This document shows positions 1 to 64,000 of a stretch of 64,000 nucleotides of DNA, piece by piece (position 1 is the first letter of the stretch; every line of letters starts with the position of its first letter). The position numbers were made by a program, and so were the translations under genes. Below the pieces are notes generated by a model. The model was not told the DNA's origin. It made no database searches and was given only the letters and a program-made list of their open reading frames with translations. This stretch comes from Candidatus Nitrosymbiomonas proteolyticus (GTDB lineage: Bacteria; Armatimonadota; Fimbriimonadia; Fimbriimonadales; Fimbriimonadaceae), in the NCBI GenBank assembly GCA_017347465.1, contig AP021858.1, positions 2,684,472 through 2,748,471 on the forward strand. The letters are read 5' to 3'.

Positions 1-304
1 TCGCCCCAGCTTCGAGGCAGGCGTCGACGACGCTTCGCACCGCTGCCAAGGAGCCGTGTACGGAGAACTCCACGGCCGGCTCGCCAGTGAACCCTCGTCC
101 GCCCTCGAAAACCAGCGCCAGGCCCTCGTCCCTTTGCGCGATGAGACCGTAATAGGCGCGGTGCGAAACGGGTCGATCCGGCCAAGGGGCGAACACCTGA
201 GCCGCAACTTCCCATGCGGAGGCTCCCGAAAGGCGAACTACAGCCACCGGGGCGGGACCCGCGCCGGTGATCGGAGCGACGATGGTGTCGGAGAGCCTTC
301 GCAT
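1..304 (-). CDS. mnmE: tRNA modification GTPase MnmE, N-terminal part (cut by window edge)
   Basis: MnmE with MnmG installs the carboxymethylaminomethyl/aminomethyl group on U34 of tRNAs. Only the first 101 codons are present. They give the folate-binding TrmE N-terminal domain: DTIVAPITGAGPAPVAVVRLSG at residues 6-27 matches the family's DTI-A-T-G-VVR-SG start, and FTGEPAVEFSVHGS near residue 75 matches the conserved FTGEDxxExHxHG segment. The GTPase domain lies outside the window. The ATG at 304 sits head to head with the MFS gene on the other strand. The open frame was read by hand from the reverse complement with no stop. Confidence 0.88.
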   Translation of the reverse strand, partial: MRRLSDTIVAPITGAGPAPVAVVRLSGASAWEVAAQVFAPWPDRPVSHRAYYGLIAQRDEGLALVFEGGRGFTGEPAVEFSVHGSLAAVRSVVDACLEAGA

Positions 305-371
305 GCGCTCTTTATTGTGCCTTTTGGCGGTCCGCAAGGATACGGCCTATGCGCTGGGGAATCCTTATCGG

Positions 372-1613
372 GTGACACCGCCACGCAACCCCTGGTATTT
401 CGGGCTTTCGGCCTTCTGGTTTGCGACCAGTTTCAAGTGGTTCATCCTGTTCTTCCTCGTTCCGAGCCTGGTGGAGCAGATCGTTCCTGGAGGCGAAAAG
501 GGCACGTACTGGGGAATGATCGTCTGGATCGGCGCGACGGAAGCGATGGTCGGTCCGGCGCTCATGGGGTGGCTGAGCGATCGCACGACCTCCCGGTGGG
601 GGCGACGGCGGCCCTATCTTGCGGTGGGCGCGGGGATGACCGCAATCGCGATGCTTGTGATGTCCGAGGCGGGTTCCGTCGCCGCATTCGCGATCGGGTA
701 CCTGTTGGTTCAGATCTCGGACGACGTGGGGACCGGTCCCTACAGTTCGGCGATCCCGGAACTCGTTCCATTGGAAAAGCGGGGGCGAGCCTCAGGTTCG
801 ATGGCGCTCCTTCAGCTTACGGGGCAGTTGGCTGCGGTTGGCTTCGGCTTGGCCTTGAAATCGAGCCCCCAGTGGATATTTGGGAGCATCGCCCTCGTGA
901 ACCTTGCTTGCGCCGCGGTCTCGATCCACTCGATTCGCAAGCTTGAGAGCGCCGCGCCGGAGGTTCAGCGCCCGAAGATCGCGCCCTCGTTCGCTTCCCT
1001 ATGGTCGCCTCTCAAAGACAGGGACTTTCGCTGGGCTTGGGGGACGAGGTTTTTGAACGCGCTGGGATTCTATATCGTTCTGAACTACCTCGTCTTCTAC
1101 CTCTCCGACGTGGTGAAGGTGTTTGAGGTGGGTCCGCTGAAGCTGGGTTCGAGTTTCGAGGCCGCGATCGTCCTGGCTTCGGTTTTGGCGCTTTCGGGCG
1201 CGTTTGCAGCGGTCGTGGGGGGAAAGCGCGCCGATCGGATCGGCCGGAAAAGGGTCGTCGTGATCGCCGGCTGGACGATGTTCGTACCGCTGATCGTGTT
1301 TTGTTTCACCTCCAGCTACGCCGTGCTGTTCCCGCTGGCGGTCATGTTCGGGGTCGGTTATGGGTCGTACCTTTCGGCGGATTGGGCGCTCGTTTCCGAC
1401 GTCTTGCCCGACCCCGATAATCCCGCGCGAGACATGGGCGTTTGGCAAATGGGCGTGGCCGCTCCCCAACTCCTTAGCGGGCTGATGGGGTGGGTGATCG
1501 ACCAAATCAATCATCAGTCTGCCGGCCAAGGCTACCGAGTGGCGTTTCTGTTTGCGGGCGTCGCCACGCTGCTGGGCAGCTTGTTGGTGACGAAAATCAA
1601 AGGCTCCACGTAG
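372..1613 (+). CDS. MFS transporter, GPH/MelB-like (sugar-cation symporter type)
   Basis: Inner-membrane carrier with about 12 hydrophobic segments. The loop SDRTTSRWGRRRPYLAVGA after the second/third segment is the MFS signature as found in the glycoside-pentoside-hexuronide and sucrose carriers, and NPWYFGLSAFWFATSFKWF is a typical start of this group. I chose the GTG at 372 because the family homology begins there. In-frame ATGs at 267 and 303 would add residues unlike the family and would overlap the divergent mnmE. A second GGKRADRIGRKRVVV loop begins the C-terminal half. The substrate cannot be read from sequence. Confidence 0.8.
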   Translation: MTPPRNPWYFGLSAFWFATSFKWFILFFLVPSLVEQIVPGGEKGTYWGMIVWIGATEAMVGPALMGWLSDRTTSRWGRRRPYLAVGAGMTAIAMLVMSEAGSVAAFAIGYLLVQISDDVGTGPYSSAIPELVPLEKRGRASGSMALLQLTGQLAAVGFGLALKSSPQWIFGSIALVNLACAAVSIHSIRKLESAAPEVQRPKIAPSFASLWSPLKDRDFRWAWGTRFLNALGFYIVLNYLVFYLSDVVKVFEVGPLKLGSSFEAAIVLASVLALSGAFAAVVGGKRADRIGRKRVVVIAGWTMFVPLIVFCFTSSYAVLFPLAVMFGVGYGSYLSADWALVSDVLPDPDNPARDMGVWQMGVAAPQLLSGLMGWVIDQINHQSAGQGYRVAFLFAGVATLLGSLLVTKIKGST

Positions 1614-1636
1614 GCTTCAACCTGCCAACGCGGTGG

Positions 1637-1666
1637 TTGACATAGTAGACATATATTGCCTACTCT
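1637..1666 (+). promoter_or_regulatory. Candidate promoter/operator of the capsid operon
   Basis: A perfect -35 hexamer TTGACA (1637-1642) is followed after 18 bases by a weak -10 (TACTCT, 1661-1666). Overlapping it are a direct repeat GACATA-GTA-GACATA (1639-1653) and an inverted repeat AGTAG (1644-1648)/CTACT (1660-1664). Such repeats across a promoter suggest a repressor or activator site. A strong ribosome binding site AAGGAGGTGA follows at 1683-1692. Inference from sequence only. Confidence 0.45.
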
Positions 1667-1694
1667 CACGTTGCATCTCATCAAGGAGGTGAGC

Positions 1695-2633
1695 GTGAAC
1701 CCAGAAAACGAATACTCACAACACAGCGCGGGCGAAATCGAGCGGCTGCTCGCCGAGGCGGGTCCGGGGTATCGGGGGCGAAGAGTTTCGCTCTCGGACC
1801 CTCGACGGAAGGCCCTTGCCGAGGCGGCACGGAGCGCTGGAATCGCCGCGCCCCAATACCTTGAACAGGCCACGCGGTGGATCGACCGGCCCGCAAAGCT
1901 CTTCGAGGCTGGCAGCTACCCCGACAAGGGCGTCGAAATCACGGACGAGCACCTCAAGGCCCTCGCCGAGAGGTTCGACCTGCCCGTTCCCGTACTGATC
2001 GAGCACTCCAACAGCCCGTTGCACATGGGCTACTTGACTCAAGTCGAGGCTCGCGGTTCGGAGCTTCATGGCACGGTCTCGCTGACGGAAGAGGCGAACC
2101 GGCTCATCGAGAGTTCCGGCGCAAGGTCGCTCTCTCTCGGTTTGGCGAGCGATCTTTCGGAGATTCGGGAGGTCAGCATCGTCTCCAACCCGCGAGTCGC
2201 CTCGGCGCAGCTCTTTTCGGGCTCGATTGAGTTCAGCGGCGCTTTGATCGGCGGTGACGAGCGCGGCGACGACCCCGTTTGGCGGAGCAAGTTCGAAGCG
2301 TTGGAGCGTTCGATGCGCCTTGCGGGCGCCGAGCAGCAAGTCCAGCAGTTCGTGCGCGAGGGCAAGCTCACGCCGGCGCAAGTGGAGTTCGCCTGCGCGC
2401 TGCTGGAGTGCGAACAGACCCTCGACTTCGGGGAGGAAAAGCGGCCGGTTCGAACTCTCTTACTCGCGCTCATCGAGCGCCAACCGCCGCTCAAGCTGTT
2501 CGGCGAACTTGCCCCGGAGGGCGAGCCCTCGGGCCGAGCACCCGAACTCGGACCCGACGAGGCTGCGTTCTACCGGCGCTACTTCCCCACTCTCGATCTC
2601 GACGAAATCGCCGCGAGGCGAAATCGGCAATGA
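1695..2633 (+). CDS. Phage capsid maturation protease with C-terminal scaffold (Mu gpI-like)
   Basis: Serine-type prohead protease that would cleave head proteins during capsid assembly. Residues about 60-195 carry the recognisable part: KLFEAGSYPDKGVEITDEHL, then PVPVLIEHSNSPLHMGYLT with the candidate catalytic His, and SSGARSLSLGL with the candidate Ser, followed by EVSIVSNPRVASAQLF, a pattern seen in Mu I-type and related capsid proteases. The C-terminal 110 residues are charged and helical, as expected of a fused scaffold. The GTG at 1695 is preferred over the ATG at 1656 because AAGGAGGTGA lies just upstream. First gene of the capsid operon. Confidence 0.8.
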   Translation: MNPENEYSQHSAGEIERLLAEAGPGYRGRRVSLSDPRRKALAEAARSAGIAAPQYLEQATRWIDRPAKLFEAGSYPDKGVEITDEHLKALAERFDLPVPVLIEHSNSPLHMGYLTQVEARGSELHGTVSLTEEANRLIESSGARSLSLGLASDLSEIREVSIVSNPRVASAQLFSGSIEFSGALIGGDERGDDPVWRSKFEALERSMRLAGAEQQVQQFVREGKLTPAQVEFACALLECEQTLDFGEEKRPVRTLLLALIERQPPLKLFGELAPEGEPSGRAPELGPDEAAFYRRYFPTLDLDEIAARRNRQ

Positions 2634-2666
2634 CCTACCCATTCTCAACCCCTTAGGAGGCCCTTC

Positions 2667-3107
2667 TTGGCAGCACTCAGTCAACCTTACGAAACCTTCG
2701 AAAAGCCCGGCCTGGTGGTCAGCTACAAGCTGTCCAACATCAAGGCCTACAAGGGCGCCCTTTGCGCCATCGACAGCAACGGCTATCTGGTGGTGCTCGA
2801 CCATGCTACGGCCAACCTCAAGTTCGCGGGCGTGGCCAACGAGACCGCCGATAACTCCGGCGGGTCAGCGGGCGACAAGTCGCTCAACCTGACGAAAACC
2901 GGATCGTTCGTTTTCAAGGCCGCGACGGGATTCTCGCCGAGTCAGGCGGACTTGGGCAAGGAGGTGTACGCGAACACCGATTGGGAGGTTCAGACCTCGA
3001 CCGGAGGCCTCACGAACACCTATAAGGTCGGCACGATCGTCGGCATCGAGACCACCTCGACGGGAGCTTCCGGCGTCCGCGTGCGGATCGACAACTACAC
3101 CCAGTAA
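2667..3107 (+). CDS. Capsid decoration / cement-like protein
   Basis: A 146-residue protein between the capsid protease and the major capsid protein, the usual place for a decoration or head-stabilising protein. It is beta-rich and small-residue-rich, with AYKGALCAIDSNGYLVVLD near the start and VGTIVGIETT near the end, resembling the compact beta folds of DUF2190-type cement proteins. The start is TTG at 2667, with AGGAGG six bases upstream. The function comes mainly from position; the family match is tentative. Confidence 0.6.
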   Translation: MAALSQPYETFEKPGLVVSYKLSNIKAYKGALCAIDSNGYLVVLDHATANLKFAGVANETADNSGGSAGDKSLNLTKTGSFVFKAATGFSPSQADLGKEVYANTDWEVQTSTGGLTNTYKVGTIVGIETTSTGASGVRVRIDNYTQ

Positions 3108-3176
3108 CTCGGGCCCCGGACGTCGTGAAGAGGCGTCCCCTGGCACGACCTACGCATTCAAATAGGAGGATTCTCT

Positions 3177-4112
3177 ATGGCTCTTACCCCGAGCGACATT
3201 CCCGACCTGTTGCTACCCGGCTTGAAGGCCGAGTTCGCGCAGGCTTACAAGAACGAAGTGGACCACAGCCCCGCCGAGCGGATTGCGACCACGATCCAGA
3301 CGACATTACCGATTCAGAAGTACGCCTGGCTAGGAACGGTCCCGCCGATGCGAGAGTTCGTCGACGAGCGACGCCCTTCGGGTCTCGCCGCCAACGCCGT
3401 GACCATCGAGGACAAGACGTTCGAGTCCACCATCGCCGTCGAGAGGAAGGCGATCGAGGACGATCAACTCGACCTGATCCGATTGCGCATCCGCGACATG
3501 GCGTTCCGCGTCTCCATGCACCGCCATCAGATGATCGTACAGGCGCTCTCCGACGGGTTCGCGCAGAACGGATACGACGGCGTGAGTTTCTTCAACACGG
3601 CTCACCCGGCGGGAACTGGCACACACCCAAACCGCACGACCAAGGCGCTCGACGAGGCGGCTTTGGCGGAGGCGATCTCGACGATGATGGTCGTCCCGGA
3701 CGAACACGGCACACCCCTCGGGATCGCCCCGGACACGCTCTTGGTCGGGCCGAAACTGCAATGGACCGCGCTCGAGCTCGTCGAAAGCCCGGTGGTGGTG
3801 TACAAGGGCAACGACAGCGACACCGCTCCGTCGACTCCGTACTCGAACGCCTTTCAGGGCAGGCTCCGCGTCGTAGTCAGCCCGTTCCTGACCGGCACGA
3901 GCGACGACTACTGGTTCCTGCTGGACACTCAGCGCCCGATCCGGTCGGTGATTCTGCAGCAACGTAGCGACGTTCCGGTGGAGTTCGGCGCGCTCGACAA
4001 CACAAGCGGCAGCGAGAGCGCGTTCATGCGGGATCGGTTCTACTACGGCGTCCGGGCTCGCTACAACGTAGGCTATGGGCTCTGGCAGACGGCTTACGGA
4101 GCGATCCTGTGA
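3177..4112 (+). CDS. Major capsid protein (Mu gpT-like)
   Basis: Forms the icosahedral shell. At 311 residues it is the usual size for the Mu gpT family. Family-like stretches are LLPGLKAEFAQAYKNEVD (12-29), YAWLGTVPPMREFVDERR (45-62), TFESTIAVERKAIEDDQLDL (80-99), and YDGVSFFNTAHP (about 125-136). The C-terminus FYYGVRARYNVGYGLWQTAYGA is also typical. TAGGAGGATTCTCT precedes the ATG. The next gene overlaps its stop by a GTGA junction, so translation is coupled. Confident in family; whether it still builds particles is unknown. Confidence 0.88.
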   Translation: MALTPSDIPDLLLPGLKAEFAQAYKNEVDHSPAERIATTIQTTLPIQKYAWLGTVPPMREFVDERRPSGLAANAVTIEDKTFESTIAVERKAIEDDQLDLIRLRIRDMAFRVSMHRHQMIVQALSDGFAQNGYDGVSFFNTAHPAGTGTHPNRTTKALDEAALAEAISTMMVVPDEHGTPLGIAPDTLLVGPKLQWTALELVESPVVVYKGNDSDTAPSTPYSNAFQGRLRVVVSPFLTGTSDDYWFLLDTQRPIRSVILQQRSDVPVEFGALDNTSGSESAFMRDRFYYGVRARYNVGYGLWQTAYGAIL

Positions 4113-4369
4113 ACTGGACCGAGATCGCTCTGATCGCTTCGCTCTTGGGGCTGGGCGGAGTCGCCGGGGCCTTGATCTCGACGGTTTCGAGCGCAGCTCG
4201 GGTGTTGGATTCGTACGAAAACCTCTCCTCGACTTTCCGAAACTATCTCTCGGAGAACCGGGACCCAGGAGTCGGTCCTCTCGCCGTCGCTCTGAACGAG
4301 TTCGAGAACGAGGTCTCTGCGTTCCGGCTGGCGCTGAACCGGCTCAAGAAGGTGCTTCGAATCCGATGA
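4109..4369 (+). CDS. Small membrane/coiled-coil protein of the capsid operon (unknown)
   Basis: An 86-residue protein starting with GTG inside the stop of the capsid gene. Residues 5-30 (EIALIASLLGLGGVAGALIS and following) form one membrane helix. The rest is polar and probably helical, ending in basic KKVLRIR. No family recognised. A single N-terminal helix plus a coiled coil could be a holin-like or membrane-anchoring protein, but it lies inside the head cluster rather than beside lysis genes. Confidence 0.6.
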   Translation: MNWTEIALIASLLGLGGVAGALISTVSSAARVLDSYENLSSTFRNYLSENRDPGVGPLAVALNEFENEVSAFRLALNRLKKVLRIR

Positions 4370-4623
4370 GCCCGAGCGCCGAACTGCTAGCGCTCGTTGG
4401 CAGCTTCTTGGCGACTGCCTTCGGTCTGGTGCGGCTGGCGCTTTCCGCGCACCGCGCCATGACCGAACGGTTCGTTGACTTCCTCGAAAGCTCTTTGCGG
4501 AGGCAAGAGGAGGTCAACACGCACTTCGAAGCGGCCATCGAGCAACTTACGGAGAACGTCCGCGAGAACTCGACTCTCTTGGGGAGGGTCGCCGAAAGGC
4601 TCAACGTTGGAGGTCAATCATGA
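4366..4623 (+). CDS. Second small membrane/coiled-coil protein of the capsid operon (unknown)
   Basis: An 85-residue protein coupled by ATGA to the gene before and after it. Residues 5-27 (AELLALVGSFLATAFGLVRL and following) form a membrane helix. Residues 35-80 look like an amphipathic coiled coil. It has the same layout as the preceding protein, so the two may be a duplicated pair or a two-part complex. No known family recognised. The tight coupling on both sides argues that it is a real gene although it is short. Confidence 0.6.
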   Translation: MSPSAELLALVGSFLATAFGLVRLALSAHRAMTERFVDFLESSLRRQEEVNTHFEAAIEQLTENVRENSTLLGRVAERLNVGGQS

Positions 4624-5042
4624 GTCTCAGCGTCACATCGTCCCGGGTCAAGGAGAAGTGCGGGATCACGGTGTCGGACTATGACGCCACGATCTCGAAC
4701 CTCATTGGCGAGATCACGCCGGTCGTGGAGTTTGCGATTCGGGGAGAGCACCTCGCGGACACGGGTAACACGGGCCTACAAGCCACGCTGAAGCTAGGTC
4801 TAACGGAGGTGATCTGCGGGGAGCTCCTCGAACAGATCGCTCGCGAGCCAGGCGCCTTGGAATCGGTCAGCATCGGCGATCTTGCGCTTTCCCCGCCTCC
4901 GCCCCAAGTTTGGAGCACCTTGGCGGGGCTCAAGCGTCAGGGCTGGGCGCGGTTGAGGCCCTTTCTGAAGCCCGACGTCGCAGGCGTCCTCGCGACCGTC
5001 CTTACGGGCGGATCGAAGATTCCGGAGGAAAGCGGGTTATGA
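4620..5042 (+). CDS. Head-tail connector-like protein
   Basis: A 140-residue protein. Its N-terminal 60 residues (VKEKCGITVSDYDATISNLI, then EITPVVEFAIRGEHLAD) resemble the helical start of gp6-type and DUF1320-like connectors, in which VKxxLxIxxxDxDxxIxxLI is a common pattern. These proteins sit on the portal ring after DNA packaging. It follows the capsid gene at the place where Mu-like phages carry gp36. ATGA overlaps on both ends. Assignment rests on pattern and gene order. Confidence 0.55.
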   Translation: MSLSVTSSRVKEKCGITVSDYDATISNLIGEITPVVEFAIRGEHLADTGNTGLQATLKLGLTEVICGELLEQIAREPGALESVSIGDLALSPPPPQVWSTLAGLKRQGWARLRPFLKPDVAGVLATVLTGGSKIPEESGL

Positions 5043-5341
5043 CGCCTCTTCAGCGAAGGTTCAAGTACGTGATCGAACGCTTGGGTGACCCTTTCGAGGT
5101 GGACGCTCAGCAGCGAATGGGGGTGTTTGCCGTGCTCGCCGGCGCCAAGGCTTCGGATTTGCTAACGGCGGCCGAGCAACAGGGCGCAGCGATGCCGATG
5201 TACCTCGCTTACGTGCCCTTTGACGACACGACGGCCCTCTCCGAGACGGTCGCATGGAATGGGCGGTCGCTGGCCGTTGCCAAGGCGATCGACTGCTCGT
5301 TTCAAGGCGCGACGATCGTGCGAATTCTCGCGCTCACCTAG
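5039..5341 (+). CDS. Small neck/head-closure-like protein, last gene of the capsid operon
   Basis: A 100-residue basic-start protein (MTPLQRRFKYVIERLGDPFE) beginning at the ATG that overlaps the previous stop, with GGAGGAAAG just upstream. The middle and end are beta-rich with no membrane helix or signal peptide. Size and position fit a head-closure or tail-terminator protein. An upstream in-frame start at 4910 would overlap the connector gene extensively and is not preferred. No tail gene follows. Family not recognised with certainty. Confidence 0.5.
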   Translation: MTPLQRRFKYVIERLGDPFEVDAQQRMGVFAVLAGAKASDLLTAAEQQGAAMPMYLAYVPFDDTTALSETVAWNGRSLAVAKAIDCSFQGATIVRILALT

Positions 5342-5528
5342 GCTCCCAGCATTTTGGCCTGTTGGGGGAACCTACTTAATGCGGAAAGCCGTCAATTAGA
5401 AGGCGTGGCTGCGGCTAAGACCAGATTGAAACGCCCAGACAACGCATCCCCCTCAGGCGAGGCCTGAAAACAGGAGTCCGCGGGAAGGCTCCCCGATTTG
5501 TCCAAGGAAAGGGTTGAAGGGAATCAGT

Positions 5529-7007
5529 TTGAAAGTCCTTTTCGTGTCCGCTGAAGTCGCTCCGTTCGCAAAGGTCGGGGGCCTGGCGGATGTCATTGGT
5601 TCCCTTCCCAAAGCCCTTGCCGAGATGGGCCATGAGGTTCGAGTGATCATGCCCGCGTATGGGATGATCGAGGAACAGCACGCGCTCGAAGTCGTCCCGG
5701 TTAACGGGACCTTTGAAGTGGGCACGGGCTCGCTGTGGAACCGCAGGGCGTATCTTAAGCGAACTCAGTTCGGCAAGGTCGAAATCTGGTTCGTCGGGGG
5801 CCACGAACGGTTTGCTGCCGCGCGTTCCAGTGAGACGGTGTATCAGTCGGGCTTCGAACAGTACGTGTTTTTCGCCAAGGCCGTACTGGAAGCGTGCGCC
5901 GGACAGGATTGGATTCCCGATATCGTTCACGCCAACGACTGGCATACGGGCCTGGTGCCCGTGCTCATGGAGGAAGATGGGAGCCGAGTTTGGGAGCGAA
6001 CGGCCCGCGCGTTTACGATCCATAACCTTGCGTACCAAGGGATCTTCGGGATCGACGTACTGGATTACGCGGGGCTTGATCACTCGCTGTTCAGGTTCGA
6101 CAAGCTCGAAACGTTCGGCGCGTTCAACTTCCTCAAGGCCGGATGCGTGTATTCGGACCAAGTCAACACGGTCAGCGAACGCTACTCGCGCGAGATCGAA
6201 ACTCCGGAGTTTGGCTGCGGGTTGTGGGGTCTGATGCGGCATCTTCGGGCTACAGGGCGGTTTCAGGGCATCCTGAACGGGATCGACACCGACGAGTTCA
6301 ACCCCGCGACCGATCCTCGCATCGCCGCCAACTTCGACGCCCACCACCCAGCAGGCAAGTCGATCTGTCGCAGCGACCTCATGCGCGAGATTCAACTCGA
6401 ACCGATAGAGTCGACTCCGCTGCTTGTGGCGGTCAGCAGGCTGAGCGAGCAAAAGGGCATGGACTTGATCCTGAGCGCCTTGGAACGGCTCGTCGCCTTG
6501 CCCACTCAGATTTTCATTCAGGGAATCGGCGATCCGTGGCTGGCGGACCGGTTCGATGAGGCGGCACAGAAGTACCCGAAGCACTTTCGCTTTGTGGAGA
6601 GGTTCGATATCGAACTCGGGCAACGCGCATACGCGGGAGGGGACATGTTCCTCATGCCGAGTTCCTTCGAGCCTTGTGGCCTCGGCCAGATGATCGCCAT
6701 GCGCTATGGAACCGCGCCGATCGTGCGAAGCACGGGGGGCCTTGCCGATACCGTGATCGACGGGGAATTGGGGTTCGTGTTCGGAGACCGGACGCCCGAA
6801 GGCCTTTTCGACGCCGTAACTCGCGCCCGCGATTCCTATTTGGACCCTTCCAAATGGTATGCCCTGCAGCAGGCTTGCCTTCGGGCGGACTACTCGTGGG
6901 AATCGAGCGCGGTGAGGTACCAGCAGATGTACGAATCAGCGGTGCGGCATCGCCGCGGGACCGCCCCTAGCGAGGGGAGCCCGGCCGCTGGCAATTTCGT
7001 AGGTTGA
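5529..7007 (+). CDS. glgA: Glycogen synthase (ADP-glucose type, GT5)
   Basis: Adds glucose from ADP-glucose to the growing alpha-1,4-glucan. The N-terminus KVLFVSAEVAPFAKVGGLAD has the KVGGL sugar-nucleotide motif at residues 15-19, and the C-terminal lobe has SSFEPCGLGQMIAMRYG followed by STGGLADTV, both typical of GT5. 492 residues is full length. TTG at 5529 is chosen because the family starts M-K-V-L-F-V and AAGGG lies seven bases upstream; TTG at 5514 is the alternative. The 3' end overlaps queG, which converges on it, by 41 bases. Confidence 0.92.
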   Translation: MKVLFVSAEVAPFAKVGGLADVIGSLPKALAEMGHEVRVIMPAYGMIEEQHALEVVPVNGTFEVGTGSLWNRRAYLKRTQFGKVEIWFVGGHERFAAARSSETVYQSGFEQYVFFAKAVLEACAGQDWIPDIVHANDWHTGLVPVLMEEDGSRVWERTARAFTIHNLAYQGIFGIDVLDYAGLDHSLFRFDKLETFGAFNFLKAGCVYSDQVNTVSERYSREIETPEFGCGLWGLMRHLRATGRFQGILNGIDTDEFNPATDPRIAANFDAHHPAGKSICRSDLMREIQLEPIESTPLLVAVSRLSEQKGMDLILSALERLVALPTQIFIQGIGDPWLADRFDEAAQKYPKHFRFVERFDIELGQRAYAGGDMFLMPSSFEPCGLGQMIAMRYGTAPIVRSTGGLADTVIDGELGFVFGDRTPEGLFDAVTRARDSYLDPSKWYALQQACLRADYSWESSAVRYQQMYESAVRHRRGTAPSEGSPAAGNFVG

Positions 7008-7938
7008 TTTCGGCGTTTCGCCGGAGTCCCTCGAAGCCTGCCCTCCTGAGCGCTGAACCCCTCGTCAGCGGGTCCCACTCATCCTCTGAGAGCGTTGCTA
7101 GACGATCCAGCGGAGGCAACTCCGTGCGGCGTAAGAGGTCGGCCGTCTCGGTGGCCTGTGCGCGAAATGGCTGTTGCGGGCGGGGCTGGTTGAAGGGACA
7201 AACCTCCTGGCACGCATCGCAGCCAAAGGTCCAGTCACCGATTCTCTCTTGGAGGCCCGGGTCGATCGGCCCCCGGTGTTCGATGGTGAGGTAGCTCACG
7301 CATCTTCGGGCATCGACCCTCCAGCCGTCCTCGGCGGGGACAATCGCCCCGGTGGGACAAGCGTCGATGCACAGCCTGCACGAGCCACAACCTCCGACGG
7401 CCGGCGCGTCGGGACGAAATCGTTCGGTGAGCAAGAGGAGCCCGATCAAGAACCAGCTTCCCCGTCGACTGTCGATCAGGCAGGTGTTCTTGCCATACCA
7501 GCCTAGGCCCGCGAGCTGGGCGTAATCCCGCTCCAAGATCGGCGCAGAGTCAACGCACACGCGGAAGTTTCCTCCCAACTCCCGAACCGCCCACTCACCC
7601 AATCTCCGAAGCCTGGGCCGGATGATCTTGTGATAATCGCGCCCGAGAGCGTACCGAGCGACGCGCGGATGGCCCGGCCGCTGTTCCGTGGGCTGGTTGT
7701 AGTTCAGTGCGACCGCGAGGATCGATCGCACGCCCGGCAGGAGGTTTTGGGGGCTGTCCTTGAGAGCGCGGTGACGGTCGAGATACGCCATCGTCGCGTG
7801 AAACCCTTGCTGAAGCCACCGAACGTACTCGCTGTAGTGAGGTGGAGGCTGGGCATCGCAGATTCCCGCCGCGTCAAAGCCCTCTTCCAGGGCCCGCAGC
7901 TTCAACCCGTCGCCGTCGTGAGCCCCGCTACAATCCAC
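6967..7938 (-). CDS. queG: Epoxyqueuosine reductase QueG
   Basis: Cobalamin- and iron-sulfur-dependent enzyme of the last step of tRNA queuosine synthesis. The N-terminal half has YLDRHRALKDSPQNLLPGVRS and DSAPILERDYAQLAGLGWYGKNTCLI, both hallmarks of QueG. Two ferredoxin-type clusters follow: CGSCRLCIDACPTGAI and CDACQEVCPFN. The GTG at 7938 overlaps the end of rsmA by 11 bases, so the genes are probably coupled. 323 residues, slightly short at the C-terminus, where some family members carry HEAT repeats. Confidence 0.92.
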   Translation of the reverse strand: MDCSGAHDGDGLKLRALEEGFDAAGICDAQPPPHYSEYVRWLQQGFHATMAYLDRHRALKDSPQNLLPGVRSILAVALNYNQPTEQRPGHPRVARYALGRDYHKIIRPRLRRLGEWAVRELGGNFRVCVDSAPILERDYAQLAGLGWYGKNTCLIDSRRGSWFLIGLLLLTERFRPDAPAVGGCGSCRLCIDACPTGAIVPAEDGWRVDARRCVSYLTIEHRGPIDPGLQERIGDWTFGCDACQEVCPFNQPRPQQPFRAQATETADLLRRTELPPLDRLATLSEDEWDPLTRGSALRRAGFEGLRRNAEINLRNCQRPGSPR

Positions 7939-8752
7939 TCAACCTCCGGACCAGGAGCTCCCAATGCTCAAGCTCCAATTGGTGGGGACGAACGGAAGCT
8001 GCGAGCTTCGCCTCTTCGATCGCCTCCGCCACGACCAACTTGGAGTATTGCAGGCTGAGGTTGTTCAGGAGGGTCTTGCGGGGCTGGCGGAAGCCAAGGT
8101 GGGAAAGGCGCTTGATCTCGGCGGCTCGAACCCAATCGATGTGCTTGCGCGGGGTGAGCTTGAGAACCGTGCTTTGGACTTTGGGCGGCGGCACAAAGCA
8201 ACCTGGCGGCGCTTCGACGACCTTCTCGATGCAAAAGAGACACTGCATCGTCACCGATAGCGCGCCGCGCGCAGAATCCCCCGCCCCTGCCCGGACTCGG
8301 TCGGCGACTTCCGCCTGCATCATGAGCACGGCGAGGTCGATTCTCAGGGCGTGATCTTCGACCCGTCCGATGAGTGGGCCGGTAATCAGGTAGGGCAGGT
8401 TCGACACGATGGCGCGAGGCCGGGGCAGCCGTTCGAGAATCTCCCCCCAATCGACGCTCAGGGCGTCCCCCAGGGTGACCTTCGCGCAAGGCGCCGACTC
8501 AGCAAGGGCGTTTTCGGCTCTCGCGTCGAGTTCGATCGCCTCCACGGACTCGCAGACCTCGCACACCAGCGACGTAAGAGCCCCAGGGCCTGGACCGATC
8601 TCAAGCGCGCCCTTCATCCCGTGGAGCGCGTTTGCGATGGCGCGAGACACCCGCTTCGAACAAAGAAAGTGCTGCCCGAGGGATTTCTGCGGAGAGTATC
8701 CGTGCCGCGAGAGAAAGGCCCGCAACGCGCGAGGTTCGTGCAAGTCGACCAA
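7928..8752 (-). CDS. rsmA: 16S rRNA (A1518/A1519) dimethyltransferase RsmA/KsgA
   Basis: Dimethylates two adjacent adenines near the 3' end of 16S rRNA using S-adenosylmethionine. Visible motifs are SPQKSLGQHFL at the start, the SAM loop ALEIGPGPGALT, the catalytic NLPY (in IVSNLPYLITGP), and PPPKVQSTVLKL. The reading frame is open back to 8839, but that would overlap the 3D-domain gene, so I prefer a TTG near 8752 just after that gene's stop; CTG 8755 or TTG 8743 are possible. The pair 3D-domain protein/rsmA recalls the yabE-ksgA neighbourhood of Firmicutes. Confidence 0.9.
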   Translation of the reverse strand: MVDLHEPRALRAFLSRHGYSPQKSLGQHFLCSKRVSRAIANALHGMKGALEIGPGPGALTSLVCEVCESVEAIELDARAENALAESAPCAKVTLGDALSVDWGEILERLPRPRAIVSNLPYLITGPLIGRVEDHALRIDLAVLMMQAEVADRVRAGAGDSARGALSVTMQCLFCIEKVVEAPPGCFVPPPKVQSTVLKLTPRKHIDWVRAAEIKRLSHLGFRQPRKTLLNNLSLQYSKLVVAEAIEEAKLAASVRPHQLELEHWELLVRRLSGL

Positions 8753-8760
8753 CAGAGCGA

Positions 8761-9414
8761 TTATGGACGCTCGCGAAAGATGTGTACCTTGACCTTCCGG
8801 CGTCCCCATTCGAGGGCCTCGGCGCGGGTCTGAAAGCACACGTCGATCCGGTTGCCCTTGATCGCGCTACCGGTGTCGGCCGCGATCGCATAGCCGTACC
8901 CTTCGACGAACAGCCTCGTGCCATAAGGGATGACAGTGGGATCGACGGCAACGATACCGTAGCCCGCCCTGAGACCCGTCGAAGTGCGGTAGGTGGCTCG
9001 TTTGCCCCGGCCCGCGCTGGGCTCATAAGCGGTCGCTTCCATCTCGATCACTTGAGACCTGGTGTGGCTTCCGCGGCTCGCGGGATAGCCCATCCGGCCC
9101 ATGTGAAACAGCGCTTCAACAGGCTCGATTCGCTCTTCTTTGAGAAGGACCTGGGCGATGGGCTTGCCGTTCTTGAGGGTCACAGCGTAGGTGCTGGTCA
9201 ACTTCCCATCTTCACCGTCGCGTTTCTTGACCACTCTCCCTTGGCCCACAGTTCGGCTGAACTCGTATACGACCGGATACGGAATCGGCTTCGACTCCCG
9301 CGCGAGCACGACCTTGACATCCGGATCGCTCTTCGACTGCTGGCTGAGCGAAGCAAGGGCTGAACCTGCGAGCAGGGCGCAGCAAACCAAGAAGACCGCG
9401 AGCGGACGCGCCAT
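8761..9414 (-). CDS. Secreted G5-like and 3D-domain protein (YabE/RpfB-like)
   Basis: Cell-wall-active protein type. Residues 1-22 (MARPLAVFLVCCALLAGSALA) form a signal peptide. Residues about 35-105 resemble a G5-type domain (KPIPYPVVYEFSRTVGQGR, then AVTLKNGKPIAQVLLKEERI). The C-terminal 3D domain runs from MEATAYEPSA to IDVCF and has its three Asp residues in VDPTVIP, AADTGS and IDVCF. Such domains occur in MltA-like lytic enzymes and in the Rpf/YabE proteins. The ATG at 9414, with GAGGGGG upstream, is preferred over 9462. First gene of a run with rsmA and queG. Confidence 0.85.
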   Translation of the reverse strand: MARPLAVFLVCCALLAGSALASLSQQSKSDPDVKVVLARESKPIPYPVVYEFSRTVGQGRVVKKRDGEDGKLTSTYAVTLKNGKPIAQVLLKEERIEPVEALFHMGRMGYPASRGSHTRSQVIEMEATAYEPSAGRGKRATYRTSTGLRAGYGIVAVDPTVIPYGTRLFVEGYGYAIAADTGSAIKGNRIDVCFQTRAEALEWGRRKVKVHIFRERP

Positions 9415-9588
9415 CCGGCCCCCTCGCCAACCTCCAAGTCCCGACCCACATGAGTTTCGCATCGGTTCCAGCGGGACAAGCTACCAATTCCAGCGACTCA
9501 AGGGCAACCCCCCCAAAATGGCAAGGAACCGGAGAAATCGGGGATTCTGCCAGACCTGCCAGAGATATGATCCTTTTTCGCTCTTCGA

Positions 9589-9602
9589 AAATCGCGCGAT
9601 TT
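9589..9602. promoter_or_regulatory. 14-bp perfect palindrome upstream of the 3D-rsmA-queG run
   Basis: AAATCGCGCGATTT is its own reverse complement. It lies in the 228-bp gap between the GlmL-type gene and the 3D-domain gene, both on the minus strand, so it could be an operator for the downstream run. No promoter hexamers are convincing beside it. The rest of the gap shows nothing further. Confidence 0.25.
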
Positions 9603-9642
9603 CTTTCAATATCTGGGACTTTTAGTTGCGAACGCGCTTGCC

Positions 9643-11496
9643 TCAAACGAGCGGAAGGCCCATCGCCTGCAACCACTCCCTCAGCTTGGCGACCCGGTTC
9701 GGCACAGAGTCGATGTTGAGCGGGCGGCCTCGCGCGTCGACGATAATCCCCACCGTTCCGCCTTCCAGCCGCTTGGTGATCGGCTTGCCCTTCCCCGCCC
9801 CGACATCGAAGCCTTTGGCGGGTTCAATCGTGGCCTCAAGGAACTTCCCGCGCTCCAGAGGAATGACCTTGATTTGCCCGCAGGCCACGGACTCGTCGAC
9901 ACCTGCGCCCGTCACCCGAACGCACGGCTCGCCTTCGCTGCCTTTGCCGACAGGGGAGACGCAGTCGCCACACTTTACGATGCAGTCGAATTCAAACACC
10001 TGCCGCGCGGCATCGTAGAAGTGCTCCGAAAGGACGCCTAGGTGCGGCATCATGAAGATCGAATCGACCGTGAGCATGGTCACGCCTTCGGGCTGATAGG
10101 CGTCCATCATCATCAACGCGGACTGGGCCCGGCTCGGCGCGTGGGAGAGCACTCCTCCCGACCCGATGACCATGTCCAGCTTCATCATTTGCACCAGGGT
10201 TTGCCCCGACTCCTTCTGGTCGAAGATCTGCCCGACATCGCGTTGCTGCTGCACCCCGACTAGCCCCCTTGCGAGTGATTTATGGTGCTCGAACGCCAGA
10301 CGCAACGCTTCCCGCGCGACAGCATGTTCGATCAGCAGGTCCTCGTAGGTTTGCGGGATGGTGGTCGGACGGATCATCTTGTTCCGCAACCGATTCCGCA
10401 CTTCGAAGGGATCGACCTCGAACGGCAGCCACCTCACGATGTCCTCGATTCCGGCCTCTTTGAGCACGTTGCAAATCGAGTAGCTCATCCCGAGGTTCGC
10501 AGAAACCGTGCGGTTGTAAACCCCGCCAAAGACGCTGAACACGTCCGTGGTGGCCCCACCGATGTCCACGCCCAATAGATTCAGGCGCTCCTGGTCGGCG
10601 TAGGACTTCATCAGCTTGCCCACGGCGTTGGGCGTCGCCATGATCTCCTCGCTCGTCCATTCGAGGAGCTTTGCGTATCCAGGGGCCTGCTGCATGACGT
10701 GCTCAAGGAACATCTCATGAATCTCGTCCCGCGCGGGGTCGAGGTTTTCGCGGTCGAGAGTCGGCCGGAGGTTGTCGACGCACTTGAGTTCGATCGTCTC
10801 ACCCAGGACTTGGCTCACCTCAGACCGCGCGGCAACGTTGCCGGCGTAAATGATCGGCAGCTTCATGTCGCCGAAACGCGGCCGAGGGTCGGCCCGCCGC
10901 ACCACCTCCGCCATGTCGATCAGGTGCTGCTTGGTGCCGCCGTCGGTCCCCCCTGACATGAGCACGATATCGGGGCGGAGTTGCCGCAGGCGCTGAACCC
11001 TCTCAAACTCCCGGCGGCCATCGTCCACGGCGAGAGTGTCCATCAAGATCGCCCCCGCGCCGAGCGCCGCCCGTTCCGCCGATTCCGCGCTCATGCGCTT
11101 GACGACGCCCGCAACCATCATCTGCAAGCCGCCACCGGCAGAGCTTGTCGACACGTAAAGATCGGCCGCCTCCAACTCGTTCGAGCGCTGATCGACGACT
11201 TCGCCGTTCTTCTGAAGGCGCCACACCTTCCCGTCCTTCAGCAGCTTCCGCCGGCCGGGCTTGAAACCTTCGGCCTCGGGAACGTTGGTCTCGGTGACCT
11301 CTTCGAGTTCCGTCACGGCGTTGAGGACGCCTTTCGTAACGTCTTCAAAGGGACGCTCGACTGTGGTAGGTGCCTCCCCTCGCGCGACCAAGCGGTAATT
11401 GCCTTCGGGGTTCCTTTCGATCAGGATCGACTTCGTCGTAGTCGATCCACAGTCGGTTGCAACGATGCGCAGAATGTCCTGGGACATGGGTCTCAT
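9643..11496 (-). CDS. GlmL/MutL-family ATPase (B12 aminomutase/mutase accessory type)
   Basis: Actin-fold ATPase of the GlmL group, found with cobalamin-dependent glutamate mutase and ornithine/lysine aminomutases. The N-terminus IVATDCGSTTTKSILIE is the phosphate-1 loop. VLMSGGTDGGT, LNLLGVDIGGATTDVFSVFGG (about residue 310) and VIGSGGVLSHAP (about 450) are the other nucleotide-site motifs. The C-terminus KCGDCVSPVGKGSEGEPCVRV is unusual in being cysteine-rich. No mutase subunit is in the window. The start is ATG 11496, or ATG 11487 three codons in. Function in this organism is inferred from family only. Confidence 0.8.
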   Translation of the reverse strand: MRPMSQDILRIVATDCGSTTTKSILIERNPEGNYRLVARGEAPTTVERPFEDVTKGVLNAVTELEEVTETNVPEAEGFKPGRRKLLKDGKVWRLQKNGEVVDQRSNELEAADLYVSTSSAGGGLQMMVAGVVKRMSAESAERAALGAGAILMDTLAVDDGRREFERVQRLRQLRPDIVLMSGGTDGGTKQHLIDMAEVVRRADPRPRFGDMKLPIIYAGNVAARSEVSQVLGETIELKCVDNLRPTLDRENLDPARDEIHEMFLEHVMQQAPGYAKLLEWTSEEIMATPNAVGKLMKSYADQERLNLLGVDIGGATTDVFSVFGGVYNRTVSANLGMSYSICNVLKEAGIEDIVRWLPFEVDPFEVRNRLRNKMIRPTTIPQTYEDLLIEHAVAREALRLAFEHHKSLARGLVGVQQQRDVGQIFDQKESGQTLVQMMKLDMVIGSGGVLSHAPSRAQSALMMMDAYQPEGVTMLTVDSIFMMPHLGVLSEHFYDAARQVFEFDCIVKCGDCVSPVGKGSEGEPCVRVTGAGVDESVACGQIKVIPLERGKFLEATIEPAKGFDVGAGKGKPITKRLEGGTVGIIVDARGRPLNIDSVPNRVAKLREWLQAMGLPLV

Positions 11497-11682
11497 TATG
11501 ACCCGTCAGGCTGCGGTTGGATGTTGCGAGCCCTTAGCACCGTCGGCTTTCGGTCTCCGGCGAGGCGGTTTTATCCCTTCGATTCCCTGAGTTGTGGGCC
11601 CGCACGTGCGTTGCCGACCCAGGCCTCGGAGTCGCCCGACCTTCCTAGGCTCCCCTCTGTGTGCAGTAATGTATTCAGGCGC

Positions 11683-12834
11683 ATGAAGAACACGCTCAGC
11701 CTCTGCCTGCTCGTGCGAAACGAATCCGCAAACGTCGGGACAGCGATCAAGTCGTTCGAGGGCCTCGTCGATGAGGTAGTCGTTGTAGACACCGGGTCCG
11801 CCGACGACACGCGTGAGGTGGCACGGAATCACGGGGCCGCAGTGCTGGACTATCCTTGGCGAGACGATTTCGCGGCGGTACGCAACTTCCTCTTCTCTTC
11901 CGCGCGGTGCGACTGGATCTTTCACCTCGACGCCGATGAGACGCTTCTTCCCGGAAGCGACGAGGAGATTCGAACGCTCATCCGACGGCCCGAGGCCCAA
12001 GGGGCTTACGTGCTCCGGCAAGACCTCTTTTCGGCGGACGACCCTTCTCAGTTCACGCAAATGCTGCAGCTCCGACTGTTTCGCAGCGAGGGTCTTCCTC
12101 AGCAGGTGGGACGTTGCCACCCGCACTTTGAACCACCGCTGGAGGACGTCGCGCGCTCCTTGGGCAGACAGGTCGTCCTCTCGAACGTTCGGCTTAGGCA
12201 CACCGGCTACGTTGCCGAACTCAAACCCGCAAAGCTCGAGCGATCGGCAAGGCTCTTGGAACTGGAGCTACAGGATCGGCCAGGGCAGTTCTATTATCAG
12301 GTCGAACTTGCGACGACCTTAATGCAACTGGGGAGTGACCGGGCCAACGCTGCCTTGCTCCAGGCGTGCGAGACGTTGCGACCGCATATTTCGGCCCCGA
12401 CTGCGCCGAGCCACCAAGCGGCCCTTCTATTGGAAGTCCTGCTGCAGATCCCAGAACACAACCTGCCTGGCGGATGGTCCAAGGACCAAGTCAGGGAACT
12501 CTCTGCCCGGTGGTTCCCCAACTCGGCTCCGCTAGCTTGGCTTCGGGCATCGTTTGAGTTCCGCGAGGGCAGGTTCGAATCCGCAAGGGAGACGCTCGAA
12601 CACCTTAGAGCCATGGCTGAAAACGAATCGTACGACAAGACCACGAGCTTCCATCCGAGAATCTTCGGACCCGAACTGCACCTGAACCTCGGAGTCTGCT
12701 ACGCAAGGCTCGGCGAACTGAACGAAGCGGTTGCCTGCTTCGAGGGACTGCGGAACACTCAGTTCGCGGGTTTTGCTGAACAAAACCTCGCCGCGATTCG
12801 CGATCTTCAGCGGCAGTTTGAATCCGAAGCCTGA
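11683..12834 (+). CDS. Family 2 glycosyltransferase with C-terminal TPR-like region
   Basis: GT-A glycosyltransferase of the SunS-like GT2 type. LSLCLLVRNESANVGTAI (residues 4-21), EVVVVDTGSADDT (29-41) and WIFHLDADET (77-86, metal-binding DxD) are visible. After residue 180 the protein turns into alpha-helical repeats, ending in GPELHLNLGVCYARLGELNEA and CFEGLRN, typical TPR units. ATG 11683 is chosen because GT2 homology starts there; the frame extends back to 10981 but only antisense to the preceding gene. The acceptor, sugar or protein, is unknown. Confidence 0.85.
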   Translation: MKNTLSLCLLVRNESANVGTAIKSFEGLVDEVVVVDTGSADDTREVARNHGAAVLDYPWRDDFAAVRNFLFSSARCDWIFHLDADETLLPGSDEEIRTLIRRPEAQGAYVLRQDLFSADDPSQFTQMLQLRLFRSEGLPQQVGRCHPHFEPPLEDVARSLGRQVVLSNVRLRHTGYVAELKPAKLERSARLLELELQDRPGQFYYQVELATTLMQLGSDRANAALLQACETLRPHISAPTAPSHQAALLLEVLLQIPEHNLPGGWSKDQVRELSARWFPNSAPLAWLRASFEFREGRFESARETLEHLRAMAENESYDKTTSFHPRIFGPELHLNLGVCYARLGELNEAVACFEGLRNTQFAGFAEQNLAAIRDLQRQFESEA

Positions 12835-12971
12835 GTCGGGATACTCAGCCGATCTCCATTCTTTACAGAAAAGGCGAAGATGGCATGCATGTTTAGTGTT
12901 ACAATGCACTCTGGACTGCGAACCTGAAGGGCTGTTCGCTCTGAAGTTCGAGGTCAGTCAAAGGAGACCCT

Positions 12972-13574
12972 ATGAAGAGAGATATTTCGAGAGCATGTTT
13001 GACGCTAGGCCTTGCCAGCACTTGGGGAGTCGGTGCCGCGACGGAGTTCTATGGGACGGTCGAAAACGTCACGACACAAGGGCCTATGGCCTTTCTCTAC
13101 GCTTCAGGAGTGTCGAGCCCGCACGCTGCCACCGGCATGATCAATCTGAACACAAGCACTTCGTTCTTTCCGGCGCCCGGACCTACGCCGTTCTTCGCCG
13201 AGTTCATCGTCGCCGAAGAGAATGGCGTTTGGGGAACGATCGGCTGCATCGACGTGGATCGCGTTTCTTTAGGCGTTAGCGCCGACGACGTCGGTTCCAT
13301 GCTGGGCCAGTCTTGGGAATCCCTGTTCCCCGACTTCTCTGAAGCATCGATTGCGACTGCCGTAATCAATGGCGACTTTACGACGCTCTCCCAGTTCGCC
13401 GACTACTACCCTTGGTACTTCGACACCCCTGAAGCCCTTGGGGCACAAGCGACCCTCGTGGACTTCTCGAACGGGACGTTTGGAGGCTACGTTACGCTCG
13501 TTCCCGAACCGACGACGATGGTTGCGCTGGCCACAAGTTCGATCGTACTCTTGCTTCGGCGCAGGCGTTCGTAA
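12972..13574 (+). CDS. PEP-CTERM sorted secreted protein (unknown function)
   Basis: Small exported protein. Signal peptide at residues 1-22, an aromatic-rich middle without recognised domain, and a C-terminal sorting signal VPEPTTMVALATSSIVLLLRRRRS: the PEP motif, a hydrophobic helix, then an arginine cluster recognised by an exosortase. AAGGAGACCCT precedes the ATG. One of five such proteins in the window, each with a different body. A GC-rich palindrome follows its stop. Confidence 0.8.
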   Translation: MKRDISRACLTLGLASTWGVGAATEFYGTVENVTTQGPMAFLYASGVSSPHAATGMINLNTSTSFFPAPGPTPFFAEFIVAEENGVWGTIGCIDVDRVSLGVSADDVGSMLGQSWESLFPDFSEASIATAVINGDFTTLSQFADYYPWYFDTPEALGAQATLVDFSNGTFGGYVTLVPEPTTMVALATSSIVLLLRRRRS

Positions 13575-13598
13575 GCAAGCCACGCGAGTCTATGGTCC

Positions 13599-13622
13599 GG
13601 GCCTCCCAAATTTGGGGGGCCC
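13599..13622 (+). terminator. Palindromic terminator-like hairpin
   Basis: GGGCCTCCCAAA (13599-13610) pairs fully with TTTGGGGGGCCC (13611-13622) apart from one T-G wobble. The T-rich stretch after it is broken (attcggtttt). Placed 25 bases after the PEP-CTERM gene. Confidence 0.5.
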
Positions 13623-13719
13623 ATTCGGTTTTGGGGCAGGCAGGAACCCACGGCGGCGTCCCCGAAGGTTATAATCTCACAGCCCGACGCCGCGGCAGCC
13701 GGGCTCCAGGAGTTTTCGC

Positions 13720-14868
13720 TTGGCAGGAGTCAGATTCAACGGCATCGGCAAGGTTTTCGGGAAGGACGTTCACGCTGTTCGCGACCTGAATCTTGAAATC
13801 GCTGACCAAGAGTTCATGGTCCTCGTCGGCCCTTCGGGATGCGGAAAGACCACCGCGCTGCGGATGGTCGCCGGGCTCGAAGAAGCGACCACCGGCGACA
13901 TCTTCATCGGGGACCGGCGAGTCAACGACGTGCCCCCGAAAGACCGCGACATCGCGATGGTGTTCCAGAACTACGCCCTCTACCCTCATATGAACGTGTA
14001 CGACAACATCGCGTTCGGGCTGAGGCTGCGCGAGCTCAAGGGCGTGTTCTGGCAACTCAGCCACCTCAGCCAAGCGCGCAAAGTCAAAGGCGACATCGAC
14101 CGGAGGGTCCGCGAAACCGCCGCAATGCTCGGGATCGAGACCCTGCTTCACCGAAAGCCCAAGGAACTCTCCGGCGGCCAAAGGCAGAGAGTCGCGCTCG
14201 GTCGGGCCATCGTCCGCCAGCCCAAGGTGTTCCTCATGGACGAGCCCCTCTCCAACCTCGACGCCAAGCTCAGAATCCAGACACGCGCCGAGTTGATTCG
14301 GCTCCACCGATCGCTCCAGATCACCACGATCTACGTCACCCACGATCAGGTAGAGGCGATGACGATGGGGCAGCGAATCGCCGTGATGAAGGATGGCGTG
14401 CTGCAGCAATGCGACGTCCCAGAGGTCGTCTACAACCAGCCCGCGAACAAGTTCGTCGCCGGGTTCATCGGGTCCCCGCCCATGAACTTCGTCGAGGCGC
14501 ACATCCGCAAGGAAGGCGCCAAGGTGTGGATCGACGCTTCCGACTTCAAGCTTCCCCTGAACGGAACTGCGAGCGAGGGGGTCGCAGACGGTCAAATGGT
14601 TTGGCTCGGAATCCGGCCCGAAGCCATTTTCGATGCGAAGGTGCCCTCGTCGGTCAAGGCATCGCAAGAAAACACCCTCCAACTCAAGATCGACGTCCTC
14701 GAACCCCTCGGGCACGAATATGTCGCCTACCTAACGACCGGCACGCACAACCTCATCGCCACCCTAGACCCCACTTCGAAGGTGAAGGAGACTGAGTCGG
14801 CGGAGTTCCTCATCAACCTCGACGAAATCCACGTGTTCGACGCCGAGACCGAACAAGCGATTCGGTGA
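13720..14868 (+). CDS. ABC transporter ATPase, UgpC/MsmK/MalK type
   Basis: Energises a carbohydrate-type ABC importer. Walker A GPSGCGKTT (residues 38-46), Q-loop VFQNYALYPHM, signature LSGGQRQRVALGRAI (about 148-162), Walker B KVFLMDEPLSNLD and switch His in TIYVTHDQ are all present. A TOBE/OB-type regulatory domain fills residues 240-382. An extra segment KGVFWQLSHLSQARKVKGD sits in the helical subdomain. The start is TTG at 13720 with AGGAG upstream. No permease or binding protein is adjacent, so this ATPase may serve several importers, as MsmK does. Confidence 0.88.
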   Translation: MAGVRFNGIGKVFGKDVHAVRDLNLEIADQEFMVLVGPSGCGKTTALRMVAGLEEATTGDIFIGDRRVNDVPPKDRDIAMVFQNYALYPHMNVYDNIAFGLRLRELKGVFWQLSHLSQARKVKGDIDRRVRETAAMLGIETLLHRKPKELSGGQRQRVALGRAIVRQPKVFLMDEPLSNLDAKLRIQTRAELIRLHRSLQITTIYVTHDQVEAMTMGQRIAVMKDGVLQQCDVPEVVYNQPANKFVAGFIGSPPMNFVEAHIRKEGAKVWIDASDFKLPLNGTASEGVADGQMVWLGIRPEAIFDAKVPSSVKASQENTLQLKIDVLEPLGHEYVAYLTTGTHNLIATLDPTSKVKETESAEFLINLDEIHVFDAETEQAIR

Positions 14869-14896
14869 GATTCGGGAGCCTGTGAGCCCCACAATA

Positions 14897-14927
14897 GAGC
14901 GCCCTGCTCCTTGCGGACCAGGGCGCT
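14897..14927. terminator. Bidirectional terminator hairpin
   Basis: AGCGCCCTG (14898-14906) pairs perfectly with CAGGGCGCT (14919-14927). It lies between convergent genes, the ABC ATPase and a minus-strand PEP-CTERM gene. Confidence 0.6.
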
Positions 14928-14952
14928 TTCACGATGCAAGCTCCTACGGCGA

Positions 14953-15492
14953 TTACTTCCGGCGACGCCGCAAGAACGCCACGCTACCCAATGCAAGCGC
15001 CGCCATCGACGTTGGTTCGGGAACCGCGTTGACGTTCAACTTGACGATCGTGTCGGGCGTGAACGAAAGATCCATCCAGTCCACTTGGATCTCAGAGCCC
15101 GTGAAGCTAACCCGGCTCGAATTGAAGCCCACCATGTTGGTCGAAGCGTCGATCGTCACCGAACTAAACGCGGGCCCCGAGACCATGCGCATGGCGATGC
15201 CATTGTAAATGGTCGGCGACAGGGATAGGCTCGAAGTACTCCAAGTCGATGTGGCCATGTAGTCGAACGTGATCGACGTGTCGTCCACATCGATGTCGAA
15301 ATAGCCCGCGAAGTTGCCCTCGACGCCAGGCCCCACCACAAAATTCGTTTGAGAGTTGTAGGCTCCGCCATAGGCGTAGTACTGCCAACCCATGGTCGAA
15401 CCGTCCAGGCCAGCATAGGCAGAAGTCGGGGCAAAGAGCGCAGTTGCTGCAAGCGCGAACGGCATTGCCCGCGAAATTGTCTTGATGTTCAT
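14953..15492 (-). CDS. PEP-CTERM sorted secreted protein (unknown function)
   Basis: A 179-residue exported protein. MNIKTISRAMPFALAATALF begins a clear signal peptide ending near AYA-GLD, the body is beta-rich and Ser/Thr-rich, and the C-terminus AVPEPTSMAALALGSVAFLR then RRRK is a PEP-CTERM signal. The ATG at 15492 with AAAGGAG upstream is preferred; the frame is open to 15660, but the added residues show no signal-peptide character. The adjacent Rhs fragment starts in its upstream region, which may mean an insertion or rearrangement broke the Rhs gene there. Confidence 0.8.
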   Translation of the reverse strand: MNIKTISRAMPFALAATALFAPTSAYAGLDGSTMGWQYYAYGGAYNSQTNFVVGPGVEGNFAGYFDIDVDDTSITFDYMATSTWSTSSLSLSPTIYNGIAMRMVSGPAFSSVTIDASTNMVGFNSSRVSFTGSEIQVDWMDLSFTPDTIVKLNVNAVPEPTSMAALALGSVAFLRRRRK

Positions 15493-15550
15493 GTTGATAA
15501 CTCCTTTGAAGTGAGGTTCGAGATGGGAGTCCCGAACGCCAGAAAACCAT

Positions 15551-17119
15551 GTGCAAAGTACTGCAGTTCTCGCCAAACCACCCTCGATGGCAAGAAAAGA
15601 CCGCAAAAATGCGGGGTGGTCACACCCCCAGTACCAATACGACCCCGCGGGCCGCATCACCAGCCTCGCTTACGCCTGGCAGACCTACAATTCCGGCTAC
15701 ACGGGTACCCCGATCTTGGGCCAAGAGTATGCCTACCACGCCACCAAGAGGCTCCGCACCGCCGCCAGCTTCTCCAACAACCCCGATTGGGACGGCGACC
15801 TCGACCTCATTCGCACCGAGACCTACGCCTATGACCCCGACCTCGACTACCTCACCGAAGTCGACTACAACGACGGCCTCGCCAACGAGGTCCAGACCTG
15901 GACCTACGACGCGGCCGGCAACCGCGCTACCGACTCTGTCCAAGGCTCGGGGTGGAGCTATGACAATTTGAATAGGATGACCGCGAGTCCGGGGTACAGT
16001 TATCTGCACGACATTCTCGGAAACAGAACTTGGAGGAACTTTGGATCGTCTGGAGTTCAGAGGTATCAATGGGACGCCTTGAACCGGGCGACTTCGGTCG
16101 TGGGTGAGGCTTATGGGGCTCGGTATGTGTATCGCGCCGACGGAATGCGGGTCGAAAAGGTCGAAGGGCTGACGCTTAGCTGGGTGCCGCCTGGCGAAGA
16201 AGAGGTGAGCGGGCACTATGACGAGAACCTGGCCGAGAACCTGCCGACGAGCCGGTACTATTACGACGGGCAGATGAGGGTGGAAGACGACTACACCGTG
16301 GAGGGGCAGTACGAGCCAGTGGTGACCGTGATGCGGTACGGCATCGGGGCGCGGGGGATCGACTTTCTGGACAAGCGCGTCGACGATGGCCCTGAGACAA
16401 AGGGCTACCCGATCTACGACGGCCACGGCAACATGATCGCCACGCTCGGGCAAACCCAGGGCTCCCCCTACTATTCCCTTGCTGACCTCCGCTCCTATGA
16501 CGTCTGGGGCGCGGTGAGGTCGGGCTCGACAACCGGCGACCCGAAGCAGCGGTATTGCGCCAACCTGGGGCATGTTCAGGACGACGAGTCTGGCCTGATT
16601 TACATGAGGGCGAGGTACTACGAGCCGTGGACGGGGAGGTTTCTCTCTGAGGATCCGAAGAACCATGGGTGGAATTGGTATTCGTACGCCAACTGCAATC
16701 CAGTTACGTTTGTCGATTCAACCGGCCAAGCAGCTTTTCTGGCGAGCCTCCTTGTAATCCTGATTGAAGTCATCATAGCCGCCGCCGTAGAGATAGGATT
16801 CCAACTTGCCTCAGGTAGATCGCTTGATAACCTGGATTGGGCAAGCGTTGGAGTGGCCGCAGGTTTTGGACTAATTGGGGGCGTGTACGGTCACTTCGTT
16901 CGGAGGGCCTTCTATATGTTGAAGACTCCCCTTCATCGAAAAGCTTGGGTCGAGGGCGACTTCGCCACTTACTTCGTGAAGATGATCGGAATCGGCACCA
17001 GTACCTCGCTTAAGCGGAACCACTTTGCGCCCTTGTGGAGGGCGATGATTTTTGGGGGCGCTGGCCATATCGCAATGGAGCTGTATGGCATGTATCTTCT
17101 TGCACACATGGAGGAGTAA
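15551..17119 (+). CDS. Rhs core protein, 5'-truncated, with hydrophobic C-terminal effector candidate (copy A)
   Basis: Rhs/YD-repeat protein that normally forms a shell around a C-terminal toxin. YD-type repeats are visible: YQYDPAGRI, WTYDAAGNR, WSYDNLNRM, YQWDALNRA (residues 28-185). The conserved core end DESGLIYMRARYYEPW-GRFLSEDP lies at about 345-370. The variable C-terminus after VDSTGQ holds two or three membrane segments (AAFLASLLVILIEVIIAAA and a glycine-rich one), suggesting a membrane-acting toxin. The large N-terminal part of an Rhs protein is missing and there is no signal peptide. The start is GTG 15551 or ATG 15587. Probably a displaced module. Confidence 0.8.
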   Translation: MQSTAVLAKPPSMARKDRKNAGWSHPQYQYDPAGRITSLAYAWQTYNSGYTGTPILGQEYAYHATKRLRTAASFSNNPDWDGDLDLIRTETYAYDPDLDYLTEVDYNDGLANEVQTWTYDAAGNRATDSVQGSGWSYDNLNRMTASPGYSYLHDILGNRTWRNFGSSGVQRYQWDALNRATSVVGEAYGARYVYRADGMRVEKVEGLTLSWVPPGEEEVSGHYDENLAENLPTSRYYYDGQMRVEDDYTVEGQYEPVVTVMRYGIGARGIDFLDKRVDDGPETKGYPIYDGHGNMIATLGQTQGSPYYSLADLRSYDVWGAVRSGSTTGDPKQRYCANLGHVQDDESGLIYMRARYYEPWTGRFLSEDPKNHGWNWYSYANCNPVTFVDSTGQAAFLASLLVILIEVIIAAAVEIGFQLASGRSLDNLDWASVGVAAGFGLIGGVYGHFVRRAFYMLKTPLHRKAWVEGDFATYFVKMIGIGTSTSLKRNHFAPLWRAMIFGGAGHIAMELYGMYLLAHMEE

Positions 17120-17395
17120 TTGCTTTCGCTGGTGCTATTGTTTTTAATCAGCGTTTTGACGCAGATCTATTCTCGGAGTTACATGCAAAGAATGCACCGT
17201 AGGCTCGGTTTGGCAATTCGAATAACGTCCCAACTCTGGATCGCATCATGCTTAGTATTGATGGTCGGGATGATTTGTCTACCTTTTTATGCTGTCGGTG
17301 CGTTCTGGTGTTTTGCAGTCGCCAGTGTTGGCAACATCGCCCTTGTGCTCGCAGTAGTAGAGTTCCGCGGACTGAGCGAAGATGACCAATTATAG
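17120..17395 (+). CDS. Small membrane protein, candidate immunity protein for Rhs copy A
   Basis: A 91-residue protein with three predicted membrane segments (LSLVLLFLISVLTQIYS; IASCLVLMVGMICLPFYAVG; FWCFAVASVGNIALVLAVV). It begins at a TTG directly after the Rhs copy A stop with GGAGGA just before, so it is coupled. A small membrane protein immediately after an Rhs C-terminus is the usual place of the cognate immunity gene, and a membrane location suits a membrane-active toxin. No family recognised. The stretch looks less GC-rich than its surroundings. Confidence 0.6.
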   Translation: MLSLVLLFLISVLTQIYSRSYMQRMHRRLGLAIRITSQLWIASCLVLMVGMICLPFYAVGAFWCFAVASVGNIALVLAVVEFRGLSEDDQL

Positions 17396-17407
17396 GGTGA
17401 CTGTCAT

Positions 17408-18448
17408 ATGGATGCGGAATGCAATCCGGCAACTCTAAGGGTTCTGCGTAACATAGGTAATGGCTTTTCCAGCCAGGATTCTTTCGAGGCGATGAGGACC
17501 GAAAAGGTCGAAGGGTTGACGGTGACCGGGGTGCCTCCTCCCGGCTTCCCGTCGCTGATTTTGGGGTATTACGACTACAACGAGGACCAGAACTACCCGA
17601 CAACGCGCTACTATTATGACGGGCAGATGATGGTCGAAGACGATTTCACGACGGAGCTCAGTGAGACAGCGCAGGTGACGGTCATGCGTTATGGGATCGG
17701 GGCCCGCGGCATCGACTTTTTGACCAAAAGAGTGGATGCGGGGGAGGAGAACCGGGGCTTTCCGTTGTATGATGGACATGGAAACATGATCGCGACGCTG
17801 GGCCGCTCGGAGAACTCGCCTTACTTTGGGGTTGCGGACCTGCGGTCGTATGATGTTTGGGGCGCGGTGAGGTCTGGCTCCACCACCGGCGACCCGAAGC
17901 AGCGGTATTGCGCTAACCTGGGGCATGTCCAGGATGACGAATCCGGCCTGATCTACATGCGGGCGAGGTACTACGAGCCGTGGAGTGGGAGGTTCATCTC
18001 TGAGGATACTGCTGGCGATGGTGTCAACTGGTATGTCTATGCAGGGTGCGACCCGATACTGAATGTCGATTCCTCTGGGAATGAGAGCCAGTGGAGTGGC
18101 GCGTTTGTTTGGCTTCGTGACCTACTCAAGGGTTACGGCGAGCTGGGAAGGTATGCATACGACGTCATCGTCACGCTTTCCATCGGAGCAATGGGCTGCC
18201 TTACGAAGGCAATGCTATCCGTTTCAACGCTCCTCATTCGGAAGGGCAATAAGGAAGCACTTTGGGGGCTGGCCATCCTTGGGATTGTCCGTGCGGGAGG
18301 GCCAGCGGCGGGTCCCGGAGCCCTTCTTGCGAGGAAGCATCTCACGCAAGGCATCATGGCAATCGCACTTGGTTGGATGCTTCGAATTGCGACGGTTCTT
18401 CTTGACGTGTTGTTCGCTAACGATATTGTCGATGTAGGGGACGAATGA
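17408..18448 (+). CDS. Orphan Rhs core plus second C-terminal effector candidate (copy B)
   Basis: Core homology starts near 17491 (MRTEKVEGLTV) and ends at ARYYEPWSGRFISEDTAGDG, with long identical stretches to copy A, for example GAVRSGSTTGDPKQRYCANL. The C-terminus after VDSSGN differs completely from copy A and is also hydrophobic, with several putative membrane segments (IVTLSIGAMGCLTKAMLS; ALGWMLRIATVLLDVLF). Residues 1-27 lie before the homology and may be non-native. The protein lacks nearly the whole YD shell, matching an orphan Rhs tip that can be swapped by recombination onto a complete Rhs gene elsewhere. Confidence 0.75.
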   Translation: MDAECNPATLRVLRNIGNGFSSQDSFEAMRTEKVEGLTVTGVPPPGFPSLILGYYDYNEDQNYPTTRYYYDGQMMVEDDFTTELSETAQVTVMRYGIGARGIDFLTKRVDAGEENRGFPLYDGHGNMIATLGRSENSPYFGVADLRSYDVWGAVRSGSTTGDPKQRYCANLGHVQDDESGLIYMRARYYEPWSGRFISEDTAGDGVNWYVYAGCDPILNVDSSGNESQWSGAFVWLRDLLKGYGELGRYAYDVIVTLSIGAMGCLTKAMLSVSTLLIRKGNKEALWGLAILGIVRAGGPAAGPGALLARKHLTQGIMAIALGWMLRIATVLLDVLFANDIVDVGDE

Positions 18449-18452
18449 TATA

Positions 18453-18959
18453 GTGCGTACATCGAGAACAGCCGCAATTGCCGTGATCCGAAGTTACTGC
18501 GGGCTCCTGATCGACATCGTTGCCCTAAACTATGTCATGGTCCCGATGACTTGGTTAATTGGCCTGGTTGCGATGATAGTTGGGTCCTCTGTTACCTTAC
18601 ACCTTACTGTCGACAATTGGCTCGTCATTTTGCCTCGTTCGATGCTAATGGCGTTCCTGCTCTATTCCCTTTCCCTTGCGGCGTATAGGGCTATCGTTCG
18701 AAATAGCACAGCAAGTACTATTTGCCATTGGAGCAGACTTTCTCTAAGGCGGCTGCTAATGTGTTTTGCCTGTAGTGCGCTAGGCGTGTCCATTTACTGC
18801 ACGTTTCCACCAAGCAGATTTCCGTCCTTTTCAGAATCTGTATCTTTCGAAGTGATGCGGAGGATTGGTGGCTTATGTATGGCAGTTGTAATGGTCTGGT
18901 CGCGTCGGACTTTCGATCAGCGAGGTGCTGGTCAGGTTCGAGGTGAGCGGGCACTATGA
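18453..18959 (+). CDS. Membrane protein, candidate immunity protein for Rhs copy B, 3' end fused to next Rhs copy
   Basis: A 168-residue protein starting GTG five bases after copy B. It has about four membrane segments (VIRSYCGLLIDIVALNYVMV; LIGLVAMIVGSSVTLHLTV; MLMAFLLYSLSLAAYRAIV; LLMCFACSALGVSIY). The last residues GAGQVRGERAL are encoded by sequence belonging to Rhs copy C in another frame, so the native 3' end was probably lost when copy C joined. It may still work, as the membrane core is intact. Assigned by position only. Confidence 0.5.
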   Translation: MRTSRTAAIAVIRSYCGLLIDIVALNYVMVPMTWLIGLVAMIVGSSVTLHLTVDNWLVILPRSMLMAFLLYSLSLAAYRAIVRNSTASTICHWSRLSLRRLLMCFACSALGVSIYCTFPPSRFPSFSESVSFEVMRRIGGLCMAVVMVWSRRTFDQRGAGQVRGERAL

Positions 18960-19251
18960 CGAGAACCTGGCCGAGAACCTGCCGACGAGCCGGTATTATT
19001 ACGACGGGCAGATGATGGTGGAAGACGACTACACCGTGGAGGGGCAGAACGAACCTGTGGTGACCGTGATGCGGTATGGCATCGGCGCGCGGGGGATCGA
19101 CTTTCTCGCCAAATCGGTCGACGGCGGGGCGGAAACTGTGGGCTTTCCGTTGTATGATGGACATGGAAACATGATCGCGACGCTTGGCCGCTCGGAGAAC
19201 TCGCCTTACTTTGGGCTTGCGGACCCCCGGTCGTACGATGTCTGCGAGTGA
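18925..19251 (+). pseudogene. Rhs core fragment (copy C)
   Basis: From about 18939 the sequence repeats copy A almost base for base (VSGHYDENLAENLPTSRYYY) and then continues like copy B (GFPLYDGHGNMIATLGRSEN), so it is a mosaic of the two. It stops at SYDVCE, before the DPKQRY...GRF core end, and has no C-terminal effector. No ribosome binding site or native start is visible. A dead remnant, but long enough to act as a homology donor for recombination between Rhs copies. Confidence 0.7.
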
Positions 19252-19430
19252 TCGCCGGCGAGTTCCTGGCCTGCTAACCTCGTGACGTTCATGACGGGCG
19301 CCACTTCGGCAGCTCCTTCGTTGTCGCTCCCGCTTTACGCTGTCCCAAGTCTGAAGCGACCCGCACATCCCAGATTCAGCACTAGCGGGCGCGGCATCCA
19401 GTAGACTAGCGCTTTTGGAGGGCTACCCTC

Positions 19431-20108
19431 GTGTACGAATGGATTCGTCAACTGTACGCCGACCCGAACATGGCGCGGATGGGCCACGCCCAGAGCATCG
19501 AGGATCAGAATCTTGGTTCTGGATGGATCTACTATGGACTTGCTAGAGCGCTGCGACCCTCGACGGCGGTCGTGATTGGCTCCTTCAGGGGCTTTGTTCC
19601 TCTCGTGCTTGGGAAGGCTCTGCAGGACAACGGTAGGGGTGACGTGGTCTTCATCGACCCTTCGCTGGTGGACGACTTTTGGCTGTCGCCCCCTCGCGTG
19701 CGGCGCCACTTCAAGAACTACGGAATCACGAACGTCCGTCACTACTGCTGCACCACGCAGGAGTTCGTGACGACCGAAGGGTACCGAGCCCTCGATGAAG
19801 TCGGGTTGCTCTTTGTGGACGGGTACCACACGGAAGAACAGGCGCAGTTCGATTTCGCTGCGTTTGAGCCCAAGCTCCGATCCGATGCGCTCGTGCTCTT
19901 TCACGACAGCGTTCGCGAGCGCCAGTCGAGCATTTACGGCGAGAATCGCGCTTACACGCACAGTGTTTGTAGGTTCATGGAGTCCCTCCGCCTGGACCCC
20001 GCCTACCAGGTGCTGAGCCTATGCCTGGGAGACGGCCTGACCGTCGTTTCGCGGGCGCAGCATCATCCCGACCCCAGACAGGACCTCATTGAGGCAACGA
20101 GACGGTGA
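19431..20108 (+). CDS. SAM-dependent class I methyltransferase-like protein
   Basis: A 225-residue Rossmann protein of the Methyltransf_24 kind: STAVVIGSFRGFVPLVLGKAL (about 44-64) is the SAM loop region, DVVFIDPSLVDDFW holds the acidic residue after beta 2, and LLFVDGYHTEEQAQFDF (about 125-141) with ALVLFHDSVRE is typical of this group, which includes cephalosporin-hydroxylase-like and sugar O-methyltransferases. Starts GTG 19431 with GGAGG upstream. First of three coupled genes with a glycosyltransferase-like and an ATP-grasp protein. Substrate unknown. Confidence 0.7.
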   Translation: MYEWIRQLYADPNMARMGHAQSIEDQNLGSGWIYYGLARALRPSTAVVIGSFRGFVPLVLGKALQDNGRGDVVFIDPSLVDDFWLSPPRVRRHFKNYGITNVRHYCCTTQEFVTTEGYRALDEVGLLFVDGYHTEEQAQFDFAAFEPKLRSDALVLFHDSVRERQSSIYGENRAYTHSVCRFMESLRLDPAYQVLSLCLGDGLTVVSRAQHHPDPRQDLIEATRR

Positions 20109-21061
20109 GCACGGCTCGAGACGCTCAGAGTGATTTGTGGGCGATCACCTGCCTCTTTGGAGTTTCATCGCCACGTCGCATCGAGAATTACTGGGAGTTT
20201 CGCAACGCGTTGCGCCTTCCCCTCGTGACTGTGGAACTCTCCTTCGGCGAACCGTTCGCTCTGGACGCAAGGGCATCGGAGGTGCTCGTTCAACTTCAGG
20301 GGGGAGACGTCATGTGGCAAAAGGAGCGCTTGCTTTCGCTGGCGCTTGCGCGTCTTCCTGATTGCTGCACAAAGGTCGTCTGGTGCGACGCAGATATAGT
20401 CGCTCCCGACCCTTCATGGCCTCTCGCGATCGCCAACGCGCTCGAGGATGCGACTTTGGTACAGGGGTTCGCCGAAGTCCTGCACTTGCCCCCACGCATC
20501 GCGCTTCCGGCAAGCGAGGACATACAATGGCATCCTTCGACAATGTTCGCTCTTTCGTGCGGGGGGACAGTCGCTGAGACCCTTGATTCTGCGCTCAACC
20601 GCACGGGCACGTCGCCCTGCTCGGGACACGTCTGGGCAGCGCGGCGCGATGTGGTCGAACGCTGCGGGTTGTACGATGGTTGCATCATAGGAGGAGGCGA
20701 CACTGCAGTCGTCAGTGCGGCCCTTGGACATCCGGAAGTCGCGATTGAGCTCCACACAATGGGGGAGGCGCAGGCTCAGCGGTACGCTTTGTGGGCGCAG
20801 AGGTTCTACGCAGAGACCCGCGGTCAGATCACCTTCGTTCCCCAGAAGATTCACCATCTGTGGCATGGAAGTATGGAAAGCCGCAGAGCGAGGCAGCGTC
20901 ATCGGGGCTTAAGCGCCCTCGGATTCGATCCTTACAGCGACCTAAGGTTGTCTCCAAGGGGCGTTTGGCAATGGAGTTCCGAGAGGCCCGAACTTCACCG
21001 GTACCTAAGGGAGTACTTCGAGTCTCGCGGCGGGGCCGAAAGAGAGGGGGTGACCTCTTGA
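20105..21061 (+). CDS. GT-A glycosyltransferase-like protein with DxD motif
   Basis: A 318-residue protein coupled by GTGA to the methyltransferase. LWAITCLFGVSSPRRIENYW near the start and CTKVVWCDADIVAPDPSW (about 88-105) with a metal-type DAD motif resemble nucleotide-sugar glycosyltransferases that begin with a news-like WAITCLF stretch. GHVWAARRDVVERCGLYDG and GGGDTAVVSAALGH (about 175-215) fit the acceptor-side region of GT-A enzymes. FVPQKIHHLWHG later is also common in these. No signal peptide or membrane helix. The sugar is unknown. Confidence 0.65.
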   Translation: MSTARDAQSDLWAITCLFGVSSPRRIENYWEFRNALRLPLVTVELSFGEPFALDARASEVLVQLQGGDVMWQKERLLSLALARLPDCCTKVVWCDADIVAPDPSWPLAIANALEDATLVQGFAEVLHLPPRIALPASEDIQWHPSTMFALSCGGTVAETLDSALNRTGTSPCSGHVWAARRDVVERCGLYDGCIIGGGDTAVVSAALGHPEVAIELHTMGEAQAQRYALWAQRFYAETRGQITFVPQKIHHLWHGSMESRRARQRHRGLSALGFDPYSDLRLSPRGVWQWSSERPELHRYLREYFESRGGAEREGVTS

Positions 21062-22023
21062 GCCTAGGTTCGCCGATCCTGATTTCCCGATGCAACGGAC
21101 TGAACCCCCACCACTACGACGTGGTATTGGACTGGATTGAGCAGCAGCACCCCGATCTGCTTCGCCACGTCGCAGGAAGGGCGTTGCCCTACTCGCTTCC
21201 CAGCGATTCCAAATGCCGGCTCCATATCCCCTGGCTGCAAGATCCCGTTGAGGACCTTCACGCTTCCGCTTACCGTTGGTCGACTGAGTTGTCGCGTCAG
21301 TGCGACGAGCGAGGAATCCGAACGATCAACCGCGTGGACAAGCATGCGAACGTTTCCAGGTTGGAAGCGAGCCGACGGCTCGCTTCGGCAGGCATCCGCA
21401 CTCCCAAGGTCGTGGCCGTTGCGAGCGAGGAGGAGCTACGCGATTGCCTTTGCGGCATGGAACCTCCTGTAATTCTGCGCGACAATAGGTCTCACCAGAG
21501 CCCTTTCGTGCGAATCGATTCGATGTCGGGGGCAAGAACCGCAAACCTCAATGGATTTCGTGACCCGGTCCTGGCCGAGTTCATCGATGTGGCTAGTCCA
21601 GACGGAGCCTACAGAAAGTTTCGGTGTATCCTGCTGGGAGACGCCGTCTACTCGCATCACCTTCAAGTCACGGAGTCTTGGATTTCGCGGGGAAAAGGGC
21701 GAATCAAGAACGCATCGACACGCGAGGAGGAGATCGAATACCTGCTCGCTCCAGAACCCCATGAGGAACTCATGCGCGCCGCGCGAAAGGCCCTCGATTT
21801 GGAGTTTTTAGGAGTCGACTACGCTCTCGACAAACAAGGCCGGGTGGTCGTTTGGGAGGCCAACCTCTACCCGCACATTCACTTCTCGAAAAACGACCTT
21901 GTCTATCGCAACTTCGCAATGGAGCGTACAATTGCAGGGATGGTCCGCTACTATTTGGAGCAGGCGGGAATCCCCGCGCCCGCCAGATTGATCCAACAAG
22001 CGTCTTATGTCAACGGAGAGTGA
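21058..22023 (+). CDS. ATP-grasp domain protein
   Basis: A 321-residue ATP-grasp enzyme, the family joining a carboxylate to an amine or thiol through an acyl phosphate. Visible: NRVDKHANVSRLEASRRLAS (ATP-grasp pre-domain helix), IRTPKVVAVASEEEL, EFIDVASPDGAYRKFRCILLG (the loop and strand gripping ATP), and DLEFLGVDYALDKQGRVVVWEANLYPH, where the acidic residues and the E-x-N bind magnesium. TTG 21058 overlaps the previous stop (TTGA), with AGAGGGGGTGA upstream. The frame runs back to 20791, but those codons lie inside the previous gene. The substrate is unknown; joint work with its two neighbours is likely. Confidence 0.75.
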   Translation: MSLGSPILISRCNGLNPHHYDVVLDWIEQQHPDLLRHVAGRALPYSLPSDSKCRLHIPWLQDPVEDLHASAYRWSTELSRQCDERGIRTINRVDKHANVSRLEASRRLASAGIRTPKVVAVASEEELRDCLCGMEPPVILRDNRSHQSPFVRIDSMSGARTANLNGFRDPVLAEFIDVASPDGAYRKFRCILLGDAVYSHHLQVTESWISRGKGRIKNASTREEEIEYLLAPEPHEELMRAARKALDLEFLGVDYALDKQGRVVVWEANLYPHIHFSKNDLVYRNFAMERTIAGMVRYYLEQAGIPAPARLIQQASYVNGE

Positions 22024-22303
22024 GTTTGAGAAGTCGCCCGCACCGACGGCCTATTTTGGATTGCCGATCAGGATCGCTTTGCCGCAGGCCGATCGAGGAT
22101 AGGATGTCGGGGTCCGGAGGTTTGGCGAGCAAACCCTGGGGCTCCCTACGCTCGACGACTGGCCCTCGATACGCGTCCCTTCCGGGACACTTTTCAGCAA
22201 GGTCTTAGCGGGTCCGGCTCATCGGGACGTCGACCGCCCCGATGAAGCCCAGCACGAATAGCGCCAACCCAACGGCTGAAGGCGATGCAGCGCCTTCCTT
22301 TCG

Positions 22304-22912
22304 CTAGCCCGTGTACCCGAATACGTTCAGGTTCACGGCAATGGTCTCGGCCACCTTCCCCTTCGCCATGTCGGGGATCATGATGCCGTAGTCGGCCAGC
22401 TTGACCTGGAACCGGCACTTCAAGTTCACCACGTTCCCCATGAACATCGCCTTGCGCGTTGCGTCGCTCTCCGGGAGGTACCTGACCGTGGCGGTGGTCG
22501 TGATCGTCCGGGTCACTCCGTGGAGAGTGAGCTTACCGGTGACCTGGTACTCGTCGCCCTTCACGTGCTTCACGGTCGTCGTTTCGAAGGTGGCCTTCGG
22601 AAACTTCGCCGTGTTGAACCACATGTCGCTCTGCAGGTGTTCGTTGCGCATGGCGATGCCTGTGTCGACCGACCCGAGATCGACCTCGATCTTGCCGCTG
22701 CCGGTTCGCTTAACCGGGTCGAAGTTGATTGCTCCCGTGACCTTGTGCGTTTGCCCGGTGAAGTTCTCGAACTGGGCCTCGCTCGTAAACGAGAAGGTCT
22801 GGGCGACCTTCATGCCGCCGGCGTCGCCGACTTTGAACTTTTGATCGGCAGCGCCCGCCAGGGTAAGGCCGAGGGCTGCGACCGCTACGGAAAGTACGAT
22901 TCTTGCTTTCAT
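22304..22912 (-). CDS. YceI-family periplasmic lipid-binding-type protein
   Basis: YceI proteins are secreted beta-barrels that bind isoprenoid-like lipids. Signal peptide at residues 1-21 (MKARIVLSVAVAALGLTLAG). Family strands visible: VTGAINFDPVKRTGSGKIEVD, SVDTGIAMRNEHLQSDMWFN (the conserved RxxHLxSxxFF-like motif), FPKATFETTTVKHVKGDEYQV and VTGKLTLHGVTRTIT. Complete at 202 residues. The Crp/Fnr gene lies 80 bases upstream on the same strand. The 280 bases between this gene and the ATP-grasp gene show no other coding region. Confidence 0.9.
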   Translation of the reverse strand: MKARIVLSVAVAALGLTLAGAADQKFKVGDAGGMKVAQTFSFTSEAQFENFTGQTHKVTGAINFDPVKRTGSGKIEVDLGSVDTGIAMRNEHLQSDMWFNTAKFPKATFETTTVKHVKGDEYQVTGKLTLHGVTRTITTTATVRYLPESDATRKAMFMGNVVNLKCRFQVKLADYGIMIPDMAKGKVAETIAVNLNVFGYTG

Positions 22913-22992
22913 TCTTGGATTCTCCTTGGGGCGACCGTTCTTGGGGCCGTCCTACAGCAAGAAACGCAATGTCGCCAAGCCAAGGTTGTGCC

Positions 22993-23703
22993 CTACGACA
23001 CGTTTTGCCAAGGCTTGTCCCACTGAGCTTCGTGGGACAACTTGTCCGAGTTCACGATCACGATGTTTTTGCCTTCGAACTCGATCGCGCCCGCATCGAC
23101 GAGCCCGAGCGTCGCCCGGTTGGCCGCCTCGCGGTTGCTGCCCACCATTTCCGCGATCTCTCGCTGAGTCAGCTTGAGGCCGATCTTCCGGCCCTTGGGG
23201 TGGTCCTCGCCAAATCTCTTTGCCAATTCAGCCAGAAGGCGAGCGATCCGGACTTTGACCGTGCAAAAGGCGATGTCGATCAGACGCAGTTCGATCGTCT
23301 TGCGGCGGAGGCCTTGCTGCTTGGAGAAGTGCAGGGCGAGGCCCGGAGTCGCCTCGAGCAGTTCTCGCAAGATTCGCGCGGGGACCCTACAAAACAGTAC
23401 GTCGTCCAAGACCTCGGCGTGGTCGGCGTCGGAGTCTTCGGTCAGGATCGGCGTCAGGCCCAGCACGTCTCCCGGCCCGAGCAGGTCCACGGCCACCTCG
23501 CGCCCTTCCGCGGCCCTCAAGAGTCGCACGTGGCCCTCCTTGATCAGGTAAGCGTTGCCCCCGGCGGTTGTGGCGACGTTCAGCTTATGCCCGCGTCTGG
23601 AGGGGATCATCTTCGAACTCGCGGCAAGGTCCATCTGCTGAGCCTCCGTGAGTTGGGGGAAGAAGTTCAAGTTTCGGATGTACCAAAGGCAGCTCCGCTC
23701 CAT
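22993..23703 (-). CDS. Crp/Fnr-family transcription regulator
   Basis: Cyclic-nucleotide-binding fold (residues 10-125; GGNAYLIKEGHVRLLRAAEG and LLGPGDVLGL) and a C-terminal winged helix with the recognition stretch LTQREIAEMVGSNREAANRAT. The N-terminus SCLWYIRNLNFFPQLT carries only one Cys, so the Fnr-type iron-sulfur cluster is not expected. ATG 23703 fits the family start; the frame is open to 23901. Lies upstream of yceI on the same strand. The signal it senses is not visible. Confidence 0.85.
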   Translation of the reverse strand: MERSCLWYIRNLNFFPQLTEAQQMDLAASSKMIPSRRGHKLNVATTAGGNAYLIKEGHVRLLRAAEGREVAVDLLGPGDVLGLTPILTEDSDADHAEVLDDVLFCRVPARILRELLEATPGLALHFSKQQGLRRKTIELRLIDIAFCTVKVRIARLLAELAKRFGEDHPKGRKIGLKLTQREIAEMVGSNREAANRATLGLVDAGAIEFEGKNIVIVNSDKLSHEAQWDKPWQNVS

Positions 23704-23818
23704 GATGGCGTGCAGTGTACCGGCGGAGCGGGTTGCCTCGTCTTGGGATGGGGAGATCTGGGGAAGGGGCTCCTTCTTTCGCAGTGGAAGCAAGGATGAT
23801 AAAGGAACCCAACGACCC

Positions 23819-25855
23819 TCACTTCGCCGGGCGGAACTCAGCCACAAAGCCGCCGTCGCGCGCAACACGCACCTCGATCTCTTCGCCACGCCCGACCTCA
23901 CGGGTCTCCACCGTCAGCAAGTTCGGATCGAGATCGGCCCCAACCGCGTCGCGCCATACCCTCATCCGGAAGTTCGACCTGCCCAGGAACGAAGCGGAGA
24001 ACCTCACCGTTCGCGCCTCGCCAGCCGACGCGCATCCCACCCACCAAGAAACGCCTTTTCTCCGCGCCATAAGGGCGATCTCGCCAACCTTGCCCGCAAG
24101 GACCCTTGTTTCCTCCCAAAACGTAGGGACCTCGCGCAGGAAGTCCAGCCCCGCTTGACCTTCATACGCAGCAGGGTAATCCGACACCATAGGGTTAGGG
24201 TTATCGATAAGGACGTAAAGCGCTAAGTTAAATCCTCTCGTGCCGAGTACGTTTGGACCGACGTTCCGCGGAACGAAATCCTCCCTGACGACCGACCGAA
24301 AACCTCCCAAGTGGTAATCCATCGGCCCAGCGATCTGCCGGGTGAACATCACCCTGAGAGTATGTTCGGGCGTACAGGTATCTCTCCACTTCAGGTACTC
24401 AAGGTTCAGCGAACCTTCGTGATTCATGAGGTTAGGATAGGTGCGCTCCCAACCCGTAGGCTTATACATTCCATGAAAATGAATCAAAATCTGGTGTCGA
24501 GCCGCGGCCTTTAGTATCTCCTCAGCAAACTGCACGGTCGCCTGATCGTCGTTATCAAAGAAATCGACCATCATTCCGCTCCACCTCAAGTTTCGATAGT
24601 GGGCAAACACCGCGTCGAGGTCTTTGCCCCGGAGCGTCGCCTGGTGGACCCACGTCCAGAGTCTCACCCCCTTCGATCGAGCATAGTCGGCGATCCTCTT
24701 CAGGTCGAGGTCGGGTCTTACCTTCGTCGAGTCCGCGCCAGCCGCAGGAAACAGTCCGGGCTGGCCGTTGATGTACCAAGGTTCGTCGTTCTCGCTCGAT
24801 ATGATCGAATGGTAGAGGATTCCGTTTGCTGCGGCAAAGTCGATGTAACGCTTCTGCGCTTCGAACGAAAGAATCGGTTCGCTGGGCTTTGGGTAACCTA
24901 CGTAACCGTTCCACCAATACCAGGTCATCTTGCCGGGTCGAATCCACGAGGCATCGCCGATCGCCGGGGGATCGTTGAGGCAATAGAGCGTCGTAGATTC
25001 GAGCAAATCACCTGGCCGTTTCCCGATCAATACGACTCGCCAAGGGGTCTTGAAAGGTACGATGCATGCGGCTTTGGACCCATCGGACCGCGGCGACAAT
25101 CGAGCGAACAGCGATTGACGAGTATCTCCGATGGGGCGCATCAGGGACATTCCAGGGAATTCACGCAAGCCTGCTTCAGTAATGGCCAAGGTGATTCCAT
25201 CTTGTCTCTGCAGCGTTAGAGGAGTATCGAGAAGTACTCCTTGCCGGAGGCCGCTGAGTGGAACCTGCGCGATGAGATGCTCACGCGAGTTAGCGAAATT
25301 TGCCATGTAGCGCGCATAGGCCGTCCATTCCCCCGCTGGCACGAAGCTCGAGTCCTCACCCTGCACGACCACGCCTTTCGAACCGGGAAGCGACTCGACC
25401 TCATATCGAAACGCCACCGCGTCGTCGAAGCAGCGAAAGACGAGCGCAAGGCTGCCACCATCGGGCGTCCTGAGTCCAAGTCGAATCTCGCGGAACCTAT
25501 TCACACCCTCCGATGACTTGCCAAACAGGATCGGGACTCGCTCATCGACGAACCTCGTCTCAACCGAATCCACCCGCGCTCCCTCCATGAGGTCGCCCCG
25601 CGCCTTTTCGGTCAGGCTCAAGAGGCACCCATCAAGGAGCGTTTTCGTCCCCCGCTTCAGGCTCCAAGAGGGTCTCTTAGTCGAACGTCCCTGCGGCAGG
25701 GCGATCTGAACGTCGAGCGATCCGCTCGGAGAACGGAGCGCATATCGACCTGAGGAGTCGAGGGCAAGGGCCTCGGAAGTCCGGGTGGGTCTTTCAATCG
25801 ATTCCATGAGCGGGTTGGGGGCCAACAAGCCGGCAGCGGCGATAAAGGCGAGCAT
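23819..25855 (-). CDS. Glycoside hydrolase family 97 enzyme
   Basis: Secreted alpha-glycosidase type. Residues 1-12 plus following form a short signal-like start (MLAFIAAAGLLAP). The N-terminal beta-sandwich has LRSPSGSLDVQIAL. The TIM barrel begins near WIRPGKMTWYWWNGYVG (about 300). GMMVDFFDNDDQATVQFAEE (about 440) places an Asp at the nucleophile position known from retaining GH97 alpha-galactosidases, and LNHEGSLNLEYLKW carries conserved acids. The C-terminal sandwich ends at VAEFRPAK. 678 residues is full length. The alpha-galactosidase activity is inference from the Asp; no carbohydrate-uptake genes are adjacent. Confidence 0.85.
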   Translation of the reverse strand: MLAFIAAAGLLAPNPLMESIERPTRTSEALALDSSGRYALRSPSGSLDVQIALPQGRSTKRPSWSLKRGTKTLLDGCLLSLTEKARGDLMEGARVDSVETRFVDERVPILFGKSSEGVNRFREIRLGLRTPDGGSLALVFRCFDDAVAFRYEVESLPGSKGVVVQGEDSSFVPAGEWTAYARYMANFANSREHLIAQVPLSGLRQGVLLDTPLTLQRQDGITLAITEAGLREFPGMSLMRPIGDTRQSLFARLSPRSDGSKAACIVPFKTPWRVVLIGKRPGDLLESTTLYCLNDPPAIGDASWIRPGKMTWYWWNGYVGYPKPSEPILSFEAQKRYIDFAAANGILYHSIISSENDEPWYINGQPGLFPAAGADSTKVRPDLDLKRIADYARSKGVRLWTWVHQATLRGKDLDAVFAHYRNLRWSGMMVDFFDNDDQATVQFAEEILKAAARHQILIHFHGMYKPTGWERTYPNLMNHEGSLNLEYLKWRDTCTPEHTLRVMFTRQIAGPMDYHLGGFRSVVREDFVPRNVGPNVLGTRGFNLALYVLIDNPNPMVSDYPAAYEGQAGLDFLREVPTFWEETRVLAGKVGEIALMARRKGVSWWVGCASAGEARTVRFSASFLGRSNFRMRVWRDAVGADLDPNLLTVETREVGRGEEIEVRVARDGGFVAEFRPAK

Positions 25856-25937
25856 GGGGCGGAGCTTACCGTCTCCTTAGAGAAGGCAATTCGGACGATG
25901 CCAAGAGCGCCTTGTAGGGAGAGGGTAGATTGGGGCC

Positions 25938-26360
25938 ATGACCCGACCGAATCCGCCCACGACGCCTGAAGAGTACATCGCCGGGCTCGACGAGCCAAGG
26001 CGAACGCACGTTCAAACGCTTTTCGACCTCATTCGCAAGGCGGCGCCCGAGCTTGAGCCTTGGATGGTCTCCGGCAAGATCGGCTTTGGGAAGTTCCCCT
26101 ACCAGGGCAAAAGTAAAGCCTGTTCGGGAGAGTGGTTCAAGCTCGGCCTGGCGAGTAACAAGAACTCGATTATGTTTGCGTCTTGCGCGGCCGGCGAAAA
26201 CGGCAAAACGCTGCCCGAGACCTACGCCGAGAAGCTACCCAAAGCGAGCATTGGCCGAAGCTGCATCAATTTCCGCAAGTTCGAGGACGCGGACCTCGAC
26301 GTACTCCGCGAAATCGCCGAAAGGACGGCAAAGGCAGACTTCTCGAACTGGATGATGTGA
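25938..26360 (+). CDS. DUF1801 domain protein
   Basis: A 140-residue cytoplasmic protein of the DUF1801/YdhG type: TPEEYIAGLDEPRRTHVQTL (residues 9-28), then PELEPWMVSGKIGFGKFPY and CINFRKFEDADLDVLREIA are the conserved parts. The fold is a small alpha/beta domain of unknown role. Divergent from the GH97 gene, with 82 bases between. Followed by 229 bases without any feature I can support. Confidence 0.8.
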   Translation: MTRPNPPTTPEEYIAGLDEPRRTHVQTLFDLIRKAAPELEPWMVSGKIGFGKFPYQGKSKACSGEWFKLGLASNKNSIMFASCAAGENGKTLPETYAEKLPKASIGRSCINFRKFEDADLDVLREIAERTAKADFSNWMM

Positions 26361-26589
26361 TGAGAATGCATTGGGAACTGGCAGCGTAAGTGATTCGTCG
26401 AACCCGGCAGCTTGCCCAAGCATCCAGCGTCGAGCAGCACTGATCAAGCGGGAAATGGTCACCGCACGGACGCCGCGCGCGGTCCTACGACACCTCCCGA
26501 AACCTGCCCGACTCTCGAAAACTCCGCATTGTCCAGCGTGGTTGTCGGTGCGCCCGATCCTAAGAACTCGCCGCACCGTCTGAAACAGT

Positions 26590-28023
26590 ATGAGGAAGCT
26601 CGCATCCGCTGGCGCGGGCGCTCTGGTGTCCGGAGCCTTGCTGACGGCCGCCATGCCGCCCGCCGACCTTGGGATGCTCTCTTGGCTCTGCATGGCCCCT
26701 CTTCTGATCGGAGTTCGTGGGTCTGGCTTCGTCGTCGGTTCGTTGGCTGCCTTGGGGGCGGCATTGATCGCAGCGTGGCTGAGTGTGATTGGCGTGTTCT
26801 ATCCTGGCGTCGCCCGCCTCGATGAAACGGCAGCCTGGCATTACGTGGGCTTCTTCTTGTTCTCCCTTTCGATGGTCGCCGTTGCGGGTATTTGGGCCGA
26901 CCTAAAGACGACGTCACGCTGGGTTTGGCTTTGGCTCCCTGCGATCGCCGTTGTGGCGGAAGCAACGCTACTGCTCTACCTTCCCGCACACTTGGGACTG
27001 GCGCACTATCGTTCCCCGTTTCTATTGAAAGTGGCCTCGTTCACCGGCATTTGGGGAGTCTCGTACCTCGTATGGGCATCGAATGTCCGCGTGGCTATGG
27101 CGTTTGCCGACGGCCGACTACGCGAAAGATCGAAGCTGCTTGCGGCTCGGACCCTGGACGTAAGTTTGCTCGCAGTCATACTCGCAACCGTGGTTTGGCG
27201 GTTTCCGCCCCCAGCCCCCGGGGCATTGGGCGAAGGCAAACAGGGCCAAATGCTCTTAGCAGCCATTCAGACACTGAGTCATGAACCCGACCAACTCGAT
27301 CGGCTCCATCGACAGGCGGCCGCGCATGAGCCTGAATACGTGGTGTGGCCCGAACTCAGCGCATCCGGGTGGGTGGTCGGTGGGGACGTTGGAGAGTTAC
27401 AGAAGGTAAGCGAGCAAGGCGTTGCGTTCGTAACGAGCTACCCGAGATTGGAGGGAGGCACGTTACCGTACAACGTGTCTACTCTCTTCATCGAGGGCAA
27501 GGCATTGGGGAATTACCGGAAGCGCAAGCTGTTTGGTGGAGAAAGGTCGATGCATCTGCCAGGGGGTAAGCCGACTTCGGCGCGCTTTCGCAAGGGGGAT
27601 GTAGGGCTTCTTGTCTGCTTCGATTCGTGCTTTCCCTATATCGTTCGAGAGACCGCCAGCCTACCTGGCGTGAATTCGATTTCCTTGCCCAGCATGGGGC
27701 CGGAAAGCCCCTTCGGCGTAATGCAAGCGGTGCACGGCGCGTTCACTCCCTTTCGGGCAGCGGAAAACGGTGTCGCGATTGCTCGCGGCGAGAGCAGTGC
27801 CTTCGCTCAAATTGTCGATGGGGACGGCCGAATTGTGGCCGAGGCGCCTGCGGGATTCGAGGGGGCGATTGCCGGCTGGGTTTCCGACCGACCGCGGTGG
27901 ACATTCTACAAGGTCGCAGGCGATTGGTTCCTGGGGGTGTGCTTGGTGGTGACTCTGATCGTTGGCGCAAAGGCGCTTCTCCGGCAGCGAAAGGAAGCTG
28001 TTCCGGGACGCTCCGACCCTTGA
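26590..28023 (+). CDS. Apolipoprotein N-acyltransferase-like membrane protein (CN hydrolase domain)
   Basis: Lnt-type enzyme that would add the third acyl chain to lipoproteins. About six N-terminal membrane segments (residues 5-210) are followed by a carbon-nitrogen hydrolase domain with the Glu-Lys-Cys triad: Glu in VVWPEL (about 257), Lys in YRKRKLFGGE, Cys in VGLLVCFDSCFP (about 345). A last membrane helix (WFLGVCLVVTLIVGAKALL) and a basic tail follow. 477 residues is slightly shorter than E. coli Lnt, and the membrane half is divergent, so a related N-acyltransferase or amidase cannot be excluded. Confidence 0.75.
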   Translation: MRKLASAGAGALVSGALLTAAMPPADLGMLSWLCMAPLLIGVRGSGFVVGSLAALGAALIAAWLSVIGVFYPGVARLDETAAWHYVGFFLFSLSMVAVAGIWADLKTTSRWVWLWLPAIAVVAEATLLLYLPAHLGLAHYRSPFLLKVASFTGIWGVSYLVWASNVRVAMAFADGRLRERSKLLAARTLDVSLLAVILATVVWRFPPPAPGALGEGKQGQMLLAAIQTLSHEPDQLDRLHRQAAAHEPEYVVWPELSASGWVVGGDVGELQKVSEQGVAFVTSYPRLEGGTLPYNVSTLFIEGKALGNYRKRKLFGGERSMHLPGGKPTSARFRKGDVGLLVCFDSCFPYIVRETASLPGVNSISLPSMGPESPFGVMQAVHGAFTPFRAAENGVAIARGESSAFAQIVDGDGRIVAEAPAGFEGAIAGWVSDRPRWTFYKVAGDWFLGVCLVVTLIVGAKALLRQRKEAVPGRSDP

Positions 28024-28268
28024 GGGCAACGGTTTCTCGGTCGTCGCACGAGGATCGGATCTGAATGCGACCAGAAGCGCAAGGCTATCGAGGTGCCGCC
28101 CGCGGCGTCCGGACAGCAGGACCGTAGTACCGTTTGACTGCAAGAGTCGGGAGTTCTTTCCAGCCTCCCAGCCTCTGTGAAGCATGTCTCTGCAGCCGGT
28201 AACGTGAACGAGACCCTTCACCCCTGGCGGGAGGGATGCAAACCTCCTGGCCCGCGTGAGTCCGGTTC

Positions 28269-28445
28269 GATCCTCGAGGCCTGAAGGACCGCGAGGTTAC
28301 AGCGAAGACCGAAGGCCTGGAATCCGTGCCACCCGACCGATCCTCGAGGCCTGAAGGACCGCGAGGTTACAGCAAAGGCCGAGGGCCTGGAATCCGTGCC
28401 ACCCGACCGATCCGGTAGGCCTGAAAGGCCGCAAGAATACATCCG
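28269..28445. repeat. 70-bp tandem repeat (two full copies and a diverged third)
   Basis: The unit begins CGATCCTCGAGGCCTGAAGG and continues ACCGCGAGGTTACAGC to CCGTGCCACCCGAC. Copies start at 28268, 28338 and 28408 (period 70). The third copy diverges after GGCCTGAAAGGCCGC. The GGCCTGAAGGRCC core is a short inverted repeat. Part of the 1.38-kb gap between the Lnt-like gene and nnrS. From 28446 to 28740 only loosely similar words are seen and no gene. Confidence 0.8.
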
Positions 28446-28740
28446 AGCGCCCCGGTCTGACTCGATGAGCGGACCTGGTCCGAGAGGAAGCTCAATTCTC
28501 TGCGGGCCCTGCGATTCAGTAGAGGACTTCCGCTAAGGCGGGGCAGCCCTGCGCGTCAGAAGCGGCTTGACATTCGCGAAGGATGTTGAGAGTTGCGGCC
28601 CAACAGGCCGCCTCTGTATTGGGGGCTGGTTTCCACAAGGGCGGTGCCCTTCGCTCTAACATCTCGACCCCGTCGGGCCTGAGGTTCGCGTTTCCGAAGG
28701 CGGAACCTGCGCGATTCGGGGTGTGCTCTTCGAGTCCGAC

Positions 28741-29313
28741 CAGGCTCCCCGGGGCCGGCCCCTCATCCCCTTGGTCCCCTTCTCCCCCAGAGGGGCGAAG
28801 GGGAAGTCTTGTGCCGCGGCGGCAGGCGGAGAAGTGGGTTCGAGTCCGGGGCTGCTCCGGGGGTCACGCGCGGGTTCCCCGGGGCCGGCCCCTCATCCCC
28901 TTGGTCCCCTTCTCCCCCAGAGGGGCGAAGGGGAAGTCTTGTGCCGCGGCAACAGGCGGAGAAGTGGGTTCGATCCCGGGGCTGCTCTGGGGGTCAGGCG
29001 CGGGCTCCCCGGGACTGGCCCCTCATCCCCTTGGTCCCCTTCTCCCCCAGAGGGGCGAAGGGGAAGTCTTGTGTCGCGGCGGCAGGCGGAGAAGTGGGTT
29101 CGATCCCGGGGCTGCTCTGGAGGTCAGACACGAGTTCCCGGGACCGGCCCCTCATCCCCTTGGTCCCCTTCTCGGGGAAGTCTTGTGCCGCGGCAACAGG
29201 CGGAGAAGTGGGTTCGATCCCGGGGCTGCTCTGGGGGTCAGGCGCGGGCTCCCCGGGACCGGCCCCTCATCCCCTTGGTCCCCTTCTCCCCCAGAGGGGC
29301 GAAGGGGAGACCT
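28741..29313. repeat. 130-bp tandem array of REP-like hairpin elements (five copies)
   Basis: Five copies of a motif CCTCATCCCCTTGGTCCCCT plus hairpin start at 28761, 28891, 29021, 29150 and 29265, giving periods of 130, 130, 129 and 115. Each full copy ends in an imperfect hairpin, CCCCTTC-T-CCCC / CAGA / GGGG-C-GAAGGGG; copy four lost its right half. The spacers between hairpins are also repeated (CTTGTGCCGCGG, GGCGGAGAAGTGGGTTCGA). Long open frames run through the array only because the unit is GC-rich. The related element recurs inside ubiD at 46.7 kb. Confidence 0.85.
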
Positions 29314-29350
29314 TCCCTGCTGCACCGTCCAGGACCGGACACGGCGAACG

Positions 29351-29366
29351 TATGATCGGCATCATA
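29351..29366. promoter_or_regulatory. Fnr/Dnr-type operator upstream of nnrS
   Basis: TATGATCGGCATCATA is a perfect inverted repeat with core TGAT-N4-ATCA, matching the Fnr/Nnr/Dnr consensus TTGAT-N4-ATCAA except at the outer bases. It lies 35 bases before the nnrS start, and a Crp/Fnr-family regulator is encoded right after nnrS. Confidence 0.55.
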
Positions 29367-29400
29367 GACGCAGGAAGGCGTTGCTCCTACCTTTACGGAA

Positions 29401-30762
29401 GTGAAGTCTTTTCAACTTCCCGAACTTCGAGTCGTTGCCCAGCAGATTCCAGGGACAGCCTCGACGGACCGGGCGCCGACGGAGATCTACCGACCCTTCT
29501 TCGTCGCGGGCATCCTGAGCGTCCTCACGGCCGGATGCCTTCTGGGCGCGGTCGCGCTCTTGGGGATCGCACTCAATTCGAGCTACACCGTCTCCGCGTG
29601 GACTCCCTACATCCTCGCCCACGCGAATTCGCAACTCTATGGGTGGGTCGGGTTCTTTGTGATGGGCTTCTCGATGCAGCAGCACGCGCCCACGGTCGCC
29701 ACCAAGGCGTCGTTTCTCCGATTGGCTTATGGGGCGATGGTATTGATGGGACTCGGGATCGCGGTCAGGTTCGCGGCCGAGCCTCTCGTGGCGGTCGATC
29801 GAGGGCTTTGGATTCCGATCGGAATGGCCGCTTGCTGGGCTCAAGCCGCCGCGGTTCTGCTCTACCTTTACAACATCACCTTCAATCGCTTTCGGAGCCG
29901 CGGGAAGATGCCGTGGCAGTCAATTCTCGTGCTCGGGTCGCTTTCCTGGCTACTCGCAGTGACGCTGGCGGAGCCGTTTTTCTTCGTCGCCTCGCATGGA
30001 ACGGACCCTCAGGCTCGCATTCTGTTCATCGCGGAGTGGTTCGTGCCCTATCGCGACGCTCAGTTCCTCGGTTTCGTCGCCTCGATGGTGTTTGGGGTCG
30101 CGCTCGTGAAGATGTACACCTGCTTCGGCGCGGAGGAGGCCTGCCCGAAGCTCGGGTTGGGCGGGTACGCGGTCTGGACCGTGGGGCTGTTGGCCCGGAT
30201 GGGCGGTTGGGTCTATGCGTTTCAGAACGGCCTCGAAGGCGACTCGCGCCTCATCTATCACGCCGGGGGCCTACTGCTTGCCGCCGGCGCGGTGATGATG
30301 GTCCTCGCAACGCGCATGTTCTCGACGCTCGATATCGCCGCGCCATCGCAGAAGTTCGTTCGGGCGGCGTTTAGCTGGCTGATCCTTGGCGGGGTTCTCA
30401 TCGCGGTCGAGCCGCTCCACCTCGCCGCCATCGGCCACCCGTTTTCCCACGCGTACCTCGGGGCGATCCGCCACGCGATCACCGTTGGGTTTATTAGCCA
30501 AATGATCGTGGGCGTGGGGATGCACGTTGCCGCCAGGATGAACGACATCCCGGCCCGGTACGAGCGCCCGCTTTGGGCGACGTTTTGGCTTTTGAACCTG
30601 GGAAACGCCGCTAGGGTCGGGCTGGAGATCGCAACCGACTACTCTCCCGGCGCATTCCTTCCCATGGGAATCACCGGATTCGTGGAGCTTGCCGGGCTCG
30701 CGCTTTGGGCCGCTTACATGCTCAGGACCATGCTCCGCCCCAAGAGCCTAGTCGTTGCGTGA
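29401..30762 (+). CDS. nnrS: NnrS family membrane protein
   Basis: NnrS is a haem- and copper-containing membrane protein linked to nitric oxide resistance. About 12 hydrophobic segments; family landmarks are the N-terminal YRPFFVAGILS, the histidine-rich ILAHANSQLYGWVGFFVMGF (about 80-99), and IRHAITVGFISQMIVGVGMHVAAR (about 360-383) with conserved His ligands. The start GTG 29401 lies 35 bases after a TGAT-N4-ATCA palindrome. The Crp/Fnr gene follows within five bases, so the two are probably one operon controlled by that regulator. No NO reductase is in the window. Confidence 0.85.
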   Translation: MKSFQLPELRVVAQQIPGTASTDRAPTEIYRPFFVAGILSVLTAGCLLGAVALLGIALNSSYTVSAWTPYILAHANSQLYGWVGFFVMGFSMQQHAPTVATKASFLRLAYGAMVLMGLGIAVRFAAEPLVAVDRGLWIPIGMAACWAQAAAVLLYLYNITFNRFRSRGKMPWQSILVLGSLSWLLAVTLAEPFFFVASHGTDPQARILFIAEWFVPYRDAQFLGFVASMVFGVALVKMYTCFGAEEACPKLGLGGYAVWTVGLLARMGGWVYAFQNGLEGDSRLIYHAGGLLLAAGAVMMVLATRMFSTLDIAAPSQKFVRAAFSWLILGGVLIAVEPLHLAAIGHPFSHAYLGAIRHAITVGFISQMIVGVGMHVAARMNDIPARYERPLWATFWLLNLGNAARVGLEIATDYSPGAFLPMGITGFVELAGLALWAAYMLRTMLRPKSLVVA

Positions 30763-30766
30763 CACA

Positions 30767-31486
30767 ATGGAGATAATGGCTTCGCGTCCGGAACGACCCA
30801 CTAACCTCGCCGTCGTCGAGTCATGCACTCTTCTCAATTCGATCCCTGTGGCGGACAGGCAGCAGGTGGCCAACAACTCGTTCATGGCGTACGCCGAGCG
30901 CGGAGAAGTGATATGGCTCGCAGGGACCGCCGCAGAGTGTTGCGTGATCGCAGGCACAGGCTTCATCAAGATGACCAAGCTGTCGTCGTCCGGGCATGAA
31001 GTGACAATGGAACTGCTCGGCCCAGGCCAAGTGCTGGGCTTGATGGCGGTCATCGAGGGGCGGCAGTTCCCCCTTTCGGCGGTCTCGGTGACAAACTGTT
31101 GGTACCTGAAAGTTCCGTCTCGTGTCATCTTGCCGATTTACCAGGCTAACTCGAACCTGAAGGACCAAGTGGTGCGCACCATCGGCCCCCGCGTCAGGCG
31201 CGCCCACGAGATGATGTCGCGATTCTCGACCGGCAGCGCGGAAGAGTGCATCGCGGCGGTGCTCTTCATTCTCGCTGACAGCTACGGGACGCACAAGGGC
31301 AATAAGGTTCGTTTGGACGTACCGTTGACCCGGCAGGAGATTAGCGAAATGGCCGGAACGACCGTGGAGACTACGATTCGAGTGATGTCGCGGTGGCAAA
31401 AGTCCGGAATCGTTCGGACCGAGCACCAGATGATCACGATTCTCGATGCCGAGCGGCTCGACCGCATCATGCGCGACACGCCTTGA
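30767..31486 (+). CDS. Crp/Fnr-family regulator next to nnrS (Dnr/Nnr-like candidate)
   Basis: A sensor domain (SFMAYAERGEVIWLAGTAAECC to LLGPGQVLGLMAVIEG, residues 35-105), a long dimer helix (NLKDQVVRTIGPRVRRAHEMM) and a winged helix LTRQEISEMAGTTVETTIRVMSRW. No N-terminal cysteine cluster, so not an oxygen-sensing Fnr; Dnr/NnrR-type regulators of NO genes are built like this. It begins at ATG 30767, five bases after nnrS. Its own target may be the palindrome at 29351. The NO link is inference from context. Confidence 0.8.
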   Translation: MEIMASRPERPTNLAVVESCTLLNSIPVADRQQVANNSFMAYAERGEVIWLAGTAAECCVIAGTGFIKMTKLSSSGHEVTMELLGPGQVLGLMAVIEGRQFPLSAVSVTNCWYLKVPSRVILPIYQANSNLKDQVVRTIGPRVRRAHEMMSRFSTGSAEECIAAVLFILADSYGTHKGNKVRLDVPLTRQEISEMAGTTVETTIRVMSRWQKSGIVRTEHQMITILDAERLDRIMRDTP

Positions 31487-31505
31487 TTGCCGATATAATG
31501 GCGGC

Positions 31506-31838
31506 ATGGGCAAGGTTCCCGGCCACTATTCGAGGTTTCTCGAAAAGCACCCTGAGGTCGCTTCGGCCTACAGAAAGCTCAGTCAAGCCGTAGCGGAGGA
31601 CGGTCCGCTCGATCCCAAGACCTGCGCCCTGATCAAGCTGGGGATGTCGGTGGCGGCCAATCGCGAAGGCGCTACGCACAGCCACACGCGCAAGGCGATC
31701 GAAGCAGGCGCGACTCCCGACGAAATCCGCCACGCCGTGTTGCAGGGCACCACCACGCTGGGCTTTCCGCAGATGATGGCAGGCCTCGCTTGGGTCGAAG
31801 ACGTTCTCGCGGGGTCCCGATCGGACGCAAAGGAATAG
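31506..31838 (+). CDS. Carboxymuconolactone decarboxylase / AhpD-like protein lacking CxxC
   Basis: A 110-residue all-helical protein of the CMD/AhpD family: LDPKTCALIKLGMSVAANRE followed by GATHSHTRKAIEAGATPDEI and VLQGTTTLGFPQMMAG. The family's E-x-n-CxxC-x-n-H motif is reduced: there is no CxxC, although the His residues remain, so peroxidase-type disulfide exchange is not expected. ATG 31506 is taken, with a TATAAT at 31494-31499 close upstream; the earlier in-frame start at 31446 lies inside the regulator gene. Convergent with the radical SAM gene. Confidence 0.8.
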   Translation: MGKVPGHYSRFLEKHPEVASAYRKLSQAVAEDGPLDPKTCALIKLGMSVAANREGATHSHTRKAIEAGATPDEIRHAVLQGTTTLGFPQMMAGLAWVEDVLAGSRSDAKE

Positions 31839-31842
31839 CGAC

Positions 31843-32970
31843 TCAGACCGTTCGCAACTCGCGCTCGATCTCTTTGGCGAGCGATCGGAACGTGGGCAGC
31901 GAATGGGAGTAAAAGGCCTTCCAGCCGTCGCAGAGAACGCTCTTGGTCTCCGGCGCAGAACCAGGGGGTCCTCGGTGCTTGAGGCAATCCCCCGCGCAAA
32001 GCTCCAAGTATTCGCACCTCTGACAATCGGAGTGCCACCGAGGTTTGCGGGCTCCGAACTCCACATACTTGGGCTCTGCGAGCATCTCTTCCCAAGTCTG
32101 AGATCGAACGTTGCCGAGGCCGAGTTCCGACCGCACGAAGAAGTCGCAGGGGTACACGTCGCCGCTGAACTCGACCACGAAGTACTGGCAACAGTTCGTG
32201 TCCATCGGGCATAGAGTCGGCCGCCCAAGCACCAGCTTGTTCACGATCGAATCGAACTGGCGGACGGATACCCTGCGGGTGTCTGACTTGCGCCATTCCT
32301 CGAAGACATCACTGAGAAACTGCCCCCAGGCCTCGCCATCGACTGCGAAATCCGCGAGAGCGCCGGCGGGGTCGAACTCGACGCAAGGGATATATTGGTG
32401 GAAGTCGAACCCCAGGCTCTTGAGGTAGCGGTACATCTCCTTGCCGTGGGGAGCGTTCGCTTGCGTCACTACGCACAGCACGTTGCACTCGACGCCGTGC
32501 TTGCGGAGCGTTTCCAGGCCCGCGATCACCTGCTCATGAGTGGCGCGGCCGGGCGCCGTGAGCCTGTACTCGTCGTGAATCTCCGGCGGACCGTCGATGC
32601 TGACTCCGACGAGGTATTCGCGCGCCTTCAGGTGGCGAGCCAACTCGTCAGTGAGGAGGGTGGCGTTCGTTTGCAGCCCGTTCGAGACCCGCCCGCCCGG
32701 CGGCGAGTACCGGTCCTGAAGCTCGGCGACCATTTCGAAGAACTCCAGGCCCATCAGGGTCGGTTCGCCGCCTTGCCACAAGAAGATGTGCTCATGCAAC
32801 GGAACGGACAGATAGGTTCGGATGATCGCTTCCAGGGTCTCGTCCCTCATCCGATGCTTCTTTCCAGGGTAGAAGTCGAGGTGGTCGAGGTAGAAGCAGT
32901 ACCGGCAGCGAAGGTTGCAGTCGGCGGAAACCGGCTTGATCAGAAGGCTGAATGGACGAACGCGCTGCAT
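31843..32970 (-). CDS. Radical SAM enzyme, anaerobic sulfatase maturase (anSME) type with SPASM domain
   Basis: Radical SAM enzymes of this group convert Cys or Ser of sulfatases to formylglycine. The CNLRCRYCFYL motif (residues 18-28) holds the cluster, QGGEPTLMG (about 65-73) and SIDGPPEIHDEYR (about 123-135) are anSME-like, and the SPASM cysteines appear in NCCQYFVVEFSGDVYPCDFF, SDCQRCEYLELCAGDC and VLCDGW. 375 residues is the usual length. No sulfatase gene is in the window, so the substrate is elsewhere or is another protein. Confidence 0.88.
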   Translation of the reverse strand: MQRVRPFSLLIKPVSADCNLRCRYCFYLDHLDFYPGKKHRMRDETLEAIIRTYLSVPLHEHIFLWQGGEPTLMGLEFFEMVAELQDRYSPPGGRVSNGLQTNATLLTDELARHLKAREYLVGVSIDGPPEIHDEYRLTAPGRATHEQVIAGLETLRKHGVECNVLCVVTQANAPHGKEMYRYLKSLGFDFHQYIPCVEFDPAGALADFAVDGEAWGQFLSDVFEEWRKSDTRRVSVRQFDSIVNKLVLGRPTLCPMDTNCCQYFVVEFSGDVYPCDFFVRSELGLGNVRSQTWEEMLAEPKYVEFGARKPRWHSDCQRCEYLELCAGDCLKHRGPPGSAPETKSVLCDGWKAFYSHSLPTFRSLAKEIERELRTV

Positions 32971-33147
32971 TTCGATCGGACGATGCTATCCTGGCACGAT
33001 TCCATCTCTCCATCAAAGTGTGGGAAGTCGGCGCGTCGGTTCCGCAAGCAATACCGCCTTCCCTAGAGCCAGGCTCAAACGCAGGGCCCAAGGCAACGCG
33101 CGGAACCTGAAGACCGTTCGTGTCGCCAAGCTCCCAAGACAGAGAAC

Positions 33148-33163
33148 TGACACAAATCTGTCA
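33148..33163. promoter_or_regulatory. Crp-like inverted repeat in an intergenic region
   Basis: TGACA-N6-TGTCA, spaced like a Crp site (TGTGA-N6-TCACA), in the region between the divergent anSME gene and a PEP-CTERM gene, 33 bases before the latter's start. Two Crp/Fnr regulators are encoded nearby. No other feature was seen in this region. Confidence 0.3.
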
Positions 33164-33195
33164 CAAATCACGACCTTTCCGTCAACTCTAGTTTG

Positions 33196-33825
33196 ATGCA
33201 ATTCAAATGGATGAAAAGGGGCAACCTAGGGCGCGGGACGCTGGCTGTTGTGGCTTCGCTCGGGGCGGCTCAGGCTGGCGCAATCTTCTACGACTTCGAC
33301 TCCCTCGCCAATGGCGTACACAGCCCGAACGATGTGCCCGGCCTGACCATCGAAACCGGCAGCGTCGACGTCTGGGCCAATGTAGGAGACACGATCACCT
33401 TCAACTCTGTGATTCCCCAGTTTCTAGTCTCGGGCAACTACGGGAACGCCTCCGACAAAATCATTTACGCGGGAGGGACAAAGGACTTGCTCATCACGCC
33501 AGATAGCGCGTTTACCTCCGCGTCCGTTTGGTCGGACGGATTCGATGGCGCGGGACAAGACGTGATCCGGATCCTAGGGCTTGCGGCAACCGGGAACCCG
33601 TACGAGTACCTAGTGCTCGATTACGACGGCGGGCTCGACGGACTGATTCAAATAGCGGTTGATTCCTCGACGTTTGACGCCATCATCTTAGAGTGTACGA
33701 CCGAGCAAGAAGGCTTCAACGATCTGGACCTGACTCCGGTCCCTGAACCTGCGACGCTCGCAGCCCTTGGGATGGGGCTGGGCTTACTCTGCCGCCGGGG
33801 TCGAAGCACAAGCTCAAGGGCCTGA
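33196..33825 (+). CDS. PEP-CTERM sorted secreted protein (unknown function)
   Basis: Exported protein with signal segment GTLAVVASLGAAQAGA near the start, an FDSLANGVHSPNDVPGLTIE stretch typical of secreted beta-sandwich proteins, an acidic Ca-binding-like middle (VLDYDGGLDG), and the sorting signal VPEPATLAALGMGLGLLC followed by RRGR. ATG 33196 is the first start after the promoter region; ATG 33211 would give a tighter signal peptide (MKRGNLGRG). The exact start is uncertain. No catalytic motif recognised. Confidence 0.75.
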   Translation: MQFKWMKRGNLGRGTLAVVASLGAAQAGAIFYDFDSLANGVHSPNDVPGLTIETGSVDVWANVGDTITFNSVIPQFLVSGNYGNASDKIIYAGGTKDLLITPDSAFTSASVWSDGFDGAGQDVIRILGLAATGNPYEYLVLDYDGGLDGLIQIAVDSSTFDAIILECTTEQEGFNDLDLTPVPEPATLAALGMGLGLLCRRGRSTSSRA

Positions 33826-33967
33826 GCCCTTCAACGGCGGCGTTCGACGTTGGAGATGCCCACGGGCTCAGAGCACCGAGATAAGGGCTTTCTCAACAGA
33901 ACCGGCAATCTTGCTAGCCGTATTCCTACGGAGATGCGTTACCATACTCACGGACCCGCTCTGCGGG

Positions 33968-33989
33968 AATTGTGGTTTTTCCCACAATT
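33968..33989 (+). promoter_or_regulatory. Leader hairpin just before a PEP-CTERM gene
   Basis: AATTGTGG (33968-33975) and CCACAATT (33982-33989) form a perfect eight-base stem around TTTTTC. The ribosome binding site GAGGAGGAGG follows immediately, so the hairpin could mask or stabilise the leader, or be an operator. Confidence 0.4.
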
Positions 33990-34002
33990 TGAGGAGGAGG
34001 AT

Positions 34003-34719
34003 TTGAAGAGAAGCACTCTAGTTTTGTGTCTGGCCGCCAGTTCAATGGCTATGGCAGACGTCGTGCCCAACCATTTGGCCGCTGTGGAAGGCGACGGCGC
34101 GTTCGCGTTGACGTCCGCTTCAACGAACCGCAAGTACCAGATGACGATTGCCGCAAGCCAAATGGCAACGATGTCGGGCAAGTTTTTGACGGGCATGAGG
34201 TTTCGCCTAAACGGAACCGCAACCGCCAACTGGCCGTCCGTCGACACTTCGTACTCGTACTGGGAGGTTTACATTGGGGCTGGCGTCGCTCCCGGAGCTA
34301 TGGGCAGCACGTTTGCCACCAACTTCTTGGGGACACCGACGCAGGTCCGTTCGGGAGGCCATACGTTCTTTGCAGGTGCGTTCACTGCCGGGTCGTCACC
34401 GAACGCCTTTGGCCAGGCACTGGTGTTCGACTCAAACTACCTCTACACGGGCGGCGATCTCGCGGTCGAAATGAGGTTTTCCACTCAGTCGGGAGCGACC
34501 AACCAACCGTCGTTCGACGCGGTCGCTGCTAGTGGTGGTCCTGCGAACGGATGGGGAGTCGATTTCTCGGCGCGGTGGACATCGAATCCGACGAGCGCGA
34601 CCGGGAGCAACGCTAACTTCCTCGTGACCGACTTCATGGCCACCGCCGTACCTGAGCCAGCGACGATGATCGCCCTTGGTCTCGGCGTGGCCGCCCTAGC
34701 CCGCGGGCGACGCAAGTAG
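34003..34719 (+). CDS. PEP-CTERM sorted secreted protein (unknown function)
   Basis: A 238-residue exported protein: signal MKRSTLVLCLAASSMAMADV, a body beginning VPNHLAAVEGDGAFALTSAS and rich in Ser, Thr and aromatic residues, and the C-terminal signal AVPEPATMIALGLGVAALAR then GRRK. The start is TTG 34003, eight bases after the run GAGGAGGAGG; the frame extends to 33850 without a better start. The opening VPNHLAAVEGDG... pattern with later YLYTGGDLAVEMR is seen in several secreted proteins of these bacteria, of unknown role. Confidence 0.78.
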   Translation: MKRSTLVLCLAASSMAMADVVPNHLAAVEGDGAFALTSASTNRKYQMTIAASQMATMSGKFLTGMRFRLNGTATANWPSVDTSYSYWEVYIGAGVAPGAMGSTFATNFLGTPTQVRSGGHTFFAGAFTAGSSPNAFGQALVFDSNYLYTGGDLAVEMRFSTQSGATNQPSFDAVAASGGPANGWGVDFSARWTSNPTSATGSNANFLVTDFMATAVPEPATMIALGLGVAALARGRRK

Positions 34720-34765
34720 GCTCGCGTCCCTCTCGGGCTATGAGCCAGGGGGCGACAACGAAGAA

Positions 34766-34794
34766 TCGGGCACTTCTCACTCAGAAGTGCCCGA
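34766..34794. terminator. Strong bidirectional hairpin terminator
   Basis: TCGGGCACTTCT (34766-34777) pairs perfectly with AGAAGTGCCCGA (34783-34794) around a five-base loop, between the convergent PEP-CTERM and tricorn-like protease genes. Confidence 0.75.
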
Positions 34795-34820
34795 ATCGCT
34801 TAGAGAATTGCCGATCGCCC

Positions 34821-37800
34821 CTACTTTCCCACCTGCCGAAGCAGCGTTTCAATCGCACGTTCGAGCTGGGGGTCTTTGCCCGCAAAGAACTCCTCGGGGG
34901 TGATGTCCACCTTCTGATCCGGTTGCTGGCCCATATTTTCGAGCGGGGAGCCGTCGATCCGGTACACGCCCGATCCGGGCATCCTTGCGCTGGTTCCGTC
35001 CACGAGCCTAAAGCCGCCCGTCCAAATCACGTAACCGGGAGTCGGCATCCCCACGAGCGTCGCCAATCCCCGTTGCCTCATCGCGTAGGGGAACATCTCG
35101 GCGTTCGAGAAGCTAGTCTCGGCGTGCATTACCACGGTCGGCTTGGCCCACGTTTGGCCTGGCGAAAGCAGGGGGTCCTCGTCGCGGGGGACGTAGTAGC
35201 TATGCGGCTTGCGCTCGATGATGTCGATCAGCCGGTCGCTGATGTTGCCGCCCCCGTTGTTGCGAACGTCGATGACCACGCCCTGTTTCCCCGAGACGAC
35301 CTGCCAGAACTCTCGCTGGAACTGGTCGAAGTTGCCCCCGCCCATCCCCGCGATGTGAACGTACGTTAGCTTCCCTCCGGACTTCTCCTCAACGTACTTT
35401 CGCCGCCACTCCAATAGGTTGCGGCGGACGATCCCCGAGTACGCCCCGCCGGAAAGGGCCCTGTACTTGACCGTTCGCGCGCCGGTCTTGTCGGGCACGG
35501 AGTTCACGAGTAGCGTGAGATCGCGGCCCGTCTGACCGTTGAGGACATCGCGGAAGAGCGCTTCGTCGGCGCGGACGTCGAAGCCGTTGATCTGAAGAAC
35601 GTACTCCCCAGGCCGGATGCGCGTCTGCTCGAAGCTCCCCGGCGCGCCCTCGGGAACCTCCTTCACCTTGAGCCCAGCCCCACCCCACGAAGTGTCGATC
35701 GTGAAGCCGGGGTGAGCGGTCGATTCGCCGCCCGGGTTGCCCGGCGCAGCGCCCGCTTCGGTGTGGCTGGCTTCAAGTTCGCCGACCAGCATGTTGAGAA
35801 GCGTCGCCATCTCGTTCCGATGCCGAACCGAATCAAGCAGAGGCTCGTACCGCTTCTTCGTTGCGGCCCAATCCCGCCCGTGGAAGTTGCCGTCGTAGAA
35901 GCTGCGGTTGTATTCACGCCAGAACTGGTCGAATGCCGCCTTGCGCTCGAGCCTCGTGTCGCGCGTCCAATCGCTTCGGAAGCTGACCGAGGTCAGCGGG
36001 AAGTTGGGCTTCTTCACCTCGACGAGGTGCATCCCGCCGTCTTTCACGAAATACGCCTGAGAAAGGTCTTCGCTGAATCCCCACGCGCCGATGCCGCCGC
36101 CCGACGTGATCCTCCGCGCGCCTTGGCCGTCGTAGCCCGCCTTCCAGAGGTCGCCCGCGCTGCGGAAGTAGATCTCACCCTTCTCAGGCTCGGAGAAAAC
36201 CGCCCCTTGCACGTCCTGTGAAAGGAACCTCCGAACCCGGTTCTGGATGTCGGTGAAGTCGATCTCGACCTTCACGGCCCCTTCGGGCTTCTCGAACTTG
36301 AGCGTCAGGTCTTCTTCGCGGGCCTGCTCCTTTTGCAGAGGGACGAGGTAAACAGCCGACGAACCCGCCCGATTCGAGTTGAAGTAAAGGTACTTCCCAT
36401 CCGAAGACCATGCAGGACTGTAATTGCCAGAGTTCTCCTGGGTAACGTTGTAGCCCCGCTTCGATGTCGTGTCATAAACCCAGACGTTCGAGCCCGACTC
36501 CCAATAGTAGTATCCGCTTTCGTTGAGCCGGTCTATGTAGGCGATCCACCTTCCATCCGGGCTGAACGCGAACTCCCTAGGGCCGCTTCCAGGCATAGCC
36601 AACGCCAACTGGGGGGCACCCGAGCCGTCTACCGGAACGGTATACGCACCGCCTTGCCTCCCCGTCACCCAGAACGTGAGCGACTTCTTGTCGGGGTGCA
36701 TCCCCAGCGCGAAAACGTCGTTGTCGCCGGCGGTGATCCGCTGGACCTTCTTGTCCGCAAGGGTCATTCGGTAGAGGTTGCGGGCGCCCTCGCGATCGGA
36801 AACGAAGAAGATCGCGCTTCCATCGGGGGCATAGATCGGCGCTTCGTCGAGGCCCGGCCAGTCGGTCAACTGGGTCGCGTCGTTGGCGTTCGGGCCATCG
36901 CCCTTCTTGACCGGGACTTTCCAAAGCTCGCTCCGAACCGCAAACACCACCTCGTCGTTCTTCGGGCTCAGCGTGAACTCATCGACTCCAGAAGTCAGAA
37001 TCAGCCGCTCTTCGTTGGTGAACTTCTCGTCTTGGACAGCGACGATTTCCACCTTCTGAGGCTTACCCCCTACCGCCATCGAATAAACGCTCCCTTCGTA
37101 CTCAAAGGCGAGCAGGTTGGCCTTGGGCGCTACCGTCAAGAAACGTACGCCTCCCCCCACGAAGTCCGTAAGGCGACGGGCGTTCCCTCGGGAGTCCAGT
37201 TGAACCACGTTGGGCGTCCGAGCTACCGAATCGACGTTCTTGGGGATCGGTTTGCCTACGTAGCTGCTGCTGGGCGTCTTTTCGCCCACAGTCACGCAGA
37301 GGGCCGTTCCGGAATCGAAACCTGCGTTGAGCCACAGGTGCTGAAATCCGTTGCTTCGGACCTTGGCGCGTGAGCCCGTGGCGGGGTCGAACCTCCACAC
37401 CTGCGCGGCGGCTGAACCCTCATACCGGGGCCTTGTCCAAGGGAACCCGAACCGGTTGTACAGGATCGACTTCCCGTCGGCGGCGTACTTAGGGTCGCGA
37501 ACCGTCATCATGTCGGTGAAGAGCGATTGAAACCGCAGCGTCCGAACGTCGAGTTCGAACACTCCGTTGTAGGCGTCGTCCCGGGAGCTGCGAAACAGGA
37601 TCTTGCTGCCATCGGGCGACCAATCGCTCGGCGATTCGCTCCCTCCGAACCAGGTGAGACGCTGCGTTTGGCCCCCATCGGCAGGAACGGCCATGATGGA
37701 GTTCCCTCCATACCGATTGCTCGCATACGCGATCCACTTCCCGTCCGGAGACCACACCGGGCTATCTTCCATTTCGATGTGGTTGGTGACAGGCGTCGCC

Positions 37801-37988
37801 TTCCCCCCCGAACTGGGCACAACCCAAATGTCGCCGCGATAGACGAAGGCGAGCCGTTTCCCGTCGGGTGAGAGCGCCAGCGACCTCGCGCCTACGATGG
37901 GTTGGGGGCCGGTGCTCGTCAACTGAGCGAAAGGAAGGGTCGCACAAAGCGCAAGCGCAGCGACCGAAAGTGCGCGGAGCCTTACCAT
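34821..37988 (-). CDS. Tricorn-like S41 protease with beta-propeller and PDZ domains
   Basis: Large exported peptidase of the tricorn type. Signal peptide MVRLRALSVAALALCATLPF. Propeller repeats of the WD40-like PD40 kind (LALSPDGKRLAF, PVWSPDGKWIAYASNRYGGN, FSPDGRWIAYIDR, PAWSSDGKYLYFNSNR) fill residues 30-640. A PDZ domain (GGAGLKVKEVPEGAPGSFEQ) follows near 780. The S41 catalytic core has VVIDVRNNGGGN and the nucleophile Ser in AETSFSNAEMFPYAMRQRG. ATG 37988, with AAGGGGG before it, opens the signal peptide; the frame is open to 38726 but only antisense to nothing homologous. 1055 residues, about the size of archaeal tricorn. Confidence 0.88.
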   Translation of the reverse strand: MVRLRALSVAALALCATLPFAQLTSTGPQPIVGARSLALSPDGKRLAFVYRGDIWVVPSSGGKATPVTNHIEMEDSPVWSPDGKWIAYASNRYGGNSIMAVPADGGQTQRLTWFGGSESPSDWSPDGSKILFRSSRDDAYNGVFELDVRTLRFQSLFTDMMTVRDPKYAADGKSILYNRFGFPWTRPRYEGSAAAQVWRFDPATGSRAKVRSNGFQHLWLNAGFDSGTALCVTVGEKTPSSSYVGKPIPKNVDSVARTPNVVQLDSRGNARRLTDFVGGGVRFLTVAPKANLLAFEYEGSVYSMAVGGKPQKVEIVAVQDEKFTNEERLILTSGVDEFTLSPKNDEVVFAVRSELWKVPVKKGDGPNANDATQLTDWPGLDEAPIYAPDGSAIFFVSDREGARNLYRMTLADKKVQRITAGDNDVFALGMHPDKKSLTFWVTGRQGGAYTVPVDGSGAPQLALAMPGSGPREFAFSPDGRWIAYIDRLNESGYYYWESGSNVWVYDTTSKRGYNVTQENSGNYSPAWSSDGKYLYFNSNRAGSSAVYLVPLQKEQAREEDLTLKFEKPEGAVKVEIDFTDIQNRVRRFLSQDVQGAVFSEPEKGEIYFRSAGDLWKAGYDGQGARRITSGGGIGAWGFSEDLSQAYFVKDGGMHLVEVKKPNFPLTSVSFRSDWTRDTRLERKAAFDQFWREYNRSFYDGNFHGRDWAATKKRYEPLLDSVRHRNEMATLLNMLVGELEASHTEAGAAPGNPGGESTAHPGFTIDTSWGGAGLKVKEVPEGAPGSFEQTRIRPGEYVLQINGFDVRADEALFRDVLNGQTGRDLTLLVNSVPDKTGARTVKYRALSGGAYSGIVRRNLLEWRRKYVEEKSGGKLTYVHIAGMGGGNFDQFQREFWQVVSGKQGVVIDVRNNGGGNISDRLIDIIERKPHSYYVPRDEDPLLSPGQTWAKPTVVMHAETSFSNAEMFPYAMRQRGLATLVGMPTPGYVIWTGGFRLVDGTSARMPGSGVYRIDGSPLENMGQQPDQKVDITPEEFFAGKDPQLERAIETLLRQVGK

Positions 37989-38029
37989 GCCCCCTTTTAC
38001 CCCACGCGCTGCCGGAATTCGCAGGCAGA

Positions 38030-39397
38030 CTACTCGGCCGGACGCTGAAGTTTCTGAACCAGCCAGTACACCGGTACTCCCAATGCGGCGATTCCGAGGA
38101 CGGCGAGCGTGCCCTTTTGGCTTTCGGGTTCGGCGAGAGAGTTGTAGAGGATCGCGCACGAGCCCAACACGAACAGCAACGGGGTCAGCGGGTAGAGAGG
38201 CAGCCGAAAACTTGGCGAGTACCCCTCCTTCTTCCTCAAGAGGAACACCGACCCGACCGCCATCATGTAGAACGGCACGAGGGCGATAACGGCGATGTCG
38301 GCCAGGTCCTCGAACTTGTAGTTGAGGACGAAACCAACACCGAGCAGCGTGGTCAGAAGGATCGAAGCGGAAGGCGTATGGAATCGGGAACTGACTCCCG
38401 CCAGCGCGCGAGGAAGCAGGCGATCCTTGGCCATCGCATAGAAGATTCGAGGCGACGTGAACATCGATCCGTTCAAGGTCCCAAAGGTTGAGACCATCAC
38501 CGTCGCCGAGACGAGAATCACCCCCCAATGCCCCACCAAGGCGTTCGCGACATCGGCGGCGATGAGGTCGGACTGGGCGATTTCTTGAACCGAAAACACG
38601 CTCAAATAGCCTACGTTCGCCAGCAAGTAGACCGTGATGATCGCCAGGTTGCCGAGGATGAAAGCGCGTGGAACGTTGCGCGCGGGCCTGTCGAGTTCCC
38701 CTGACACATAGCTGAGATCGGCCCATCCATCATACGCCCACAGGACCTTGATGACGGCGAGGCCGATAGCGGCGGCGATCAGGCTCTCGGGCGGTGCGGC
38801 GGGCGTGAAATGCCCTCCGGTTCCGGGCAGTCCCAGCAGGAACGCCAAGGCGACGACAAACAAGAGCCCAGAGACCTTGCCGATTGTCGTCAGATTCTGG
38901 GTGGCCGAGCCCCACCGCACCCCCAGGTAGTTGATGCCGCCGACCACGAGGATGGCGACCGCGGCCAGAAGGTGAACCCGAAATTCGTTCGCGGGCGCTT
39001 TAGGGTCGTTGCCAAAGGCTCGGAAACTGTACTCGACGAACGCCGTCGCAACCGCTCCAAGGCTCGCCGCGCGAACCATCAGCAATTGGGTCCATCCGAA
39101 GCTGAACGCCGCAACCCGGCCATACGCCTCCCGCAGAAAAACGTAAATGCCGCCCGTCCGTGGGTAGGCGCTGGCGACCTCCGCCAGAGTCAGCGCGCCG
39201 CTCATGGCGAACAACCCGCCCAAAACCCATATCCCCAACATCGGCAGGGGACCCGGTACCAAGCGAGCGATCTCGGCGGGGGAACGGAAAATGCCCGAGC
39301 CGATCGTCGAGCCTACGATCAGCGCGATTGCGGTTCCGAGACCGATGGCGCGTTCGAGGCCGGGGCCGCCTTTGGGTTCGGCGGACGAGTCCGTCAT
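38030..39397 (-). CDS. APC-family amino acid permease
   Basis: A 12-segment membrane transporter. The N-terminal LERAIGLGTAIALIVGSTIGSGIF (residues 14-37) contains the GSxIGSGIF substrate-binding helix break, followed by GALTLAEVASAYPRTGGIYVFLREAYG (about 67-93), both signatures of the amino acid-polyamine-organocation family, LAT-like branch. WAYDGWADLSYVSGELDRPARNVPRA is also typical. It lies between prmA (19 bases) and the tricorn-like protease (41 bases) on the same strand, suggesting a joint transcript for peptide and amino acid use, which is inference. Confidence 0.9.
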   Translation of the reverse strand: MTDSSAEPKGGPGLERAIGLGTAIALIVGSTIGSGIFRSPAEIARLVPGPLPMLGIWVLGGLFAMSGALTLAEVASAYPRTGGIYVFLREAYGRVAAFSFGWTQLLMVRAASLGAVATAFVEYSFRAFGNDPKAPANEFRVHLLAAVAILVVGGINYLGVRWGSATQNLTTIGKVSGLLFVVALAFLLGLPGTGGHFTPAAPPESLIAAAIGLAVIKVLWAYDGWADLSYVSGELDRPARNVPRAFILGNLAIITVYLLANVGYLSVFSVQEIAQSDLIAADVANALVGHWGVILVSATVMVSTFGTLNGSMFTSPRIFYAMAKDRLLPRALAGVSSRFHTPSASILLTTLLGVGFVLNYKFEDLADIAVIALVPFYMMAVGSVFLLRKKEGYSPSFRLPLYPLTPLLFVLGSCAILYNSLAEPESQKGTLAVLGIAALGVPVYWLVQKLQRPAE

Positions 39398-39416
39398 TTG
39401 CTCCTCGCCTCGCGGT

Positions 39417-41401
<1,985 letters not shown>

Positions 41402-41409
41402 CTACCGAA

Positions 41410-41937
41410 TCACTCTTCGGATTCGCTCTGATCCTCGAGCAATTCCTCTTCCGCGGCGGCCTCGGTGAGCGAGATCGTGTCGTCCTCCGACACCACGGTC
41501 TCGGTATCCTCCTCGACTTCCTCTTCGTCGCCATCGGAGACGAGGTCGGATAGGCTCATGGTTTCCTTTTCGACCACCTCTTCGGCTTCGGGCTCCTCTT
41601 CGCCGAGGAAGTCTGCCGGAAGATCGACGCCTTCATCGAGCGCGGGCAACAACATGCCGAACTCCGCGGAGAGAGTCGCTTGGTCCATCGACAACAGACC
41701 GGTGTCGGTCGCCACCTGCTCCTCCGTCATCGACAGCAGCGGCTTGATCTTCCCCGAAGCGATTTCGGCGAGCGCAATCGAAAGAGGGTGGTTCGATTCC
41801 GCGCTGACGAGAGCCATCGAGCCCTCGCGAATCTGCTTCGACCGCTTGGCCGCGAGGTTGCTCAAAACGAACTTGCCGTATTCTGTGTTGTTCAGAACAT
41901 CGGGAGACGGAAACATCGAATTGCTCATGCCATTCAC
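41410..41937 (-). CDS. rpoZ: RNA polymerase omega-subunit-like protein with acidic tail
   Basis: Residues 15-70 (YGKFVLSNLAAKRSKQIREG, then ALVSAESNHPLSIALAEIASGKI) match the omega/Rpb6 core that clamps the beta-prime subunit. Unlike the usual 70-100 residues, this protein has about 100 further residues dominated by Glu and Asp (LGEEEPEAEEVVEKE and EEEVEEDTETVVSEDDT). The start is ATG 41937 or 41928. The gene lies 29 bases before dnaJ on the same strand. Family assignment is likely; the tail is an oddity whose role is unknown. Confidence 0.72.
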   Translation of the reverse strand: MNGMSNSMFPSPDVLNNTEYGKFVLSNLAAKRSKQIREGSMALVSAESNHPLSIALAEIASGKIKPLLSMTEEQVATDTGLLSMDQATLSAEFGMLLPALDEGVDLPADFLGEEEPEAEEVVEKETMSLSDLVSDGDEEEVEEDTETVVSEDDTISLTEAAAEEELLEDQSESEE

Positions 41938-42000
41938 AAACGAACCCTGATTTTACCCCCAAGCGGCGGGCCGCCTGAATCTGCTACAACTGCTTTCGGA

Positions 42001-43182
42001 ATGGATTCCCCTGAATCTCTCGGTATCGACACGGTTCTCCAACACTACGCCGAGGAAGGCCAGCCTTTTGGAGCCGTCGTCCCGCCCATTTACCAAAGCT
42101 CGCTTTTCAGTTTCGAGGATATTGACGACTTCGCCGCGGCGCTCTCCGAATCGCCGCCCGGTCCGCCGTTCTTTTACAGCAGGATCGGCAATCCGACCGT
42201 AGACATCGTCGAACGCAAGATCGCGAAGCTGGAGGGCGCGGAGGCGTGCAAGCTGATCGGAACCGGAATGGGCGCGATCACGATGGCGATCTTCAGCGTC
42301 GTAAAATCCGGTTCGCACTGTGTCGTCGTCGACACGTGCTACAAGCCCGTCCGGCAACTCTTCGAGACCATGCTCGCTCGGCTCGGGGTCACCGCCACCT
42401 TCGTCGACGGTCGCTGCCCGGAGACGGTTTTTGAAGCGGTGCGGCCCGAAACTGACCTTATCTACCTCGAGTCCCCGAGCAGCATCCTCTTCCGTCTTCA
42501 GTCCATCGAAGCCATCACGGCCTTTGCAAGGCAGCGCGGCATCGTTACCGTCATCGACAACACCTATTCGACGCCCCTTTACCAAAGCCCGCTCGCAATG
42601 GGGGTCGATATCCTCGTCCACAGCGCCACGAAGTACTTGGCCGGGCACAGCGACGTCACGGCCGGGGCCATTTGCACCTCAGCCGAGCGGGTCGCCGGGA
42701 TGCTCAAAGAGGAAGTCAACTTCCTCGGTTCGGCGATCGGGCCGTTCCCCGCTTGGCTCGTGCTCCGAGGACTTCGCACCCTATCTCTCCGGCTCCCTCG
42801 CCACGAGTCTACGGCGAACTCCGTGGTCGGCTGGCTCCAGGATCATCCCAGGGTGAAGGGAGTTAACCACACCTCCCTCGCCGATTTCGAGCAGCGCGAG
42901 CTTTTCCTCAAGCAAATGAAGGGGTCGGCCGGGCTATTCTCCTTTGAACTCAAGGATGGCTCCGAAGCCGCCGTCAGGAGCTTCGTTCGCGCGCTCAGGC
43001 TGTTCAAGCTCGGCGTGAGTTGGGGAGGATTCGAAAGCCTCGTCGTGCCTGTGCTAATGCACCCACTCGACTGGCCCGAACCCCGCTGGGTGATCCGGCT
43101 CTACTGTGGTCTGGAATCTCCCGACGACCTCATCCGGGACCTCGCGAGGGGCCTGGAGGCCGTTTCCAACGCTTCGGCCTGA
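42001..43182 (+). CDS. Cys/Met-metabolism PLP-dependent enzyme (cystathionine gamma-synthase/lyase family)
   Basis: Trans-sulfuration or sulfhydrylation enzyme using pyridoxal phosphate. FFYSRIGNPTVDIVERKIAKLEGAE (about 58-82) is the family's Y-x-R-x-x-NPT motif, VIDNTYSTPLYQSPL (about 185-199) holds the PLP Asp, and ILVHSATKYLAGHSDVTAGA (about 204-223) holds the PLP-binding Lys. 393 residues is the usual length. ATG 42001 opens the homologous region; the frame extends back into the antisense of the omega gene. Synthase and lyase cannot be told apart by eye. Confidence 0.88.
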   Translation: MDSPESLGIDTVLQHYAEEGQPFGAVVPPIYQSSLFSFEDIDDFAAALSESPPGPPFFYSRIGNPTVDIVERKIAKLEGAEACKLIGTGMGAITMAIFSVVKSGSHCVVVDTCYKPVRQLFETMLARLGVTATFVDGRCPETVFEAVRPETDLIYLESPSSILFRLQSIEAITAFARQRGIVTVIDNTYSTPLYQSPLAMGVDILVHSATKYLAGHSDVTAGAICTSAERVAGMLKEEVNFLGSAIGPFPAWLVLRGLRTLSLRLPRHESTANSVVGWLQDHPRVKGVNHTSLADFEQRELFLKQMKGSAGLFSFELKDGSEAAVRSFVRALRLFKLGVSWGGFESLVVPVLMHPLDWPEPRWVIRLYCGLESPDDLIRDLARGLEAVSNASA

Positions 43183-43258
43183 ACGAAATACCGGCAATTC
43201 GCAATGAGCCTCCTTTTGGCACTGCGCGTGCTAACTCGGCCCGGAGAGGTGAAATCTC

Positions 43259-44026
43259 ATGGCTTGGCCTTCCTTGAGAAGGCTAGGGATGGCCGCACTT
43301 GTCGTCGTCCCGACGGTGGCGCACGGAGAGCTCGTCGGGCATTGGACCTTCGATCAGCACGGAAACGACCTAACGGGTCACTTCGGGAACACGCAGTTCT
43401 TCAGCGGAGCGACGCTGGAAAACGGCGCGCTGGTCGTTTCGGCCGAGTTGGGCTCTTGGGCGAAGGCCGCGAGCTATTCCGGACCCGAGATCAATGAGAA
43501 GACGCTGATCGCTTGGCTCACATTGGACGAACTCGACGTTCGCGGCGGGGCCGCGCTCACGCTCGAACGGGACAGCGACAACGTCTTCGAAAACAGGTTC
43601 GACGGAATCGTTTATGGTGAGATCGAATCCCGCAAGTGGATGGCCGGCTCGGAGTTCTATAACCGCACTCAAGAGGTCCCCCAAGACGGCGAGCGGGAGT
43701 CCGCGACGGAAACGGTCGTGATGGCGATTCGGTACCGGGCCGACAACACGATCTCGGTGTTTCGGAACGGGAACCTCTACAGCGAGTACTCGAAGGGCCA
43801 GCTTCAATCGTTTGGCGACGAGCCCACCGCAGCCGTCTTTGGCAAGCGCCACACATGGCCGGGGCTTGCGATGCCCTATCTGTCGGCAAGGATCGACGAA
43901 GCCCGAATCTACAACGAGGCGCTCTCGGACCAGTTCATGGAAACGCTCACTCCTGTACCTGAGCCCATGACCGGACTGGGGCTGCTCGCCTCGCTGTTTG
44001 CGTTTCGCCGCCGCAAAGCCGACTAA
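43259..44026 (+). CDS. LamG/concanavalin-like PEP-CTERM secreted protein
   Basis: A 255-residue exported protein. Signal region ends near VPTVAHG-ELVGHWTFD, and the next 190 residues look like a LamG-type lectin sandwich: LVGHWTFDQHGNDLTGHFGN at the start, LIAWLTLDELDVRGG in the middle and ARIDEARIYNEALSDQF at the end are typical. The sorting signal VPEPMTGLGLLASLFAFRRRKAD closes it. GGAGAGGTGAAATCTC precedes the ATG. The ligand is unknown; such domains bind glycans. Confidence 0.82.
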   Translation: MAWPSLRRLGMAALVVVPTVAHGELVGHWTFDQHGNDLTGHFGNTQFFSGATLENGALVVSAELGSWAKAASYSGPEINEKTLIAWLTLDELDVRGGAALTLERDSDNVFENRFDGIVYGEIESRKWMAGSEFYNRTQEVPQDGERESATETVVMAIRYRADNTISVFRNGNLYSEYSKGQLQSFGDEPTAAVFGKRHTWPGLAMPYLSARIDEARIYNEALSDQFMETLTPVPEPMTGLGLLASLFAFRRRKAD

Positions 44027-44045
44027 CTTGCCTGCATCCAACCCA

Positions 44046-44082
44046 CAACGCTCCCCAAGACCTGCGTCCTTGGGGGGCGTTG
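44046..44082 (+). terminator. Hairpin terminator after the LamG gene
   Basis: CAACGCTCCCCAAG (44046-44059) pairs with CTTGGGGGGCGTTG (44069-44082) with one G-T wobble and a nine-base loop. No long T run follows. Confidence 0.5.
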
Positions 44083-44164
44083 GGGTGCCTTAGTGTCGGG
44101 CGTCAAGTACACTTTTCGCGCAACCTCAGACCCATTCCGCGCGATTGAGTTCCAGGACCCCGCG

Positions 44165-45472
44165 ATGACCGCAGTGCCGGAAGCCCACCCGAAGACCAAA
44201 CCCCTGCTCCAGCGCCCTGCAGTCATGCGCTTGCTGATCTTGGCGTTGCTGGCCGAGGTCGGCTACGCGGTCTTGAACATCTCCACGATGCCCGTCTACC
44301 TTCAGTTCGACCGCGGGTTCGGCGCTTCGGTAACGGGGCTCGTCGTGGCCGCGTTCCTCTTGAGCGAGGCCGTGTTCAAGAGTCCAATGGGCGCTCTTGC
44401 CGATCGGGTGGGGCGAAAAACCATGGTCGTGCTCGGCCCCAGCCTGACCATCTTCACGGCGCTTGCGACTTTGGTCGTGCCGTTCGATTGGGGCACGAAC
44501 GAGGTTCTCGCGTTGATCGGGCTACGACTGGTCGACGGGCTCGGCGCAGCGATGCTTTGGCCCGCCATGTTCGCCCTGATGAGCGACAGCGTCGAAGACC
44601 ATGAGCGGCAGCAAGCGATGTCGCTCCTTAATATGTGCTACCTGCTTGGGGTGGCCTTGGCTCTTCCGGTCGGTGGAATCGTCAACGACCTCTTCGGGAG
44701 GTTCTTGGCCGACTTCTCCGGGGCGAGGAGCCCCAGCCTTTACCTGGCGGCCCTCCTCTTCGCAGGGGTCAGCCTGACCGCCTTCCTGAGGATCGCCTCC
44801 GACCGCGAGCACCACAAAGCCCTCGCTACCGAAGAAGGCTCGAGCCTGCGCGAGCTCTGGATGGCGGCGCGAGGCATCCCCGAGTACCTTCTGCTGGCCG
44901 TCGTGACCTTCATGGGGATCGGCTTTCCCATGACGATTATCAAGGTGTTTGCCGAAGAGCAGTTTCGAATGAGCGAGTCGAAATTCGGCGCGCTGAGCTT
45001 CCCAGCGGTCGTTGCGATGGCCCTGCTCAGCGTCCCCATGGCCAAGATCGGCGAAAGGATGGGCCGCGCTCGTGCGGTTCACTACGGGCTGGGCCTATGT
45101 TCGCTCGGGCTTGCCCTCGTTGCGCTGGGCGCGTTCGTTCCGGCGCTTCGAGTGCCTTGGCCCTTCGCGGTCGGCGGCCTTTTCGTCGGGTTCGGATTCC
45201 TCCTTGCGATTCCTTCGTGGATGGCAAGCGTCAGCGACATCGACCCGCGCAAGCGAGGGGTCCACTTGGGGGCGATCATGACGGCGCAAGGGGTTGGAGC
45301 GATCTTGGGCGCACCCTTGGGCGCAGTAGCCTATGAGAAGCTCCAGCCTTTGGGCCGGATGTTGGGCTTGGGGGTCGATTTTGGAAGATACTCGCCGTTC
45401 GTGGGTTGCGCGGCCTGCGTCGCGATCGGCTGGGCGATCTCCGTGCGAATTCTCCGCGACCCCGCGGTGTAG
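44165..45472 (+). CDS. MFS transporter (drug/efflux type)
   Basis: A 12-segment carrier. MRLLILALLAEVGYAVLNIS starts the first helix, and the loop SPMGALADRVGRKTMVVLGPSLT (about 75-97) is the MFS A motif G-x-LaDrxGrK. GLRLVDGLGAAMLWPAMFAL fits helix 4. The second-half loop KIGERMGRARAVHYGLGL mirrors it. ATG 44165 with AGGA upstream is chosen; GTG 44093 is possible and would add 24 residues. Substrate not readable; similar proteins export small molecules. Confidence 0.82.
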   Translation: MTAVPEAHPKTKPLLQRPAVMRLLILALLAEVGYAVLNISTMPVYLQFDRGFGASVTGLVVAAFLLSEAVFKSPMGALADRVGRKTMVVLGPSLTIFTALATLVVPFDWGTNEVLALIGLRLVDGLGAAMLWPAMFALMSDSVEDHERQQAMSLLNMCYLLGVALALPVGGIVNDLFGRFLADFSGARSPSLYLAALLFAGVSLTAFLRIASDREHHKALATEEGSSLRELWMAARGIPEYLLLAVVTFMGIGFPMTIIKVFAEEQFRMSESKFGALSFPAVVAMALLSVPMAKIGERMGRARAVHYGLGLCSLGLALVALGAFVPALRVPWPFAVGGLFVGFGFLLAIPSWMASVSDIDPRKRGVHLGAIMTAQGVGAILGAPLGAVAYEKLQPLGRMLGLGVDFGRYSPFVGCAACVAIGWAISVRILRDPAV

Positions 45473-45491
45473 TTGCGCTCTTCAGGTAGGT

Positions 45492-45524
45492 CCGGACAGG
45501 CGGATGGTCGTGCCGTTTGTCCGG
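45492..45524 (+). repeat. Structured hairpin repeat, copy 1
   Basis: Arms CCGGACA (45492-45498) and TGTCCGG (45518-45524) enclose GGCGGATGGTCGTGCCGTT. A second direct copy starts 66 bases on, and an inverted, covarying copy lies at 45701. No protein-coding gene is convincing in this 371-base gap. Confidence 0.7.
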
Positions 45525-45557
45525 GTGGTTCTGTAGTACGTTCCCCGACAGGGTGCC

Positions 45558-45590
45558 CCGGACAGGCGGATGGTCGTGCCGTTTGTCCGG
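45558..45590 (+). repeat. Structured hairpin repeat, copy 2
   Basis: Identical arms (CCGGACA 45558-45564, TGTCCGG 45584-45590) and identical loop to the copy at 45492. Confidence 0.7.
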
Positions 45591-45700
45591 GAGGATTAGG
45601 AAACCTCTCGTCCGAATCGCGTAAGAGACGTTCCGGGAAGAAGGAGGTCGGGAAGTCTGAACACGGGTTAAGCGCTAGGCCGGTCCCGGCATCAGACCTT

Positions 45701-45736
45701 CCCTGACAAACGGCACAATCCCTCCGCCTGTCAGGG
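45701..45736 (-). repeat. Structured hairpin repeat, inverted copy 3 with compensatory stem change
   Basis: On the minus strand it reads CCCTGACA, a loop beginning GGCGGAGGG and ending TGTGCCGTT, then TGTCAGGG. The stem differs from the other two copies by a G-C to T-A swap that keeps pairing, while the loop stays similar. This supports a conserved structure rather than chance. Confidence 0.65.
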
Positions 45737-45843
45737 CCACCCGCCGTGCAACCATTTTTTGTCGGCTTAATCCCCTTTTCCCAATCCCCGATAAAGTCTC
45801 GGTTGCACCTTAGGCAGAACCACTTCGTAGTACCCATTTGCGC

Positions 45844-46668
45844 TCACAACCCCAGCCTCGGCCAGAGGGCGTCTATGCGGGATTTGACCTCCGGCGACAT
45901 CTCGATCAGTTTGGGGAAGTCGCGGCTAAACCCGTTCTCGCCCGGCCACTTGTGCGTGCAGTCGAAGCCGATCTTGCCGCCGAAGCCTTCGGCCAGCGAC
46001 GCGTGGTCGAGCTGGTCCACCGGGCCGCGCGAGTGCAGCGCGTCGCGCCCGGGGTCGCAGTTCGCACCGAGACGGAACAACACCTGCGCCGTGTCCTGCA
46101 CGTCCACGTCCTCATCAAAGATAAAAACAAACTTAGTAAAGGCAAGACCGCCGAGCCCCCACACCGCGTTCATCACCTTGTACGCATGCCCCGGATACTT
46201 TTTGCGAATCGAGACGAACGCAACGTTGTGGAAGCACGCCTCGACCGGCAGGTGGATGTCCACGATCTCCGGCACGGTGAGGCGGATCATCGGCATGAAG
46301 ATGCGCTCGACCGCCTTGCCCATCCATCCGTCCTCCATCGGCGGCTGGCCGACGATCGTCGCGGGATAGATCGCTTTGTCCCGCATCGTGACGCACGTGC
46401 AGTGGAACACGGGGAACATGCCCGCGAGCGAGTAGTAGCCGGTGTGGTCGCCGAACGGGCCTTCGAGGCGTCTTTCGTTCGGGTCCACGTAGCCTTCGAG
46501 GATGATTTCCGCGTCGGCGGGGACCTTCATGTCGATCGTTTTGCATTGCACGAGCTCGGCGTTCTTTCTTCTTAAGAAGCCGGCGAAGGCCATTTCGTCG
46601 AGGCCCGGCGGGAGGGGGGAGATGGCGGCGAAGGTGTAGGCGGGGTCTCCGCCAAGCGCGACGGCCAC
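45844..46668 (-). CDS. ubiD: UbiD-family decarboxylase, C-terminal fragment (frame-broken gene)
   Basis: The C-terminal 274 residues of a UbiD/prenylated-FMN decarboxylase: VAVALGGDPAYTFAAISPLP, then AGFLRRKNAELVQCKTID and VPADAEIILEGYVDPNERRLEGPFGDHTGYYS with the conserved ExxxEGPFGDHxGYY stretch. The first usable start is GTG 46668, but the homology continues upstream in this frame (ARGVEIPPPGTLH), so this is the second half of the gene whose first half is at 46572-47798. One base missing from a C tract in the 111-bp repeat array separates the two frames. Confidence 0.8.
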   Translation of the reverse strand: MAVALGGDPAYTFAAISPLPPGLDEMAFAGFLRRKNAELVQCKTIDMKVPADAEIILEGYVDPNERRLEGPFGDHTGYYSLAGMFPVFHCTCVTMRDKAIYPATIVGQPPMEDGWMGKAVERIFMPMIRLTVPEIVDIHLPVEACFHNVAFVSIRKKYPGHAYKVMNAVWGLGGLAFTKFVFIFDEDVDVQDTAQVLFRLGANCDPGRDALHSRGPVDQLDHASLAEGFGGKIGFDCTHKWPGENGFSRDFPKLIEMSPEVKSRIDALWPRLGL

Positions 46669-47798
46669 ATGGAGGGTGCCGGGGGGAGGAATCTCGACTC
46701 CACGGGCTTTGCTCGGCTGGCGCCCCTCACCCCCTGGCCCCCTCTCCCCCGGAGGGGCGAGGGGGGATGGGGAATATCCAGTGCCCTGACCTGCAACCCC
46801 AGCATTCGAGCCTTCCGAACCCTTGCTTCCGAACCCCTCACCCCCTGGCCCCCTCTCCCCGGAGGGGCGAGGGGGGATGGGGAAGATCCAAAGCCCTGAC
46901 CTGCAACCCCAGCATTCGAGCCTTCCGAACCCTTGCTTCCGAGCCCCTCACCCCCTGGCCCCCTCTCCCCAGGAGGGGCGAGGGGGGATGGGGAAGATTC
47001 AAAGCCCTGACCTGCAACCCCAGCATTCGAGCCTTCCGAACCCTTGCTTCCGTGCCCCTCACCCCCTGGCCCCCTCTCCCCCGGAGGGGCGAGGGGGGAT
47101 GGGGAGGCTAATTCTTCCATGTGCCTCATGCCCGTCTTGTGCATTTGCCAGTGCATCCCGAGCGTGTTGCGATCGTAGAGCTGCATGCGGTACATGCCGA
47201 CGTTCCGCTTGCCTGTATTGGGGTCATAGGTAAACACGAGCGGCAGAGTGAGGAACGGCCCGCCGTCTTCCGGCCAACAAGTGAGGATCGGGAGCCGGGT
47301 GAGGTCCACCTCGTCGCCCTTCAGCACGATCTCTTGGCACGGACCGCGGCTGACCGTCTTCGGGATCGCAGTCTTGAGCTCCTTGAATGCCCGGATTGCC
47401 AACTGCAGGGCATCACCGGGAGATTTGGGAATTGGAGGAGGCAACAGCGCGGCGATCCGCTCGGTGTGCTCCTCGAAGTCAGCGACCCCCAGAGCCATGC
47501 TCATGCGCTTTCGCGAGCCCATCGTGTTGATCGCAACCGGGAAACCGAACCTCTGGCTCTGCCCCAGCGAAGCCTCCAAAGGCGGCTCGCCCATAACCGC
47601 GCTGCGGGGGTTCGACGTGCCAAGCCGATGAGGCGGTCCGGCGACATTCTCGAACAGAAGCGCCGGGCCGCCAGACTTCATAACTCGGTCCGCGATCTCC
47701 GTGATTTCAAGATAGGGCGAGACGGGTTCTGCGATCCGCTTCAGCTCGCCCGCTCTCTCAAGAGCGTCGAGAAACTCCCGAAAGTCGCGATAGGCCAT
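46572..47798 (-). CDS. ubiD: UbiD-family decarboxylase, N-terminal fragment running into minisatellite
   Basis: UbiD enzymes remove the carboxyl group of aromatic or unsaturated acids with prenylated FMN, as in quinone synthesis. MAYRDFREFLDALERAGELK (start ATG 47798), then LLFENVAGPPHRLGTSNPRS and GMYRMQLYDRNTLGMHWQMH (the prFMN region) are family hallmarks. After GMRHMEEL the frame enters the repeat array: two units read SPLAPPGERGPGGEG, then the frame slips at unit 46834 to SPLAPPGRGGQGVRG and ends off-frame. Activity depends on whether the slip is real and whether the inserted 37-residue units are tolerated. Confidence 0.8.
   Translation of the reverse strand: MAYRDFREFLDALERAGELKRIAEPVSPYLEITEIADRVMKSGGPALLFENVAGPPHRLGTSNPRSAVMGEPPLEASLGQSQRFGFPVAINTMGSRKRMSMALGVADFEEHTERIAALLPPPIPKSPGDALQLAIRAFKELKTAIPKTVSRGPCQEIVLKGDEVDLTRLPILTCWPEDGGPFLTLPLVFTYDPNTGKRNVGMYRMQLYDRNTLGMHWQMHKTGMRHMEELASPSPLAPPGERGPGGEGHGSKGSEGSNAGVAGQGFESSPSPLAPPGERGPGGEGLGSKGSEGSNAGVAGQGFGSSPSPLAPPGRGGQGVRGSEARVRKARMLGLQVRALDIPHPPSPLRGRGGQGVRGASRAKPVESRFLPPAPSMWPSRLAETPPTPSPPSPPSRRASTKWPSPAS
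46723..47100. repeat. 111-bp in-frame minisatellite inside ubiD, with REP-like hairpin
   Basis: Unit starts (CCCCTCACCCCCTGG) at 46723, 46834, 46944 and 47055: spacings 111, 110 and 111. 111 bases are 37 codons, so complete units keep the ubiD frame. Unit 46834 has four instead of five C in its tract, causing the frameshift; unit 46944 has four C plus A, keeping length. Each unit holds the hairpin CCCCCTC-T-CCCC / CGGA / GGGG-C-GAGGGGG. The spacer repeats CCTGACCTGCAACCCCAGCA and CCGAACCCTTGCTTCC. Confidence 0.9.
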
Positions 47799-47863
47799 TG
47801 CTGCCCATTCTACAGCCTTCGAACTCAATTCGGCTTAGCGGCGCGCGAAGGGACTTCGGGGCC

Positions 47864-49489
47864 TCACGAATCCTCATCAGCCGGCCTTCCCTCCAGCGTG
47901 AAAAAGAGGGTAGCTCCCCTACCCTCTTCACTCTCCGCCCACAGCCTTCCGCCGTGTCCTCCGATAATCCGTTCGCATATCGAAAGGCCTATACCGGTAC
48001 CCGCATATTCCCGATTGGAATGCAATCTCTCAAAGGGCCTAAGCGCCTTCTCAAAGAGCGTAGCGTCAAACCCTATTCCATTGTCTCGGATATAGAACAC
48101 GGTCTCACCCGATTCGACGAACGATCCGAGTTCAACTCGAGGGTCTTCGACCTGGGAGGAGTACTTGAGCGCGTTCGATAAGAGGTTTTCGAGGAGAATA
48201 TGAATCAAGTGCACATCAGCCTGGGCAAGCATCGAATCGGGGATCGAAACACGCGCTTTTGGATTGTGCCTCGCGGTAACCAATACCGAAAGCTGCCGCG
48301 CTACATCCGCCAAATCGACCGTCGTGCGCTCCAACCGAATCCGAGACACTTTTGAGAAATTGAGAAGGTCGGTGATCAGGGCGTCCATGCGGAGAATCGA
48401 GCTTTCGATGCCTTCGAGGGACTCCGCGATTTCCCCTTTGGCTGACGCACCCAACTCCTCCCTCAGAACCCCAGCGTGGAGCGAGATCGACCGCAAGGGG
48501 GAACGAAGATCGTGGGACACGGAGTACGAAAATGACTCCAGATTCGCGTTGGCGGATTCCAGTTCGCTCGTTCGGTCAGCGACGCGCCTTTCGAGTTCGG
48601 CGTTCAGCGATAGCAGCTCTTCCTGAGCGTCCAGACGAAGGCTCTCCGCCATCTCGAGGGCCTTGCCGATGCGCCCCGCGATGTGGGCGGTAGTCACCAC
48701 GATGACGCCCCCCGTTAGCGCCGAAGTGGCGGCGGCGAGCAGAACCGTGTTCGCTTCGTCCTCGCGCAAGAGTGCAAAGCAAATCACCGAGTACACGATG
48801 ATCGCCCCCACACCGATAGGGAGGAACGATCTCAGCAAAATGGCCCTCGGAGCGGGTCCCAAGAAATGTCGAAGAGGCCAGCTCTCTGGCCCTGCGGCAT
48901 AGATGGCGCCGACGGAGAGAGTCACAAACGATAGCGCCGTCGTTACGGCTACCGGAATGTGAGCCCCGCCGTACAGCAACGGCTGTCCAAACGCGTACCC
49001 GATGAGGACCAAGGAAGCGATGACCAGCGATCCCAGCGCAAGCGACGCCGCGAGCGTACGATCGGACCGATTGTGAATCGACGCAAAGAGGTTGAGGCTA
49101 ACCGAGCCCCCCAAGGCCACGAAGCAAAGCGCCGTGACGATTGACATTCGTCCGGTCAACACCTGCCCAAAGCGCTCGGGCTGAGAGACTAGCCAGCGCT
49201 CCAATACATCGACGCCGACCCCGTACCCGATCACTAGGAGCAGAAGACAATAGGCGACCACTAACGAGGACGCAAGGAGACCCAATACATTGAAAAACGT
49301 AGCACCTTTTCTGCGCACGAAAATAACACACAATGAAAGTACGACAAAGCAGATTGCCGTACTGGGAGCCATCGGAATGTACTCTGTACTCGTGCTCGCC
49401 AGCAGGTGCTCGCCGGTAACCCAGCCTACGATCGCAATTCCGCTGATCCCCAACGAAGCGAAAGCGAAGCCGTACCGAATCCAGTTCAT
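47864..49489 (-). CDS. Membrane sensor histidine kinase
   Basis: Two-component kinase. Residues 1-265 hold seven or eight membrane segments without a recognised ligand domain. A coiled coil (LNAELERRVADRTSELESAN) leads to the HisKA box FSYSVSHDLRSPLRSISLHAG (phospho-His about residue 330). The ATPase domain shows NLLSNALKYSSQ (N box), FYIRDNGIGFD (G1), ERLHSNREYAGTGIGLSICERII (F/G2). FSYSVSHDLR and the ending RGATLFFTL are typical of phytochrome-type kinases. No response regulator gene is adjacent. Confidence 0.88.
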   Translation of the reverse strand: MNWIRYGFAFASLGISGIAIVGWVTGEHLLASTSTEYIPMAPSTAICFVVLSLCVIFVRRKGATFFNVLGLLASSLVVAYCLLLLVIGYGVGVDVLERWLVSQPERFGQVLTGRMSIVTALCFVALGGSVSLNLFASIHNRSDRTLAASLALGSLVIASLVLIGYAFGQPLLYGGAHIPVAVTTALSFVTLSVGAIYAAGPESWPLRHFLGPAPRAILLRSFLPIGVGAIIVYSVICFALLREDEANTVLLAAATSALTGGVIVVTTAHIAGRIGKALEMAESLRLDAQEELLSLNAELERRVADRTSELESANANLESFSYSVSHDLRSPLRSISLHAGVLREELGASAKGEIAESLEGIESSILRMDALITDLLNFSKVSRIRLERTTVDLADVARQLSVLVTARHNPKARVSIPDSMLAQADVHLIHILLENLLSNALKYSSQVEDPRVELGSFVESGETVFYIRDNGIGFDATLFEKALRPFERLHSNREYAGTGIGLSICERIIGGHGGRLWAESEEGRGATLFFTLEGRPADEDS

Positions 49490-49674
49490 CCCATAGCAAG
49501 AGCCAATTGCCCAATCGGGCCGCGCACAAGACCGTGAAGTACGGCGTCCTGCGGCATCATACTTTATACCCTACTACAGTATACGCCGATTCGACAACCC
49601 TTTTTCCCGAAAACCGACGAATCGCGACTCGCGGCAGCCGCATTGCCATCCCACCCTTTGGGTCATAATCCGGC

Positions 49675-49893
49675 GTGCGACTCGATATCGACCCCGACAT
49701 CCGCAGAGCCTGGACGCCGCCTACGGAGTTCTATCGTTCGGCTGCTGCCTATGACGCCGTCCGGGAGGCCGTGTTCGCACGGTCTTGGCAGTATGTCGGC
49801 GACGTGGGCCAACTCAAGGCGCCGGGGAGCGCCGTCCCAACGACCCTCCTAAGGGGCGCCTCTTGCTCGGGTGGAGCCGAAGACACCCGATAG
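49675..49893 (+). pseudogene. N-terminal remnant of a Rieske-type ring hydroxylase
   Basis: Codons from GTG 49675 give IDPDIRRAWTPPTEFYRSAA, then YDAVREAVFARSWQYVGDVGQLKAPGSAVPTTLL, the pattern seen just before the Rieske domain of aromatic-ring hydroxylating oxygenase alpha subunits (FxxExxxIFxRSWxYVGHxxEL-x-PG-Y). The Rieske CxH...CxxH motif and everything after are missing, and the frame ends after an unrelated GASCSGGAEDTR. Probably a deletion relic. No partner subunit nearby. Confidence 0.55.
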
Positions 49894-49988
49894 GAAATTG
49901 GGAACGAAAGCTTGACGTTCACTGCCGGACAGGGCCCAATCCCCCGAAAAGGCCCAAGATTCCGTCAACTTCGGATTTCGGCATTTTC

Positions 49989-50780
49989 TTAGTGGATGGC
50001 CGCCACTTTTCTCGAAGACCGCAAGTAGTTAATTGCGTAATAGTAGTCTTCGATGTAGTCGATATCGTAAGCAAGTTCGGGTGCGGAATCCAACACGGCC
50101 GCTCCCGAACATTGCAGAAGCTCCATTACCTTATCTTCGATATCTCGTATGGTAAGCCGCTTCGTCAGGTAGAGCGCGACGAACCGCCAGCCCAGCAATC
50201 GGGCGAGCCCGAACTTGCTCTTGCGATTCACAAAAACCTGATCGACGTGATGAATCGCCTTTTGAAGCGCCCGAGTGCCCACGTTGAACAGGCATCCGGT
50301 CGTATAGGTTCCGTCGCGAAGAGTTACAAACGTCGCGCTAGCTTGAGGGTAGGACTCAGCATAGTCCTCATAGGCGATGAGTGGAATGCAAAAATCGCGA
50401 TTCGTAGGGCACTTATCGAGGAAGGCTCCTATGCTTTCGACGGTAAGGAACGGCAAATCGGCCGTGCAGATAAGGACGCGCTCCGGCTGCTCGCCCAATT
50501 CGATCAGGCTATCGAGGCCGCGGAAGATGTTCTCTGGACCCGTCGAGCCTTCCTTCACCTTAACGTCCGCTGGAGCCGCGTCAGGGTGGTTCAAGATGTC
50601 GTCCGGGCCGACCAGGACGATCCGGCCCACTCGGCCAGAATCGCGCAACGTCGTAAGCGTGCGATCCAAGACCGTCCGGCCGTCGAACTTGACCAAGGGC
50701 TTCCGGCGCGTTCCGACCACGCGGGCGTAATTCTCGTCAATCTTCCCTCCTGCCGGTAGGATCACATCCAGTTTCGTCAC
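49989..50780 (-). CDS. MobA-like nucleotidyltransferase
   Basis: Transfers a nucleotide to a small-molecule phosphate. LDVILPAGGKIDENYARVVGTRRKPLVKFDGRTVLDRTL carries the PAGG-x-RxxxKPLxxxxG nucleotide-binding signature (residues 4-42). VLICTADLPFLTVESIGAFL holds the metal-binding Asp (about 100-120). The C-terminal half is unusual, with FVNRKSKFGLARLLGWRFVALYLTKRLT and an acidic tyrosine-rich tail. The family includes MobA, IspD-like and sugar-1-phosphate enzymes; the substrate is unknown. 263 residues. Confidence 0.75.
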   Translation of the reverse strand: MTKLDVILPAGGKIDENYARVVGTRRKPLVKFDGRTVLDRTLTTLRDSGRVGRIVLVGPDDILNHPDAAPADVKVKEGSTGPENIFRGLDSLIELGEQPERVLICTADLPFLTVESIGAFLDKCPTNRDFCIPLIAYEDYAESYPQASATFVTLRDGTYTTGCLFNVGTRALQKAIHHVDQVFVNRKSKFGLARLLGWRFVALYLTKRLTIRDIEDKVMELLQCSGAAVLDSAPELAYDIDYIEDYYYAINYLRSSRKVAAIH

Positions 50781-50877
50781 GGCTCCGAGCTTCCTCCTTC
50801 AATTCGCTTCCTGCTCGACCTGTTCATTAGTACGGCTTACCCCCGCTTCTGGGTGCGCTCAACCCCAGAAGGTTCTC

Positions 50878-51924
50878 CTATTCCAAGACCTCGAGGAGTC
50901 GCCTCGACCGCGAAGGATGTTTCAGTTTCTTCAGGCTCTTCTGCTCGATTTGTCTAATGCGCTCTCGCGTAACTCGGAAGCATTGGGCGACTTCTTCGAG
51001 CGTATAGGGCCGGCCATCCGTAAGACCGAATCGCAAAAGGATGACTTCTCTCTCGCGGGCGGAGAGGGTCTTCAGTACGTCTTCGATCCGCAAACGAACG
51101 ACCGCTCGAATCGCCGAATCGGACGCGTTCGAGGTTCCGCGATCTTCGATCAGCTCGCCCAGAATCGCGTCGTCGTGCTCGCCGATCGGGGTCTCCAACG
51201 AAATCGGCTCCGCGATCGCCCGGAAAAACTCGCGCACCTTTTCGGGCGCGATTCCGAGGTCCTCGGCCAGTTCGGACTCGGTGGGTTCGCGCCTCAGCTT
51301 CTGCTGCAAGCGCGTGGCGGCCTTGGTGAGCCGGTTGACGGCCTCAAGGGTGTGAACGGGCACACGGATCGTCCGGGAGTTGTCGCTTAGCGACCGCGAA
51401 ATGGCCTGACGAATCCACCAAGTCGCGTAGGTGCTAAACCGGTAGCCTTTTCTATAATCGAACTTCTCGACCGCGCGGATCAGCCCCATGTTGCCTTCTT
51501 GAATGAGGTCCTGCATCGAGAGACCCCGGCCCATGAACCGCTTCGCGATGCTGACGACCAGCCGAAGGTTCGCTTCGATCATCGCCCACTTGCACTTCTC
51601 GCATCCCAGTTGAGCCAGCTTGGCCAGTTCGATCTCCTGCTCAGGCGTGAGCAAGGGGCGCTTGCCGATCTTCCGCAGCCACATTCGAACCGAGTCTTCC
51701 AGCAGCGCGCTGTCGAGTTCGGTGTTTTCAGGAATCTCGTTCGCTTCATCGAGGGGATCGAACTCGTCCTCATCGAGGTCGGTGAAGTCGAGACTCCCTG
51801 CAGCCGTGCCCCGAAGGGGGTCCTCGTGGCCCTGAGGCTCAGAGAGGGGTCCGGCAAGGGGAAACACCGCGCCAAAGCGATTCCGCACCGATTCTGCGAG
51901 ATTCTGATCGGTTTCCAGATGCAT
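50878..51924 (-). CDS. sigA: Principal RNA polymerase sigma factor (RpoD/SigA)
   Basis: Group 1/2 sigma-70. Region 1.2 [20 protein letters not shown], region 2 [20 protein letters not shown] and [15 protein letters not shown] (core and -10 binding), region 3 [16 protein letters not shown], region 4 [20 protein letters not shown] (-35 helix) then [13 protein letters not shown]. 348 residues, with only a short acidic start before region 1.2. It lies 88 bases after dnaG on the same strand, the classic dnaG-rpoD pairing without rpsU. Confidence 0.92.
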
Positions 51925-52012
51925 GACGAGCCTAGGTCCCCTGTTCGCAACGAAAAGCGTCGCCTAAGTACTCTATCACAGGTTTGCGCAAATCCCAAGG
52001 GTTTTTGCGAGG

Positions 52013-53740
52013 TTATTCACGCGGAGTCTTGATCGATGCAAGCTTTTCCATGATGGCTTGCAGACGTTCGTCGCCTTCTTGACCCGACTTGAGCTCATCG
52101 ATTCGCCGTTGCTCGGCCTGCGTTTCGAGCTTTGCCACGCATCCGTCAAGGTACCGCTCGTTGACCGTCTCTTCTCGCGCCGCGATGTCGGTGAGGGCTC
52201 GGCGGTGGTCGTCGGATTCGATCGCGTGCATCCACTCCCTGGGCGGACCCGAGGGCGGCCTTTCCGGAAACGCATCGAGAATCGCGGCGCGGCACTCTTG
52301 GGCAGCGGCGGAGAACCACAGCGATTCCCTCTTGAGGCTCGAGTAAGCTCGTTCGCGCAGAGGCTCCTCGACAAAGGCGTGAAGGACTCCGATCTCGGCT
52401 TGCGACATCGAGGGTTGCTTGGGGAGGGTGGGCTTGGTGGAGGCTGCCTTCCTCTGGACGGGCTTCTTGCCCGAGCGCAGCCTTCGAACCTCATTCAGCA
52501 GCGTGGAGACCGCCTGAGTGGAGCTCTGGTGAGGGAGATACTTGCCCGCAAGAATCGTCGCCATGCGCTCCACCAATGAGGGGTTGTCGCTGGTGGCCAA
52601 CACGCGGTAGATCGACGGCCAAAACTCCTGCGAATCGGGGTGAACCCTACGCTCAACCAAACTTACGCGAAAGACGATCGGCTCGACGGCGGCCGCGAGC
52701 GCTTCGTCCAACCCCGTGGGGCCGCGCGCCTTGACCAGGGAGTCGGGGTCTTGCCCGGGAGGAAGGTCGCAAACGCTGACCCGCAACCCTGCCTCGGCGA
52801 GCACCGCGCATCCTGATTCCGCAGCTTTCAGGCCCGCCTCATCCCCGTCATAGAGGATCACGACCTCCTCAGTGAACCGGCGCAAGAGCTTGGCCTGATC
52901 TTCGGTCAGCGCCGTCCCCAGCGAAGCCACCGCCGAATCGACTCCCGCGACGTGGCAGGCGATCACGTCGAGATACCCCTCGACGAGAACTGCGGGCTTG
53001 CCCTGGCTGAGCGCGTCCCTTGCTTGGAAGAGCCCGTACAGAACTCGCTTCTTCTTGAAGAGGGGCGTGTCGCCGCTGTTGATGTACTTGGGCTGCCCGT
53101 CGCCAAGGATTCTTCCCCCAAATGCGACCCATTTCCCTCGCTCGTCCCGGATGGGAAACATGAGGCGGCCCTTGAAGCGGTCGAAGTACCCACCCGTCCC
53201 GTCCTGCGCGACCACGTAAAGGTCCTTGGCAAGGGGAAGGCCCAGCTTCTTCGCCGCGAGTCTCTCTGCGAGCCCGGCGTCGACCGCGGGCGCAAAGCCA
53301 ATGTCCCAGGCTTCGAGCACCTTCTGGGTGAGCCCTCGCGACGCGCAGTAGTCGAGGGCAGGTCGGTGCCGGGAGAGGTTTTCCTTGAAGTAGGCGACCG
53401 CCTCCGCCATGATCCGGTCCTGGGTTTCCCGTTCGCCGGGCGGCTTCTTTTGCCCGCGAGAACGGAGTTCGACGCCGGCTTGTTGGGCGAGGAGTGCGAG
53501 CGCTTCGGCGAAATCGACGTTCTGGGTCTTCATGACCCAATCGAAGATATCGCCCCAGGCGCCACACGCCCAGCAACGGTAGGTCCCGGTGTCTTCAGAA
53601 ACAGTAAAGGAGGGGTGCTTGTCGTCGTGAAACGGACAGAGCCCCTCCCATCTCTTGCCTCGCTTCTTCAGCGAGACCCTTTGGCCGACAAGATCGACGA
53701 TGTTTACGCGATGGCGGATTTCGTCGCGCTCGTCGGCCAC
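52013..53740 (-). CDS. dnaG: DNA primase DnaG
   Basis: Makes RNA primers for replication. The N-terminal CHC2 zinc finger shows CPFHDDKHPSF (about 36-46) and YRCWACGAWGD (about 54-64). The core has GLPLAKDLYVVAQDGTGGYF and GRLMFPIRDERGKWVAFGGR; the Toprim part shows VLVEGYLDVIA and VVILYDGDEAGLKAAESG. The C-terminus (about 440-575) is the helicase-binding domain. 575 residues is full length. Ends 88 bases before sigA and follows a glycine-rich gene by six bases. Confidence 0.93.
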   Translation of the reverse strand: MADERDEIRHRVNIVDLVGQRVSLKKRGKRWEGLCPFHDDKHPSFTVSEDTGTYRCWACGAWGDIFDWVMKTQNVDFAEALALLAQQAGVELRSRGQKKPPGERETQDRIMAEAVAYFKENLSRHRPALDYCASRGLTQKVLEAWDIGFAPAVDAGLAERLAAKKLGLPLAKDLYVVAQDGTGGYFDRFKGRLMFPIRDERGKWVAFGGRILGDGQPKYINSGDTPLFKKKRVLYGLFQARDALSQGKPAVLVEGYLDVIACHVAGVDSAVASLGTALTEDQAKLLRRFTEEVVILYDGDEAGLKAAESGCAVLAEAGLRVSVCDLPPGQDPDSLVKARGPTGLDEALAAAVEPIVFRVSLVERRVHPDSQEFWPSIYRVLATSDNPSLVERMATILAGKYLPHQSSTQAVSTLLNEVRRLRSGKKPVQRKAASTKPTLPKQPSMSQAEIGVLHAFVEEPLRERAYSSLKRESLWFSAAAQECRAAILDAFPERPPSGPPREWMHAIESDDHRRALTDIAAREETVNERYLDGCVAKLETQAEQRRIDELKSGQEGDERLQAIMEKLASIKTPRE

Positions 53741-53746
53741 ATCTGC

Positions 53747-54583
53747 CTAGCCTTTGCCGCCTGCAACCACCACGCCGGTTACGACGTGCGGCTTGTCCTT
53801 CCCAAGCCGAGAGAGCCGGAACGCAACCTTGGCTCGCTGGAGGTACTTGACGACGATGGTGTCGCCGCTGATTTCGTAGCCATCGGGAGCGCCGTACTTC
53901 TTGACGATGGTCGCGAAGTTAGCGCCGAAGCCAAGGCCCCGCGCCGTCTTGACCTTCGCGTCCGAAATGCCTACCGCCTCGATCTGCACGACGTTGTTGT
54001 CGTTGTTGACGATGAACGCGTACTTGCTTCCGGAACGGTTATAGACCCATCGGGTGAAGATGATCCTTCCGCCCGCGTTCGTGCCCGCCATGGCGCCACC
54101 CGCGCCGCCCGAGCCGCCGCCAATGCTACCTGCGCCGCCGGGGCCGTTCATCGGGCCGCCTCGCGTTCCACCGGAGGGAGGACCTTGCTCCATCCCCTCG
54201 GGGACGATCGAGGGACCTTGGAGGCGAAGCATGTCGTTTCCAAAAGCGAAGGGATCGGCGGGCCGATTGCTCATCGTGGTACCTGCGGTTGCGCCTGCGC
54301 CTCCGCCCCCACCGGCTCGTCCGCCTCCGGCAGCGCTCGGAGCGCCGAGGCCTCCACCGCCGACAGGGCCGACGGCGCCACCCCCTGCGCCGATTCCGTA
54401 AATCTCGTTCGGCGTGCCGTACATGTTCAGGACTTTCAGGCCGGGATCGAGCAGCTTAATCCCCACCAGCCCGTTTTCGATGACGGTCTGCGTTCCAGCC
54501 GTGCTTTGAGCGGTGACGTTCACGATCGTCACGCAAAAAACGCCGGCGGCCATCGCGGTCAACATTTTCAGTCTTCGATTCAA
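53747..54583 (-). CDS. Secreted glycine-rich protein (unknown)
   Basis: A 278-residue exported protein. The start MNRRLKMLTAMAAGVFCVTI is a signal peptide ending near AQS. Residues 65-175 are nearly only Gly, Ala and Pro (GAGGGAVGPVGGGGLG and later GGAGSIGGGSGGAGG). The flanking parts are ordinary: NGLVGIKLLDPGLKVLNMYG before, and SGSKYAFIVNNDNNVVQIEA with GISDAKVKTARGLGFGANF after, which looks like one domain repeated or interrupted by the glycine segment. Six bases upstream of dnaG. The role is unknown. Confidence 0.7.
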   Translation of the reverse strand: MNRRLKMLTAMAAGVFCVTIVNVTAQSTAGTQTVIENGLVGIKLLDPGLKVLNMYGTPNEIYGIGAGGGAVGPVGGGGLGAPSAAGGGRAGGGGGAGATAGTTMSNRPADPFAFGNDMLRLQGPSIVPEGMEQGPPSGGTRGGPMNGPGGAGSIGGGSGGAGGAMAGTNAGGRIIFTRWVYNRSGSKYAFIVNNDNNVVQIEAVGISDAKVKTARGLGFGANFATIVKKYGAPDGYEISGDTIVVKYLQRAKVAFRLSRLGKDKPHVVTGVVVAGGKG

Positions 54584-54751
54584 AGTCTCAAACCCTCCAG
54601 ATCTGCGCGTACTGCGCTTTCGTTCATTTTAGACGCAATCCGCCCCGCAAATGGTCACGGGCCCTACTGCAATCTATTCTCTGGCTCCGTCGTAGATCAA
54701 CTCAGGTATACCTTGTCTTGGATGGGGTTGCGACAGGAGTAAACAACACGT

Positions 54752-55075
54752 ATGGCAACAGAACTCGCGCTTTCCACGGCGGATTTTGAATCGAAGGTCT
54801 TGCAGTCCGAAGTCCCGGTCTTGATCGACTTCTGGGCCGAATGGTGCGGCCCTTGCAGAGCGATCGCGCCGTTCGTTGAACAGATCGCCTCGGAATACAA
54901 TGGCCGAGCCAAGGTCTTCAAGGTCGACGTGGACAATGAGCCCGAACTCGCGGGTCGTTTCGGCGTCATGAGCATCCCCACTCTGCTCGTTTTCAAGGAT
55001 GGGCAGCGCGTCGGACAGTTGATCGGCGCGGTTCCGAAGCAGAAGATCGCCGAACTCATCGATCGGCACCTCTGA
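54752..55075 (+). CDS. trxA: Thioredoxin
   Basis: A 107-residue dithiol oxidoreductase. VLIDFWAEWCGPCRAIAPFV (residues 24-43) contains the active WCGPC. The cis-proline loop MSIPTLLVFKDGQ and the C-terminal helix KQKIAELIDRH are present. Starts ATG 54752 with AGGAG upstream. Stands alone, divergent from the glycine-rich/dnaG/sigA run, and is followed by a hairpin and tRNA-Cys. Confidence 0.93.
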   Translation: MATELALSTADFESKVLQSEVPVLIDFWAEWCGPCRAIAPFVEQIASEYNGRAKVFKVDVDNEPELAGRFGVMSIPTLLVFKDGQRVGQLIGAVPKQKIAELIDRHL

Positions 55076-55090
55076 GAGCCCCTCTCGCTT

Positions 55091-55137
55091 GGCCCTTGCA
55101 GGCGGACTCCCCGATAGCGGAGCCGTTTCCAAGGGCC
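55091..55137 (+). terminator. Nested hairpin after the thioredoxin gene
   Basis: GGCCCTTG (55091-55098) pairs with CAAGGGCC (55130-55137), with an inner CTCC/GGAG stem. No T run follows, so termination is uncertain. Confidence 0.4.
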
Positions 55138-55183
55138 TTGTCCTCCCTCCGGGGGGCCGTTTGAGATACACTCTCACCGCGAC

Positions 55184-55259
55184 GGCGCCGTACCCAAGTG
55201 GTTAAGGGAAGGGTCTGCAAAACCCTCATTCAGCGGTTCGAATCCGCTCGGCGCCTCCA
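55184..55259 (+). tRNA. tRNA-Cys (GCA)
   Basis: A 76-base cloverleaf. Acceptor GGCGCCG (55184-55190) pairs with CGGCGCC (55249-55255). The anticodon stem AGGGT/ACCCT encloses CTGCAAA, giving anticodon GCA. The T arm is GCGG-TTCGAAT-CCGC. The discriminator T is followed by an encoded CCA. Confidence 0.93.
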
Positions 55260-55263
55260 ATCC

Positions 55264-56088
55264 TCAACTGCCAGTTTCCGACTGCCCTTTCGTGGGGAAA
55301 CCGCTCCCTTCTCCGCCCGCCCACAACCGTTCGAGCGGTTCGTCGATGTCGTCCTCGGCGCAGGGCGTCCAACCTGGGGGGGCGACTATGGGCCCGTAGA
55401 TCGCATACGGCTTCCATTCGTGGGACCGTAAGAACTCGTCTTTCGGAATCTCTGCTGCCTGATCGGGGCCGCGATAGGCCCACCCTTGGTCTCCATAGCT
55501 CCAGTGCCAGTATTCGCTTGGGTAGTTGGTCATCCCGGCGGCGAGCAGGGCCTCGGAAAGGATGGCTCGATGCCTTCGGGCTGTCTCGCTCAGGCCCTTG
55601 GCGTAGCTTGGAAAAGATCGCCGATCGAACGGGGCATAGGGCGTATGGTGGTCAAGGCGCTCTCCATTGCCATCGACGAGCATCACATCGACTGCGCCGC
55701 CGGAGCTGTGGGGAGGGGGCGCTGCGGCGCCCGGCGGGTGGGTGAACCGATTGGTCGTTCGAGTGAGCGTCGCCTCGTTCCACTCCGGGTGGAGGTTCTG
55801 AAACCTCATCCTCGACGTCAAGTACATCCTTCGCTGGACATAAATGGGCCGCCACCCCTCGATGATCCCTAGCCGATAGCCCTTCGGAAGAAAACGTAGG
55901 GCCCGGTTCAGCATCTCTGCGACGGTCGCACGCACGAGGGTTGCCCTCTGGTAGCCGAACACCGGGGACGTAAGAAGGAGGCCAGGGCAAGCCTCGCGAA
56001 AATCTACGAGAGCTTCGCCGCACTCCCGAATGAGGACGCGCTTGAGTTCGCCAACAGGTTCATTCGGCGAAGGCTTCAGCTTCCTCAT
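55264..56088 (-). CDS. VanX/DdpX-like D-Ala-D-Ala dipeptidase (M15D)
   Basis: Zinc peptidase of peptidoglycan precursors or cell-wall dipeptides. LPKGYRLGIIEGWRPIYVQRRM (about 67-88) is the conserved R-containing stretch. PPHSSGGAVDVMLVD (about 124-138) is the HxxGxAxD zinc motif. PSEYWHWSYGDQGWAY (about 190-205) supplies the catalytic Glu and second His. No signal peptide is evident, in line with cytoplasmic VanX. Seven bases after the thiolase gene on the same strand. No vanA/vanH-like genes, so resistance is not implied. Confidence 0.85.
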   Translation of the reverse strand: MRKLKPSPNEPVGELKRVLIRECGEALVDFREACPGLLLTSPVFGYQRATLVRATVAEMLNRALRFLPKGYRLGIIEGWRPIYVQRRMYLTSRMRFQNLHPEWNEATLTRTTNRFTHPPGAAAPPPHSSGGAVDVMLVDGNGERLDHHTPYAPFDRRSFPSYAKGLSETARRHRAILSEALLAAGMTNYPSEYWHWSYGDQGWAYRGPDQAAEIPKDEFLRSHEWKPYAIYGPIVAPPGWTPCAEDDIDEPLERLWAGGEGSGFPTKGQSETGS

Positions 56089-56095
56089 GCGGCCG

Positions 56096-57274
56096 CTACA
56101 AAGCCTCGATCAAGATCGCCGTCGCTTCTCCACCACCGATGCAAGGCGTCGCTAATGCGAATTGTCCGGAGCGTCGCCGCAGTTCGTGCATGGCGGTCAA
56201 CACGAGCCGAGCGCCGGTCATCCCAATCGGATGCCCCAGCGCAACCGCTCCACCGTTGACGTTCAGCTTATCGTAGGGAATCCCCACCTTGTCGGCGACG
56301 TTCATTGCCACCACCGCGAACGCTTCATTGACCTCCCAAACGTCGATGTCACCCACACTCTTCCCCGTCCGATTCAGGAGCTTCCCAATCGCCTCGGCAG
56401 GGGCCGTGGTGAACCACTGGGGGTCTTGGGCGTGTTGGGCGTACCCGACGATCCTCGCCAAGGGTTTGAGTCCTTTCTTCTCGGCGGCGGCCCTTGAAGC
56501 GACGACGATCGCCGCCGCCCCATCATCGATTGAGCTTGCGTTGCCCGCCGTCGTAACGCCTTCCTTGTCGAACGCGGGCCGGAGGCTGCCGAGCTTTTCA
56601 ACGTTGCCCCGCTTCGGCTCTTCGTCTTCGGACACGACCACTGGATCGCCCTTTCTTTGGGGCACCTCGACCGGCACGATCTCCTCAGCCAATGCGCCGT
56701 TCTCCTGAGCCGCAAGCGAACGCCGGTAACTTTCGGCGGAGAAAGCGTCGATGTCCTCGCGGCTGTAGTTGAGCTCCCTCGCGCAAAGGTCGCCGCAGTT
56801 CCCCATGTGGACGTTGTTGTAAGGGTCCCAAAGGCCGTCGTGAATCATCATATCGACGACCTTGCCGTCGCCCATTCGGAAGCCGTTCCGCGCGGCAGGC
56901 ATGAAGTACGGCGCTTGGCTCATCGACTCCATCCCGCCAGCGACGATGAACTCGGCGTCACCGGAACGAATCGCTTGAGCGGCCATCATCACCGCCTTCA
57001 TCCCCGATCCGCAGACTTTGTTCACGGTCGTACACGGCACGCTTTGGGGCAGCCCCGCAAAAAGCGCGGTCTGCCTTGCGGGCGCTTGGCCGACCCCTCC
57101 CTGAAGAACCTGCCCAAACAGAACCTCTTGCACGTCGTCCGGTGAGATCCCGGCCCGCTCGACGGCCGCCTTAATCGCGATCGCCCCGAGCTTGGGGGCC
57201 GACAACGAGGCCAGGGCGCCTTGAAACGCGCCGATGGGAGTTCGGATTCCAGCAAGAATGACTACTTCGTCCAT
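56096..57274 (-). CDS. Acetyl-CoA C-acetyltransferase (thiolase)
   Basis: Condenses or cleaves acyl-CoA. TTVNKVCGSGMKAVMMAAQ (about 84-102) has the nucleophile Cys; VNGGAVALGHPIGMTGARL (about 338-356) the His; ATPCIGGGEATAILIEAL the second Cys. 392 residues is full length, resembling biosynthetic thiolases. Part of a minus run murJ, thiolase, VanX-like, with gaps of 35 and seven bases. No other beta-oxidation or polyhydroxyalkanoate gene in the window. Confidence 0.93.
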   Translation of the reverse strand: MDEVVILAGIRTPIGAFQGALASLSAPKLGAIAIKAAVERAGISPDDVQEVLFGQVLQGGVGQAPARQTALFAGLPQSVPCTTVNKVCGSGMKAVMMAAQAIRSGDAEFIVAGGMESMSQAPYFMPAARNGFRMGDGKVVDMMIHDGLWDPYNNVHMGNCGDLCARELNYSREDIDAFSAESYRRSLAAQENGALAEEIVPVEVPQRKGDPVVVSEDEEPKRGNVEKLGSLRPAFDKEGVTTAGNASSIDDGAAAIVVASRAAAEKKGLKPLARIVGYAQHAQDPQWFTTAPAEAIGKLLNRTGKSVGDIDVWEVNEAFAVVAMNVADKVGIPYDKLNVNGGAVALGHPIGMTGARLVLTAMHELRRRSGQFALATPCIGGGEATAILIEAL

Positions 57275-57309
57275 AGGAGGGTCCTTTCGGTCGTCAAGAT
57301 GGGGAGAGG

Positions 57310-58920
57310 TTACCCGTCGTCAGGCTTGGCTGGCGTGCTCCCCCGCGTGAGCCGGGACAACGCTCGGTCGATGTACTGCGTTTCCGGCATCTTGAGCTTC
57401 CGAGCCACAAGACTGTAGATCGCAACGCCCGCCAACCCTCCGCCCACAACCTTGACGAGCGCCCAAAGATTCGTGCTCAATCCCACTCCCTGAGGCAACC
57501 CGATCGCCATCGCCCCAAGGAGGACGGCCAAGGGTATGCAAGCCAGAAGCGACTTGAGCAGCGTCGAGCCGATTTCGGCAAGGTCGAGGCCCCCAACTCG
57601 GCTTTGGACGGTGAACGAGAGCACCGCGACAAGGAAGATCGCGCTCACCGAACTGGCCAGCGGAAGCGCCAAGTACCCGAGCGAAGTACGAATCAGCGCC
57701 CAGGTTATGAGGAAGAACAGAGCCGTCGTCGCCGTCCCAATCATCGTGGGAACGAAGGATTGCTGAATCGCAAAGAACGCCCGCATCAGCACGGGATGCA
57801 GGCACCAGGCCCACACCCCGATTCCGAACATTCTGAGGCAGTTCGCCACAATTTCGGTGTCTTGCTGCCCGAACTTCGCGCCGTACTGAAACAACAATGC
57901 GACGATTTCAGGCGCGAGCACGACGAGAATCACCGAGATCGGAACGGTGAGGAAGATCACAGTCCTGAGCGTCGTCGAGAGTTGGCGCCTGTAGCTTTCC
58001 ATCTTCTGTTGGGCGAAGAACTGGCTCAGCGCCGGGAAGACCGCAATCGCCAGGGACTGCCCAAAAACACCGAGCGGGGCTTGCATGATTCGATTTGCGA
58101 GTTCGATGGCAGTGGCCGTTCCGTGCTCAAAGAACGAACTGAACGCCTGCATAATCATCCCGTAGACTCCCGGCAACGAAAGCCCAAACACGACCGGCGC
58201 CATGAGCCGGAACACTTTCTTGACCCCTGGGTGCCGGAGGTCGAGCGAAGGGCGAAACTCGGGCTGGATTTGGCGCATCGCCCAAAGCGGGATCAAGAAG
58301 CTGCCCACGACCGCCCCTGCGAGCGCCCCCCAAGACATTCCGTAGATCCCCGGAACCACGAAATGGGAGATCACGAGCGCCCCGAAGATGATCCCGATGT
58401 TGTATACGTTGGGGCCGAGCCCCGGCACCGCGAACCTTTGGTGAGCATAAAGCGCGCCGAACATCAGCCCGCCGATGAAAAAGGCGAACTGGGCAGGCAG
58501 CAGGATATGGCTCATGGAGACGATGTGCTCTCGAACGGCGTCGGCTTGGGGTCCGGGCGCGACCCACTGGCTCATCGGCGTCGTAAACAAAAAGGCGAGC
58601 GCGATGAAAGCGGCCACGATGAGCGACATGGCCGTGGTCACGACGCTGAAGATGTGCCAAGCCTCCTTCTTTCGGTCGGTGTGAAGGTACTCGCTGAAAA
58701 CGGGGATGAATGCCGAACTGAGCGCCCCGCCCGCAATCAAGAAAAACAGCATGTCGGGAATCTGGAACGCCCACCGATAGGCGTCCGTCATCTCGGTCCG
58801 ACCGAACGTCCACACCATGACTTGGTCGCGCACGATTCCCAAAACGCGGCTCAAGAACAGGCTGACGAACATGATCTGGCCGGCTCGCGAGACGTTCGGT
58901 ACGACGGACGGTTCCGACAT
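57310..58920 (-). CDS. murJ: Lipid II flippase MurJ
   Basis: Multi-pass MOP-superfamily protein that moves lipid II across the membrane for peptidoglycan synthesis. About 13-14 membrane segments. Family landmarks: MFVSLFLSRVLGIVRDQVMVWTFG (about 17-40, with the conserved RxxGxxRD), DAYRWAFQIPDMLFFLIAGG (about 46-65), AFIPVFSEYL (about 69-78) and the later PALSQFFAQQ. 536 residues is usual. Confidence 0.93.
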   Translation of the reverse strand: MSEPSVVPNVSRAGQIMFVSLFLSRVLGIVRDQVMVWTFGRTEMTDAYRWAFQIPDMLFFLIAGGALSSAFIPVFSEYLHTDRKKEAWHIFSVVTTAMSLIVAAFIALAFLFTTPMSQWVAPGPQADAVREHIVSMSHILLPAQFAFFIGGLMFGALYAHQRFAVPGLGPNVYNIGIIFGALVISHFVVPGIYGMSWGALAGAVVGSFLIPLWAMRQIQPEFRPSLDLRHPGVKKVFRLMAPVVFGLSLPGVYGMIMQAFSSFFEHGTATAIELANRIMQAPLGVFGQSLAIAVFPALSQFFAQQKMESYRRQLSTTLRTVIFLTVPISVILVVLAPEIVALLFQYGAKFGQQDTEIVANCLRMFGIGVWAWCLHPVLMRAFFAIQQSFVPTMIGTATTALFFLITWALIRTSLGYLALPLASSVSAIFLVAVLSFTVQSRVGGLDLAEIGSTLLKSLLACIPLAVLLGAMAIGLPQGVGLSTNLWALVKVVGGGLAGVAIYSLVARKLKMPETQYIDRALSRLTRGSTPAKPDDG

Positions 58921-59008
58921 GGGCCGTACAGTAAACCCTACGGAAAGGGGACATCCTTACATACAGTTTTGTAGCTACGCTCTCAATGGCTGCCAGTAAG
59001 ATATAGGG

Positions 59009-60466
59009 GTGCTTAGGAGAGCTTGGGCGAGATCATCCCAAAAGAACCGGTCAACCCTTCATGCCGGAACCGTGGCGGCGCTCGGTTCGGAGGACAGGCC
59101 AGAAGCCTTGTCGGAAGGGGGTAGGCAAGGCGCACGGCCGCCCACGCCGCCACGGATTCCCCGATGGGCCTTGTGGAAAGACCCCCAGCTCCTCGCCTGG
59201 AATGCGTTCTTGCTCGCCGCTTCCCCGTACCTCACGTACCTGAGGGTTCACAAAGTGCTGAAGAACAAACGATGGGACCCGTTTCTGCTCCGAAGGTGGA
59301 CACTGGCGGGAGATGGCAACCCGGAACCCAACAAGCCCAACGTGCTTCTCGTATGCCTCGCTCAGGGTGAGTTTCGTCTGGCCCGCGCGCTCGCGGAGTC
59401 GCTCGATATCGAGGAAGGCGAGGCCGGCGTCACCTATGTCGTGCGCGACCCCAGACTGCGGGCCCACATCGAAAGAGCGGAACCGAGCCTTCGCTGTGTG
59501 ACCCTGCCGTTCGACTTCGCGACGCCGGTCACCAGGTTTCTCAGGCGGGAGCGACCTTCGCTCGTCGCCTTCATCGAGGGCTGCTCGTTCCCCAACCTGG
59601 TGGTGGGATCGAAGATCGCCGGAGCCAAAGTCGTCCTCGTCAACGGCAAGGCCGGCAAATGCAAAGCCGCTAAAGGAGTGAAGCCCAGGTTCGTTCGATG
59701 GTTGGCGAGGCATTTCGACCGTTTGGCCGTCCAAGGCGCCGACGCTTGGTCCGACATCCAGAAAAGCGGAGCCCTCCAGGCGAAGCCCTTAGTCACCGGT
59801 AACCTGAAATTCGCGCTGCTTCCCTCCCCACCTACCGACGAAAGTCTGCGGGAGTTGGAGCGATGGGTTCTCGCCTCGCAAGACCTCGCGCTGGTGGCAG
59901 CCGGGAGCACGGAGCGGACGACGGAGCACAGGTTCGTCCTCGAGGCGTTCCAAGAGGCGCGTTCGGCCTCTCCGTGCCGACTTCTCCTCGCTCCAAGAAC
60001 GCCCCACGACGCGGAGCTTGCGGCTCGGTTGGCCCAGGAGAGCGGGCTCACGGTTTCGCTACGGTCCAAGGGCGACCCACCCGCGGACGTGATGCTTTTG
60101 GATTCTTTGGGCGAGCTTGCGTGGAGCTACCGCTACTCTCGCGCCGCGTATGTGGGGGGCGCATTGGAGGGCAAGGGCCATAACGTTTTGGAGCCCGTCG
60201 CTTGGGGGCTTCCCGTCGCATACGGCCCCCGCCGAGGAGCCCATGCGGAACTGCAGATGGCGTGCGAGGAAGCGGGGATTGGAAGGCAGGTCCGATCCCC
60301 CTCAGAACTTGCCCAGTTCTGGCTGGACTCCCTCGATGCGACCTCGGAGCGGCGCGAACGGGACGCCTTGCTTGCGGGTCAAGTGATCGCCGGCCACCAA
60401 GCAGGTTTCACAAGCACGGTGGAACTGCTTCGGGAGGCGCTAACTGAGGTCGGGGTGCTGAGATAG
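59009..60466 (+). CDS. waaA: Kdo transferase WaaA/KdtA-like glycosyltransferase
   Basis: Transfers Kdo to lipid A, so the cell probably makes LPS. The N-terminal anchor region WNAFLLAASPYLTYLRVHKVL (about 64-84) is followed by the N-lobe with PSLVAFIEGCSFPNLVVGSK and VVLVNGKAGK. The C-lobe has LVAAGSTERTTEHRFVLEAF, CRLLLAPRTPHDAELAARLA, VMLLDSLGELAWSYRYSRAAYVGG and GKGHNVLEPVAWGLPVAYGP, the WaaA donor site. GTG 59009 gives an extra N-terminal 45 polar residues not seen in the family; a later start is possible. Divergent from murJ. Confidence 0.82.
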   Translation: MLRRAWARSSQKNRSTLHAGTVAALGSEDRPEALSEGGRQGARPPTPPRIPRWALWKDPQLLAWNAFLLAASPYLTYLRVHKVLKNKRWDPFLLRRWTLAGDGNPEPNKPNVLLVCLAQGEFRLARALAESLDIEEGEAGVTYVVRDPRLRAHIERAEPSLRCVTLPFDFATPVTRFLRRERPSLVAFIEGCSFPNLVVGSKIAGAKVVLVNGKAGKCKAAKGVKPRFVRWLARHFDRLAVQGADAWSDIQKSGALQAKPLVTGNLKFALLPSPPTDESLRELERWVLASQDLALVAAGSTERTTEHRFVLEAFQEARSASPCRLLLAPRTPHDAELAARLAQESGLTVSLRSKGDPPADVMLLDSLGELAWSYRYSRAAYVGGALEGKGHNVLEPVAWGLPVAYGPRRGAHAELQMACEEAGIGRQVRSPSELAQFWLDSLDATSERRERDALLAGQVIAGHQAGFTSTVELLREALTEVGVLR

Positions 60467-60503
60467 GAAGGCGCCGTTTCAACGGTCCCGGCTCCTGCGG
60501 GGC

Positions 60504-60980
60504 TTGATGGAAGGGCAGGGGGACAACGTATCTGACAAAGATGCCGAGCCGTCCAATTGGGTGAATGGGTCTGATGCGAACGTCGCGATCTTCGGGTTCA
60601 ACGACAACGTGATGAGCACGCTGAAGGCGGGGGACCGGAGTCAATATGTGCCCTACAACAATGCGAACGGGGCCCTGATTATGGTGGACAAGCTGACGCT
60701 GCATGTGGAGAAGCTACTCGGGGAATTATCGGGTGGGGTCATTGCTCTGACCGCGCTGAATAGGGCGAACTTCGATTTTCCTCCCCGAGCGTTTAGCCAC
60801 GGCAATAACGGGATCAATTACATGAGGGTGCTCAATATGCAGAGATCCGGGGACCCGGACGCAACTCTTCACACGATCTATCGAGCCTCCAGCGAGGGGA
60901 ACGAGGACTGGGTTCAATTCGATGACTGGGGCTTAGTGAAGAAGGCCTTTGCCCAGTTTCCGGAGGGGATGTTACAATGA
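60504..60980 (+). CDS. Hypothetical protein, possibly a fragment
   Basis: A 158-residue protein without signal peptide or membrane segment. It contains GSDANVAIFGFNDNVMSTLKAG and LTLHVEKLLGELSGGVIALT and ends with DWVQFDDWGLVKKAFAQFP. The start is TTG 60504 or ATG 60507; the ribosome binding site is weak. It overlaps the next gene by ATGA, so they are probably co-translated. No family recognised. Its abrupt, unstructured start suggests it may be the tail of a longer gene. Confidence 0.5.
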   Translation: MMEGQGDNVSDKDAEPSNWVNGSDANVAIFGFNDNVMSTLKAGDRSQYVPYNNANGALIMVDKLTLHVEKLLGELSGGVIALTALNRANFDFPPRAFSHGNNGINYMRVLNMQRSGDPDATLHTIYRASSEGNEDWVQFDDWGLVKKAFAQFPEGMLQ

Positions 60981-62191
60981 TCACAATCCTGTTTGCGGTA
61001 AGCCTCTTAGCCCAACAGCCGCTGAGCCAGCAAGACGCTCTCTCGTCGTTTCGAGTCAGATTCTCCGAAGGGCAAGAGAACTACGGCAAGGTGGACGTTC
61101 CCAAGGCCGCTTCCCTTGCCCACAGGCTCTGGGAATTTGCAGCGTTCCCGGAGGACCAGAAGCGAAAATACTGGGAGAACAGCATGAGCGTGACTCCTCG
61201 GTTTCTTAATCTCGATTATCGTAACAGGGTGGGGCTTGCCTACTCGACTCCAACCGGCCGCCTCTTCGCCTGCGGCATTTCGTACCCCTCAGAAAACCGC
61301 GCGCCCAACCTCTCGATCGACCAGTGCGTCGAAAAGGTCAAGGAGTACTACCGATTGGTCGGGGGAACGAACACCCTTTCCTTGCAACGAGCGGAGATCG
61401 ACCTCAGCATGGACCGGGAAACCTTCCTGTACGTCTACGTTAGCTTCTCCTTCACAGCGCCGGGAACGGCCTACCGGTTCGCCTCAGGCATCGAGGCCAT
61501 TGTCGACCGCACTTACGGCACGCCCGAGAACATGCAGATCGGGGAGATTCCGCCCTACGACGCCCCCGCGAACGTGGTCTCCAAGGACGACGCGGTGGCC
61601 AACGCGATCGCTGCCGCTTCGCAGTACACCGGATGGAGCGTGCTCGAGGGCGCCTCTCAGGAGCCGATGTTCCACGTTCCCGACTACCTGGGGATGCCCA
61701 ACCGGATGCAGGCCGTTCACAAGCGAAGGCTCTCGGAGGGCAAAGCGTGCCTGGTGTACGAGGTCACCGTCCACGATGCGAGCGTGGACCTCCCCACCGG
61801 CGACCGCCGAAGGCCGTTCGTGCAGGTGTACGTCGATGCGGAGACCGGCCAGCCGATAGGATTGCTTCCGGTCTACAAGCGGATCGGAGCTCTTTCCGAG
61901 GACCTTCCCCGCAGGGCCTTCGATTGGAGCGGGACCTGGGCCGTGGGCTCGACGACCGGGAAGATCCTCCCAAGCTCTAAGGAGCCGCCTTTCGCGCAGA
62001 AGCGGGTTCTTCTCGTCCGCGATAGCCAGCGCGTGCTCGCGAGCTACGACCCAGCCTCGGGTCTCGTCTGGCTTATCTCGGGCGGCAAGGCGTTCGTCGG
62101 CGAACCTGATGGGGAACTGCGCCTAGCCCTCGCCCTTTGCCGGCGAGCAGACGGCTTCGAAATGGACGCCCCTCAGCGGGCGAACAACTGA
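60977..62191 (+). CDS. Secreted hypothetical protein with PepSY-like segments
   Basis: A 404-residue exported protein: MITILFAVSLLAQQPLSQQD is a short signal peptide. Two alpha-beta segments (SIDQCVEKVKEYYRLVGGTN and SKDDAVANAIAAASQYTGWS) and a strand VQVYVDAETGQPIGLLP look like PepSY-type repeats, though the match is weak. The C-terminal part has KILPSSKEPPFAQKRVLLVR. Coupled by ATGA to the preceding unknown gene. Role unknown; PepSY proteins often inhibit or bind periplasmic enzymes. Confidence 0.6.
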   Translation: MITILFAVSLLAQQPLSQQDALSSFRVRFSEGQENYGKVDVPKAASLAHRLWEFAAFPEDQKRKYWENSMSVTPRFLNLDYRNRVGLAYSTPTGRLFACGISYPSENRAPNLSIDQCVEKVKEYYRLVGGTNTLSLQRAEIDLSMDRETFLYVYVSFSFTAPGTAYRFASGIEAIVDRTYGTPENMQIGEIPPYDAPANVVSKDDAVANAIAAASQYTGWSVLEGASQEPMFHVPDYLGMPNRMQAVHKRRLSEGKACLVYEVTVHDASVDLPTGDRRRPFVQVYVDAETGQPIGLLPVYKRIGALSEDLPRRAFDWSGTWAVGSTTGKILPSSKEPPFAQKRVLLVRDSQRVLASYDPASGLVWLISGGKAFVGEPDGELRLALALCRRADGFEMDAPQRANN

Positions 62192-62223
62192 CTCTGGGGG
62201 ATGGGAGAAGGTAGGGGCTCGCT

Positions 62224-63033
62224 TTACGCGCCGAGCGTCCACACTTTCTGCAAGTCATCCACGAGATACCTTCGGTCTCGAAGCACCAAGTGAGGCCGCC
62301 TCAAGCAATGACGCCACCAGTAATCCGCCTCGAAAACCTGGTGCGGTTTGGGCGAGCCGCCGAACTTGACGATGCACGCGGATTCATACGCCCGCCTCGC
62401 CTTCCGGGGGGCGAACCTATGCTGACGGAGCAGGTTCTTGTACGTTACGATGTCCGAAGTGGGAAAGTGCGAAACCAAGTTCAGCCGATCCGCACTCTTC
62501 AGGCTTGCGTCGGCGTAGTCTTGGTCGCCGTTGAATCGCACGTCATACCGCTTTCCGGCCGCGTAGTCCTCATAAATGCAAGCGAGCCCCGCGTCCCTCC
62601 TGACCCTCATGACGCAGGTGTTGATCGTGTCGTACTTCCAATCGTTGACGCACACGAGCGGCTCGCTCCGCGTGTCGGCGAACTCCCATATCGACCGCAG
62701 GTCCTTCGTGAGCAGCGACGAGAGGTCGATGTATAAGAACTCGTCGAACGGCCACCCACCGCCCCGGAACAGTTCGAGCTTCACTTGCGTCGGCCGCATG
62801 TCGTCTCGGTAGTAAGGCTGCCGCCCCACTACGAATTGCTCAACCGGGCTCTGGAACTTGCGCTCCCTCTCGGTGACGACGGAGAGCCGAAACGGTACGC
62901 CCGCGAACGAGCGAAGCATTCCGTAAAAGCGATCGACATACGAGTCGTCGAAGGCTCTCCCCACAAGAACGCAGACGACCTCACGTCTCCTTTCTGGCTC
63001 TTCCCATCCCTCGCTGACGTTGTCTGATCCCAT
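62224..63033 (-). CDS. GT-A glycosyltransferase-like protein
   Basis: A 269-residue protein with the Rossmann-type start VVCVLVGRAFDDSYVDRFYG and the nucleotide-sugar region WPFDEFLYIDLSSLLTKDL, where IDLSS replaces the usual DxD. CVNDWKYDTINTCVMRVRRD and FNGDQDYADASL (about 165-176) resemble GT8-like enzymes that read FNGDQ, an acceptor-side motif. ATG 63033 is taken; the frame runs to 63102. Lies convergent with the PepSY-like gene. Donor and acceptor unknown. Confidence 0.6.
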   Translation of the reverse strand: MGSDNVSEGWEEPERRREVVCVLVGRAFDDSYVDRFYGMLRSFAGVPFRLSVVTERERKFQSPVEQFVVGRQPYYRDDMRPTQVKLELFRGGGWPFDEFLYIDLSSLLTKDLRSIWEFADTRSEPLVCVNDWKYDTINTCVMRVRRDAGLACIYEDYAAGKRYDVRFNGDQDYADASLKSADRLNLVSHFPTSDIVTYKNLLRQHRFAPRKARRAYESACIVKFGGSPKPHQVFEADYWWRHCLRRPHLVLRDRRYLVDDLQKVWTLGA

Positions 63034-63187
63034 GCCTGAAACCTGCGACCTGAAGCTCGAAACCGCAGCCCCCAACGACTGATCGCCGAAGAATTGTAGC
63101 ACTCAGAAGGGCCGGTCGCCCCAGCCTCAAGTCAGGCGCAAGCCAAGGCACGGCGAAAAAACTGCGCTCGTAAGGTAAACAACGCCT

Positions 63188-64000
63188 ATGCGTGTATTTC
63201 GGCACAGGGACTTTCGTCTGCTGTGGTCCGGCGCGCTGTTCTCCTTTGTCGGAAGCTGGGTTCAGAACGTCGCCCAAAGTTGGCTGATCTACGAACTCAC
63301 GCACAGCGAGGCGCTCCTTGGACTGGTGGCGTTTTGCCAGTCCGCTCCTGTTTCCCTGCTCGGGCCGATCGCGGGCGCGCTGGCCGACATGTTCGACAAG
63401 CGCAAGGTCCTTGTAGGGTGCCAACTAGGGTTTGCAGCGGGCGCGCTGTATCTTGCCGCAGCCGTTTACTGGGGATTCATCGAGTACTGGCACATCCTGA
63501 TCGTGGCCACGTTTTCTGGGCTGATCGCCACCATCGAGCAACCGACCCGCCAAACGACGGTGAGCCGAGTCGTCCCTCAGGAGGAGCTACCCAGCGCCCT
63601 CCCGCTTCAGGCGCTGACCTTCAACCTCGCCCGCGTCGTTGGACCCGCAATCGGCGGCATCCTCCTCGCTTCGTTCGGCGCGCAGCTCTGCTACCTCATC
63701 AACGGGCTCAGCTACACGGCGCTCATTCTGGCAGTGATGGCGATTCGATCAGACCTCTCGCCCTCCCAGCGCGAGCCGCAACCCGTTCTCGACCTTCTCA
63801 CCGAGGGAGTGAAGTACGTTTTCTCCCACCCTCGCCTGAAGCTGCTGTTCTTAATGGAAACCATCGTCGCCGTGTTCGGCCTGCCCTATATCGCCCTCAT
63901 GCCCGCGATTGCCAAAGATATGTTGGGGCTGGACGCGAGAGGACTCGGAATCTCGATGTCGATGATCGGACTTGGGGCCGTGACAAGCCTGTTCCTCCTG
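63188..64000 (+). CDS. MFS transporter, EntS/MFS_3-like (cut by window end)
   Basis: The first 271 codons of a 12-segment carrier, open to the window edge. MRVFRHRDFRLLWSGALFSF starts the first helix, QNVAQSWLIYELTHSEALLG and GALADMFDKRKVLVGCQLGF (motif A) follow, and EQPTRQTTVSRVVPQEELPS with LTFNLARVVGPAIGGILLAS are typical of the MFS_3 enterobactin-exporter type. The second half is outside. Starts ATG 63188. Substrate unknown. Confidence 0.82.
   Translation, partial: MRVFRHRDFRLLWSGALFSFVGSWVQNVAQSWLIYELTHSEALLGLVAFCQSAPVSLLGPIAGALADMFDKRKVLVGCQLGFAAGALYLAAAVYWGFIEYWHILIVATFSGLIATIEQPTRQTTVSRVVPQEELPSALPLQALTFNLARVVGPAIGGILLASFGAQLCYLINGLSYTALILAVMAIRSDLSPSQREPQPVLDLLTEGVKYVFSHPRLKLLFLMETIVAVFGLPYIALMPAIAKDMLGLDARGLGISMSMIGLGAVTSLFLL

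Follow-up and report, generated by a model that had tools for sequence, protein, structure and literature searches.

Gene transfer agents (GTAs) are defined by caudoviricete-derived proteins, a fully endogenized genome that is often divided over multiple loci and inherited mostly vertically, and caudovirion-like particles that package mostly random host DNA and deliver it to other cells; their own whole genome cannot be packaged (PMC9662315). Five genetically distinct types have been described, none from Armatimonadota (PMC11409702), and no report of a GTA from Armatimonadota or Fimbriimonadales was found in the literature searched. VSH-1 of Brachyspira is induced by DNA-damaging agents and its genes likely lie at multiple loci (PMC11409702, PMC9662315). 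With respect to regulation, GafA has been shown to autoregulate, and a LexA-like repressor acts upstream of the GTA activator (PMC9638019, PMC9632790).

We analyzed a 64,000-nucleotide stretch (the window, C1:2684472-2748471) of the single-contig, 2.81 Mb genome of Candidatus Nitrosymbiomonas proteolyticus (G000), order Fimbriimonadales. It contains a capsid gene block, for which a preceding sequence-only reading had considered a split GTA with modules elsewhere, a domesticated shell, or the residue of a recently deleted prophage. We consider it likely that this block provides the head module of a GTA-like system, a relative of tailed phages that has been domesticated, is inherited vertically and is distributed over at least three loci. 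Like RcGTA and other GTAs, it combines tailed-phage head, neck and packaging genes that are chromosome-fixed, multi-locus and co-diversifying with the host (PMC9662315). Unlike in RcGTA, the major capsid protein (MCP) is of the Mu gpT type, without a match to the HK97-like family PF05065; RcGTA has one main head-tail cluster, whereas here head and packaging operons lie up to 1 Mb apart; and the particles and transfer of the Fimbriimonadales system are predicted from its genes. The resemblance to Mu-like phages (PF10124; PDB 8rkc, 8rkx) extends to the order protease, structural protein, gpT MCP and to a Mu-like portal and large terminase (TerL), but the block is without transposase, repressor and tail genes. 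VSH-1 is similar by description in having dispersed genes, with the link to DNA damage here being a candidate one drawn from promoter half-sites, and belongs to a different phylum. The system is best read as a lineage separate from the five described GTA types; its functions appear GTA-like, and its membership among GTAs is provisional.

A seven-gene head operon between host genes

The head operon comprises seven intact open reading frames on the plus strand (positions 1695-5341 of the window, from its ORF list), the last five of which (p3-p7) are joined by 4-base overlaps; genes beyond the ORF list were called with a simple codon-bias caller. The sequence-only reading had described seven intact, coupled genes covering protease/scaffold, decoration, major capsid, connector and neck, and this description was borne out by profile matches and predicted folds. 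The first gene, p1 (1695..2633, +; 312 aa), encodes a Mu gpI-like prohead protease/scaffold (phrog_976, E = 1.3e-13, and a weak match to Pfam Mu-like_Pro), and homologs were recovered from the great majority of head operons. H104, S147 and E159 of p1 are invariant in an alignment of 36 sequences and constitute a plausible candidate catalytic set; when the p1 profile was searched against the PDB by sequence, no relative was detected. The p2 product (2667..3107, +; 146 aa) is a decoration-like virion structural protein (phrog_1731, E = 2.9e-19), 47-73% identical to its 33 aligned relatives. The MCP is encoded by p3 (3177..4112, +; 311 aa) and belongs to the Mu gpT family (PF10124, E = 3.8e-60), its profile also matching PDB 8rkc (E = 6.5e-44). 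A search for the HK97-type capsid PF05065 returned zero matches in the G000 genome. Two small proteins follow. The first, p4 (4109..4369, +; 86 aa), reads as an N-terminal hydrophobic stretch, a putative membrane segment, followed by helical sequence; it diverges fast (35% identity, E = 4e-8, to the homolog in G111) and is holin-like at best. The second, p5 (4366..4623, +; 85 aa), has an N-terminal hydrophobic stretch and a coiled coil, matches coiled-coil families only, and weakly (Pfam/PHROGs), and has homologs in most loci.

The flanks are host genes lying less than 200 bases away, as had been noted: an MFS transporter gene ends 81 bases upstream and a glycogen-synthase gene begins 172 bases downstream, gaps into which an integrase would not fit. 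Two variants of the operon were observed in close relatives. The same-species metagenome-assembled genome (MAG) G001 has a 97-bp deletion in p6 (L002, ~3220) that puts the C-terminal third out of frame, representing either strain-level decay or an assembly error. In G002, of the same genus as the window (L252:9094-14072), three opposite-strand genes are inserted between p2 and the MCP gene, and the MCP gene so split off has its own upstream GGTTGAC.

Neck proteins recognized by predicted fold

The last two products, p6 (4620..5042, +; 140 aa) and p7 (5039..5341, +; 100 aa), gave no match in sequence searches (Pfam/PHROGs; profiles against the PDB), and their structures were predicted with AlphaFold (pLDDT 84 and 93, respectively). 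The top ten PDB entries aligned to the p6 model were all phage neck or portal-region proteins, the best being 9oab_Ea (Z = 9.1, rmsd 2.9 over 90 residues); SPP1 gp15 (7z4w_a) scored Z = 7.2. Since fold matches with Z below ~8 can arise by chance when taken singly, the assignment of p6 as an SPP1 gp15-like head-tail adaptor rests on nearly all high-scoring rows being neck proteins. The p7 model aligned with the T1 stopper (9l0e_A, Z = 10.3, rmsd 2.8 over 88), a lambda neck protein (8xow_f, Z = 9.3) and a chain of the RcGTA particle (6tba_3A, Z = 7.9), indicating a lambda gpFII/SPP1 gp16 fold of the stopper, or head-completion, type. Going by these predicted folds, p6 and p7 match a phage neck adaptor and stopper. 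The presence of a stopper implies a tail attached behind it, either in the past or at present.

Terminase and portal genes at a distant locus

The window had been read as being without terminase and portal genes, and in agreement with this the genome contains a single match each to Portal_Mu (E = 3.6e-66) and Terminase_6N (E = 8.4e-8), side by side on the minus strand at 1.674-1.676 Mb, ~1.0 Mb from the head operon at 2.686 Mb. TerL (443 aa) and the portal (361 aa) are encoded by genes that overlap by 4 bases, with host genes on both sides. TerL also matches PF03237 and PF17289, the latter a model of the RNase H domain. Its sequence retains the GRRWGKT and VVDEAAY motifs, along with candidate RNase H-fold acidic residues. 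In a terminase/portal survey of six complete genomes, terL and portal were adjacent in five (G000, G001, G037, G014 and G063) and apart in the sixth (G098). An NlpC/P60 gene that lies close to the portal was assessed as a possible lysis gene and dropped, because in G037 and G063 its neighborhood, which includes glycosyltransferase genes, lies apart from the portal. Separate Mu-like elements with their own portal, or other prophage-like elements, were seen in G098, G014 and G063 (L175, L177, L178).

These findings bear on the possibility that the block is a domesticated shell, that is, an encapsulin-like compartment or another capsid used for something other than DNA. The capsid module does stand on its own, and the partial search for tail genes was negative. 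However, the MCP is a Mu gpT protein and not a member of an encapsulin family, the prohead protease, adaptor and stopper are retained, and terminase and portal are kept in G000 under purifying selection (see below). A plain shell, as suggested in the sequence-only reading, is thus disfavored, and we regard it as quite improbable.

Order-wide conservation and vertical inheritance

The MCP was detected in 71 of 113 Fimbriimonadales genomes, representing 36 of 47 genera, nearly always in single copy and without internal stops in its frames; the relatives are MAGs filed under Fimbriimonadaceae, Fimbriimonadales or Armatimonadetes, with a few under Chthonomonas. In ~40 loci, wherever the locus was long enough, p1-p7 were collinear, and host genes, whose identity varies by genus, began directly past p7. 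A Fimbriimonadales block was also found on JADZEW010000005.1 (L046), a contig filed under a Methanoregulaceae archaeon MAG, which is probably a binning or labelling error. The MCP tree recovered the host families f1, f2 and f3 with high support, the placement of G002 being weakly determined. MCP distances correlated with those of LexA (Mantel r = 0.72) and of the regulator described below (r = 0.48; p = 0.0001 each). Head, packaging and regulator genes are under purifying selection: dN/dS between G000 and G001 was 0.036 for the MCP, 0.032 for the portal, 0.11 for TerL, 0.11 for p1, 0.18 for p7 and 0 for the regulator, with p5 at 0.34 from few changes.

The suggestions that the block is selected and that sister genomes would show conserved synteny with dN/dS below 1 thus held, and none of the sister loci that were read showed the block inside a complete prophage. 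Conservation beyond the strain, the lack of which had been named as grounds for rejecting the proposal, extends across the order. This contradicts a prophage remnant whose other parts were recently deleted. A set of Mu-like genes flanked by host genes at distances of 81 and 172 bases, together with the damaged p6 of the same-species MAG, is what such a remnant might look like, but the same seven genes with the same ends recur across families of the order, most genes have dN/dS of 0.03-0.2, the MCP tree follows the hosts and the packaging operon is held separately. We consider a recent deletion extremely improbable. The usual signs of a prophage, an integrase or transposase and strain-specific occurrence, have as their counterparts here flanks without room for an integrase and occurrence throughout the order. 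The capsid block is part of a virus-derived, predicted DNA-packaging system long kept in Fimbriimonadales, not the leftover of a recent virus.

Could head modules of Mu-like prophages instead have been captured repeatedly and independently, genus by genus? The variation of the flanking host genes among genera would be expected from such events. Against them stand the match between MCP families and host families and the uniformity in kind of boundaries and promoter across loci. The closest phage MCPs are also only ~33-37% identical, none exceeding ~37%, and an IMG/VR scan with the MCP returned three remote relatives, all at ≤27% identity. Repeated capture is accordingly very unlikely in our judgment, and a single system inherited vertically remains the preferred reading.

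Promoter elements shared by head operon, packaging operon and a regulator gene

The promoter with operator-like repeats proposed in the sequence-only reading is present at 1635..1664 (+) and consists of GGTTGAC (1635-1641, holding the -35 element TTGACA) and the inverted half-sites GTAGAC (1645-1650) and GCCTAC(T) (1658-1664). In many relatives, GGTTGAC followed by GTAGAC-N4-GTCTACTA was found upstream of p1. The pattern GGTTGACN{12,19}CTACT has two sites in the whole 2.81 Mb of G000, one before the head operon and the other before a regulator gene at 2.577 Mb, ~110 kb away. When 113 genomes were scanned, the promoter pattern was found mostly before head operons and, in G000 and G009, also before this homologous gene of ~150 aa. 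With ≤1 mismatch allowed, G026 and G037 have exactly two dyad sites each, at the head operon and the regulator, and G018 has one, at the regulator. The same dyad was also observed in G091 (C33, L119), which has no MCP match; there it separates a gene for an HTH-S24 repressor from a divergently oriented sigma-factor-like gene.

The regulator weakly resembles sigma-70 region 4 (E = 2e-4, under the Pfam cut-off). It is present in 71 genomes, as is the MCP, and both occur together in 65 (Fisher p = 4e-17, relatedness ignored). Downstream of the regulator gene, nearly all relatives read have a gene for a zinc-ribbon TPR protein; in G000 this is joined by genes for another TPR protein and for a PilZ protein (L179:8037-11493; C1 2.578-2.581 Mb). 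GGTTGAC preceded 21 of 41 head operons and 21 of 28 regulator genes, and was accompanied by a half-site in 12 of the 41 and 17 of the 28, respectively. Among 681 other genes serving as background, GGTTGAC was found before 5 (0.7%), a half-site before 33 (4.8%) and both before none. Counted by unit, 7 of 9 head, packaging and regulator units in three genomes carry GGTTGAC, compared to the 5/681 of other genes. The prediction that a packaging operon with the same promoter would be found elsewhere in the genome was correct in part: GGTTGAC precedes the terminase-portal operon in G000, G001, G014 and G037, but packaging-operon promoters had no GTAGAC/GTCTAC half-sites.

All 12 lexA promoters examined contain GTAGAC or GTCTAC, often just after TTGACA, at a spacing that differs from that of the head operon, and a dinB-like gene has a weaker site. 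The half-sites before lexA point to LexA as the candidate repressor, and the system is probably SOS-linked, through a putative LexA-type repressor that would bind at these sites. The arrangement is similar to that of GafA/RogA in that the regulator has sigma-like DNA-binding similarity and, here, shares the sites of the head promoter; it differs in that the candidate repressor, as judged from half-sites, would be LexA itself, the likeness being one of description.

The search for tail genes

The tape-measure HMM PhageMin_Tail had no match in G000 and sub-cut-off matches only in two relatives. No tail genes were seen by eye in ~260 kb around the modules of G037 and G063. Operons led by GGTTGAC were inspected in ~0.79 Mb (~28%) of G000; apart from the head, packaging and regulator units they consisted of host genes, and none was tail-like. 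A different arrangement was observed in the deep family f4 (G111:C45, L170 and L180; L170:437-11577, minus strand), where the genes immediately after a homologous p1-p2-MCP-p4 block encode tail-like proteins, a Mu gp36-type connector and an amidase, with terminase and portal not alongside. This arrangement may represent an ancestor in which head and tail were still unsplit, or an element of another kind. The 741-aa tail-like protein of G111 had no homolog in 11 other genomes, and the G111 tail-like proteins had no convincing match among the loci compared.

Head, neck and packaging genes found without tail genes, and separate prophage-like elements in some relatives, might be taken as a hint for a packaging module that has no tail or borrows one, in the manner of phage-inducible islands that form capsids and take their tails from a helper phage. 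However, there is no room beside the block for an integrase, inheritance is vertical, the modules are scattered rather than gathered in an island, and the promoter elements are shared with cellular genes. We consider this explanation improbable. A related one, a lineage-specific, SOS-induced DNA-exporting particle in a phylum from which GTAs have not been described, made from separate head and packaging operons linked solely through a common promoter, and possibly tail-less or relying on the tails of resident phages, is unlikely as well, if slightly less so.

Discussion

The features found in Fimbriimonadales can be set beside the GTA definition. The gpT MCP, protease, portal, TerL, adaptor and stopper are of caudoviricete derivation. 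The genes are endogenized at separate places, with the head operon at 2.686 Mb, terL-portal at 1.675 Mb and the regulator at 2.577 Mb in G000, and stand alone in relatives too; their dispersal over ~1 Mb suggests that the system's own genome would be too spread to be packaged whole. Co-diversification with the hosts is seen in the recovery of three host families and in the correlation with LexA. As to a caudovirion-like particle, neck proteins are present, and tail genes were not found in a partial search. An encapsulin-type shell would be without portal and terminase, both of which are present along with the Mu gpT match. Together, the separate terL-portal operon, the order-wide block and the vertically inherited MCP support the original suggestion of a split GTA.

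The system probably produces particles by which fragments of host DNA pass from cell to cell. We propose that DNA damage or stress would take a LexA-type repressor off the half-sites, after which the sigma4-like regulator would aid initiation by RNA polymerase at GGTTGAC promoters. Proheads would assemble and be matured by the p1 protease, TerL would fill them with host DNA via the portal, and adaptor and stopper would close the filled heads. A tail encoded elsewhere would then complete the particle, which would be released and transfer its DNA to other cells.

If the system is a GTA, it would add one more case in which a tailed phage was domesticated independently, here with a Mu gpT-type capsid and retention across an order. 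Because its modules occupy separate operons linked by a promoter and, probably, through the DNA-damage response, the question of why GTAs are kept would become directly testable.

Follow-up and report, generated by a model that had tools for sequence, protein, structure and literature searches.

Rhs tips are usually described as a varied set of toxins, mainly enzymes, borne on an interchangeable core. The orphan rhs-CT/rhsI modules (Poole et al. 2011, PMC3150448) consist of a core fragment with a junction motif, a variable C-terminus and a small downstream ORF; they adjoin full-length rhs genes, their C-termini are nuclease-like, and their content varies among related strains, for which recombination within conserved core DNA was proposed. 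The CDI ionophore toxins (Halvorsen et al. 2024, PMC11630599) form a large and very diverse set of helical membrane toxins with small, fast-diverging hydrophobic immunity proteins, delivered by CdiA/CdiB in E. coli and predicted to contain a five-helix ionophore domain and a separate entry domain. Tse5, a pore-forming Rhs toxin (PMC10684867), has an Rhs core in which autocleavage at an Asp pair frees a membrane-inserting C-terminus of ~149 residues, with delivery by the T6SS. Finally, immunity genes retained without a toxin are reported in PMC5361080 and PMC10539506 as T6SS orphan immunity genes.

Here, we analysed a window of 64,000 nucleotides from Candidatus Nitrosymbiomonas proteolyticus (Armatimonadota, Fimbriimonadaceae), in which an Rhs tip array occupies positions 15551 to 19251. 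The array shares the layout and the strain-to-strain variation described for the orphan modules, but its C-termini are hydrophobic and no parent with a matching core was found in the genus. Unlike the CDI ionophores, the window lineage is built on Rhs cores, with four helices predicted for one of its groups, and C-termini A and B lack a strict GxxxGxxxG zipper. The core and the Asp pair recall the cited account of Tse5; however, the T6SS sheath protein VipB/TssC (PF05943, VipB) was found in 0 of 7 genomes searched (the control genome, E. coli, was positive), full-length relatives have signal-peptide-like starts, and no sequence similarity was found between the C-terminus of Tse5 and those of the window lineage. 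In contrast to the T6SS orphan immunity genes of those two reports, the toxin-less copies here are Rhs-type islets of membrane immunity candidates, and no T6SS was detected in the genomes sampled. In the open-access literature on Armatimonadetes, Armatimonadota or Fimbriimonad- with Rhs, we found no paper on the subject. Three findings go further than an earlier note on this DNA: the array for which no parent was found, the strong bias of its lineage toward hydrophobic tips, and cassettes that differ between strains together with a toxin-less copy of a predicted immunity gene. Our preferred reading, which we put at roughly 60%, is that the locus holds displaced membrane-toxin/immunity cassettes that have outlived their delivery parent and are kept at least partly for immunity.

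Organization of the tip array

The array comprises two complete Rhs tip cassettes (A with I1, and B with I2) and a truncated core remnant, C, all on the forward strand. Tip A is an ORF of 522 aa (15551 to 17119) made up of a 5'-truncated Rhs core (15632 to 16642), which corresponds by homology to the C-terminal third of the full-length parents in other genera, a junction (16643 to 16726) and a hydrophobic C-terminus of 130 aa (16727 to 17116). With a gap of 0 bases after its stop, the 91-aa ORF I1 follows (17120 to 17395), with GGAGGAG immediately 5' of its TTG start. Tip B (17408 to 18448; 346 aa) has its core at 17485 to 17995, its junction at 17996 to 18079 and a hydrophobic C-terminus of 122 aa at 18080 to 18445, and 4 bases separate its stop from I2 (18453 to 18959), an ORF of 168 aa whose final codons run into the core DNA of C (18925 to 19251). 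Based on hydropathy and, for A, on a low-confidence model, both C-termini are predicted membrane-inserting toxin domains. I1 and I2 were both multi-span in a simple hydropathy scan and are predicted immunity proteins that would protect the producer. No stop interrupts either tip or either of the downstream ORFs.

The three core copies thus lie in tandem, as the earlier note had stated, with a spacing of ~1.35 kb, and the small multi-span membrane proteins that it had placed within five bases of the C-termini are indeed there. It was also correct that no copy has a full YD shell: A, B and C hold the core end alone, with A aligning from ~residue 926 of a 1400-aa relative. Because the YD-repeat shell is absent, we treated the window ORFs as Rhs protein fragments (tips) and not as whole Rhs toxins. 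Tandem core fragments, different C-termini and a small ORF after each, the marks of an orphan tip array, are all present in A and B, while C is incomplete. The suggestion that displaced tips are kept here as a store of effectors therefore stands with regard to the displaced tips, with their core fragments, variable C-termini and adjoining small membrane ORFs; the store of effectors is an oversimplification, as no direct means of delivering the tips is evident. No Shine-Dalgarno-like match precedes the listed start of tip A, and a 5-base match precedes tip B. Matches of at least 5 bases were found before 7/73 tips compared to 25/100 next ORFs (p=0.01).

Core relationships and the junction

The profile Rhs_assc_core (TIGR03696) scored above cut-off in A (E=1.5e-20, residues 316 to 393) and B (2.8e-18) and did not match C, which lacks that part of the core. 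PDB relatives of the core were the Rhs, TcC and Tse5 cores, aligned mainly at the core end. The cores of A and B had been called nearly identical in DNA, which proved wrong: identity is 75% over 519 nt, and 91% identity is confined to the 126 nt ahead of the tip junction (16507 to 16632). Core remnant C is a mosaic with an A-like 5' half and a B-like 3' half, being A-like at 53 of 59 informative sites before ~19108 and at 8 of 41 after it (permutation p ~2e-4). Chance is not an issue for the array, since the lineage recurs across the order.

Residues D4, D25 and G28 were invariant in 120 aligned junction/C-terminus sequences, A and B included; the codons of the Asp pair in tip A lie at 16652 and 16715. 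The autoprotease motif of Rhs proteins is given as DPXGX18DPXG in PMC10684867, and by its position and by analogy with the literature the junction pair is the putative equivalent of this motif. The C-terminus would therefore be expected to be cut off, not kept as an anchor.

No full-length parent found

The earlier note had proposed a search for a full-length rhs with matching core DNA elsewhere in the genome. The genome does contain two complete rhs genes accompanied by tip arrays, but they are of another core type, with ~36-41% identity at the core end. A full-length parent of the window core type was not found in this genome (G000) by a single-protein search in which all first-look candidates were scored, or by a profile search in which 8 of 21 candidates were scored. 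The N-terminal 800 aa of the parent were present in two of five genomes searched (G032 and G023) and were not found in G000, in the same-species genome G094 or in the congener G001. Long proteins of other genera carry DUF6531 and a YD region, and 15 of 16 long ORFs of the window type have a clear N-terminal hydrophobic segment, signal-peptide-like starts being judged by hydropathy and by eye (the exception, L127, has an unclear start). Unless a parent is present, there is no obvious way for tips A and B to be delivered.

Strain variability, a toxin-less islet and decay

Compared to G094, the flanks of the array are 94% identical up to 15484 and 96% identical from 19126 to 20200. Between them, core pieces are 80-87% identical, with core similarity to the G094 array starting at 15632, and the cassettes differ from those of the window; two strains of the same species have different cassettes at the same site. 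The strain-variable block (15484 to 19126) has its left edge between 15484 and 15632 and its right edge inside the core of C, which is common to both genomes from near 19126. Completely different cassettes within flanks this similar require gain or exchange, not deletion alone, and the position of the right edge, together with the mosaic structure of C, suggests that reshuffling occurs via shared core DNA.

A toxin-less islet lies ~55 kb upstream of the array in the same genome, in which the toxin end is reduced to its final 20-odd codons and is accompanied by an intact predicted immunity ORF; it is absent at the syntenic G094 site. The islet ORF is identical to the first predicted immunity protein of G094 at 58 of 79 residues (dN 0.149, dS 0.67). 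Such islets point at least as much to a store of immunity as to a store of effectors. Core dN/dS was 0.13-0.36 across 21 tip pairs, and 0.17 for tip A against the head tip of G094.

These data bear on the alternative that the cassettes are silent and have been decaying since the loss of the parent, with no current role and with strain differences that reflect deletions and old recombination. Decay would account for the failure to find a full-length parent in three genomes of the genus, for remnant C and the core scraps found at other sites beyond the array, for the missing initiation signal of tip A and for the internal stop recorded in a tip of G094 and of G001. It fits poorly with fully open tips and downstream ORFs, with the core dN/dS values, with cassettes that differ entirely between strains with 94-96% identical flanks and with an immunity ORF that stays intact when its toxin is almost gone. 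The signature of purifying selection seen in the cores and the orphan immunity ORF could, however, date from before the parent was lost. Overall, we regard decay as a serious but unlikely explanation.

Hydrophobic C-termini and their lineage

In the window core type, C-termini of ~150 aa were hydrophobic in 79 of 83 clusters; in the other Rhs core type of these genomes this held for 1 of 15 (p=1.3e-12), the types being assigned via short motifs and not from a tree. Among C-termini of at least 100 aa, trimmed GRAVY was positive in 104/114 of the window type and 1/21 of the other (p=1.6e-12); exact duplicates were counted once, tips with an ORF running past the end of the locus were omitted, and shorter C-termini (7/121 window-type, 1/22 other-type) and 8 tips fitting neither core pattern were left out. 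The remaining 10/114 window-type C-termini were not hydrophobic, and G094 has a soluble tip among its five. C-termini of the other type are soluble and include GIY-YIG and L,D-transpeptidase-like ends. The next ORF had a predicted TM segment after 83/102 hydrophobic C-termini versus 3/10 others (p=0.0013). Among 6903 pairs, six of the nine with similar next genes were also similar in C-terminus (p=3e-11); in the reverse direction, 6 of 61 pairs with similar C-termini had detectably similar next genes. Positive GRAVY also marked the C-terminus in 14 of 16 window-type ORFs with at least 1000 residues upstream of the junction, and hydrophobic ends therefore occupy the toxin slot of full-length proteins. 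The lineage occurs mainly in Armatimonadota.

C-termini A and B showed no detectable similarity to each other (C has no C-terminus), in agreement with the earlier description of unrelated hydrophobic ends, and sequence supports its prediction of membrane-rich instead of nuclease-like tips. Matches to non-toxic membrane families, which would have spoken against that prediction, did not arise, as neither A nor B had a match in Pfam. When 113 genomes of the order were searched, each matched itself alone, and I1 and I2 gave weak matches only; a PADLOC search with A, I1, B and I2 returned no match. In the family set of 120 C-termini (the 114 plus 6 of the 8 tips fitting neither core pattern), isolated family hits were few, weak and mutually unrelated, and no known toxin family was matched.

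The C-termini could be treated as a single alignable family only in part, with 24 cross-cluster profile hits at E<1e-3 and 0 from reversed decoys (HMMER). The best values for A (0.017) and B (0.012) lie in the range where decoys also score, and the weakest pairwise links are soft because several reversed-sequence decoys reached E<1e-3. As a common signature the glycine zipper was weak, with GxxxGxxxG in 26/110 hydrophobic C-termini compared to 16.9 +/- 3.5 in shuffles. The largest related group was modelled as a four-helix bundle (pLDDT 87, pTM 0.77). Foldseek searches with this model gave no match at E<=0.001, the best rows being unrelated helical bundles, and comparison of folds did not identify a pore-former. 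C-terminus A, modelled from an alignment of lineage members, had four long helices at low confidence (pLDDT 61). Since neither A nor B has detectable relatives and A is poorly modelled, the four-helix result may not hold for them.

If the C-termini were membrane anchors or variable surface modules, and the next gene an assembly partner, their almost uniform hydrophobicity, the lack of a recognisable toxin family and their place on proteins with signal-peptide-like starts would follow readily. We nevertheless consider this improbable: an anchor needs neither replacement between strains nor diversification into 83 sequence clusters, the junction Asp pair predicts release, and a partner gene copied without its toxin fits immunity, not assembly. 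The C-termini could also act as enzymes within the membrane, lipocone-like ones for example, instead of as pores or ionophores. This idea has a precedent in the four-helix membrane or membrane-linked domains of the lipocone superfamily, listed as polymorphic-toxin tips in PMC12419801, and the four-helix model of the largest group would suit it, but it is just as improbable, since an enzyme should keep polar active-site residues and the 19-member alignment of that group has no invariant or near-invariant residue of any kind, and no Pfam or NCBIfam enzyme family was common to the 120 C-termini.

Proposed explanation and significance

Under the reading that we prefer, the Rhs parent of this lineage would be a secreted protein that has a signal-peptide-like start and encapsulates the toxin domain. 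The C-terminal domain of ~125-150 residues would be cut off at the invariant aspartate pair and delivered, and may then insert into the membrane of the target as a bundle of helices and depolarise it by pore or ionophore action. The adjoining small membrane protein would keep the cognate tip from acting in the membrane of the producing cell. The genus appears to have lost the N-terminal two thirds of the parent, and the tips would persist as short ORFs reshuffled by recombination in shared core DNA, probably retained at least in part for their immunity genes and secondarily as toxin modules for an incoming parent.

More tentatively, and with somewhat less than even odds in our view, this mostly Armatimonadota-restricted lineage could have come to specialise in delivering four-helix membrane toxins of extreme diversity. 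The weapon would have been lost in some genera, where tip arrays would persist and change as an immunity archive against the membrane toxins of neighbours, with toxin-less islets as the end stage.

Across an order, core type and toxin class are linked, one type carrying almost only membrane domains and the other soluble ones. With this link it can be tested whether the range of deliverable toxins is limited by the shell or by the route of delivery. Parentless arrays and toxin-less islets also bear on a question raised about the orphan modules in PMC3150448, namely, whether such modules are spare weapons or shields.

Layout and strain variation of the array

The array at 15551-19251 consists of displaced Rhs cassettes, an already known kind of which it is a new variant: its core type carries almost only membrane domains, and the cassettes persist where the parent, i.e., the full-length Rhs protein, is missing. 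It lies in the single 2.81-Mb contig of G000, flanked on one side by an ABC transporter/PEP-CTERM pair and on the other by a methyltransferase gene, and comprises five co-directional ORFs: tip A (15551-17119), I1 (17120-17395, 0-base gap), tip B (17408-18448), I2 (18453-18959, 4-base gap) and C (18925-19251), a core remnant without a toxin end. The tip array claimed in an earlier note is real; the note had rightly flagged the membrane-rich C-termini, and the small ORFs that it placed within five bases of each tip, I1 and I2, are both multi-span by hydropathy. A and B matched the Rhs-associated core domain; neither had a match in Pfam, and A, I1, B and I2 had none in PADLOC. Two PEP-CTERM proteins are encoded near the array (12972-13574 and 14953-15492); the second of them is divergent relative to the array and has its 5′ side at the strain-variable block's left edge.

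The core DNA of A and B, previously described as nearly identical, shares 75% identity over 519 nt and reaches 91% in one 126-nt block (16507-16632) directly before the junction with the variable end. Across 100 informative sites, C was A-like at 53 of 59 in its first part and at 8 of 41 in its last (best break near 19108; permutation p ~2e-4). C is therefore a recombinant of A-like and B-like core.

We compared the array with that of the nearest relative, G094, which is labelled the same species (further relatives are labelled Fimbriimonadaceae or Armatimonadetes) and whose array is that of record CP054189.1, Chthonomonadaceae bacterium H1_ARM1. The flanks were 94% identical up to 15484 and 96% from 19126, and between them G094 holds five different tips, four of them hydrophobic, and a remnant. 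The right bound of the variable block therefore falls inside the core of C, as would be expected for recombination through shared core.

A core type with hydrophobic ends

The window and fetched loci yielded 121 distinct tips of the window-type core pattern, 22 of a second type and 8 of neither. Counting C-termini of at least 100 aa by trimmed GRAVY, 104 of 114 window-type ends were hydrophobic, compared to 1 of 21 second-type ends (p=1.6e-12); by sequence cluster, which limits relatedness, the counts were 79/83 and 1/15 (p=1.3e-12). Second-type ends were soluble (e.g., GIY-YIG, Tlde1-like, and YkuD-like domains) and, junction included, measured 184 ± 20 residues against 153 ± 10 for the window type. 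The next ORF had a predicted TM segment after 83 of 102 hydrophobic ends, 3 of 10 other window-type ends and 9 of 19 second-type ends.

No toxin family in Pfam or NCBIfam matched any of 120 window-type ends, which fall into many families, those of A and B being singletons. A group of 19 related ends gave a confident four-helix model (pLDDT 87.1, pTM 0.77); the model of A's own end was weak (pLDDT 61.3). Two junction aspartates were kept in 120 aligned sequences, at the position of the autoprotease Asp pair by which Tse5 releases its pore-forming end (PMC10684867).

The missing parent

The earlier note had asked for a full-length rhs with matching core DNA elsewhere in the genome. Two are present, but both are of the second type (1277 and 1302 aa; L033, G000:C1:1413000-1427000, and L034, G000:C1:2118000-2131500), and a window-type parent was not found in G000. 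Both loci carry their own tip arrays; across the two, the tips include GIY-YIG, Tlde1-like and YkuD-like ends, and several near-identical IS3-like transposase pairs lie inside or adjoin the arrays.

Full-length window-type proteins, about 1370-1515 aa with signal-peptide-like segments at their start, occur in other genera. The first 800 residues of one such protein, from G032, matched G032 itself and G023, with no match in G000, G094 or the congener G001. An order-wide parent profile, for which only 8 candidates each were scored in many genomes, agreed: 30 of 113 genomes were positive, none of them of the genus. The core stretch was found in 76 of 113, a count that also takes in second-type cores matched more weakly. 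Two single-contig genomes also hold window-type tips; parent matches were only two short fragments in G008, and none was among the matches listed for G033. The seven genomes searched for a T6SS sheath gene yielded none.

In G032, a window-type tip array (L039, G032:C1:2416000-2430000) and the full-length parent are ~2 Mb apart, so proximity to the parent is not required. The longest tips of two congeners (L094:3093 and L037:13398), at different genomic places, both start matching at residue 851 of the G032 parent, which suggests a truncation inherited from a common ancestor, or else a preferred breakpoint.

Toxin-less islets

One islet lies ~55 kb upstream of tip A, from G000:C1:2644263 onward (L035:4264-5430). 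Behind a core scrap that shares 98% identity with window 19103-19189 come the terminal 20-odd codons of a toxin end and an ORF of 79 aa that is intact (L035:4474-4713). At 58 of 79 residues this ORF is identical to the immunity protein predicted for the first tip of G094 (dN 0.149, dS 0.67; 79 codons). The islet adjoins 177-bp and 127-bp tandem repeats and is absent from G094, where the aligned flanks are 96.9% identical. Reciprocally, an islet in G094 (L178:4600-7407) combines a core scrap and two small membrane ORFs, 97 and 116 aa long; the repeat-rich G000 counterpart, at about 28478-29215 of the window, had no match to either ORF. These two cases from two genomes suggest that immunity-like ORFs outlast the toxin.

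Proposed mechanism and role

In the best-supported chain, the shell of a secreted Rhs parent would encapsulate the C-terminal domain, cleavage would occur at the Asp pair, and the freed helical domain would insert in the membrane and cause depolarisation, which the small membrane protein would neutralise. Its anatomy alone was computed here; toxin action is inferred from Tse5 and from CDI ionophores (PMC11630599). For the window array, with no parent found, immunity or storage is a likelier immediate role than attack. Start signals weakly favour this too: SD-like matches of at least 5 bases preceded 25 of 100 next ORFs compared to 7 of 73 tips (p=0.01), although B has one and I2 has none.

Follow-up and report, generated by a model that had tools for sequence, protein, structure and literature searches.

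The ubiD gene on the minus strand of the window (the whole stretch of 64,000 nucleotides that was analysed) is interrupted by a tandem array, beyond which the reading frame is displaced by one base. The locus raises the question of how the array came to lie inside the gene, and whether the frame break is a switch, a lesion, or a sequencing error. Insertion of a triplex-type palindrome, its tandem amplification, and the loss of one base probably explain the locus, and the insertion and amplification stand whether the break is a miscount, a switch, or a real lesion. For the break itself, a recent injury driven by the repeats or a miscount in sequencing is the most likely reading, ahead of an evolved on/off switch.

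The window belongs to the 2.81-Mb genome of an uncultured Armatimonadota bacterium, which is assembled in one contig, is 99% complete, and contains no ubiD other than the copy in the window. Because there is no second ubiD, the possibility that the interrupted gene is a plain pseudogene backed up by an intact copy, which the preliminary description had considered, is excluded. The nearest named relative is H1_ARM1 (CP054189.1, a MAG), which the group search places in the same species as the window, and which is listed by its authors as a member of Armatimonadota, family Fimbriimonadaceae (PMC7648391).

Anatomy of the array and the reading frame

The gene extends on the minus strand from an ATG at 47798 to a stop at 45844, and has the following parts in the order of the coding strand:

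47105-47798, minus strand: upstream half of ubiD, beginning with the ATG at 47798; UbiD_N and the first part of the UbiD domain according to Pfam and NCBIfam; in frame up to the array
47055-47104, minus strand: palindrome copy 4, the first on the coding strand, 50 bp; its upstream flank matches that of the single copy in H1_ARM1
46994-47054, minus strand: spacer, 61 bp, unmatched outside this array
46944-46993, minus strand: palindrome copy 3, 50 bp, CCCCA variant
46883-46943, minus strand: spacer, 61 bp
46834-46882, minus strand: palindrome copy 2, 49 bp, CCCC at 46857-46860; one tip-loop base short, the UbiD frame is lost here
46773-46833, minus strand: spacer, 61 bp
46723-46772, minus strand: palindrome copy 1, the last on the coding strand, 50 bp
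45844-46668, minus strand: downstream half of ubiD, which completes the UbiD domain and includes UbiD_C; its frame is open as far as the natural stop, one base off that of the upstream half

The array at 46722-47105 has a period of 111 with 95% matches (TRF), and is composed of four ~50-bp G/C palindromes and three 61-bp spacers, which amount to about 3.5 units. An exact 27-base core is located at 46723, 46834, 46944, and 47055, with spacings of 111, 110, and 111, as had been described for four units inside ubiD. The relaxed pattern has a chance expectation of 0.03 per 64 kb, and 0 of 100 shuffles gave four matches. The tracts at the tips of the palindromes are CCCCC in copies 1 and 4, CCCC in copy 2, and CCCCA in copy 3, which agrees with the earlier reading of a single short unit; the base missing from copy 2 falls in the tip loop of the palindrome. 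The differences between the units, compared by eye, mostly change the residue, and therefore the repeat peptide bears no sign of constraint. The search for the source of the spacer returned no match in 151 relatives and 113 genomes of the class, the array itself excepted. At genome position 301797 there is a weak match of 25 bp, which was judged to be due to chance.

The array separates residue ~231 from the strand beginning with VAVALGGDP. Because copy 2 is one C short, the upstream open reading frame crosses the array into the wrong frame and terminates at a stop at 46572. The downstream half is complete to its natural stop, in an open frame that is offset by one base. Pfam assigns the two parts as halves of one UbiD, with positions 2-88 of the domain in the upstream half and 97-206, followed by UbiD_C, in the downstream half. 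The open reading frames and the Pfam halves thus uphold the claim that the gene is off by exactly one base and that the downstream sequence is in the UbiD frame. The same division is seen with TIGR03701 (menaquinone biosynthesis decarboxylase): both halves match the model, with 236.7 and 351.1 bits in complementary parts, each below the curated cut-off of 495.9, and the array together with the frame break divides the window copy in two.

Relative to H1_ARM1, dN/dS is 0.11 in the upstream half, which shares 92% DNA identity with its counterpart, and 0.10 in the downstream half. Of the downstream changes, those attributable to the side of the window are conservative, and no further stops or frameshifts have accumulated downstream of the break. 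Relaxed selection downstream of the break was rejected on the basis of this dN/dS and the conservative changes. Since the downstream half still looks constrained, the break is very recent or reversible, affects some of the cells and not others, or is a miscount. The two options posed at the outset, a variable locus or a sequencing problem, were the correct ones.

The palindrome as a dispersed element

The palindrome has the sequence CCCCCTCGCCCC-TCCG-GGGGAGAGGGGG-CCA-GGGGGTGAGGGG on the coding strand, and its plan relates it to the G/C-rich intrastrand triplex motif (TM/PIT) known from the literature. In the general sense of Holder et al. (2015), the triplex motif consists of a C-rich/G-rich hairpin and a mirror G-rich third stem, with short loops and few mismatches. 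A scanner for 10-nt stems, allowing one hairpin and one mirror mismatch, detected this arrangement in all four copies, whereas windows shuffled locally gave about 0.2 hits each. The strict TM_ECO consensus, CCCTCNCCC N3-6 GGGNGAGGG N3 GGGNGAGGG, does not describe the ubiD palindromes: with 9-nt stems, the second loop has 7 nt, not 3, and the copies match the pattern only once this loop is relaxed. A relaxed pattern has 18 matches in this genome and occurs in 24 of 61 relatives, with 0 matches for a reversed-pattern control; these counts for whole genomes were obtained by searches with patterns and DNA.

The likeness to TM_ECO/PIT comprises the order of the parts (C-rich stem, short loop, G-rich stem, short loop, and mirrored second G-rich stem), a G/A mismatch as in many E. 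coli copies, dispersal in the genome, and instability nearby. The palindrome differs in that its stems have about 12 nt instead of 9, in that it forms direct tandem arrays with spacers, whereas the known motifs are single or in inverted pairs, and in its host, which belongs to Armatimonadota. It is also positioned in frame inside a coding sequence, whereas the E. coli copies were reported as always intergenic. Holder et al. counted the strict motif in proteobacterial genomes, linked it to local instability in E. coli, and described the loops as its less conserved parts (PMC4666352).

Rickettsia palindromic elements (RPEs) are longer than the palindrome described here. They resemble it as dispersed palindromes placed in frame in genes of conserved proteins at tolerant sites, but they are not triplex-type, the copy here is amplified in tandem, and the likeness considered is one of plan. 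REP/BIME sequences share with the palindrome the clustering of short dispersed palindromes with linkers and the presence of Y1 transposase genes in the genome, but the copies here have direct, not alternating, orientation. Intragenic tandem repeats with copy-number variation, such as those of E. coli tolA (PMC3477136), are similar in their within-species difference in copy number and in a unit length that is mostly divisible by three; the array in ubiD differs from them in that its unit is a dispersed palindrome with a spacer and in that one unit breaks the frame, two genomes being compared.

The element forms more direct tandem arrays with other spacers, both in this genome and in H1_ARM1. 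A paralogous gene pair of this genome (L020:1501-1570; L230, reverse strand) carries the palindrome at nearly the same site, in one gene, which has an HNH-type end, as a 42-bp insert in frame, and in the other gene out of frame; the homologue in H1_ARM1 (L228) has an empty site. A methyltransferase-like gene contains the palindrome in frame and at the same place in both genomes; this gene name and the HNH-type assignment were read from translations. Two of the four Y1_Tnp genes are located within 1.6 kb of palindrome clusters (L220 and L225, positions 205449 and 1190921 of the genome), a proximity with p of about 0.003 for a comparison chosen after the fact, and Y1-type transposases are possible mobilisers of the palindromes. 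The predicted hairpin energy is about -35 kcal/mol per copy, and the copies contain runs of C6 and G5. RNA folding was rejected as evidence of selection, as the energies, with z-scores of -1.0 to -1.5 on the coding strand, are not clearly beyond those of shuffles.

A second tandem array of this kind of palindrome in the window, at 28743-29308, has a period of ~130 and about 4.5 copies, of which the one near 29145-29180 is without its hairpin tip. The array is apparently intergenic, and H1_ARM1 differs there. Elsewhere, a uvrA-like fragment containing the zinc-finger region (L041:1480-1700) carries a palindrome and another repeat, and is, by eye, apparently a piece of a pseudogene.

Palindromic inserts recur in the ubiD genes of relatives. 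Triplex-type inserts in frame are present in other Fimbriimonadaceae at L108:2480-2524 (codon ~85), and at L109:2493-2536 and in L070 (codon ~80); the inserts of L108 and L109 lie in an N-terminal loop of UbiD, and the motif of L109 and L070 has no mismatch. Strong-hairpin inserts in frame occur in the ubiD genes of L042, L067, and L068, and that of the same-genus genome G001 (L072, minus strand) has three palindromic inserts in frame at three sites, all unlike that of the window. Enrichment of triplex motifs in ubiD relative to its flanks was rejected, because the counts of 3 in 98 kb and 4 in 320 kb are too small, and ubiD is therefore not claimed to be a special target. In the predicted structure of UbiD from H1_ARM1 (mean pLDDT of 87; closest solved relative E. 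coli UbiD), residues 236-255 have pLDDT values below 50 and are located between helix 222-231 and strand 265-271, and the insert is predicted to be disordered. The recurring in-frame palindromic inserts in ubiD suggest a route by which small repeats give rise to new disordered segments in bacterial enzymes.

Comparison with H1_ARM1

The ubiD gene of H1_ARM1 is intact and has 540 codons. At the site of the array it contains one palindrome, in frame and without a spacer (HMEELASPSPLAPPGERGPGGEGHQPSKARGVEIPPPGTLHVAVALGGDP), and this single in-frame insert is therefore likely to be the older state, the array and the frame break being seen in this genome only. The outer flanks of the array match those of the single palindrome, and thus the difference between the genomes is three extra units, of 332 bp instead of 333. 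Of the variation among strains that had been envisaged, in unit number and in tract length, the first is evident, with one palindrome versus four, and a second state of the tract length is not visible; the same-species comparison comprises one other genome, H1_ARM1, the identity of whose locus was checked. A change from one copy to four, rather than the reverse, is suggested by the absence of the array elsewhere, with one same-species genome compared.

The surroundings of ubiD are syntenic and mostly 96-99% identical between the two genomes, and the block of ubiD and a kinase gene at 45.9-49.6 kb is mostly ~90-95% identical. H1_ARM1 keeps a second ubiD 3' end downstream (L073:4310-4395), which may be a trace of allele replacement or insertion. 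Because of the divergence of the ubiD-kinase block and the second 3' end, the two genomes carry different ubiD alleles (~8% divergence), probably because one genome had its allele replaced, and the array could therefore have arrived with an allele from another strain. As both alleles hold the palindrome at the same place, its insertion appears to predate their divergence, unless the palindrome was passed from one allele to the other. A segment of 54 bp is identical in the alleles, which otherwise differ by 8%, and this odd identity may be due to homogenisation.

Proposed history and accounts of the frame break

The events at the locus probably began with a single in-frame palindrome, placed in a surface loop of a UbiD decarboxylase of the menaquinone type. 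This copy is present in both alleles and is probably old. The palindrome with a 61-bp spacer would then have given rise to the tandem array of four palindromes, which is the observed difference from H1_ARM1 if the change proceeded in this direction; the amplification is likely to have occurred by replication slippage or unequal recombination at the hairpin-forming repeats. The loss of one base from the tip loop of one palindrome, as present in the assembly, would break the frame, and if the break is real, no full-length UbiD is expected. The frame could return by slippage at the tip; recombination in which the 110-bp unit is lost might restore it more readily. Earlier work described triplex-type repeats as lying between genes in E. 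coli and as correlated with instability among strains. At this locus, a copy is in frame in a conserved metabolic gene, one copy contrasts with four in two same-species genomes, and the break is at one tip, which makes the proposed instability testable at a defined locus.

The product of ubiD looks like a core menaquinone decarboxylase, not that of a surface contingency gene. The intact UbiD of H1_ARM1 scores 588.6 bits on TIGR03701, above the cut-off. UbiD co-occurs with MqnA/D and UbiX in this genome, G001, and H1_ARM1, and the MqnA/D-type genes and the UbiX-like flavoprotein are present and open here. UbiD, PF02621, and the UbiX-like protein are jointly absent in G004, G033, and G028. Because of the co-occurrence with MqnA/D and UbiX, and because the H1_ARM1 copy passes TIGR03701, the loss of UbiD would be expected to cost menaquinone synthesis.

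For the break itself, we lean towards a real and recent lesion. A miscount in the assembly is a tentative but serious possibility, in which case every unit in the cell would have 111 bp and ubiD would be intact, encoding repeats of 37 residues, and the assembly would have lost one C in a G/C-rich hairpin that is difficult to sequence. A miscount would be in keeping with the constraint on both halves of a sole ubiD that is apparently needed for menaquinone, and with a deficit of one base in a homopolymer inside a strong hairpin. However, the tract has only 4-5 bases, and the ~50 kb compared with H1_ARM1 contain few small indels and, apart from the break in ubiD, yielded no frame break specific to the window; widespread assembly indels were rejected on this evidence.

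It is rather unlikely that a gene loss is under way, with ubiD now a pseudogene and menaquinone obtained otherwise or unneeded. Some relatives have lost UbiD along with MqnA/D and UbiX, and here the sole copy is frame-broken, but this genome retains MqnA/D and UbiX with open frames, and the downstream half shows no further decay.

The preliminary description had proposed a possible phase-variable decarboxylase controlled by a slippage-prone C tract, and this proposal found no support. In such a population, slippage of the tip tract, or changes in the number of 110- versus 111-bp units, would toggle UbiD, which we consider improbable. The homopolymers of usual phase-variable genes are far longer than 4-5 bases, and the tracts of 4-5 C do not amount to the long homopolymers or short-unit repeats of such genes. 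A single frame state is observed, with H1_ARM1 simply on and without the array, and the benefit of switching a core metabolic enzyme is not obvious. The displacement of the frame by exactly one base, the mixture of 110- and 111-bp units, the copy number of one versus four within the species, and the link of triplex-type motifs to instability in E. coli (PMC4666352) are nevertheless features that a switch would have. If there is any switch, the exchange of units is a more plausible mechanism than the C tract, because the loss of the 110-bp unit leaves a multiple of three. The broader proposal that the triplex-type palindromes of Fimbriimonadaceae are coding-compatible mobile elements that repeatedly enter genes in frame, and that the ubiD array, in which 110- and 111-bp units are mixed, is a reversible recombination switch for menaquinone synthesis, is highly improbable.

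We give hardly any credence to a working enzyme produced by ribosomal or transcriptional slippage on the C6 and G5 runs, or by a restart at the GTG of VAVALGGDP: the strong hairpins and a GTG-start open reading frame of 274 aa would suit it, but the hairpin energies are within the expectation from composition, a ribosome-binding site is not seen just before this GTG, and H1_ARM1 has no such arrangement.

Several copies of another short inverted repeat, of the CCGGACAGGCGGATGGTCGTGCCGTTTGTCCGG type, are located right after ubiD at 45480-45740, and copies of this type also accompany palindromes elsewhere in the genome. The histidine kinase gene that adjoins ubiD is intact in the window (47864-49489) and frame-broken in H1_ARM1 (L073:941-2134).
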